Source: Desulfovibrionaceae bacterium (GTDB lineage Bacteria > Desulfobacterota > Desulfovibrionia > Desulfovibrionales > Desulfovibrionaceae). From it: DNA of 40,267 bases. Position 1 is the first letter of the stretch. Each line of letters starts with the position of its first letter. The notes below the pieces were generated by a model. That model made no database searches. It was not told the DNA's origin and saw only the letters and a list, made by a program, of their open reading frames with translations. Below, piece after piece: positions 1 through 40,267 of this stretch. The DNA lies in NCBI GenBank assembly GCA_015233395.1, contig JADFXV010000004.1, positions 42,501 to 82,767 of the forward strand. The letters run 5' to 3'. A program made the position numbers and the translations under genes.

Positions 1-217
1 CCGCGTCCGCGCCGCTCGGCCAGACGATGGTTCCGATTTCCGGATCGACGCGGACTTGGCGAAAAAGCTCCAGGTCCCTGAGCGGTTCGAGCATTTCGCC
101 GTTAAGACGTGATTCCAGGTCGACCACCTTGACGACGCCGTTGTCGAAGCCAAGACGCAGACGGTAGCCGTCCAGATATTGCACGCTGACCACGTCGATA
201 AGAAGATGTTCGTCCAT
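1..217 (-). CDS. DUF2442 domain protein, C-terminus cut by window edge
   Basis: The reading frame starts at the ATG at 217 and is still open at base 1, so the C-terminus is missing. A GGAG-type ribosome site lies just upstream. The visible 72 residues begin MDEHLLIDVVSVQYLDGYRL and continue with a stretch containing FDNGVVKVVDL and a later LFRQVRVDPEIGTIVWPSG. This is the typical layout of DUF2442 proteins: a short beta-rich domain with a conserved pattern around GTIVWPNGAD. The family has no firmly established biochemical role and is often found next to DUF4160 genes, as here, with 11 bases between the two genes. The pair is sometimes regarded as toxin-antitoxin-like, which is an inference and not shown by this sequence. 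Confidence 0.8.
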   Translation of the reverse strand, partial: MDEHLLIDVVSVQYLDGYRLRLGFDNGVVKVVDLESRLNGEMLEPLRDLELFRQVRVDPEIGTIVWPSGADA

Positions 218-228
218 ATCCCGCTCCG

Positions 229-495
229 CTAGGGCAAGGGCGCGATCGGCGCAAGACTGGCCGCCCGCGTGGCCCGTTCGTAGTTTTCCAGCAATTCCGC
301 GTTGTGCATGTCCGCCCACTCCAATACCAGTCTTTCCGCGCGAGGCGGCAGTTTTCCGGCCACGCAGGCAAGCGGGTCCAAGGAAAACGAGGCTCGGAAT
401 TTTCCGTACCTGGCGTGAAAATGAGGAAAGCGCCGGCCGCTCTCCAAAAAGTTCATGAGTATGACGATCCCGTAAAACCGGCAGATCGTGGGCAT
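229..495 (-). CDS. DUF4160 domain protein
   Basis: This gene encodes an 88-residue protein beginning MPTICRFYGIVILMNF. The segment with FPHFHARYG, followed by the C-terminal RLVLEWADMHNAELLENYE, is the hallmark of DUF4160 (short proteins with a PPHFH motif and a W-x-E/D-x-H-x-x-EL-x-x-NW helix). The PPHFH motif is slightly altered here to FPHFH. The start ATG at 495 has a GGGAGA ribosome site 5-6 bases upstream. The gene precedes the DUF2442 gene on the same strand with an 11-base gap, so the two are almost certainly co-transcribed. The molecular function of the family is unknown. A small two-gene regulatory or toxin-antitoxin-like module is plausible but unproven. Confidence 0.85.
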   Translation of the reverse strand: MPTICRFYGIVILMNFLESGRRFPHFHARYGKFRASFSLDPLACVAGKLPPRAERLVLEWADMHNAELLENYERATRAASLAPIAPLP

Positions 496-528
496 GAATT
501 CTCCCTGGAAATATTCGTTTCAATTTCT

Positions 529-543
529 CCATGCCAGGCATGG
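529..543. promoter_or_regulatory. 15-bp perfect palindrome upstream of the DUF4160 gene
   Basis: CCATGCC-A-GGCATGG is a perfect inverted repeat with a one-base centre, ending 34 bases upstream of the DUF4160 start codon. On the minus strand it falls between a TTGAGC (a possible -35) and an AT-rich stretch, so it is positioned like an operator for the two-gene unit. No clear -10 could be identified. The operator role is inference. Confidence 0.35.
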
Positions 544-647
544 CTCAAATCGGCAAGAGTTCCATTGATCCAATCTGTCCGTCGGCCGGCGTTGAAAGTC
601 GCGCGGTGAAAGGCGCGAGGAAAACCCCGATCCACGCCACGCGGAAA

Positions 648-690
648 GGGATTCCAAAGGGGGTCGCCCCTTTGGCCGCCGGAGGCGTTT
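648..690 (-). repeat. Family A palindromic repeat, copy 1
   Basis: The element reads, on the plus strand, GGGATTCCAAAGG, a short loop region, CCTTTGG and then CCGCCGGAGGCGTTTT. Its core is the inverted repeat CCAAAGGGG/CCCCTTTGG. In transcript sense (minus) it begins about 46 bases after the stop codon of the methyltransferase gene. Related copies lie at 12123-12163, 36505-36546 and 38050-38091, with a degenerate one at 15436-15475. Confidence 0.8.
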
Positions 691-735
691 TCGCCACGGC
701 CCGGCTCGGCCTGGTCCAGTCCGCTGGGCCGATCT

Positions 736-1473
736 CTAGCCGGGCGAGGGTTCGGTGGAGAAGGCGGCGAGCGGGGTGAGCGGGCGTTCGCGAAAAAAGT
801 CCGCCCGTAGGGCGCAATAGGCCCCGAGCGGCGGATAAAACACCAGGCCGTTTATCTGGCTGAAGGGAAATTTGAATCGCCAGGTTCCGGGCGGCCCGGC
901 CAGAACCGAGCGCATGGCCAGGTCGGGGGAACCGAGTATGGGACGCGCCAGGGCGCGCATTTCCCAGGGCGAAAACCAGCGGGCGCTCGCCAACCGGCCG
1001 GGGGGCTTGCCGGGCCGGACCCTGCCGGCGCTGTAATAGTAGAACGAATAGCGGTTGAGAAAGCCGATCAGAAGTCCCTTGCGCGAAACCCGCGCCGCCT
1101 CCCGGACGACCGCGTCCGGATCGTCGCAGAATTCCAGCACCGACAGGAGCACCGCATAGTCGAACTGCTTGTCGTCAAACGGCAGGTGCGCCGCGTCGGC
1201 GAGATGCAGATCGACCGCGCCGCCCAGGCGCGCGCGGGCGGCTTCGAGCATCACCGGAGAATTGTCCACGGCCGAGACGTCAAAACCGTCGCGGTGGAGC
1301 ACGTTGGCGAAAATGCCCGGACCGCAGCCGATGTCGAGCAGCCGCTGGCCGCGCCTGGGCCAGCTCGACATCATCGACTCGATCAGCCGCACCTCCTGGG
1401 CAAAGGCGAAGCAACCCTCGGCGGTCTCAAACCACTGCTCATACCGCCGCGCGTCCGTCGCATCCCAGGCCAT
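736..1473 (-). CDS. Class I SAM-dependent methyltransferase
   Basis: This is a 245-residue protein beginning MAWDATDARRYEQWFE. The start ATG at 1473 is preceded by a GGAG site. Motif I for S-adenosylmethionine binding is LLDIGCGPG at residues 45-53, followed by an acidic residue at the end of strand 2 (SAVD, 67-70), a LADAAHLPF segment (91-99) and a motif IV-like YAVLLSVLEFCDDP. This layout is Methyltransf_11 (UbiE/BioC-like). The substrate cannot be read from the sequence. The C-terminal third, with RYSFYYYSAGR and a hydrophobic tail, is typical of small-molecule methyltransferases acting on lipids or quinone-like substrates, but that is a guess. It stands alone between repeat elements, downstream of livF on the same strand but 376 bases away. 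Confidence 0.85.
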   Translation of the reverse strand: MAWDATDARRYEQWFETAEGCFAFAQEVRLIESMMSSWPRRGQRLLDIGCGPGIFANVLHRDGFDVSAVDNSPVMLEAARARLGGAVDLHLADAAHLPFDDKQFDYAVLLSVLEFCDDPDAVVREAARVSRKGLLIGFLNRYSFYYYSAGRVRPGKPPGRLASARWFSPWEMRALARPILGSPDLAMRSVLAGPPGTWRFKFPFSQINGLVFYPPLGAYCALRADFFRERPLTPLAAFSTEPSPG

Positions 1474-1505
1474 GATCGCTCCGTGGAAGAAGGGGTGGGA
1501 GGAAC

Positions 1506-1600
1506 CCAGGGGAAAACCCCTTTTGTGAACAAGGGGACCACTGTCCCGGGGGGGCCTCCCCGCCCCCCCTTTCCTCGAAAACTTTTTCGGGGTTGGGCAG
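1506..1600 (-). repeat. Family B terminator-like repeat, degenerate copy
   Basis: This stretch has the parts of the family B element in reverse orientation: AAAACCCCTTTTGTGAAC with a partly matching AAGGGG arm, a G/C-homopolymer region, and GAAAACTTTTTCGGGG. The hairpin is imperfect. Together with the copy at 1758-1839 it fills most of the 376-base gap between the methyltransferase gene and livF. I see no gene in that gap. Confidence 0.65.
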
Positions 1601-1757
1601 GAGGGAAGGACCAAATCCACATTGGACCGATGAAGTTTCCGATAAATCGGGGGAAAAGACAAGACGGGAATAAAAGACGGGAATGAAAGCGGGGGGGCGG
1701 GAGAGCGCGGAATCAAGCGTGGCGATCGGCAGGGCAATTCGTGAATCGCCCTTCTTT

Positions 1758-1839
1758 CGTCCTCGCTCCCCCGAAAAAGTTTTTTGGAGGGGAGGGTCCG
1801 GGAGGGGAACCTTTTGTCCACAAAAGGTTCCCCTCCCGG
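1758..1839 (-). terminator. Family B repeat with 20-bp hairpin, likely livF terminator
   Basis: Bases 1798-1817 and 1820-1839 form a perfect 20-bp inverted repeat (CCGGGAGGGGAACCTTTTGT and its complement). It lies 10 bases beyond the livF stop in transcript sense. Further downstream in transcript sense is the conserved AAAAAACTTTTTC block of the family. The hairpin should halt or protect transcripts of the liv operon. It has no classical U-tract directly after the stem, so the mechanism is uncertain. Confidence 0.6.
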
Positions 1840-1849
1840 TTCTCTCTCT

Positions 1850-2549
<700 letters not shown>

Positions 2550-2557
<8 letters not shown>

Positions 2558-3341
2558 GGGCCATCCCCCGGCCCAGGTAGGCCTCGATCACTCTCGGGTT
2601 ATCGCGGATTTCGCGCGGCGCGCCCTGGGCGATCAGCTCGCCGTGGTCGAGCACCGTCAGGCTCCGGCAGATTTTCATGACCAGTTTCATGTCGTGTTCG
2701 ATGAGGATCACGCTCACCCCGCTGTCCACGATGGCCTGGATCAAGTCCGTCAGCGCGCCGGTCTCGCGCGGATTCATCCCGGCCGCCGGTTCGTCAAGCA
2801 AAAGGAGTTTGGGGTCGGCGGCCAGGGCCCGGGCGATCTCCAGGCGGCGCTGGTCGCCGTAGCACAGGCTCGACGCGGGCTGATCCGCGGCCGCTTCCAG
2901 TCCCACGAAGGCCAGGCGCGCCAGGCTGTCCCCGGTGATCGCCTTTTCCTCGGCGCGCTGCCCGGGCGTTCGCAGCACCGCCCCGAAAAAACCGGCCTTG
3001 GTGCGGCAATGCCGGCCGATGCGCACATTGTCCAACACCGACAGCGAGGAAAAAAGCCGGATGTTCTGGAAGGTTCGCGACACGCCGAGCGCGGTCATGC
3101 GTTCCGGGCGAAAGCCGCCGACGCTCAGCTCGCGATGTCCGGGGCGGAAAAGGATCTCGCCGCCGGTCGGCTTGTACAAGCCGGCGATGCAGTTAAAAAG
3201 CGTCGTCTTGCCCGCGCCGTTGGGGCCGATCAGGCCCATCACGCCGTCGCGCGGCGCGTCAAAACTGACATCGGTCAGGGCCATGAGCCCTCCGAAGCGC
3301 ATGCTCAGGCCGCTGACGCGAAGAAGAGGTTTAATGTCCAC
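2550..3341 (-). CDS. livG: Branched-chain amino acid ABC transporter ATPase LivG
   Basis: The protein has 263 residues and is the partner ATPase of LivF. Walker A is GPNGAGKTT at residues 39-47, preceded by MRFGGLMALTDVSF, which is characteristic of LivG. The signature region reads LCYGDQRRLEIARAL, where the usual LSGGQ is replaced by a YGDQRR variant as is normal in LivG, and Walker B is LLLLDEPAAGMNP. The C-terminal IEHDMKLVMKICRSLTVLDHG contains the switch histidine. The gene follows livM after 82 bases and overlaps livF by 8. Hydrolysis by the LivG/LivF pair would power import through LivH and LivM. Confidence 0.93.
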
Positions 3342-3423
3342 GCGGTTTCCTTTGCCCGGGGGAAAATCCCGGCTTTTCCGGCTCGTCTCCGGCGATGAAC
3401 GAAGCGCGCCCCGGCCCGGGACG

Positions 3424-4425
3424 TCACCCGGCCGGGCAGTCGGGTTGCCTGGCCGAGGCGGCGAACAGGCCGCCGGGGCGAAAGCGCATAATCAGGATCA
3501 TGATCAGCCCGTAGGCCAAAAAACGGGCCTCGACCGGAATGCCCAGGCCCGGCAGCAGGGCGCGCAGCGCTTCGCCGAGCCCGATCAGCGTCGCCGCGCC
3601 GGCGCAGGCTCCGGCAATGCCGCCAAGCCCTCCCAGGACCACCATGCACAAAACCAAGAACGACTCCCAGAATTTGAACATGTCCGGGGAGAGAAATTGC
3701 GACCAGCGGGCCAAAAACGCCCCGGCCAAGGCGCCGATCCCGGCCGAAACGGCAAAGGCCAGGGTCTTGCAGCGCCCGACGTCGACCCCGGCCGAGGCGG
3801 CCGCGAGTTCGTCCTCGCGGATGGCCAGCCAGGCCCGGCCCAGCCGCGACGCCTTGGCGCGGCGCAGCACGGCGGCCACCGAGGCGGCCATGGCCAGGGC
3901 GAGGTAAAAATAGGGCGCTTCGCCGGAAAATTCATAGCACAGCGGCGTCCCAGGCCGAAAAAAAGCGCTCAACCATCCGAAATCAAGGCTCACCGGAGCG
4001 ATCCCGGGTAGGCCGAGCGGGCCGCGCGTCAGCCAGATCTCGTTGGTCAAGACCATGACCACCAGCTCGGAAAAGCCGAAGGTCACGATGGCGAAATAGT
4101 CCCCGGTCAGGCGCAGAACCGGCGCGCCGCGCAGAACGCCGAAAAACGCGCCGCAGACGCAGGCCAGGGGCGCGACGACCCAGAAGGAAAGATCGTACGC
4201 CAGGGTCAAAAGCCCGGCGGTGTATGCCCCGATGCCGTAAAATCCGACAAAGCCGAGATCGAGCAGGCCGCAGAAGCCGGGCGTCACGCCGAGCCCCATG
4301 GCCAGGACCATGTAGACCAGGACCAGCACCAGCACGTGCAGGACGTACTGATCGGCCCACGGGCCGGCCGGATACGCCAGGGCGGCGGCGAGCAAAAGCC
4401 ACAATGCGGGGGCCAGGCGTTTCAC
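3424..4425 (-). CDS. livM: Branched-chain amino acid ABC transporter permease LivM
   Basis: The protein has 333 residues with many hydrophobic segments, starting with an N-terminal transmembrane helix (LAPALWLLLAAALAYPAG). Family-typical blocks are LDLGFVGFYGIGAYTAGLL near residue 57 and LRLTGDYFAIVTFGFSELV near 108, with VVLGGLGGIAGACAGAA near 265. It forms the transmembrane channel with LivH. Only 3 bases separate its start from the livH stop, so the two permeases are translationally linked. The C-terminal MILIMRFRPGGLF is the normal family ending. Nothing in the sequence indicates truncation. Confidence 0.92.
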   Translation of the reverse strand: MKRLAPALWLLLAAALAYPAGPWADQYVLHVLVLVLVYMVLAMGLGVTPGFCGLLDLGFVGFYGIGAYTAGLLTLAYDLSFWVVAPLACVCGAFFGVLRGAPVLRLTGDYFAIVTFGFSELVVMVLTNEIWLTRGPLGLPGIAPVSLDFGWLSAFFRPGTPLCYEFSGEAPYFYLALAMAASVAAVLRRAKASRLGRAWLAIREDELAAASAGVDVGRCKTLAFAVSAGIGALAGAFLARWSQFLSPDMFKFWESFLVLCMVVLGGLGGIAGACAGAATLIGLGEALRALLPGLGIPVEARFLAYGLIMILIMRFRPGGLFAASARQPDCPAG

Positions 4426-4428
4426 GGC

Positions 4429-5322
4429 TCAGGCCTTGTCCCGGCCGGCGGCGCCGTTTTGGCCGAGCAGACCGGCCGGGCGCAGCACAATGACCGCGAT
4501 GAGCACGGCGTAGGCCACGCCGTCGCGATAGGTCGAGGAGACGTAGCCCGCTCCGAGCGTCTCGGCCACGCCCAGGATCACGCCGCCGAGCATGGCCCCG
4601 GGAACCGAGCCGACGCCGCCGAGCACCGCGGCGGCGAAGGCCTTGACCCCGGCGTTGTAACCCATGGTCGGGGTCAGCGAATTGTATTGGATGGCGGTCA
4701 AGACGCCGGCCGCGGCCCCAAGCCCGGATCCCAGGGCGAAGGTCAGCGAGATCACCCGGTTGACGCTCACTCCCATCAATCTGGCGCACACCCGGTTCTG
4801 GGCCAGGGCGCGCATGGCCGCGCCCGCCCTGGTGCGCCGTATGAACAGATGCAAGCCGGCCATGAGCGCAAGCGACACCAGGCAGATGACCACCTGCAAG
4901 CCGTTCACCCGGACCGCATACAGCTCAAAGGCGGTCTGGCCGAAAAACGCCGGCAGGGCCTCGCGGACAAAGGGCCTGGGCCGGCTGCCCCAAATCACCA
5001 AGGCCAGATTTTGCAAAAATATCGACATGCCGATGGCAGTGATCAGGGCCGCGAGCCGGGGCGCTGCGCGCAGCGGCCGGTAGGCGACGGCGTCGATGGC
5101 GATCCCGATCGCGGCGCAGGCGCCCACGCTGAGCGCGCAGGCAAGAGCCAGCGGCAGACCGATGCCGAGGGCGCTCACGCACAAGAACGCGCCCAGCATG
5201 AAGACTTCGCCGTGGGCGAAATTGATCAGTCCGATCACGCCGTAAACCATGGTGTAGCCCACCGCGATCAGGGCGTACAAGAGGCCCAGCGTCAGGCCGT
5301 TGACGAGTTGCTGGACGAGCAT
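4429..5322 (-). CDS. livH: Branched-chain amino acid ABC transporter permease LivH
   Basis: The protein has 297 residues and opens with LVQQLVNGLTLGLLYALIAV, followed by GYTMVYGVIGLINFAHGEVF, the most conserved stretch of LivH-type permeases. Later blocks include LAQNRVCARLMGVSVNRVI near residue 173 and AAVLGGVGSVPGAMLGGVILG near 231. It is an inner-membrane protein of about eight helices. It is separated from the upstream adaptor gene by 147 bases, unlike the 3-base spacing to livM, so it may have its own promoter or rely on read-through from livK. The start at 5322 gives the expected family N-terminus. Confidence 0.92.
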   Translation of the reverse strand: MLVQQLVNGLTLGLLYALIAVGYTMVYGVIGLINFAHGEVFMLGAFLCVSALGIGLPLALACALSVGACAAIGIAIDAVAYRPLRAAPRLAALITAIGMSIFLQNLALVIWGSRPRPFVREALPAFFGQTAFELYAVRVNGLQVVICLVSLALMAGLHLFIRRTRAGAAMRALAQNRVCARLMGVSVNRVISLTFALGSGLGAAAGVLTAIQYNSLTPTMGYNAGVKAFAAAVLGGVGSVPGAMLGGVILGVAETLGAGYVSSTYRDGVAYAVLIAVIVLRPAGLLGQNGAAGRDKA

Positions 5323-5469
5323 GGGCGGCGGGCTCGGGAACCGGGGGACAACCCTTTTACGCGGGGGTTTCTCCTGGGTCCTTGTTTCGGGAAATTGCCT
5401 TCATGGACAGCGGCCGGTCTCCCGCGTGAAATATTTTGGGCGAAACAAAAAAATGGTCGCGTACTGTTC

Positions 5470-6381
5470 CTAATTTGCCAAGTAGACATGGCCGACATAG
5501 CCTTCTTTGATCTCCAAATTTCCGTTTTCGATAAAGACGTCGACTTCAAAGACCGAAGGCTTGCTTTTGTCTTCGGCGTTGATCGAGGACCACTGCGCTT
5601 TTGAAACGACCCCGCGATAGACTTTATTGCTGATTGAATCGAACTTTACATTGACGTTTTGGCCTTCCTTGATGCCTTGGAGTGAGGCCTCATAGGCCTC
5701 GCAGACCAGTTTGACGTGCGACATGTCTCCGATGATGAAGGCCTTGACGTCATTCTTCAATTCGGCGCCGACCTGAAAATCGGAATTCATCCATAAGATA
5801 TGTCCCTCAATCGGGGCATGCATCCGTAACTGGAGCTTGACGTCTTTGCGGGTGGCATTGCGTATGCCTTGATTATACCAGACAACCATTTGCTCCGAGC
5901 GCACTTCGTCTTTGGCGTTTGCGAGGTTTTCATTGACTGCATCAAGTTGTATTTCCAAGGAATTTATCGACATATTGAGGTTGTTTATCTGCGATTGAGT
6001 GCCCATGTTTTTTCGCATATAATTATCATAGAGATTTGCCTGACGCAAATCATCGTGCAAAGATCGGAGGATGCTTTGTTTCTTCCATTCCAAATCGTAT
6101 ATTTTCGCCATCGATAGTTTCGACTTGAATTCCATCAGACGTTTGCTGTCGCCGTCGTAGGAAAGCAGGGTGGCGTTTGCTTTCACGAACTGTCCGATGG
6201 CGACATTGACTTCCTTGATTTTTCCGAACCCGGAGGTGCGCAGTTCCACCCGGCTTTGGGCATAGGCCTTTCCGGAAAAAACCGGTTCGCTGTTTTGCGC
6301 GTACGCGGCTGCCTGGCTCAAGGCCAGCAGGCAGCAGGCAAGGCCGATCGTCTTGGCGAGTCGATGCATATATTGTCTCAT
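5470..6381 (-). CDS. Secreted HlyD/RND-type periplasmic adaptor-like protein
   Basis: I chose the ATG at 6381 because it gives a clean signal peptide, MRQYMHRLAKTIGLACCLLA then LSQAAAYAQ, for a 303-residue protein. Upstream in-frame codons would overlap livK without adding homologous sequence. The segment FSGKAYAQSRVELRTSGFGKI with EVNVAIGQFVKANATLLSYD is the split lipoyl-like domain of membrane fusion proteins. A predicted coiled coil of about 110 residues follows, then LRMHAPIEGHI closing the lipoyl domain and a beta-barrel region ending KEGYVGHVYLAN. No ABC or RND partner adjoins it. It sits inside the liv gene row and is AT-richer than its neighbours (23 of 60 bases are G or C at 6001-6060, against 43 of 60 at 7561-7620), suggesting later acquisition. 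Partner and cargo are unknown. Confidence 0.75.
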   Translation of the reverse strand: MRQYMHRLAKTIGLACCLLALSQAAAYAQNSEPVFSGKAYAQSRVELRTSGFGKIKEVNVAIGQFVKANATLLSYDGDSKRLMEFKSKLSMAKIYDLEWKKQSILRSLHDDLRQANLYDNYMRKNMGTQSQINNLNMSINSLEIQLDAVNENLANAKDEVRSEQMVVWYNQGIRNATRKDVKLQLRMHAPIEGHILWMNSDFQVGAELKNDVKAFIIGDMSHVKLVCEAYEASLQGIKEGQNVNVKFDSISNKVYRGVVSKAQWSSINAEDKSKPSVFEVDVFIENGNLEIKEGYVGHVYLAN

Positions 6382-6451
6382 GTGGCTCACGTCCGGGGGG
6401 ATACGGTTTTTTTGAGGAAACGGGATTTTCCCCGATTCCCGTCGAGCTTTC

Positions 6452-7618
6452 TCAATCGTCATGCGCCATCTGCAGCGGCGCGGCGACAAATTTCCGGTCG
6501 GCCACGGTTTTGACGAAGGCCGGTTTTTGGCAATCGCCGTTGTGGTCGAAAAAGGTTGGTCCGGTGACGCCGAAATAGGCGGTATCCTTGGAGTTCATGG
6601 CTGCCAGGGCCTCGCGAACCTTGTCCCGGGCGGGGCCGGTATTGGCCAGAACTCCGGCGATCAGGCCGGTGGCGTCGTAGGCGTTGGCGCTCATGTAGTC
6701 CGGGTCGCGTTTGAAACGGGCCTTGAAGGCGTCGATGAAGGCCGCCGCCTCGGGACCGGCGGCTTCGGCCAGGAAGGGCGCGGTCAAAAACGTGCCCTCG
6801 GCCGCCGGACCGGCGATTTTGATGTAGTCTTCGTTGTCTAGGCCGTCGGCGCCGAATTTGGGGACCGTGAGGCCGACTTTGGCGGCCTGGTCGGCGATGA
6901 GCGCGCCTTCGGCGGAGTAGCCGGCGATGAACAGGGCGTCCGGGTCCGCGGCCTTGATCTTGGTTAACTGGGCGGTGAAGTCCTGGGCGCCTTTGAGATA
7001 GGCTTCGACGCCGGTCACGGTCAGCCCGAGCGAGCGCGCCTCGGCCTGGAAGGCTTCGGCCAGGCCGAGGCCGTAATCGTTCATGTCGTGGAACACGGCC
7101 ACCCGGCGCAGGCCCATGACCCGGGCGATATAGCGGGCCAGGAACCTACCCTGGAAGTCGTCGCGGTAGATGGTGCGGAAGGACCAGGTTTCTCCCTGTT
7201 TGTCCTTGTTTTTTTCGCTGATGGCGATGTTGGTGGCGGTGGGGGAGAGGGCGGGCAGGCCGGCCTTGATATAGGCCGGCAGGGCGGCCAGATGGGCCGA
7301 GGAGCACAGGTGCCCGATCACGGCGGCGACGCTCTCGTCCTGGACGATCTTGGCGGCGACGGTGGCCGCCTCGCGGGGTTCGCACTGCTCGTCGAGGAAG
7401 AGGGCTTCAAGCTTGACGCCGCCGACGCCGCCTTTCGCGTTGATCTCCTCGACCTTGAGGGTCACGCCGGCCTTGATGTTGTCGCCGTAGGCGGCGACGT
7501 TGCCGGTATAGGCGGCGGGCACGGCGATCCTGACGGCGTCGCCGGCCAGGGCCGGGCAGGCGCAGGCCAGGCCGGCGAGGACGGCGAGCAGGAGGCGCAG
7601 ACGGTAGGTGAGCATCAT
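6452..7618 (-). CDS. livK: Branched-chain amino acid ABC transporter substrate-binding protein
   Basis: The protein has 388 residues from the ATG at 7618. The start was chosen because it gives a signal peptide (MMLTYRLRLLLAVLAGLACA, cleavage near CPALAG); no strong ribosome site is visible. The mature part opens AVRIAVPAAYTGNVAAYGDN, as in type I periplasmic binding proteins of the LivJ/LivK group. It continues with KVEEINAKGGVGGVKLE, VAAVIGHLCSSAHLAALPAY and LSPTATNIAIS, and later VAVFHDMNDYGLGLAEAF. It should capture the ligand in the periplasm and hand it to LivHM. It is the first gene of the liv unit and is 70 bases from the inserted adaptor gene. Ligand specificity within the family cannot be read by eye. 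Confidence 0.9.
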   Translation of the reverse strand: MMLTYRLRLLLAVLAGLACACPALAGDAVRIAVPAAYTGNVAAYGDNIKAGVTLKVEEINAKGGVGGVKLEALFLDEQCEPREAATVAAKIVQDESVAAVIGHLCSSAHLAALPAYIKAGLPALSPTATNIAISEKNKDKQGETWSFRTIYRDDFQGRFLARYIARVMGLRRVAVFHDMNDYGLGLAEAFQAEARSLGLTVTGVEAYLKGAQDFTAQLTKIKAADPDALFIAGYSAEGALIADQAAKVGLTVPKFGADGLDNEDYIKIAGPAAEGTFLTAPFLAEAAGPEAAAFIDAFKARFKRDPDYMSANAYDATGLIAGVLANTGPARDKVREALAAMNSKDTAYFGVTGPTFFDHNGDCQKPAFVKTVADRKFVAAPLQMAHDD

Positions 7619-7736
7619 GGCTGTATTCACATCGAGATTTGGAGTTGTCCCCGCCAGGTCCGCCGCTTGGCGATGGGACGCCGCGGCCGCCCATGGTCTG
7701 CGGCGTAAGACGCCCAAAACCACTGTATCTTGTCCA

Positions 7737-7764
7737 GGGGGCTGCCGCCCCCGGCCCCCGCGTA
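7737..7764. repeat. Family C palindrome (GGGGGC hairpin), copy 1
   Basis: GGGGGC (737-742 of kilobase 7) and GCCCCC (747-752) form a short GC hairpin with loop TGCC, followed by a further C-rich run. It lies just beyond the ilvD stop in transcript sense, within the 172-base gap between ilvD and livK. Similar elements occur at 12001-12044 and 38141-38187. Confidence 0.5.
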
Positions 7765-7790
7765 GAACCGGCCCCCTCCCGGCCGTCCGC

Positions 7791-9452
7791 CTATTCGAAC
7801 ACCGCGCCCTTGGCCGCCGAGGAGACCAGTTTGGCGTAGCGGCGCAAAAGCGGCGAGGCGACGGTTTTTTGCAGCGGGGTGAAGCCCTGGCGCCGCCGGG
7901 CCATTTCGTCTTCGGTCACGAGCAGATTAAGTTTGCGTTCGGGAATGTCAATTTCGATGGCGTCGCCCTCGCGGACCAGGGCGATGGGTCCGGCTTGGGC
8001 GGCTTCGGGCGAGACGTGTCCGATGGCCGCGCCGCGCGTGCCGCCGGAGAAGCGGCCGTCGGTGATCAGGGCCACGTCCGCGCCCAGGCCCATGCCCATG
8101 ATGGTGGCTGTGGGCGAGAGCATTTCGCGCATGCCGGGGCCCCCTTTGGGCCCTTCGTAGGCGATGACGATGACGTCGCCTTTCTTGATGTCGCCGCCGA
8201 GGATGGCGGCGCTGGCGGCCTCCTCGGAGTTGAACACCCGGGCCGGGCCGGTGTGGCGCATCATTTCCGGGGCCACGGCCGATTGCTTGACCACGGCGCC
8301 GTCCGGGGCGAGCGAACCGCGCAGGATGGCGATGCCGCCTTGGGGCGAGTAGGGCGCGTGCGCCCGGATGACGTCCGGGTCGAGGATGCGCGCGTTCAGG
8401 GCGGCGAGGTTTTCGCCCAGGGTCAGGCCGGTGACGGTGAGCGCGGAGGCGTCGATCAGGCCCAGGCCGGCCAGGGCGTTGATGACCGCCGGGATGCCGC
8501 CGGCCTGGTGCAGGTCGGAGAGGTGATGATGGCCGGCCGGGGAGAGTTTGCACAGATTGGGAGTGGCGCGGCTGACCTCGTCGAAGAATTCGAGCGGCAA
8601 TTTGAGGCCGGCTTCGGCGAACACGGCCGGCAGATGCAGGACGGTGTTGGTCGAGCAGCCGAGAGCCATGTCCATGGTCACGGCGTTGCGCAGGCTTTTT
8701 TCGGTGACGATGTCGCGCGGCCGGATATTTTTGGCCAAAAGCTCCATGATCTTCATGCCGGCGGTCTTGGCCAGGCGCACGCGCTGCGCGGTGACGGCCG
8801 GAATGGTCCCGTTGCCGGGCAGGGCCAGTCCCACGGATTCGGACAGGCAGTTCATGGAGTTGGCGGTGAACATGCCGGCGCAGGAGCCGCAGCCCGGGCA
8901 GGCTTCGGTTTCGAGTTCGGCCAGCTCGCCAGCGTCCATGGTCCCGGTTCTGACCTGGCCCACGGCCTCGAAGACCGAGATCAGGTCGCAGGACTTGCCC
9001 CGGTGCGTCCCGCCCATCATCGGTCCGCCGCTGACCAGCAGGGCCGGGATGTTCAGGCGCAGGGCGGCCATGAGCATGGCCGGCACGACCTTGTCGCAGT
9101 TGGGGATGAGCACGAGCGCGTCGAAGGGATGGGCGGTGGCCATGATTTCGATGGAATCGGCGATGACTTCGCGGCTGGGCAGGGAGAAGCTCATGCCCTC
9201 GTGGTGCATGGCCAGGCCGTCGCACACGCCGATGACCGGGAATTCGACCGGCACGCCTCCGGCCAGGCGCACTCCGTCCTTGACCGCGCGGGCGATGATG
9301 TCGAGGTGCAGATGGCCGGGCACGATTTCGTTGGCGGAATTGACCACCCCGATCAGGGGGCGGCTCATTTCTTCCCGGGTGAGCCCCAGGGCGTACAAAA
9401 GCGAGCGGTGCGGGGCTTTTTCCAGTCCGTGGGTCATTTTTTCGCTGCGCAT
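7791..9452 (-). CDS. ilvD: Dihydroxy-acid dehydratase
   Basis: The protein has 553 residues, the usual length for IlvD. It dehydrates 2,3-dihydroxy-isovalerate and 2,3-dihydroxy-3-methylvalerate in valine, leucine and isoleucine synthesis, using an Fe-S cluster in the cytoplasm. Conserved blocks are [15 protein letters not shown] (37-51), [13 protein letters not shown] (75-87), [19 protein letters not shown] (116-134) and [18 protein letters not shown] (185-202), with cysteines in each of the last three. It starts at the ATG at 9452 behind an AAGGA site. Its position directly upstream of the liv importer, on the same strand, links synthesis and uptake of branched-chain amino acids, though the 172-base gap leaves room for a separate liv promoter. 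Confidence 0.96.
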
Positions 9453-9886
9453 AACAATCCTTAATGAGCGAGGTTGGCCGGCGTGGCTGAGGCGAGTCCG
9501 GCCGGAAAGATGCTCAGCTTAATATGGCGCGGCCGATCCTTCAAGGAGTTTGTCCGGGCCCGGCCCGGCCTGGACCGGGTCACGCCGGCCCGCGTGGCGA
9601 TTTATCCGGTCCGCGATTTGGCCTTGAAAAAGAATACACGCTGTGCCATGGTCGCTCCATAGTCTTTCGTTCGGACTTTTCCCGGTTCCGGCGGACCAGG
9701 GCGCCGGGTCGCGCGCAGTCCCGTGTTTGACGGTTGCAAACCGATTTTTCAGTTGAATTCGGGCGTGGCGAGGGGAGTCTCTCGCTCTTGCCGCATTGAA
9801 TAGGCAGGCGGGCGGCGGCGCCGGCCATCCGGGGCATTGAGGGCATCAAAGGCATCTAAGGCATCTAGGCCATCTGAGGGGGCGAC
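9453..9886. other. 434-base gap between divergent ilvD and chemoreceptor genes
   Basis: This intergenic region should contain the promoters of both flanking genes. I see no convincing gene, T-box or attenuator leader peptide upstream of ilvD, and no consensus sigma-70, sigma-28 or sigma-54 site that I would defend. The only distinct structure is the 9-bp tandem repeat at its right end. Confidence 0.6.
9833..9877 (+). repeat. Five 9-bp tandem units directly before the chemoreceptor
   Basis: The contiguous units are GGCATTGAG, GGCATCAAA, GGCATCTAA, GGCATCTAG and GCCATCTGA. The array ends 9 bases before the ATG at 9887 and is in phase with that gene, so in its frame the last three units end in TAA, TAG and TGA. 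The GAGGGGG ribosome site follows immediately. Confidence 0.85.
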
Positions 9887-11905
9887 ATGAAAAATTTGAA
9901 GCTGGGCGTGAAGATCGGGGGCGGTTTCGGGGTGCTTATCGCCATCGCGCTTTTTCTGGGCGGCTTGGCCATGATCAACATGGGCAACGTCGGCACGCAG
10001 GCCGACCGGCTCAACCTGGAAATCGCGCCCATGGTGGCCGTGGCCAACGAGGTGGAGCGCTCCTCCGACCTGGCGATACTCAATCTGCGCACCTACCTCC
10101 TGTCCGGCGAGGAGCAGTTGTGGGACCAGGGAATGAAGGCCCTGAGCCTGGTCGACAAGAGGTTGCAGGAGGCCATGGAGCTGGCGCGCAAGTATCCGGG
10201 CCTGACCAAACTCAAGGAAAACGCGGACAAGGCCACTGCCAAGCTGGCGGAATACAAGACCGCCGTCGAACAGTCCCGCGTCCTGACAAAGGCCATGGAG
10301 GAGAACCGCAAGTCCATGGACGGGGCGAACGCCGTATTCTCGAAGGAGGCCAGTGATTTTTTCGCCACGCAGCGCGACGCGGCCTTTCTAGACATCGAAA
10401 AAGGCGCCAGCCCCGCGGCTATGAAAGAGCGCTTCGAGAAAGTGGATATGATGAAGACGGTCACCACTCTGGGGGGCGCCATCCGGGGCAGCAACTGGAA
10501 ATCCCAGGCTCTGCGCGATCCCAAGGTCATGCACGACGCACTGAAGGATTTTGACGAGATCACGAGCACATTGGGCAAGCTCAAGTCGCTCGTCAAGGTC
10601 GAGGCCAATATCAAGGAATTGGCGAACATCTCGGGAGCCCTGAACAGCTACCACGATGCGATGAACGCCTACCTCAAGAATTTCACGGCCCTGCAGGATC
10701 AAGCGCCCAAACGCCTGGAACTGGCCAACGCCGTTCTCGAGGCCGCCCAGGAAACCGCCAAGTACGGCGTCTCCCAAACCCAGGAACAGACCGCCGCGGC
10801 CTCCAAAAGCCTGTCCGCCGCCTCGACGGTCATGCTGATCGGGCTGCTCGTCGCGCTGGCCATCGGCGTGGTCATCGCCATCGTCATCACCCGGGGCATT
10901 ACGGCGCCGATATTCAAGGGCGTCGCGTTCGCCAAGAAGATGAGCGAGGGCGACCTCACCCAGACGCTCGACGTGCAGCAAAAAGACGAAATCGGCATGC
11001 TGGCCGACGCCATGCGCGACATGGTCCTCAAGCTCTCCGAGATCATCGGCGAGGTGACCGGCGGGGCCGACAACGTGGCCTCTGGCAGCACCGAGCTCTC
11101 TTCCACGGCCCAGTCCCTGTCCCAGGGCGCCACCGAGCAGGCCGCCTCGGTGGAGGAAATCTCTTCGTCGATGGAGCAGATGACCTCCAACATCCAGCAG
11201 AACGCGGACAACGCCAAGCAAACCGAACAGTTGGCGCTCAAGAGCGCCGGGGACGCCGAGGAGAGCGGCAAGGCCGTGACCCAGACCGTGGACGCCATGA
11301 AGCAGATCGCGGACAAGATTTCCATTGTCGAGGAAATCGCCCGGCAGACGAACCTTCTGGCGCTCAACGCGGCCATCGAGGCGGCCAGGGCCGGCGAGCA
11401 CGGCAAGGGCTTCGCCGTGGTCGCGGCCGAAGTGCGCAAGCTGGCCGAACGCAGCGGCCACGCCGCCGCCGAGATCAGCGCCCTGTCCTCGTCGAGCGTT
11501 CAGATCGCCGACCAGGCGGGCAAGATGCTGGTCGAACTCGTGCCGGACATCAAAAAAACCGCCGAACTGGTCCAGGAGATCGCCGCCGGCAGCCGCGAGC
11601 AGAGTTCCGGAGCCGAACAGATCAACAAGGCCATCCAGCAGCTCGACCAGGTGATCCAGAAAAACGCGGCCGCTTCCGAGGAAATGTCCTCCACGGCCGA
11701 GGAGCTTTCGAGCCAGGCCGAGCAACTGCAATCGACCATCGGCTTTTTCCACATCGGCTCGAGCGGGGCGAGGCGCAAGCCCGCCGCGCGCATGCTGCCG
11801 CAGGGAAGAGCCGCCGCGCCGGCCAGGTCCGCGCGCGCGGCCAAGCCGGGCAAGGGAATCAATCTGGCCATGGAATCCGAGGACGAGGATTTCGAGCGCT
11901 TTTAG
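9887..11905 (+). CDS. Methyl-accepting chemotaxis protein with large periplasmic helical sensor
   Basis: The protein has 672 residues: transmembrane helix 1 at about 8-30, a helical periplasmic region at 31-312, helix 2 at about 314-336, a HAMP domain at about 337-390 and a long cytoplasmic signalling coiled coil. The hairpin tip that contacts CheA and CheW reads [20 protein letters not shown] at 483-502, followed by [20 protein letters not shown]. The roughly 280-residue, all-helical sensor is the size and type of the helical bimodular (HBM) domain, known in receptors for small organic acids; this match is by pattern only. The C-terminus is an alanine/arginine-rich linker ending in EDEDFERF; no CheR-binding pentapeptide of the NWETF type is seen. 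No chemotaxis partner genes are nearby. A strong hairpin terminator follows. Confidence 0.93.
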
Positions 11906-11913
11906 AACGCATT

Positions 11914-11958
11914 CGAGGGAGGAGCCCTTTTCTCAAAAGGGCTCCTCCCTCGTTTTTT
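11914..11958 (+). terminator. Intrinsic terminator after the chemoreceptor gene
   Basis: Bases 11914-11931 and 11935-11952 form a perfect 18-bp stem with loop CTC, followed by six T residues at 11953-11958. This is a textbook Rho-independent terminator, 8 bases beyond the stop codon. Its arms contain the CCCTTTT/AAAAGGG motif also seen in the family B repeats. Confidence 0.92.
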
Positions 11959-12000
11959 CGGGGCTGTCCCCGCGAAGGAATTCGTTTTCCGCTTTCATGG

Positions 12001-12044
12001 GCCGGGGGCGAAGCCCCCGGGAAAAAACCGGGGATTCCGGTTTT
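12001..12044. repeat. Family C palindromes, copy 2 (two hairpins)
   Basis: CCGGGGGC-GAA-GCCCCCGG (12002-12020) is followed by AAAACCGG-GGATT-CCGGTTTT (12024-12044). The two hairpins lie in the 272-base convergent gap between the chemoreceptor and the glycosidase-like gene, and the second may act as a weak terminator. Confidence 0.6.
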
Positions 12045-12122
12045 CCTCTTCCAAGGGCCGCCGCGTTCAGGCGCCGCCCTGTCAGACTCGCGGAACGGCG
12101 GGACAACTCAGGCCAACGATGA

Positions 12123-12163
12123 GGGATTCCAAAGGGCGCAGCCCTTTGGCCGCCGGAGGCGTT
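12123..12163 (-). repeat. Family A palindromic repeat, copy 2
   Basis: GGGATTCCAAAGGGC, loop and GCCCTTTGG, then CCGCCGGAGGCG on the plus strand. In minus-strand transcript sense it starts 15 bases after the stop codon of the glycosidase-like gene, in the same orientation relative to the gene as copies 1, 3 and 4. Confidence 0.8.
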
Positions 12164-12177
12164 AATACACCACTCGT

Positions 12178-14190
12178 TTACCGGCCCGGCGCCAGGACCA
12201 GGGTGCGCCCCTGGCCGGCGAAAGCGGCGGCCGCGTCGCCGTCCTTGGGGTTGCCCGCGTAGACCATGGTCAGTTCGCGGTAGAAGCTGGTCGCTGCGGC
12301 GTTAAACCGCAGGCGCTGGCCTGGCTCCAGGCGGTCGAGCCCCAAAAGCGCCGCCGGAATGAAGCCTTGCACGGCCACGTGCGGCAGGGGCTTGTCCAGG
12401 GCGTGGATCAACTCGTCCGGCAAACGCTCCGGTTCGACTTCTCCCTTTTCCGCATGGTCCGCCCCCGTACCCGCCCCCTTGTCCGAACCCGCGTCCAAAC
12501 CGGTCGCATCGTAGAACCTGGCCCTGATCTGGAAGCGGTCGGGGTATTTCGCGTGGGGCTCCGGGATCAGGCGCGCCAGGAAATGCCGTTTTCGCCCCTC
12601 TATTTCGACGAACAGATGGAGCTGGTAGGCCTCGCTTCCGGGGAATTCGCCCGTATAGTCGAGCAGGCGCAGATCGGCGTAGTTCGAGGCCAGGTTCAGG
12701 AAATAAAGCCCCTCGGGCCGCCAGCACAGGTGCAGGTCGCCGAAGGGGACGTACGGGGCCGGGGCGCTAAACCCGGTCAGCCGGGTGGCGCGCTTGTCCC
12801 AGGCCGCGAGCGTTTCGCTTGCGGCCGCGATGGGACCGGCGGCCTCGGGTATGCGGACTACGGCCGCGAGGTCCGGTTTGTCGAAAGCGGCTTTGGCGTG
12901 GACGCCCTCCAGGGCGGGATTGACGCGGGCAAAGGCTTCGGTGAGCTCCTCGTAGGGCCGGTCGTCGATGTCCACCAGACCCATGTTGAAGTCCTCGCCG
13001 TCGCCCCGGCCGCCGGTCGGCTCGTCGGCGAACTGGAACCAGTGCGCCCCGACCACGTTCGGAAATCCGGCGAAATTTTCGATCGCCGCCGCCGCCCCGG
13101 CCGCGCGCGCTCGCTGGGTGGCTACGTGCATCAGGTGGCCGTTGTTGGCGTTGCCGCTGCGGTTTTCGTTCGCGGCGAAGAAAAATTCCGTGATGAGCGC
13201 CGGCAGTCCCGTCAGTTTTTCCAGCCCCTCGAAATAATAGGGCGCCACCCAGCCGTCCTCGTCGTCCACATTGTAGTTGGTCGAAATGGCGTCAACCAGC
13301 CCGCGCATGGCCAGGACGGCGTCCTGGTGGTAGTACAGGGGCAGCCGGTCGCCGAGGATGAGCTTGCCCGGGGCGCTTGCGCGCAGGGCGTCGTGGACCA
13401 ATTGGTAATAGCGCCTGGCGCACAGCGCGAGAAAGGCGTCGATCGTCTTGACGCCCCGGCCGCCCGGCCGCAGCTTGAGGCTCGCGCCGGTGCGGCGCAA
13501 ATCGGTAAAGGAGGCGATTCCCTCGCCGGGGACGAAATCCAGGAGCAATTTGTCGAAGCGGCCGCCGTACCGGTCGCGAAGCAGGTCCAGCAGGACCTTT
13601 TTGGTATAGCCCGGCCAGGAGTCGGCGAGATAATAGGCGAACAGCGGGGCGTTCCACCAGCCGACCTCGTTGTCCGTGAAATAGCCCAGGACCCGGGGAT
13701 CGTCCTTGTAGGGCGCGGTGAGCGCGGCGGCCGCTTCGCGGGTTTCGGCGGCCCGGATCGGGGCGAAGAGGTCAAACCAGTGCAGTTTGGCGTTGCGGCC
13801 GAGATCGAGTTCCGGGGTGATGGGCAGGGCCAGAGACGGGTCCGGGTCGGACCAGCCGCCCCGGGTGTTGAACCCCCAGGCGGTCAGACGGCCGAGCGCG
13901 GCCGCGCGCCAGGCGTCAAGCGCCGGGTAATAACGCGGCCAGTAATAGGCGCGCCCGTCCCTGGCCTTGGCGGTGTCCTGGCCGCCGTTGACCGTGTTCA
14001 CCCCGCGCGAGTAGAAGCGCACGCCGCTGTCCGTGGTCAGCCACCAGACGTTTCCCTCGCGATGCGTGGCAAAGCCGCCCGCTTGGCCGCTTGGGCCGGC
14101 CTGGGCCGAAGCGATAAGGCTCAGGCCGGCGAGCGCCGCCAGGGCGAACCAGGACAATGTCCGCAAAAACGGGACGTTGACGGAGGTCAC
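12178..14190 (-). CDS. Exported clan GH-A glycoside hydrolase-like protein
   Basis: The protein has 670 residues, with a signal peptide (hydrophobic core LSWFALAALAGLSLIASA, cleavage near AQAG at about residue 31). Segments such as GVRFYSRGVNTVNGG (56-70) and LTAWGFNTRGGWSD (102-115) are typical of the first strands of a (beta/alpha)8 barrel acting on polysaccharides. GYFTDNEVGWWN (169-180) fits the acid/base strand, with the N-E pair at 174-175, and ALITEFFF (331-338) fits the nucleophile strand, with E335. AHWFQFADEP follows as strand 8. A C-terminal beta-sandwich-like region follows. This resembles agarase or beta-galactosidase-type GH-A enzymes, but the exact family and substrate are unknown. 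It starts 9 bases after the glycosyltransferase stop, so the two genes form a unit. Confidence 0.7.
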   Translation of the reverse strand: MTSVNVPFLRTLSWFALAALAGLSLIASAQAGPSGQAGGFATHREGNVWWLTTDSGVRFYSRGVNTVNGGQDTAKARDGRAYYWPRYYPALDAWRAAALGRLTAWGFNTRGGWSDPDPSLALPITPELDLGRNAKLHWFDLFAPIRAAETREAAAALTAPYKDDPRVLGYFTDNEVGWWNAPLFAYYLADSWPGYTKKVLLDLLRDRYGGRFDKLLLDFVPGEGIASFTDLRRTGASLKLRPGGRGVKTIDAFLALCARRYYQLVHDALRASAPGKLILGDRLPLYYHQDAVLAMRGLVDAISTNYNVDDEDGWVAPYYFEGLEKLTGLPALITEFFFAANENRSGNANNGHLMHVATQRARAAGAAAAIENFAGFPNVVGAHWFQFADEPTGGRGDGEDFNMGLVDIDDRPYEELTEAFARVNPALEGVHAKAAFDKPDLAAVVRIPEAAGPIAAASETLAAWDKRATRLTGFSAPAPYVPFGDLHLCWRPEGLYFLNLASNYADLRLLDYTGEFPGSEAYQLHLFVEIEGRKRHFLARLIPEPHAKYPDRFQIRARFYDATGLDAGSDKGAGTGADHAEKGEVEPERLPDELIHALDKPLPHVAVQGFIPAALLGLDRLEPGQRLRFNAAATSFYRELTMVYAGNPKDGDAAAAFAGQGRTLVLAPGR

Positions 14191-14199
14191 GGGCCGGGC

Positions 14200-15390
14200 C
14201 TAGGCGAGCGCGTCCGCGAGGAGCTTGTTTAAGACCGTATCCGCGTCGAAAATCTCCTTGGCCAGGCGCTTGGCCGCCAGCGCGTGGGCAGGCCAGTTCC
14301 CGCGCACGGCTTCGATGGCGGACAGGGCCTCGTCCTGCGTGGAAAAGGCCACAATGCCCTCGCCGGTGGGCAAAAAGTCGGTAAATCCCGTGTCCTGGAC
14401 CACCACCGGCCGCCCCGAGGCCAGGTAACAGGCGCTGCGGCAGGAAAACCAGCCGCTTCTGCTCGCCACGTAGGCGTTCTTGGCCGGGGAAAATTCCGCC
14501 AGGCTCTCCCAGATGTAGTCGCGGTACTTCCAGGGGGTCTGCGACATGGCGAAGCCGTCGCGCAGCTTCCAGCCCTTTTCCTCAAGCAGCTCGCGCGGCG
14601 GCCGCCCGTCGCCCAGGGCCAGTTCCAGGACCGCCCCGGTCCGGCGCGGCAGGTCGAGGAATTTTTCGAATTCCAGGTTCTTGCCGCCGTACTGGACGCC
14701 GTCCACGAGCGGCCCCGTTTCCTTGGGCTGCCAGGACAGCACGGTGGTGAAGACGTCGCGCGGCGCGGCCGGGGCGCCCTGCCAGCAGGACAAAACGACC
14801 GGCTGGCGGGTCGGCCGCCAATCGAACAGGCCGGCGGGCACCAGGCAGCCGGGCTTGCCGAAATTTTCGGCGAAACTGAAAAACCGGTCGTGCAGGCGCA
14901 TGTTGTCGATGTTCTTGACCGCCTTCTCATCGGCTTCCCCGGCCAGGTAGCGCGGGATGTCCGATTGGGTGTAGAGCGGGTCGGAGTCGATCAGGATCTT
15001 GACCGGAATCTTCAGGTACTCCGGGCGCACCTGGCAGGTGGTGGAGACGTTGATGAACACGTCGGCGCGCTTGACCACGGCCGCCAGCTGCTCGCGGGAA
15101 AGGCCGTAATGGTTGTCGGCGGCGTCGCGCACGCAAAAGCGTTTTTCCAGGCCAGGGGCGAGCCTGGCCAGGAAATCCGAGAGGTAGCCGATGTGGTAGC
15201 TCATGTCCTCGACAAAGGTGACGTTGAACGGGTCGTAGGCCCAGCCGCCGGTGTCTTCGAGATAATAGACGTCGTGGCCCAGATTATAGAAGCCGTGCAG
15301 ATACTGGATGTAGTCCCAGGCCACCCCGCCGAGCGGATAGGTGGCGGCCAGGCCGGAGACGATCACGGTCTTGGGAGGGATCTTTCGCAT
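14200..15390 (-). CDS. GT-B type glycosyltransferase
   Basis: I chose the ATG at 15390, giving 396 residues, because of the GAAGGA ribosome site about 10 bases upstream and the family-like start KTVIVSGLAATYPLGGVAWD. The N-terminal half has the acceptor-binding Rossmann pattern (YIQYLHGFYNLGHDVYYLED, then VKRADVFINVSTTCQV and KILIDSDPLYTQ). The C-terminal half has CYLASGRPVVVQDTGFTDFL and a following EGIVAFSTQDEALSAIEAV, matching the nucleotide-sugar binding region of GT4-like enzymes. Donor and acceptor are unknown. It is the first gene of a two-gene minus-strand unit with the exported GH-A-like protein, which suggests synthesis and trimming of the same surface glycan. Confidence 0.78.
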   Translation of the reverse strand: MRKIPPKTVIVSGLAATYPLGGVAWDYIQYLHGFYNLGHDVYYLEDTGGWAYDPFNVTFVEDMSYHIGYLSDFLARLAPGLEKRFCVRDAADNHYGLSREQLAAVVKRADVFINVSTTCQVRPEYLKIPVKILIDSDPLYTQSDIPRYLAGEADEKAVKNIDNMRLHDRFFSFAENFGKPGCLVPAGLFDWRPTRQPVVLSCWQGAPAAPRDVFTTVLSWQPKETGPLVDGVQYGGKNLEFEKFLDLPRRTGAVLELALGDGRPPRELLEEKGWKLRDGFAMSQTPWKYRDYIWESLAEFSPAKNAYVASRSGWFSCRSACYLASGRPVVVQDTGFTDFLPTGEGIVAFSTQDEALSAIEAVRGNWPAHALAAKRLAKEIFDADTVLNKLLADALA

Positions 15391-15435
15391 GGGTGGTCCA
15401 TTCCTTCGGGATGGGGGGATGCCCGGGCATGGAAA

Positions 15436-15475
15436 GCCTCGGCGGCCAAAGGGCTTTGCCCGCTGCAATCCCATT
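15436..15475 (+). repeat. Family A palindromic repeat, degenerate copy
   Basis: GCCTCGGCGGCCAAAGGGC followed by TTTGCCCGCTGCAATCCC is recognisably the family A sequence, but with the second arm eroded (CCGCTGCAATC in place of CCTTTGGAATC). It lies between the divergent starts of the glycosyltransferase and the ABM-type gene, so unlike the other copies it is not behind a stop codon. Confidence 0.55.
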
Positions 15476-15610
15476 TGAGTTGCGAGGGCGAACATGCCCG
15501 CGCGATGCCGCTTCATATACCAGAGCCGGGCGGCTTGTGAAGTGTCCCGGATCGGTGTACAGCGTATGGTTCGCGTCCACGGCCAATGTACGTTCCGGAG
15601 GCTTGCCGCC

Positions 15611-15910
15611 ATGCTCGAATACATCGTCTACCGGTTGCCCCGGGAACTCCGGGGGCCGTTTGAAGAAGCCTGCGCCAAGGCCTCCGGGGCGCTCGCCGCC
15701 GCGCCCGAATGCAAGGATTTCGAACTGTCGCGCTGCGTCGAGGAGCCGGAACTCTACATCTGGCGCATCGCCTGGGAATCCCTCGACGCCCATCTCAAAG
15801 GATTCCGCCAGAGCGGACACTTCGAGGAATATTTCGGGGCGCTCAAGGACTATTTCCCCTACGTGGACCAGATGCACCATTACGAAAAAGTGCCTTTGAC
15901 CGGAAAATAG
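15611..15910 (+). CDS. ABM-type (antibiotic biosynthesis monooxygenase-like) small protein
   Basis: The start at the ATG at 15611 is set by a GGAGG site 9 bases upstream; it gives 99 residues. The reading frame is open further upstream but that part has no ribosome site and no family resemblance. The central block ELYIWRIAWESLDAHLKGF and QSGHFEEYFGALKDYF, followed by VDQMHHYE, is the ferredoxin-like ABM fold of YgiN/HmoA-type proteins, where a pair of histidines and an aromatic residue often line the cavity. Members include quinol monooxygenases and haem-degrading enzymes; many act without a cofactor. The substrate here is unknown. The gene is divergent from the glycosyltransferase and is followed by a long hairpin. 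Confidence 0.75.
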   Translation: MLEYIVYRLPRELRGPFEEACAKASGALAAAPECKDFELSRCVEEPELYIWRIAWESLDAHLKGFRQSGHFEEYFGALKDYFPYVDQMHHYEKVPLTGK

Positions 15911-15923
15911 CGCCAGGGGGATT

Positions 15924-15964
15924 AACTGCGAGTAAGCGAAGCAAGACCTTCGCAACTCGCAGTT
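15924..15964. terminator. Long two-part hairpin after the ABM-type gene
   Basis: AACTGCGAGT (15924-15933) pairs perfectly with ACTCGCAGTT (15955-15964), and inside it GCGAAG (15936-15941) pairs with CTTCGC (15948-15953) across a 6-base loop. It begins 13 bases after the stop. It lacks a T-tract, so it may stabilise the 3' end rather than terminate by itself. Confidence 0.55.
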
Positions 15965-16011
15965 GACCCCCCCGGACTCCCTCGGCGGGGCCGGGTTGAG
16001 GGCGATTATTT

Positions 16012-16098
16012 TTCCCCCTGACAAAGTTTTTTTGGGGAAGGGGGGGCCGGGGGAAACCCCTTTTTGTGAACAAAAAGGGGTTTCCCCCCGATTCTCCC
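16012..16098 (+). terminator. Family B repeat with 18-bp hairpin
   Basis: The element contains CCCCTGACAAAGTTTTTTTG, then GGGGGGGCCGGGGG, then a perfect 18-bp stem (16049-16066 with 16071-16088, loop TGAA) built of GGGGGAAACCCCTTTTTG and its complement. It separates the ABM-type gene from the rpsL promoter and probably insulates that promoter from upstream transcription. Confidence 0.65.
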
Positions 16099-16131
16099 CA
16101 TTTTCTTCTCCCATCCCCGGGCGCAGGGGGG

Positions 16132-16160
16132 TTGACAAGGTCTTTGGAATTATCTAAAAG
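16132..16160 (+). promoter_or_regulatory. Likely sigma-70 promoter of the rpsL operon
   Basis: A consensus -35 TTGACA at 16132-16137 is followed after 17 bases by TAAAAG at 16155-16160 (4 of 6 matches to TATAAT). It lies 43 bases upstream of the rpsL start codon, in an AT-rich patch that stands out from the flanking sequence. No other good promoter is visible before tuf, so it probably drives the whole rpsL-rpsG-fusA-tuf block. Confidence 0.7.
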
Positions 16161-16202
16161 CCCACCTCTTTGCCTGAATAATAAAGAGTATGGAGTTCAT
16201 GC

Positions 16203-16574
16203 ATGCCCACGATTAACCAACTGATCCGCAAGAGTCGCAAGGCGGTGGCCAAGCGTCGCAAGACTCCCGCCCTGCAGGCCTGTCCGCAGCGCCGCGGGGT
16301 GTGCACGCGCGTCTACACGACCACGCCCAAGAAGCCGAACTCGGCTTTGCGCAAGGTCGCCCGCGTGCGTCTCACCAACGGAATCGAGGTCACTTCCTAC
16401 ATTCCGGGCGAGGGCCACAACCTGCAGGAACACTCCGTGGTCATGATCCGAGGCGGCCGCGTCAAGGACTTGCCCGGCGTGCGTTACCATATCATCCGCG
16501 GCACCCTGGATACTTCCGGAGTCGCCGACCGTCGCCAGAGCCGTTCGAAGTACGGCGCCAAGCGGCCGAAATAA
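16203..16574 (+). CDS. rpsL: 30S ribosomal protein S12
   Basis: The protein has 123 residues starting [20 protein letters not shown], the standard bacterial S12. It stabilises the decoding centre. The [16 protein letters not shown] loop contains the Lys residue (KKPNS) classically changed in streptomycin-resistant mutants, and the later [10 protein letters not shown] loop is also wild-type in form. The ribosome site GGAG at 16192-16195 precedes the ATG at 16203. It is the first gene of the translation cluster, 15 bases before rpsG. In many bacteria rpsL follows rpoC; here it stands upstream of the whole cluster instead. Confidence 0.98.
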
Positions 16575-16589
16575 CCAGGAGTTGATCGT

Positions 16590-17060
16590 ATGCCCCGCAA
16601 AGGTCCGATATCCAAGCGCTCGATCCTGCCCGATCCCAAGTTCGGCAGCACGTTGGCCATGAGGTTCATCAACCGCCTGATGGAGGGCGGCAAGAAGAGC
16701 ACGGCCGAGAAGATATTTTACAACGCCGTGGACGTTCTGGCCGAGAAGAGCCAGGAAGATCCGCTCAAGGCGTTCGAGAAGGTCGTGGCCAACGTCAAGC
16801 CGCACATGGAAGTCAAGGCGCGGCGCGTCGGCGGCGCGACCTATCAGGTGCCCATGGAGGTGCGTCCCGAGCGGCAGGTTTCCCTGGCCATCCGCTGGTT
16901 GATCAACATGTCCCGTTCCCGCGGGGAAAAGGGCATGACCGCCCGCTTGTCCGGCGAATTTCTCGACGCCTACAACGGCAGGGGCGGCGCGGTGAAGAAG
17001 AAGGAAGACACGCATCGCATGGCCGAGGCCAACAAGGCCTTTGCCCATTACCGCTGGTAA
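16590..17060 (+). CDS. rpsG: 30S ribosomal protein S7
   Basis: The protein has 156 residues beginning [20 protein letters not shown], the usual S7 N-terminus. It binds the 3' domain of 16S rRNA and nucleates assembly of the small-subunit head. Typical blocks are [20 protein letters not shown], the beta-hairpin [19 protein letters not shown], and [12 protein letters not shown]; the C-terminal [15 protein letters not shown] is intact. An AGGAG site lies upstream of the ATG. In enteric bacteria S7 represses its own operon by binding the rpsL-rpsG spacer; the spacer here is only 15 bases, so that mechanism is unlikely at that position. A terminator-like hairpin follows before fusA. Confidence 0.98.
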
Positions 17061-17119
17061 TAGGCCGGCGCGGACTTTCCGCGCCGCTTTCGCAGCCTGA
17101 GCGAGGGCTTGAGCCTGAA

Positions 17120-17139
17120 ACGGCGCCGCGCCGTTTTTT
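17120..17139 (+). terminator. Terminator-like hairpin between rpsG and fusA
   Basis: ACGGCG-CCG-CGCCGT (17120-17134) is a perfect 6-bp stem followed by an unbroken run of six T residues. It lies in the 134-base rpsG-fusA spacer. It should end part of the transcripts after rpsG, setting the ratio of S12 and S7 to the elongation factors, unless fusA has its own promoter downstream. Confidence 0.7.
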
Positions 17140-17194
17140 GCTTTTCGCCGGGCGCGCGGATGGTTGATACCGTCAAGTTTTTTTCGGAGTGATT

Positions 17195-19270
<2,076 letters not shown>

Positions 19271-19286
19271 AGCAGGGGGAAATACC

Positions 19287-20480
19287 ATGGGCAAGGCCAA
19301 ATTTCAGCGCAACAAGCCGCACGTCAACATCGGCACCATCGGTCACATCGATCACGGCAAGACCACGCTGACCGCCGCCATCACGAAGATGATGAGCCTC
19401 AAGGGCGGGGCTCAGTTCGTGCCGTTCGACCAGATCGACAAGGCCCCCGAGGAAAAAGAACGCGGCATCACCATCGCCACGGCGCACGTGGAGTACGAGA
19501 CCGCCAACCGGCACTACGCCCACGTGGACTGCCCGGGCCACGCCGACTACATCAAGAACATGATCACCGGCGCGGCGCAGATGGACGGCGGCATCCTGGT
19601 GGTCGCGGCGACCGACGGCCCCATGCCGCAGACCCGCGAGCACATCCTGCTCGCCCGCCAGGTCGGCGTGCCGTCGCTGGTCGTTTTCCTGAACAAGGTC
19701 GACCTGGTGGACGACGCCGAGCTGCTCGAACTGGTCGAGCTGGAAGTGCGCGAGCTGCTCACCAAGTACGGTTTTCCGGGCGACGACATTCCGGTGATTT
19801 CGGGCAGCGCGCTCAAGGCGCTGGAGGCGGACAAGGCCGATTCCCCTGACGCCAAGTGCATTTTCGATTTGCTTGAGGCTTGCGATTCGTACATTCCCGA
19901 GCCCAAGCGCGACATCGACAAGCCGTTTCTCATGCCGATCGAGGACGTGTTTTCCATTTCGGGCCGCGGCACGGTGGTGACCGGGCGCGTTGAGCGCGGG
20001 GTGGTCAAGGTCGGCGAGGAAGTGGAGATCGTGGGCATCAAGGCCACGGTCAAGACGACCTGCACGGGCGTTGAGATGTTCCGCAAGATTCTCGACCAGG
20101 GCCAGGCGGGCGACAACGTGGGCGTGCTTTTGCGCGGGGTCAAGCGCGACGACGTGGAGCGCGGGCAGGTTCTGGCCAAGCCGGGTTCGATTCCGCCGCA
20201 CAAGAAGTTCAAGGCCGAAGTGTACGTGCTGAGCAAGGAAGAGGGCGGCCGTCACACCCCGTTTTTCACGGGGTACCGTCCGCAGTTTTATTTCAGAACC
20301 ACCGACGTGACCGGCGTGGTGAGTTTGGCCGAGGGCGTTGAAATGGTCATGCCCGGGGACAACGCCACCTTCGACGTCGAAATGATCGCCCCGATCGCCA
20401 TGGAAAAAGGCCTGCGCTTCGCCATCCGCGAAGGCGGCCGCACCGTCGGCGCGGGCGTGGTCTCGGAAATCGTGGAGTAA
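19287..20480 (+). CDS. tuf: Elongation factor Tu
   Basis: The protein has 397 residues beginning [20 protein letters not shown]. It is the GTPase that delivers aminoacyl-tRNA to the ribosome. The nucleotide-binding motifs [26 protein letters not shown] and SAL are all intact. Domain II ([15 protein letters not shown]) and domain III ([21 protein letters not shown]) are complete. The GAGCAGGGGGAAAT leader gives a strong ribosome site. It follows fusA by 16 bases and precedes rpmG by 3. The position therefore combines the fusA-tuf and tuf-rpmG-secE-nusG neighbourhoods, each of which is common around one of two tuf copies in other bacteria. Confidence 0.98.
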
Positions 20481-20483
20481 ATC

Positions 20484-20633
20484 ATGCGAATCAACATCCA
20501 GTTGCAGTGCACCGAATGCAAGCGGCGCAACTACGCCACGGAAAAGAACAAGAAGAACACCACCGGACGCTTGGAAATCAAGAAGTATTGCCCGTGGGAC
20601 AAAAAGCACACGGTGCATCGCGAGACCAAGTAG
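20484..20633 (+). CDS. rpmG: 50S ribosomal protein L33
   Basis: The protein has 49 residues beginning [20 protein letters not shown] and ending [10 protein letters not shown]. The first zinc-ribbon pair CTEC is present, but the second pair is reduced to a single cysteine in KYCPWDKKH, an intermediate between zinc-binding and zinc-free L33. The Gram-negative relatives I know look the same at this point, so this is probably normal for the lineage. The start lies 3 bases after the tuf stop, so translation is coupled. It belongs to the large subunit near the exit site. Confidence 0.96.
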
Positions 20634-20685
20634 TTCCGGCGTCGCAAGCGTTTATTCTCCGGGCCGGCCGTTCCGGCATGGGTCT

Positions 20686-20707
20686 CGGGAAACGGCGGCG
20701 TTTCCCG
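20686..20707 (+). other. Perfect hairpin 5 bases before the tRNA gene
   Basis: CGGGAAACG-GCGG-CGTTTCCCG is a perfect 9-bp stem with a four-base loop. With no T-tract it is unlikely to terminate; a role as a processing signal that helps release the tRNA from the tuf-rpmG transcript is more plausible. That role is inference. Confidence 0.5.
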
Positions 20708-20712
20708 CGCGC

Positions 20713-20788
20713 AGGGCAGTAGCTCCAACGGTAGAGCATCGGACTCCAAATCCGGGGGTTGCGGGTTCGAATCCCTCCTGCCCTGCCA
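20713..20788 (+). tRNA. trnW: tRNA-Trp (anticodon CCA)
   Basis: The 76 bases fold as a full cloverleaf. The acceptor stem AGGGCAG (20713-20719) pairs with CTGCCCT (20778-20784), followed by discriminator G and encoded CCA. The D arm is GCTC/GAGC, and the anticodon arm TCGGA-CTCCAAA-TCCGG has CCA at 20746-20748. The T arm GCGGG-TTCGAAT-CCCTC has one C-U mismatch at its second pair. A tRNA-Trp between tuf-rpmG and secE is a conserved bacterial arrangement. secE begins 19 bases later, so the tRNA must be cut from a longer transcript. Confidence 0.96.
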
Positions 20789-20807
20789 CTTTTTACAAGG
20801 CGTGGTT

Positions 20808-21092
20808 ATGGCGAACAAGAAGTCGAAAGACGCGGGCGCGCAGGCCGGCGAGGTCCGCGAGCCGCGCGAATCCGCGCCGGCGAAGTCCCCCTCGAGCTTT
20901 ATGGCCAAGATCGAGGAATTCAAGGAATTCTTCGAGCTCTCCAAGCTCGAAATCAAGAAGGTGGTTTGGCCGACCCGCAAGGAGACCGTGGCCACCGGGG
21001 TCGCGGTTCTCGTTCTGGTGGTTGTGATGTCGCTCTTTTTGGGCATCGTCGACGTATCCTTGGCGAAACTGGTGGAAAAGATTCTCTCATGA
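20808..21092 (+). CDS. secE: Protein translocase subunit SecE
   Basis: The start at the ATG at 20808 is supported by AAGG 7 bases upstream; an in-frame GTG at 20802 is too close to that site. The protein has 94 residues: a charged, poorly conserved N-terminus, the amphipathic helix MAKIEEFKEFFELSKLEIKK (32-51), the invariant VVWPTRKET (52-60) and a single membrane helix at about 62-84. This is the short, one-helix form of SecE, which clamps the SecYEG protein-export channel. Its stop codon overlaps the nusG start (ATGA), the classic secE-nusG coupling. Confidence 0.97.
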   Translation: MANKKSKDAGAQAGEVREPRESAPAKSPSSFMAKIEEFKEFFELSKLEIKKVVWPTRKETVATGVAVLVLVVVMSLFLGIVDVSLAKLVEKILS

Positions 21093-21658
21093 CTGAACAG
21101 CCATTTGACATTACGGCCGAACGGGAGGCCAAATCCCGCTGGTATATCGTGCATACCTATTCCGGCTTCGAGCACCGGGTCGAAAAGACCATCCGGGAGA
21201 TGATGCGCACCGGACAGGCCAAGGACATGATCGAGGAAGTGATCGTGCCCACGGAAAAGGTGATCGAGCTGGTCAAGGGCGAGAAGAAGACGTCGACCCG
21301 CAAGTTCTATCCCGGCTACATCATGGTCAAGATGATCATGAACGACGAGTCCTGGCATCTGGTGCAGGACATCCCCAAGGTGACCGGGTTCGTCGGCGGC
21401 AAAAACAAGCCCGCGCCCATGCGCGACAGCGAGATCGATAAAATCATCAGCCTGATGGAAACGCGTCAGGAGCAGCCCCGTCCCAAGTTCCATTTCGAGC
21501 GCGGAGACGAGGTGCGGGTCATCGACGGTCCCTTCGGGGGCTTCAATGGAATGGTCGAGGACGTCAATTACGACAAGGGCAAGCTGCGGGTCGCGGTCTC
21601 CATTTTCGGCCGCCAGACTCCGGTGGAGCTCGATTTCGTCCAGGTGAGCAAAGGCTAA
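21089..21658 (+). CDS. nusG: Transcription termination/antitermination factor NusG
   Basis: The protein has 189 residues from the ATG at 21089, which overlaps the secE stop by 4 bases. The NGN domain opens SRWYIVHTYSGFEHRVEKTI and contains RKFYPGYIMVKM and VTGFVGG. The C-terminal KOW domain carries FERGDEVRVIDGPFGGFNG and ends VELDFVQVSKG. NusG binds the clamp of RNA polymerase, reduces pausing, and links it to ribosomal S10 or Rho. It sits three genes upstream of its own target's subunit genes, as usual. The length and both domains are normal. Confidence 0.98.
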   Translation: MTEQPFDITAEREAKSRWYIVHTYSGFEHRVEKTIREMMRTGQAKDMIEEVIVPTEKVIELVKGEKKTSTRKFYPGYIMVKMIMNDESWHLVQDIPKVTGFVGGKNKPAPMRDSEIDKIISLMETRQEQPRPKFHFERGDEVRVIDGPFGGFNGMVEDVNYDKGKLRVAVSIFGRQTPVELDFVQVSKG

Positions 21659-21677
21659 GCGTCACAGAAGACGATCG

Positions 21678-21697
21678 CCCCCGGGAGCATCCGGGGG
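21678..21697 (+). promoter_or_regulatory. Hairpin in the rplK leader
   Basis: CCCCCGG-GAGCAT-CCGGGGG forms a 7-bp stem 24 bases before the rplK start. In enteric bacteria ribosomal protein L1 represses rplK-rplA by binding a leader hairpin that mimics 23S rRNA. This hairpin occupies the same place, but I could not match the L1 recognition sequence, so the role is only suggested. Confidence 0.35.
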
Positions 21698-21721
21698 GAA
21701 ATCCGAGTCAAGGAAGTTCCC

Positions 21722-22147
<426 letters not shown>

Positions 22148-22165
22148 GCAGAAGGATCAATCGCC

Positions 22166-22873
22166 ATGCCCAAACACGGAAAAAATTACCGCAACGCGGT
22201 CAAGGACATCGACCTGAGCCTCAAGCACCCGCTTGACGAAGGTCTCAAGTATTGCCTGGGGGCGGCTTTCGCCAAGTTCGACGAGACCGTCGAAGTGGCC
22301 ATCTGCCTCGGGGTCGATCCCAAATACTCCGACCAGATGGTGCGCGGCGCCGTCACCCTGCCGCACGGCCTGGGCAAGACCGTGCGCGTGGCCGCCTTCT
22401 GCAAGGGCGACAAGGAAGCCGAAGCCAAGGCCGCCGGCGCGGACGTCACCGGCGCCGAGGATCTGGTCGAAAAGATCCAGGGCGGTTTCCTGGACTTCGA
22501 CAAGGCCGTGGCCACGCCCGACATGATGGCGCTGGTCGGCAAGATCGGCCGCCTGCTCGGCCCGAGGGGCCTGATGCCCAACGCCAAGACCGGCACGGTC
22601 ACCTTCGACATCGGCAAGGCAGTCACCGAGATGAAGGCCGGCCGGGTGGAGTTTCGGGTCGACAAGGCCGGCGTCCTGCACGCGCCGCTCGGCAAGAAGA
22701 GCTTCGGCGAGGACAAGATCCTGGGCAACTTCAAAGTCCTGATGGACTCCGTCATGCGGCTCAAACCTTCGGCGGCCAAGGGCACGTATCTGCAAGCCCT
22801 GGCCCTGACCACCACCATGGGCCCGGGCATCAAGATCGACACCCTGGGCCTGAAAAAGTTCCTGGAAGGCTAG
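22166..22873 (+). CDS. rplA: 50S ribosomal protein L1
   Basis: The protein has 235 residues beginning [21 protein letters not shown]1 forms the mobile stalk that handles deacylated tRNA at the E site, and in many bacteria it represses its own operon. Typical blocks are [40 protein letters not shown] (with PNAKTGTVT after it) and [20 protein letters not shown]. The AGAAGGA site precedes the start by 8-9 bases. It is followed by a hairpin with a T4 run and then the rplJ leader. Confidence 0.98.
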
Positions 22874-22878
22874 CATTT

Positions 22879-22909
22879 GCCGCCGCGCCGGGACGACCGG
22901 CGGCGTTTT
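22879..22909 (+). terminator. Terminator-like hairpin after rplA
   Basis: CGCCG (22881-22885) pairs with CGGCG (22901-22905) and CCGG (22888-22891) with CCGG (22897-22900), leaving a two-base bulge and loop GACGA; TTTT follows at 22906-22909. With only four T residues it is probably a partial terminator separating the rplKA and rplJL transcription units. Confidence 0.55.
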
Positions 22910-22963
22910 CGGGCGAATCGGGACCAGGAAGGCTTCCCTCGGGAAAGGCTTTCCCTTCGTCCT

Positions 22964-22992
22964 TTGACATAGATACCGGCTGAGGCATGGGA
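22964..22992 (+). promoter_or_regulatory. Candidate promoter for rplJ-rplL-rpoB-rpoC
   Basis: A perfect -35 TTGACA at 22964-22969 lies just upstream of the L10 leader RNA. The -10 at the expected 16-18 base distance is poor (CATGGGAA region), so recognition would depend on the strong -35. The location, after a partial terminator and right before the leader, is what one expects for the L10 operon promoter. Confidence 0.4.
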
Positions 22993-22993
22993 A

Positions 22994-23065
22994 AGGCGAG
23001 TCAAAGACAGCGGGTGGGGCGACCCTTAATTTCCCGTCGAGACGACGCTTTGGCTCTCTTTCGCC
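22994..23065 (+). ncRNA. L10 leader (ribosomal protein autoregulatory RNA)
   Basis: The segment contains AAGACAGCGGGTG, then GACCCTTAAT and TTCCCGTCGAGACG, the conserved pattern of the bacterial L10 leader (the Bacillus version has AGACAGTAGGTG, CTTAATATCCTGCCGAGG). Outer pairing GGCGA/TCGCC (22994-22998 with 23061-23065) and inner CAAAG/CTTTG close the structure. The L10-L12 complex is known to bind this RNA and repress rplJ translation or transcription. It ends 27 bases before the rplJ start. Confidence 0.75.
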
Positions 23066-23092
23066 GACTAAACCCATTTTGGAGGAGTGACC

Positions 23093-23617
23093 GTGGAAAA
23101 AGCGCGCAAGGCTGAGATCATCGAGAAGCTCAAGGAAAAGGCCGATCGCGCGGGCATCTTGGTCGTCACCGACTTCAAGGGACTCAAGGTGGAAGAGCTG
23201 ACCGATCTGAGGGTGAAGCTGCGCGGCAGCGGAGTGGATTACCAGGTCGTCAAGAACACCTTGGCCCGCAGGGCGGTGACCGGGGGACGGCACGAGGTCT
23301 TAAAAGACCACCTCAAGGAAAACTGCGCCATCGCCATCGGCTACGACGATCCGGTGGTGGCCGCCAAGGTCTTGATCGAATACGCCAAGACCAACAAGAA
23401 GTTCGCACTGCGCTTCGCTTCGCTCGAGGGCTCCTTCCTGACTCAGGAATCGGTCCGCGATTTGGCCAAGCTGCCGGGCAAGCAGGAACTTCTGGGCATG
23501 GCCCTTGGGACGATGAACGCCGTACCGACCAATTTCGTCTGCCTGTTCGCGAACGTCATCCGGGGCGTCATGAATTGTTTGAACGCCCTCAAAGAACAGA
23601 AGGAATCCGCCGCCTAG
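23093..23617 (+). CDS. rplJ: 50S ribosomal protein L10
   Basis: I chose the GTG at 23093: the GGAGG site at 23081-23085 lies 7 bases before it, while an in-frame GTG at 23087 is only one base from the site. The protein has 174 residues, beginning (M)[18 protein letters not shown], followed by [20 protein letters not shown] and [13 protein letters not shown]. The N-terminus binds 23S rRNA and L11, and the C-terminal helix carries dimers of L7/L12 to form the ribosomal stalk. It is controlled by the preceding L10 leader. The gene is 47 bases upstream of rplL. Confidence 0.97.
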
Positions 23618-23664
23618 GGTAACCGGGCCGGACCGCCAAAGCGAAACCATCAAAGGAGATTTCC

Positions 23665-24048
23665 ATGTCTGGTGTCACCAAAGAACAAGTTGTCGATTTC
23701 ATCGCCAATATGACCGTGCTCGAACTTTCCGTGTTCATCAAGGAACTCGAAGAGAAGTTCGGCGTTTCCGCCGCCGCTCCGGTGGGCGTCATGGCCGCCG
23801 CTCCGGCCGCCGAGGCCGCCCCGGCCGAAGAGGAGAAGACCGAGTTCGACGTCATCCTCAAGGCCGCCGGCGCCAACAAGATCGGCGCCATCAAGGCCGT
23901 TCGCGCGCTGACGGGCCTGGGCCTGAAAGAGGCCAAGGCCAAAGTTGATGAGACCCCGTCCACCATCAAGGAAGGCGTTTCCAAGGCCGAGGCCGAGGAA
24001 GCCAAGAAGCAGCTGGTCGAAGCCGGCGCCGAGTGTGAAATTAAATAG
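23665..24048 (+). CDS. rplL: 50S ribosomal protein L7/L12
   Basis: The protein has 127 residues. The N-terminal dimerisation domain is [20 protein letters not shown], the flexible hinge is alanine-rich (about residues 38-56, [20 protein letters not shown]), and the C-terminal factor-binding domain contains [20 protein letters not shown] and ends GAECEIK. It recruits elongation factors and initiation factor 2 to the ribosome in four or more copies. The AAAGGAG site gives strong translation, matching the need for several copies per ribosome. A large hairpin follows before rpoB. Confidence 0.98.
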
Positions 24049-24075
24049 TGATTCAAGACGTTTGAAGATACGGAG

Positions 24076-24112
24076 AAGAGCGCGCCCTTCCCCGGGGAAG
24101 GGTGGCGCTCTT
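24076..24112 (+). terminator. rplL-rpoB attenuator or processing hairpin
   Basis: AAGAGCGC (24076-24083) pairs with GCGCTCTT (24105-24112), and CCCTTCCCC (24085-24093) with GGGGAAGGG (24094-24102), giving a long stem. GTCCCGTTTTAT follows, a weak T-run. In E. coli a partial terminator and RNase III site occupy this same spot and keep RNA polymerase expression well below L7/L12; the same role is likely here. Confidence 0.7.
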
Positions 24113-24174
24113 GTCCCGTTTTATCGGACTTGCGTTCGATACGCTCTTTCAAACCTCTTTGGCACGAGGGTAAA

Positions 24175-28278
<4,104 letters not shown>

Positions 28279-28352
28279 CGGGCGCACGGCGCAAGAACCT
28301 GGTTACAAGGCATTCCGGCGCGAGCCGGTCGATCATAGGCCCCCAAAGGGGA

Positions 28353-28403
28353 CCGGGGGGCGCTTTCGCGCCTCCCGGACACGCATCCGGACCCCGGGTC
28401 CGG
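28353..28403 (+). other. Two tandem hairpins in the rpoB-rpoC spacer
   Basis: CCGGGGGGCGC-TTTC-GCGCCTCCCGG (28353-28378, with one G-T pair) is followed by CCGGACCC-C-GGGTCCGG (28387-28403). They end only 8 bases before the CGAGG ribosome site of rpoC. The 144-base spacer is long for rpoB-rpoC. The hairpins may serve as processing sites or affect rpoC translation; there is no T-tract. Confidence 0.6.
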
Positions 28404-28422
28404 ACAACGACGAGGTGACAAC

Positions 28423-32577
<4,155 letters not shown>

Positions 32578-32619
32578 CGGAGAGTAGAGAGCGCAGAGAG
32601 GAAAGAGGAGAAAATCAGG

Positions 32620-32700
32620 GGGAGGAACCCTTTGTAATGGATGGCGCCGGCCAGCGCTGCGCGCCTTGCCCCTGACCCCCACCTCCCAAAAACTTTGTAA
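32620..32700 (-). repeat. Family B repeat fragment, reverse orientation
   Basis: Read on the minus strand it contains CAAAGTTTTTGGGAGG, GGGGGTCAGGGG and AAGGGTTCCTCCCCC, all family B parts, but with the hairpin lost. With the full copy at 32730-32818 in the opposite orientation, the two halves make an inverted pair in the 313-base gap behind rpoC. I see no gene in that gap. Confidence 0.5.
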
Positions 32701-32729
32701 GGTTTGGATGAAGACGTATTATCGTAATG

Positions 32730-32818
32730 TCCCTTCCCCCTGATAAAGTTTTTTGGGAAAAAGGGGGGGCCGGGGGGAAAAAACTCTTTTGTACACAAAA
32801 GGGTTTTTTCCCCCCGGT
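32730..32818 (+). terminator. Family B repeat with 23-bp hairpin behind rpoC
   Basis: CCCCCTGATAAAGTTTTTTG and a G-run lead into a stem at 32770-32792 paired with 32795-32817 (one G-T pair, loop AC): CCGGGGGGAAAAAACTCTTT continuing to TTGT. It is the best-preserved copy of the family. It probably works with the terminator just downstream. Confidence 0.65.
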
Positions 32819-32837
32819 TTCCGCTTTGCATATCAAC

Positions 32838-32864
32838 AAAAAAAGGGCCTCACGGCCCTTTTTT
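32838..32864. terminator. Bidirectional terminator between rpoC and the metzincin-like gene
   Basis: AAAAAGGGCC-TCAC-GGCCCTTTTTT is a perfect stem flanked by an A-run on the left and a T-run on the right. It therefore works as an intrinsic terminator for rpoC (plus) and for the convergent minus-strand gene, whose stop codon is only 26 bases away. Confidence 0.92.
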
Positions 32865-32890
32865 ATTGCCTTGCGGCGCTGAAATGCTTT

Positions 32891-33724
32891 TCAGGACACG
32901 GCGAACAGGGTGTTTTGCTTGCCGAAGACCGCGCCGGCGGCGGTCGCGGCCGGGCTTGAGCCGGCGGCGCCCGCCGAGGCGATCGCCGGATTGAAGCCGC
33001 CCGCGACCGGGTTGCCGTTCGCGTCGGCGGTCAGGCCGTATTTGCCGAGCAGCCCGTCGCCGCCGTAGAGCCAGTTCAGGGCCTGGATGTCGAGCGTGCC
33101 GAAATGCGCGGATGTTCCCGAGGGATTTCCGGGGTCGAGACTGACCGCGTTCGTCATGATGGTGGAGGTCAGATTGTCCAGCCCGGCGGGCACGGGGTTG
33201 GGTCCGTCATCTGCGTTTTTGAGCCCCAGGGCATGGCCGATTTCGTGCAGCAGGACGTCGTAGCCGGGACTGCCGGGCGTGATGCTGCTCAAAGGATCGT
33301 AGTCGTTACTGAGCAGGATCGAGTCGTGGATGGCCAGCGAGGTGAGGTTGCCGCCGGCGTCCTGGCCGTAGGCGATATTGTTGTAGTCCACGCCGTACCA
33401 GCCGCCGTTGAAGTCTCCGGAGTAGCCGAAGAACAGATTCACGGGCGCGTTCGCATCGCCGGTCGTGTTTTTGAACACGATCCCGGTCACGCTGCTGACG
33501 TAATTGAGCATCTGAATCGTTCCGGCCTGCTGGCCGGCGTCCATCTCGCCCACGCCGACAGAGCCCGGCACGGCTGCGGCGGCCGAGGAGTCGAAGGAAT
33601 AATTGATAAAGTTCTGCGACGGCAAAAGGTAATTGTAGCTGACTTGATTGGCCCAAAGCAAACCGTCCACGTTCGGGTTTCCCGACATTGGAGAATACAG
33701 CTGCGAGAGCGAGGTCAAACTCAT
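32891..33724 (-). CDS. Metzincin-like (serralysin-type fold) putative type 1 secretion substrate
   Basis: The protein has 277 residues with no signal peptide. YDVLLHEIGHALGLKNADD (155-173) is the zinc helix HExxHxxGxx of metzincins, with H160, E161 and H164; the third ligand position, normally His or Asp, is N170. The turn STIMTNAV carries Met190, but the Tyr usual in serralysins (MSY) is Asn192. FGTLDIQALNWLYG (208-221) ends the catalytic domain as in M10 peptidases. No RTX (GGxGxD) repeats follow; the last 55 residues are Ala/Gly-rich and end NTLFAVS, a short hydrophobic tail compatible with a C-terminal secretion signal. It is divergent from an HlyB-type exporter, its likely transporter. 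Activity is uncertain given the two Asn substitutions. Confidence 0.75.
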   Translation of the reverse strand: MSLTSLSQLYSPMSGNPNVDGLLWANQVSYNYLLPSQNFINYSFDSSAAAAVPGSVGVGEMDAGQQAGTIQMLNYVSSVTGIVFKNTTGDANAPVNLFFGYSGDFNGGWYGVDYNNIAYGQDAGGNLTSLAIHDSILLSNDYDPLSSITPGSPGYDVLLHEIGHALGLKNADDGPNPVPAGLDNLTSTIMTNAVSLDPGNPSGTSAHFGTLDIQALNWLYGGDGLLGKYGLTADANGNPVAGGFNPAIASAGAAGSSPAATAAGAVFGKQNTLFAVS

Positions 33725-33746
33725 GATGCGCCGTCCCGTGAAAAGA

Positions 33747-33768
33747 TTTTGGTCTCTCTAAACCAAAA
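33747..33768. promoter_or_regulatory. Inverted repeat in the divergent promoter region
   Basis: TTTTGGT (33747-33753) and ACCAAAA (33762-33768) are separated by 8 bases, 23 bases upstream of the metzincin-like gene's start and within the 186-base region it shares with the exporter gene. It could be an operator for a dimeric regulator or a 5' leader hairpin. No regulator gene adjoins. Confidence 0.35.
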
Positions 33769-33910
33769 AAAAATGGCCCGCAATACCGCCTGAACGGAAT
33801 CGACGACGAACATAGCCGTTGCGTTGCACGGAAGCTTTGCGTATTCCTTTGCCAGCGTCGCGACCACTACTGCCTGTAACCAATGCCGGGCCAAAACCGT
33901 CTGCCAAGCC

Positions 33911-36472
33911 ATGAACACCGCTCTGACCTGCCTTAAGGTTCTGGCCGAAACCTTCTGCGCGCCCTTCGACCCCGCCGCGGCCGTGGACAAGTATGGCCTC
34001 GGCGGCGCCGAGCCCGAGATCGGCGTGGTCGCCGCCATGGCCCGCGAGATCGGCTTCGAGACGGTCGTGCGCGAGATGACTTTCGACGACCTCGCCTCGC
34101 TGCGCGACGAATTTCCCTTTCTGGCCCGCCTGAAAAACGGTAATATGGTCGTGGTGCTGGGCTTTCGCGGCGGCGCGCTCGACGGCCACGCCCTGATCGC
34201 CGATCCTCTGGCCCACGGTTTCGCCTCCTTCGAGCTGGGCCGCGAAGCCCTGGAAAAAAGCTGGGGAGGAACGGCGCTGCTCGCCAGGCCGCGCCTGGCT
34301 CGCAGCGCCCTGCGCGCCCTGGTCATGATCGGCCGCCACCACGGCCTGGACCTGTCCCTGGAAAGCCTGGTCCACGCCTACGCCCTGCAGGACGAGGAAC
34401 CCTCGACTGCGATGATCGTGCGCATCGCCAGGGAACAGGGACTCGCCGCCAGGGAAAAGCGCGTCGGCGTCGAAAACTTGTCCCGGCTCGGCCAGGCGTA
34501 TCCGTTCATGGCCAGGCTCAAGAACGGCCGCAGCGTCATCTTTTGCGGCTACGCCCCGGGGCCGGACGGAGAGCTGGCCGCCGACGTGGTCGATCCGATG
34601 TCCTTCCCCATCCGCCACGTCTCCATGAACGATGCCGAACTCGCCGCGCTCTGGGACGGCAAGGCCGTCCTGGCCAGGCGCAAGCTCTCCTTCGCCGAGA
34701 CCGGCCAGCCCTTCGGCTGGCGCTGGTTCGTGCCGGAATTCGCCCGCGAAAAAAGGGTGTTCATCGACGCCGGCATCGCCGCGCTCATGATGACCATACT
34801 CGGCCTGGCCGTGCCGCTCTATTTTCAGGTGGTCATCGACAAGGTGCTGGTGCATTACTCGATCTCCACCCTGCAAGTCCTGTCCATCGGCATGCTGGCG
34901 GCGATCCTGTTCGAGAGCGGTTTCAACTTCATGCGCGGCTACCTGATCTTGCACGGCGCCGCCAAGATCGACATCCGGGTGGCCACCAAGACGTTTGGCC
35001 ATCTGGTCTCGCTGCCGCTGCGCTTTTTCGGCCGCAGCCACGCGGGCGTGCTCATCCAGCACATGCAGCAGTCCGACAAGATCCGCGAATTCCTCTCGGG
35101 CAAGCTCTTTTTCACCCTGCTCGACGCCTTGTCGCTCATCGTCTTTCTGCCGGTGCTCTTTTTTTACAGCGTGACGCTGTCGTTCGTGGTCACGGGTTTT
35201 TCCCTGATTCTGGCGCTGTTTTTGACCTTCCTTCTGCCTTATTTCCGCGACCGCCTGTACAAGCTCTACCGGGCCGAGGGCGAGCGCCAGTCCTATCTGG
35301 TCGAGGCCATCCGGGGCATGGAGACAGTCAAGTCGCTTTCGCTTGAACCCTTCAAACGCCGCAAATGGGACGAAAAAGCCGCCCGGGCCGTGAGCATGCG
35401 CCTAAACGTCGGCAAGATCTCGACCACGGCCACGGCGGCCATCAATTTCCTGGAAAAGGGCATGAGCCTGGCCATTCCCTGGATCGGCGTCTATCTGGTC
35501 TTCGACGGTTCGATGACCGTGGGCGCGCTGATCGCCTTCCAGATGCTCTCCGGCCGGGTGACCGGCCCCTTGTGCCAGATCGTCTCGCTGATCCATGAAT
35601 ACCAGGAAAAGGCCCTGTCCGTGCGCATGCTCGGCCAGATCATGAACGAGCCGGCCGAACGCACCGCCGCCGGCGTCGGCCTGCGCCCGCTGATCAAGGG
35701 CAAGGTCGAATTCGACAACGCGGTCTTCAGCTACAACCCGGAGAATCCGCCGGTGGTGCGCGGCGTCTCCTGCACCTTCGCCGCCGGCCAGGTGGTCGGC
35801 GTCGTCGGCCGGTCGGGCTCGGGCAAATCCACCCTGGCCAGGCTCATGCAAGGCCTGTACGCCTGCGACTCGGGCGTGGTGCGCATCGACGGCCACGACA
35901 TCCGCGAACTCGACCTGACCTTCCTGCGCCGCAACATCGGCGTGGTCCTGCAAGAGAATTTCCTGTTCAACGCCACGGTGCGCGAAAACATCGCCATGAC
36001 CAAGCCCGGGGCGACCTTCGACGAGGTCGTCTGGGCCGCCGGGCTGGCCGGGGCCGGCGAGTTCATCGAACGCCTGCCCAAGGGCTTCGACACCGTGCTG
36101 GAGGAAAACGGCTCCAACCTCTCCGGCGGCCAAAAGCAGCGCCTGGCCATCGCCCGGGCCCTGCTTGTCCATCCGCGCATCCTGATCTTCGACGAGGCCA
36201 CAAGCGCGCTCGACGCCGAATCCGAGGAGATCATCCAAGACAACCTCGGCCGCATCGCCACCGGCCGCACCATGATTATCATCAGCCACCGGCTGTCCAT
36301 GCTTGCCGGGGCCAGCGCCATCCTGGTCCTGGACCAGGGCATGGTGGTCGATTTCGCCCCGCAGGACGTCCTGCTCACGCGCTGCTCCATCTACCAGGAC
36401 CTCTGGAAAAGCCAGAACAGGCACCTTCTGGGCAACGGCGGCGCGGGCGCGCCCGTCCTGTCGCTGCCATGA
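33911..36472 (+). CDS. HlyB-type type 1 secretion ABC transporter with two C39-like domains
   Basis: The start is the first ATG, 33911 (853 residues); the frame is open back to a TTG at 33824, but neither start has a clear ribosome site. Residues 1-128 and 130-260 are each a C39-like domain: compare FPFLARLKNGNMVVVLGF (69-86) with YPFMARLKNGRSVIFCGY (198-215), and ALLARPRLA with AVLARRKLS at their ends. Domain 1 keeps GHALIADP (His93, Asp98) but has no Cys at the catalytic position; domain 2 lacks Cys and His. Then come RWFVPEFAREKRVFIDAGIA, six membrane helices, and the ATPase: Walker A GRSGSGKST near 633, LSGGQKQRLAIARALL near 737, FDEATSALD and IIISHRLS. The usual HlyB length is about 700, so the extra domain explains the excess. 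Confidence 0.93.
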   Translation: MNTALTCLKVLAETFCAPFDPAAAVDKYGLGGAEPEIGVVAAMAREIGFETVVREMTFDDLASLRDEFPFLARLKNGNMVVVLGFRGGALDGHALIADPLAHGFASFELGREALEKSWGGTALLARPRLARSALRALVMIGRHHGLDLSLESLVHAYALQDEEPSTAMIVRIAREQGLAAREKRVGVENLSRLGQAYPFMARLKNGRSVIFCGYAPGPDGELAADVVDPMSFPIRHVSMNDAELAALWDGKAVLARRKLSFAETGQPFGWRWFVPEFAREKRVFIDAGIAALMMTILGLAVPLYFQVVIDKVLVHYSISTLQVLSIGMLAAILFESGFNFMRGYLILHGAAKIDIRVATKTFGHLVSLPLRFFGRSHAGVLIQHMQQSDKIREFLSGKLFFTLLDALSLIVFLPVLFFYSVTLSFVVTGFSLILALFLTFLLPYFRDRLYKLYRAEGERQSYLVEAIRGMETVKSLSLEPFKRRKWDEKAARAVSMRLNVGKISTTATAAINFLEKGMSLAIPWIGVYLVFDGSMTVGALIAFQMLSGRVTGPLCQIVSLIHEYQEKALSVRMLGQIMNEPAERTAAGVGLRPLIKGKVEFDNAVFSYNPENPPVVRGVSCTFAAGQVVGVVGRSGSGKSTLARLMQGLYACDSGVVRIDGHDIRELDLTFLRRNIGVVLQENFLFNATVRENIAMTKPGATFDEVVWAAGLAGAGEFIERLPKGFDTVLEENGSNLSGGQKQRLAIARALLVHPRILIFDEATSALDAESEEIIQDNLGRIATGRTMIIISHRLSMLAGASAILVLDQGMVVDFAPQDVLLTRCSIYQDLWKSQNRHLLGNGGAGAPVLSLP

Positions 36473-36504
36473 GGCGGCGAGACGACGCGGGGTGGGGGAA
36501 GAAA

Positions 36505-36546
36505 GCCTCCGGCGGCCAAAGGGGCGGGGTCCCTTTGGAATCCCCA
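36505..36546 (+). repeat. Family A palindromic repeat, copy 3
   Basis: GCCTCCGGCGGCCAAAGGGG, loop and CCCTTTGGAATCCCC. It starts 32 bases after the stop codon of the ABC exporter gene and separates it from the adaptor gene. Confidence 0.8.
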
Positions 36547-36590
36547 TTCAGGGGAATGGGCGGACGTGGATATGATTTTCGGGACAACGT

Positions 36591-38033
36591 ATGAGTGAAA
36601 AGAAAGATAATTCCTTGCCCAGTTGTTCTTCCGGCGCGCTGGCCGGGACGGGGAGCGCGCCGCCGGCCATGCCGGCCCCGGGCGGCGTGCCCGCCGAATT
36701 CCTCGAATTTCAGCCCGATTCCCTGGAACTGGAGATGGCGCCGCTGCCGGGCCGCGCCCGTATCAGCCTGTACATGGCCGTGGCCTGCATCCTGATCGGG
36801 CTTGTCTGGGCCTGTCTGGCCCAGATCGACCGCATCGTCACCGGCCAGGGCAAGGTCGCCGCGCCCCAGAGCAATCTCGTGCTGAGCGCCCTGGAACCGG
36901 CCGTGATCCGCAAAATCCACGTGCTCGCCGGGCAACGGGTGCAAGCCGGCGACCTGCTGGTCACGCTCGACAGCACCTTCACCCGGGCCGATCTGGCCGA
37001 CGCCGTCAAGCATTTCGACAGCCTGACCGCCCAGATCTGGCGCATCCGGTGCGAACTCGGCCAGGGCGCCTGCACCCCCCCGGCAAGTCTCGATCCGGCC
37101 GAGGCCGCCATGCAGATGAGCCTGCTGCTCGGGCGCAAAGCCGAATACCAGGGCAAAATGGCCTCCTACGACAAGGCCATTTCCGGCCTGGACACCCAAA
37201 TCGCCAGCCTGGCCGCGCAGCGCGAACAGGGCAAACGGCGCATCGCCAACTCCCGCGAAGTCGAGGCCATGCACCAAATCGTGTTCGAGAAAGGCGCCGG
37301 CTCCCGGCTCGAAATGCTCAAGGCCCAGAACGAGCGCATCCAAAACGAGTCCGATTACGAGCGCATGGGCCACGAAATGAAGACCAAGACCGAGGATCTG
37401 GCCAAGAACCGCGCCGACAGGGACGCCTTCGCGGCCAACTGGAACGGGACTCTGTCCAAGGAGCTGGTGGACACCCAGCGCGACGCCGGCAAGATCGGCG
37501 AACAGCTGGAAAAAGCCAAGCGCATGAACGAACTCATCGAACTACGCGCGCCAGGCCCCGGAGTGGTCCTGGACGTCGCGCGCAAATCCGTTGGCAGCGT
37601 GGCCGAAAAGGCCGAAGCCCTGGTCACTCTCGTGCCGCTGGACGCGCCGCTGGAAGCCCAGGTCGACATCCCGGCCAAGGAAATCGGCTTCGTGCGCGAG
37701 GGCGATCCGGCGCGGATCAAACTCGAAGCCTTCCCCTTCCAGAAACACGGCGTGCTCGAAGGCCGGGTGGCCACCGTCAGCGAAGACGCCTTCGCCGCCA
37801 AGGACAACCAGCAAGGCGCTACGCCCCAGGCCGCCGCCCAAGGCGCCTCCCAGGTCAACTACCGGGCCAGGATCGAGATCGTAAACGCCTCGCTGCGCGA
37901 CGTGCCCAAGGATTTCAGGCTCATCCCGGGCATGACGCTCACCGCCGAAATCAAGGTCGGCAAACGGCGCATCATCAGCTACCTGATCTATCCGGTCGTC
38001 CGCGCCCTGGACGAAGCCATGCGGGAGCCGTAG
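36591..38033 (+). CDS. HlyD-family type 1 secretion periplasmic adaptor
   Basis: The protein has 480 residues. A proline- and alanine-rich cytoplasmic N-terminus of about 55 residues precedes one membrane helix (ISLYMAVACILIGLVWACLA, 58-77). After the helix DRIVTGQGKVAAPQSN and LEPAVIRKIHVLAGQRVQAG (then DLLVTLDSTFTRADLADA) form the first half of the lipoyl domain. A long helical hairpin runs from about 140 to 310, with LRAPGPGVVLDVA returning to the lipoyl domain, and VPLDAPLEAQVDIPAKEIGF with the final LIPGMTLTAEIKVGKRRIIS is the beta-barrel. It spans the periplasm between the ABC exporter and an outer-membrane channel, which must be encoded elsewhere because no TolC gene is seen. It lies 118 bases after the exporter. 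Confidence 0.93.
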   Translation: MSEKKDNSLPSCSSGALAGTGSAPPAMPAPGGVPAEFLEFQPDSLELEMAPLPGRARISLYMAVACILIGLVWACLAQIDRIVTGQGKVAAPQSNLVLSALEPAVIRKIHVLAGQRVQAGDLLVTLDSTFTRADLADAVKHFDSLTAQIWRIRCELGQGACTPPASLDPAEAAMQMSLLLGRKAEYQGKMASYDKAISGLDTQIASLAAQREQGKRRIANSREVEAMHQIVFEKGAGSRLEMLKAQNERIQNESDYERMGHEMKTKTEDLAKNRADRDAFAANWNGTLSKELVDTQRDAGKIGEQLEKAKRMNELIELRAPGPGVVLDVARKSVGSVAEKAEALVTLVPLDAPLEAQVDIPAKEIGFVREGDPARIKLEAFPFQKHGVLEGRVATVSEDAFAAKDNQQGATPQAAAQGASQVNYRARIEIVNASLRDVPKDFRLIPGMTLTAEIKVGKRRIISYLIYPVVRALDEAMREP

Positions 38034-38049
38034 GATGGGGCGGGAAGAA

Positions 38050-38091
38050 CGCCTCCGGCGGCCAAAGGGGCAATGCCCCTTTGGAATCCCT
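38050..38091 (+). repeat. Family A palindromic repeat, copy 4
   Basis: CGCCTCCGGCGGCCAAAGGG followed by GCAATGCCCCTTTGGAATCCC; the arms CCAAAGGGGC/GCCCCTTTGG are perfect. It starts 16 bases after the stop codon of the adaptor gene, in the same orientation relative to the gene as copies 1-3. Confidence 0.85.
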
Positions 38092-38140
38092 CAAGTGGGG
38101 CCAGGGGCGGGAGGCGGCTCTGCTTTATTCCAACGCGGGG

Positions 38141-38187
38141 GCCGGGGGCGCAAGCCCCTGGGGGAAAAACAGCGGTTTTGGTTTTTC
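38141..38187. repeat. Family C palindromes, copy 3
   Basis: GGGGC-GCAA-GCCCC (within 38145-38158) is followed by AAAAAC and GTTTTT arms around 38165-38187, the same two-hairpin order as at 12001-12044. It lies in the 269-base gap between the adaptor and the small downstream gene. Confidence 0.5.
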
Positions 38188-38302
38188 CTCCGCAACCCGG
38201 TTGCCTAGGCCGGGACAGCCCCCAATTTATTTGGTATATGCATTGAGGCTGAGAGTCGCCTGTAAAATACTTCAAATGAGAAAATCGATAGGGGAGGACG
38301 CC

Positions 38303-38605
38303 ATGCAGGAATTGTACACCGACGGCATCATGCAACTGGGATTTGGCCGCGGAGCCGTGCGCATCGATTGGTTCAGCATCTGCCCGGACAAGATGGATCA
38401 GTCCGGCCAGCCCATCCGGGAGAAAATGCTGCGCCTGATCACCACGCCCCAAGGTCTGGTCGAGAGCCTGCAACAGATGCAGGGACTGCTGCAGAAACTC
38501 GTGGAGGCCGGCGTGGTCCAACTGCCCCAGAAACCTCACGACGACGCGGCCAAAGCCGAAGGCGGCGGCCCGGCCACGCCCCCGGTCAGCCCGAATTTCA
38601 GTTAG
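38303..38605 (+). CDS. Small protein of unknown function beside the secretion genes
   Basis: The start is the ATG at 38303 behind the strong site GGGGAGGACGCC, giving 100 residues beginning MQELYTDGIMQLGFGRGAVR. The first part looks like short beta strands (GAVRIDWFSICPDKM), followed by EKMLRLITTPQGLVESLQQM, an amphipathic helix rich in Leu and Gln, and a charged, proline-rich tail. The pattern of a beta hairpin, then a sentence-like R-L-x-T-P-x-G-L and a helix, reminds me of small DUF3467-like proteins, but I cannot confirm that. Position, strand and spacing suggest it belongs with the exporter and adaptor, perhaps as a cytoplasmic accessory factor. It has no signal peptide or membrane helix. 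Confidence 0.65.
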   Translation: MQELYTDGIMQLGFGRGAVRIDWFSICPDKMDQSGQPIREKMLRLITTPQGLVESLQQMQGLLQKLVEAGVVQLPQKPHDDAAKAEGGGPATPPVSPNFS

Positions 38606-38639
38606 CCGGGCAGGGAGAAGGGGAGAAATCGGGGGAGCA

Positions 38640-38757
38640 ACCCCCGCCTCCGAAAAACTTTCGGGGCTGTCCCAGCCAACAAGCGACGATCCGCTCCTAA
38701 GCTCGGACAGCCTCAAACTTTAGAGTTTTTTTGGGGAAAAGGGGTTTTCCCCCGGAT
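38640..38757. repeat. Family B fragments, two facing pieces
   Basis: CCGAAAAACTTTCGGGGCTGT (about 38651-38671) and CAAACTTTAGAGTTTTTTTG then GGGAAAAGGGGTTTTCCCCC (38713-38755) are family B-like pieces in opposite orientation. The block TCGGGGCTGTCCC also occurs at 11958-11970. Only GGGGAAAA/TTTTCCCC remains of the hairpin. Confidence 0.45.
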
Positions 38758-38852
38758 TCCATCTCCATTCTTCCTCCTCGTTTCCGCGGTTGTAAGCCGG
38801 GCGGCAAAAGGGTATCCTCGCGGCTGCATCTCCCTTTTTCCGGAGGACAGGT

Positions 38853-39527
38853 TTGCTGGCTACCCGCGCCGCGCTCGACCCGTCATTTGAGCCCAGGGCT
38901 CCGATCGCCGGCCTGGACGAGGCCGGGCGCGGCTGTCTGGCCGGTCCGGTCGTGGCTGCGGCCGTGATTTTGCCCGACTACTACGAGCTGGCCGGGCTGG
39001 CCGATTCCAAGACGCTTTCGCCCGAGCGCCGCGAACTTCTGGCGGGCTATATCCGCCGCGAGGCCGTGGCTTTCGCCTACGGCCTGGTCTGGCCCGGGCG
39101 GATCGACGCGATCAACATCCTGCAAGCCTCGCTGCTGGCCATGGCCAAGGCCGTGGCCAGACTGAAGACCAGCCCCGCGACCCTCTATATCGACGGCGAC
39201 AAGACCATACCGGGCGAGCATCTCGCGGGCCTGAGCCTGCGTCCCAGGCAGCAGGCGATCGTGGACGGCGACAGCCTCGTCCCGGCCATTTCCGCCGCCT
39301 CGATCCTGGCCAAGACCTACCGCGACCGCCTTATGGGCGTGCTGGACCGCCGCCATCCTGGCTACGGTTTCGCCGCGCACAAGGGCTACGGCGTCAAGGA
39401 GCATCTGGACGCCCTGCGGCGTCTCGGGCCATGCCCGCAACACCGTCTGACCTTCAAGGGCGTTCTCGAGGAGCAGAAAGCGGGGCCGCCGAAGGCCGGG
39501 GAACAGGCGTGCCTGCCCGGCATCTGA
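38853..39527 (+). CDS. rnhB: Ribonuclease HII
   Basis: The start is a TTG at 38853, supported by GGAGG 6 bases upstream; the frame has no ATG that keeps the N-terminal motif. The protein has 224 residues. [20 protein letters not shown] (18-37) contains the catalytic Asp22 and Glu23, and YIDGDKTI near residue 110 and the later [14 protein letters not shown] supply the other acidic residues and the binding helix. The [20 protein letters not shown] block is the RNase HII signature. It removes RNA from RNA-DNA hybrids and single ribonucleotides from DNA. The stop overlaps the yraN-family gene by 19 bases. Confidence 0.96.
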
Positions 39528-39904
39528 TCCGGGGCGAGCGCGGCGAGGCGGCCGCCGAGGCAGAACTTCTGCGGCGCGGCTACGCCGTCGTGGAGCGCAA
39601 CTGGCGCTGCCGGGGCGGGGAGATCGATCTGGTCTGCCGCCAGGGGGCGACCCTGGTCTTCGTCGAGGTCAAGACCCGGGACGCGCGCGGCCGGCAAATG
39701 CCGGTCGAAGCCCTGAGTCCAACCAAAAAATCCAGGTTGCTCACCGCCGCAAGCCGCTACCTAAGCGAAAAAAATCTCTGGGACCGGCCATGCCGCTTCG
39801 ATCTGGCCGCAGTCACGGCGGACGGGGAGGGGATGAGCGTGCGCGTCGAACGCGACGTGATCCAGGCCGCATCGGCCGCAGCCGGCGCCTGGCAGCCCTG
39901 GTAG
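39509..39904 (+). CDS. yraN: YraN/UPF0102 family protein
   Basis: I chose the GTG at 39509 because GGGGAA precedes it and the family N-terminus ([20 protein letters not shown]) starts right after; it overlaps rnhB by 19 bases. The protein has 131 residues. [20 protein letters not shown] followed by FVEVKTRD is the D-x-n-E-x-K core of a restriction endonuclease-like fold, conserved in this family. A nuclease role has been proposed but the cellular function is not established. It belongs to the rnhB-yraN-rsmI gene string, which is common in bacteria. Confidence 0.9.
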
Positions 39905-39911
39905 GACGCGC

Positions 39912-40267
39912 GTGGCCAAAACGCAGACCACCCCGGGCGCTCTGTACGTCGTGGCCACCCCGCTCGGCAACGCGCTCGATCTCTCGCCCCGGGCGGCGGG
40001 AGTGCTTGGCCGGGCCGGGCTGATCCTGGCCGAGGACACCCGCCGGACCAGGCGGCTACTGGCCGAAGCCGGAATCGCCGGGGCGCGGCTGCTTAGCCTG
40101 CACGAGCACAACGAGGCCGGACGCGTCAAGACGGTTGTCGACTTCGTGACCGGCGGCGGGGAGGCGGCGCTCGTGTCCGACGCGGGCACGCCGCTGCTCT
40201 CGGACCCGGGTTTCGAACTGGTGCGCGCCTGCCGCGCCGCCGGGATCGCGGTCGCGCCCGTGCCCGG
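39912..40267 (+). CDS. rsmI: 16S rRNA 2'-O-ribose C1402 methyltransferase, N-terminal part
   Basis: The gene begins with the GTG at 39912, 7 bases after the yraN-family stop, and runs off the right edge after about 118 residues. The N-terminus LYVVATPLGNALDLSPRAAG is the RsmI signature, followed by LAEDTRRTRRLLAEAGI, LSLHEHNE and SDAGTPLLSDPGFELV, all family-typical. RsmI is a tetrapyrrole-methylase-fold enzyme that methylates C1402 in the decoding centre together with RsmH. The C-terminal half is outside the window. Confidence 0.93.
   Translation, partial: MAKTQTTPGALYVVATPLGNALDLSPRAAGVLGRAGLILAEDTRRTRRLLAEAGIAGARLLSLHEHNEAGRVKTVVDFVTGGGEAALVSDAGTPLLSDPGFELVRACRAAGIAVAPVP

What the first reader, a model, noticed from the sequence alone, without database searches (positions are those of the whole stretch)
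36505..36546. Family A repeats are locked in orientation just behind stop codons
Four copies (648-690, 12123-12163, 36505-36546, 38050-38091) lie 15-46 bases after a stop codon, and all four read GCCTCCGGCGGCCAAAGG...CCTTTGGAATCCC in the sense of the gene. Chance orientation would give that in one of eight cases or fewer. A fifth copy (15436-15475) at divergent starts is eroded. This suggests a 3'-end function such as RNA protection, a Rho-related signal or a protein site, or a targeted insertion preference.
Basis: seen in the sequence. Interest (0 to 1): 0.6.

Follow-up and report, generated by a model that had tools for sequence, protein, structure and literature searches.

The report
Mirror-tailed hairpin repeats behind stop codons
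A short repeat scattered through this sulfate-reducer-like bacterium and its relatives sits unusually often, but not always, just behind genes, and its letters change together in the pattern expected of a strand that folds into a DNA triple helix, a known but poorly understood class of bacterial repeat.

Summary
The four intact copies are real, all sense, 17-49 nt behind stops. "Locked" is wrong. Genome-wide (142 motif hits; 119 copies examined), same-direction gaps hold 38 sense and 23 antisense copies, and 14 copies lie in divergent gaps. A strong directional bias is real and replicates: the GCCTCCGGCGG end lies within 60 nt of a sense stop in 58 of 109 copies (28.7 expected), against 15 for the reverse arrangement. 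In eight other Desulfovibrionaceae genera it is 26 against 4 (8.8 expected each). The unexpected part is anatomy. The bases after the hairpin mirror its 3' arm (CCAAAGGG..CCCTTTGG-AATCCC; CCAAGGGG..-AACCCC; CCAGAGGA..-ACTCCT). Stem and tail change together across nine genera and, in independent hairpins, in other phyla. The changes fit the purine-motif triplex code on the complementary strand, whose wobble pairs also mark it as the folding strand. Closest known kind: bacterial intrastrand-triplex (PIT/BoxC) motifs. RAYT-type REP and intrinsic terminator were tested and not met. Why it hugs stops is unsolved; a DNA-level element with targeted or tolerated 3'-end placement fits better than RNA protection.

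The parts
36505..36515 (+). 5' box GCCTCCGGCGG of the focal copy; GCC-TCC-GGC can form a 3-bp mini-hairpin (GCC-GGA-GGC on the complementary strand)
   Evidence: Sequence; the box varies as GCCTCCGGC / CCCTCCGGG, keeping pair 1-9.
36516..36538 (+). Main hairpin CCAAAGGG-gcggggt-CCCTTTGG of the focal copy
36539..36544 (+). Mirror tail AATCCC of the focal copy; on the - strand GGGATT, the proposed third (reverse-Hoogsteen) strand
   Evidence: Stem-tail coupling across 111 element types.
38051..38090 (+). Second short copy: box 38051-38061, hairpin 38062-38084, tail 38085-38090; 17 nt behind the HlyD-family gene stop
648..686 (-). Short copy: box 686-676, hairpin 675-654, tail 653-648; 49 nt behind the stop of the 736-1473(-) methyltransferase-like gene
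12123..12160 (-). Core copy inside a MITE-like element: box 12160-12150, hairpin 12149-12129, tail 12128-12123; convergent gap
12065..12181 (-). Extent of the (5'-truncated) A2 MITE-like element around the 12123 core; full copies elsewhere are about 141 bp with terminal inverted repeats GAGGGACTTGCAAAA..TTTTGCAAGAGGCTC
   Evidence: nhmmer match to model positions 16-132; TIR pairs.
15433..15482 (+). Eroded core copy in a divergent gap
   Evidence: Weak nhmmer match; sequence.

Best explanation
Family A is a dispersed DNA element built as box (mini-hairpin), purine/pyrimidine hairpin and mirror tail. When single-stranded it can fold as a class-I purine-motif intrastrand triplex, in which A-T pairs are met by A or T and G-C pairs by G. 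Shown: stem and tail change together by this code across genera and in unrelated hairpins; wobble pairs fall on that strand; placement is biased so that this strand is the template strand of the gene just upstream; hairpin loops are genome-specific, as expected if copies amplify within each genome. Inferred: the fold forms transiently in replication or transcription; placement behind stops reflects targeted or tolerated insertion with selection against the reverse arrangement (G-rich strand as coding strand at gene ends), not a required mRNA 3'-end signal.
For: Coupling over nine Desulfovibrionaceae genera (111 distinct element types): positions 4-8 follow the purine code in 92.3% against 77.9% (max 82.5%) when tails are shuffled within genomes; position 4 alone 96.4% against 65.9% (max 78.2%); the parallel pyrimidine code fits position 4 in only 44%. 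Position 4: 3'-arm T with tail A/T 54, with C 1; 3'-arm C with tail C 53, with A/T 3. Where the stem has A.C, the tail follows the 3' arm (14 types against 3). Coupled variants occur on one lineage-specific loop within one genome (loop CCTGAGG in G028, ACTTCGT in G008), so coupled changes recur. In other phyla: hairpins upstream of the searched one, not part of the search, have mean mirrored run 3.12 against 1.77 shuffled (max 2.37 in 5000); heteropurine hairpins outside the hits, mirrored runs of 6 or more: 24 against 4.7 (max 11). Strand: A.C 37: G.T 9, p = 6e-5. Placement. Published purine-motif intrastrand triplexes have the same order of parts and a 3-nt turn and fold stably in vitro (PMC4666352).
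Against: No structural measurement. Excluding position 4 the wobble asymmetry is only 21:10 (p = 0.07). In short copies only 5-6 triads can form, and the base of the stem competes with the turn. Some arrays in other phyla seem to mirror a terminal C-G or T-A pair too, which the purine code does not predict. The related E. coli BoxC motif showed no in vivo DMS protection, no orientation bias and no terminator activity (PMC4666352). Old subfamilies could carry part of the coupling by descent. The mechanism of spread and the cause of the 3' placement are not shown.
Confidence: 0.55

Rival explanations
1. Double-stranded or folded protein site: a protein reads GGGA(T/G)TCCA(A/G)AGGG plus the GGA mini-hairpin, and paralogues with two specificities make the positions co-vary. 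The protein acts at gene ends.
For: The box is nearly invariant across genera while loops vary; coupling is mainly at positions 4 and 5; placement is directional.
Against: Mirror (not inverted) symmetry is not what a dimeric protein reads. The rule also holds at positions 7-8 and in hairpins of other phyla with other sequences. No candidate protein was found.
Confidence: 0.2
2. RNA 3'-end element: the sense transcript folds behind the stop and protects mRNA or ends transcription (Rho-related or hairpin-dependent).
For: Sense copies begin 1-60 nt behind stops, convergent gaps are preferred, and the stem is strong.
Against: No U-tract; intrinsic terminators are equally common with and without the element (co 6/29 against 97/377; conv 13/26 against 50/164). 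Stem mismatches on the sense strand are mostly A.C, which RNA does not tolerate as it does G.U. 37 of 109 copies are antisense in same-direction gaps or divergent. The focal copy splits an ABC-HlyD pair. Published PIT elements had no terminator activity.
Confidence: 0.12
3. REP element mobilised by a RAYT (Y1 HUH) transposase.
For: Many short palindromic copies, mostly extragenic, at gene 3' ends; genome-specific amplification. Published REPs also cluster downstream of genes (PMC3733652).
Against: Six element-bearing genomes, among them the rich G008 and G028, have no Y1_Tnp gene at all. The two in this genome look IS200/IS605-like (one lies directly before a TnpB-like ORF) and have no element beside them. 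No GTAG or CGTC tag.
Confidence: 0.04
4. By-product: hairpins spread by MITE-like carriers or unknown events and survive mainly behind genes because insertion elsewhere is harmful; the mirror tail is compositional (runs of C).
For: A 141-bp MITE-like carrier exists. Turnover is fast: the element behind the G024 orthologue is absent in its congener G081.
Against: Harm avoidance does not explain why only the box end hugs stops while the tail end is under-represented there (58 against 15). Shuffles within genomes keep composition and lose the coupling.
Confidence: 0.09

Closest known systems
Intrastrand-triplex motifs of bacteria (PIT elements / BoxC / TM-ECO; Hoyne and Maher; Holder et al. 2015, PMC4666352)
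   Same: Dispersed, extragenic, up to hundreds of copies; hairpin whose purine arm is mirrored by an adjacent third-strand tract; 3-nt turn; purine-motif code G.G-C, A.A-T, T.A-T; fast turnover between close relatives.
   Different: Here class I (third strand 5') instead of class II; shorter (5-6 triads against 9); a conserved GCCTCCGGCGG mini-hairpin box; directional placement behind stops where BoxC showed no strand bias; covariation of stem and third strand, a test not found in that paper.
REP / REPIN elements with RAYT transposases (PMC3733652, PMC3116915)
   Same: Short palindromic extragenic repeats, enriched downstream of genes and in convergent gaps.
   Different: No GTAG/CGTC tag; no RAYT-type enzyme in element-rich genomes; not arranged as inverted pairs by rule.
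MITEs
   Same: The A2 subfamily: about 141 bp, 15-bp terminal inverted repeats, no coding capacity.
   Different: Only A2; the short elements have no terminal inverted repeats. No target duplication or parent transposase was established.
Intrinsic (Rho-independent) terminators
   Same: G+C-rich hairpin shortly behind a stop codon.
   Different: No U-tract; also antisense and divergent copies; no trade-off with real terminators.

Membership tests
Purine-motif intrastrand triplex (class I, PIT-like) | Consecutive third-strand, purine and pyrimidine tracts on one strand, with mirror relation of third strand and purine tract | tested here: met
   order third strand-purine-pyrimidine on the complementary strand.
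Purine-motif intrastrand triplex (class I, PIT-like) | Covariation by the code G.G-C, A.A-T, T.A-T rather than the pyrimidine code | tested here: met
   92.3% against shuffled max 82.5%; the pyrimidine code gives 44% at position 4.
Purine-motif intrastrand triplex (class I, PIT-like) | At least 6 triads with loops of 1-6 nt (ITxF criterion) | tested here: inconclusive
   Short copies reach 5-6 triads depending on whether position 3 counts; arrays in other phyla reach 6-7 mirrored positions.
Purine-motif intrastrand triplex (class I, PIT-like) | Folds as a triplex (NMR, CD) | not testable with these tools
   No structure measurement possible.
REP element | GTAG or CGTC tag at the hairpin foot | tested here: not met
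   Consensus GAAGAA(A/C)-GCCTCCGGCGG-hairpin-AATCCC.
REP element | RAYT (Y1_Tnp, PF01797) in the genome, flanked by copies | tested here: not met
   None in G008, G028, G015, G012, G022, G009; own genome has only two, neither flanked by copies.
Intrinsic terminator | Hairpin followed by a U-tract, in sense orientation at gene ends | tested here: not met
   Tail is AATCCC followed by variable bases; 37 of 109 copies are antisense in same-direction gaps or divergent.
MITE (A2 subfamily only) | Terminal inverted repeats and constant length | tested here: met
   Several copies of 138-142 bp with TIR GAGGGACTTGCAAAA / TTTTGCAAGAGGCTC.
MITE (A2 subfamily only) | Target-site duplication and a parent transposase with the same ends | tested here: inconclusive
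   No consistent duplication and no autonomous element seen in the 1.53 Mb scanned.
Known structured RNA (Rfam) | Match to a curated family | tested here: not met
   Only a tRNA in the window at gathering scores.

The most novel reading that the evidence does not exclude
Evolution maintains a DNA triple helix in bacterial chromosomes: third strand and duplex co-vary by the reverse-Hoogsteen code in many genera and several phyla, the third-strand match being kept even when the Watson-Crick partner is only a wobble, and in Desulfovibrionaceae the element is placed so that the triplex-forming strand is the template strand immediately behind a gene.
Probability: 0.35. Interest if true: 0.8.

Novelty: new variant of a known kind. 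Interest (0 to 1): 0.58.

Why it matters
Intrastrand-triplex motifs have been counted in thousands of genomes, but whether cells keep the triplex, rather than just a purine run, has stayed open; footprinting of E. coli BoxC in vivo was negative (PMC4666352). Covariation between third strand and stem is evolutionary evidence of the kind that established RNA structures, and this family offers many natural variants on common backgrounds with which to test it. The directional placement behind stops gives a concrete function to test. It also corrects a tempting reading of such repeats as RNA terminators.

Tried and rejected
Orientation lock: rejected. RAYT/REP: rejected. Intrinsic terminator, or co-occurrence with one: no association. 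Rfam family: none. Parallel pyrimidine triplex, as sense RNA or DNA: fits worse. Vertical inheritance of positions: three of four genes with an element here that had an orthologue in the fetched loci also had one there, against 6 of 32 without, but the loci were picked for having elements and a congener pair differs, so this is left open. A generic genome scan for mirrored tails in this genome was only weakly informative because of C-runs, and its genic class was spoiled by masked N. Placement in other phyla could not be judged because simple ORF calls in high-GC loci put 58 of 123 hits inside spurious ORFs. Papers: no description of this Desulfovibrionaceae repeat was found in the searches run.

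Full report
Observation. The window lies in contig C103 of a 3.37-Mb draft genome (98.9% complete) of the family that includes Desulfovibrio-type sulfate reducers (named family members). Each continues as hairpin and AATCCC. With gene calls of my own they start 49, 17, 32 and 17 nt behind stops, all in the sense of the gene.

Genome-wide test. The genome holds 142 copies with up to two mismatches and none of the reversed control. I fetched 1.53 Mb and found 119 copies. They fall into A1, a short element; A2, the same core in the middle of a 141-bp MITE-like element with 15-bp terminal inverted repeats; and A3, arrays of several hairpins.

Orientation and place. Among 109 copies with both neighbours known, 38 are sense and 23 antisense in same-direction gaps, 34 lie in convergent and 14 in divergent gaps. 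Orientation is therefore not locked. But the box end lies within 60 nt of a sense stop in 58 copies against 28.7 expected when copies are placed at random in the same gaps, and the reverse arrangement is rarer than expected (15). All 30 A1 copies with a sense gene upstream start 3-53 nt behind its stop. In eight other genera the same measure gives 26 against 4, 8.8 expected each, with 16:13 in same-direction gaps. The bias is thus directional and conserved in the family, but incomplete. A counter-example is an antisense copy 7 nt behind a stop in G081.

Anatomy. The box GCCTCCGGC has the variant CCCTCCGGG, which keeps a 3-bp mini-hairpin. The main hairpin varies in stem and loop between genomes. 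The six bases after it are not free. They mirror the 3' arm: CCCTTTGG-AATCCC, CCCCTTGG-AACCCC, CCCTCTGG-ACTCCC, TCCTTTGG-AATCCT, TCCTCTGG-ACTCCT, CTCTCTGG-ACTCTC. No copying process makes mirror repeats, so the link asks for a structural or recognition cause.

Test of the link. With 111 distinct types from nine genomes, positions 4-8 obey the rule 'A-T pair: A or T; G-C pair: G' (read on the complementary strand) in 92.3% of cases. Shuffling tails among elements of the same genome gives 77.9%, never above 82.5%. This is the purine-motif, antiparallel triplex code. The pyrimidine code expected if the written strand were the folding one fails at position 4 (44%). Where the stem carries A.C on the written strand, which is G.T wobble on the other, the tail follows the 3' arm (14 types against 3). 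Overall A.C exceeds G.T 37:9; without position 4 it is 21:10, p = 0.07. The same loop carries several stem-tail types in one genome (CCTGAGG in G028, ACTTCGT in G008), so coupled changes seem to have happened repeatedly.

Beyond the family. A scan of one genome per species finds the A-containing hairpins also in Ruminococcus and other Oscillospiraceae, Roseomonas, Acidiphilium, Methylobacterium, Lentisphaerae and others, mostly in arrays without the box. The hairpins just upstream of those hits were not part of the search; their tails mirror their own arms more than shuffled tails do (mean run 3.12 against 1.77). Heteropurine hairpins elsewhere in these loci do so too (24 runs of six or more against 4.7).

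Known relatives. Bacterial intrastrand-triplex motifs (PIT elements, BoxC, TM-ECO) have this architecture; ours would be class I, third strand first. For TM-ECO the fold is proven in vitro, was not protected in vivo, and showed neither strand bias nor terminator activity. Covariation is not mentioned in that paper. So the kind is known; the class, the box, the directional place and the covariation are new in what I could search.

Mechanism. Best supported: a DNA element whose G-rich strand can fold as a triplex when single-stranded, spread within genomes by an unknown route, and found preferentially with that strand as template strand behind a gene. The rest is inference: either insertion is directed to gene ends, or copies that put the G-rich strand on the coding side there are selected against. 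RNA protection or termination is unlikely: no U-tract, no relation to terminators, wobble on the wrong strand, and the focal copy lies between a C39-peptidase ABC exporter gene and its HlyD partner, adjacent genes in G031 without an element. A RAYT transposase is excluded in most element-bearing genomes tested. Positions turn over quickly: the G024 orthologue of the exporter gene carries its own, differently sequenced element 13 nt behind its stop, while its congener G081 has none.

Limits. Draft assembly, home-made gene calls, 45% of the genome; regions were partly chosen for holding exact copies, which does not bias orientation. Shuffles do not remove shared ancestry of subfamilies. No structural data.

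Noticed in passing
window 12065-12181 (-); full copies e.g. C75:1317-1454, C44:33939-34079 of this genome: A 141-bp MITE-like element with imperfect 15-bp terminal inverted repeats carries the family A core in its middle, with conserved flanks GTGGTTTTTTAAC and GCATCATTTTCATGAGTTGCTC.
   Followed up: partly
window 36505-36544 and 38051-38090: Two copies bracket a HlyD gene next to a C39-peptidase ABC exporter gene; in G031 the two genes adjoin without an element (L341).
   Followed up: partly
A3 copies of this genome, e.g. C35:1422 offset 99, C92 offset 106558: Arrays of three different hairpins joined by (A)CCCC linkers, each linker mirroring the arm before it: CCCTCCGGGGG-CCAAGGGG..-ATCCCC-ACCGGGGGC..-ACCCCC-GTCAGGGG...
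   Followed up: partly
L199-L313 (Ruminococcus, Oscillospiraceae, Roseomonas, Methylobacterium and others): Closely similar mirror-tailed hairpin arrays occur in distant phyla in patchy fashion; transfer or convergence is unknown.
   Followed up: partly
several stems in L205, L209, L281: The mirror seems to include a terminal T-A pair (tail ends in A), and C-G pairs (tail ends in G), which the purine triplex code does not predict.
   Followed up: no
upstream of A1 copies, e.g. window 36494-36504: A purine-rich GGGGAAGAA(A/C) stretch precedes the box in this genome, and other purine-rich stretches do in other genera.
   Followed up: no
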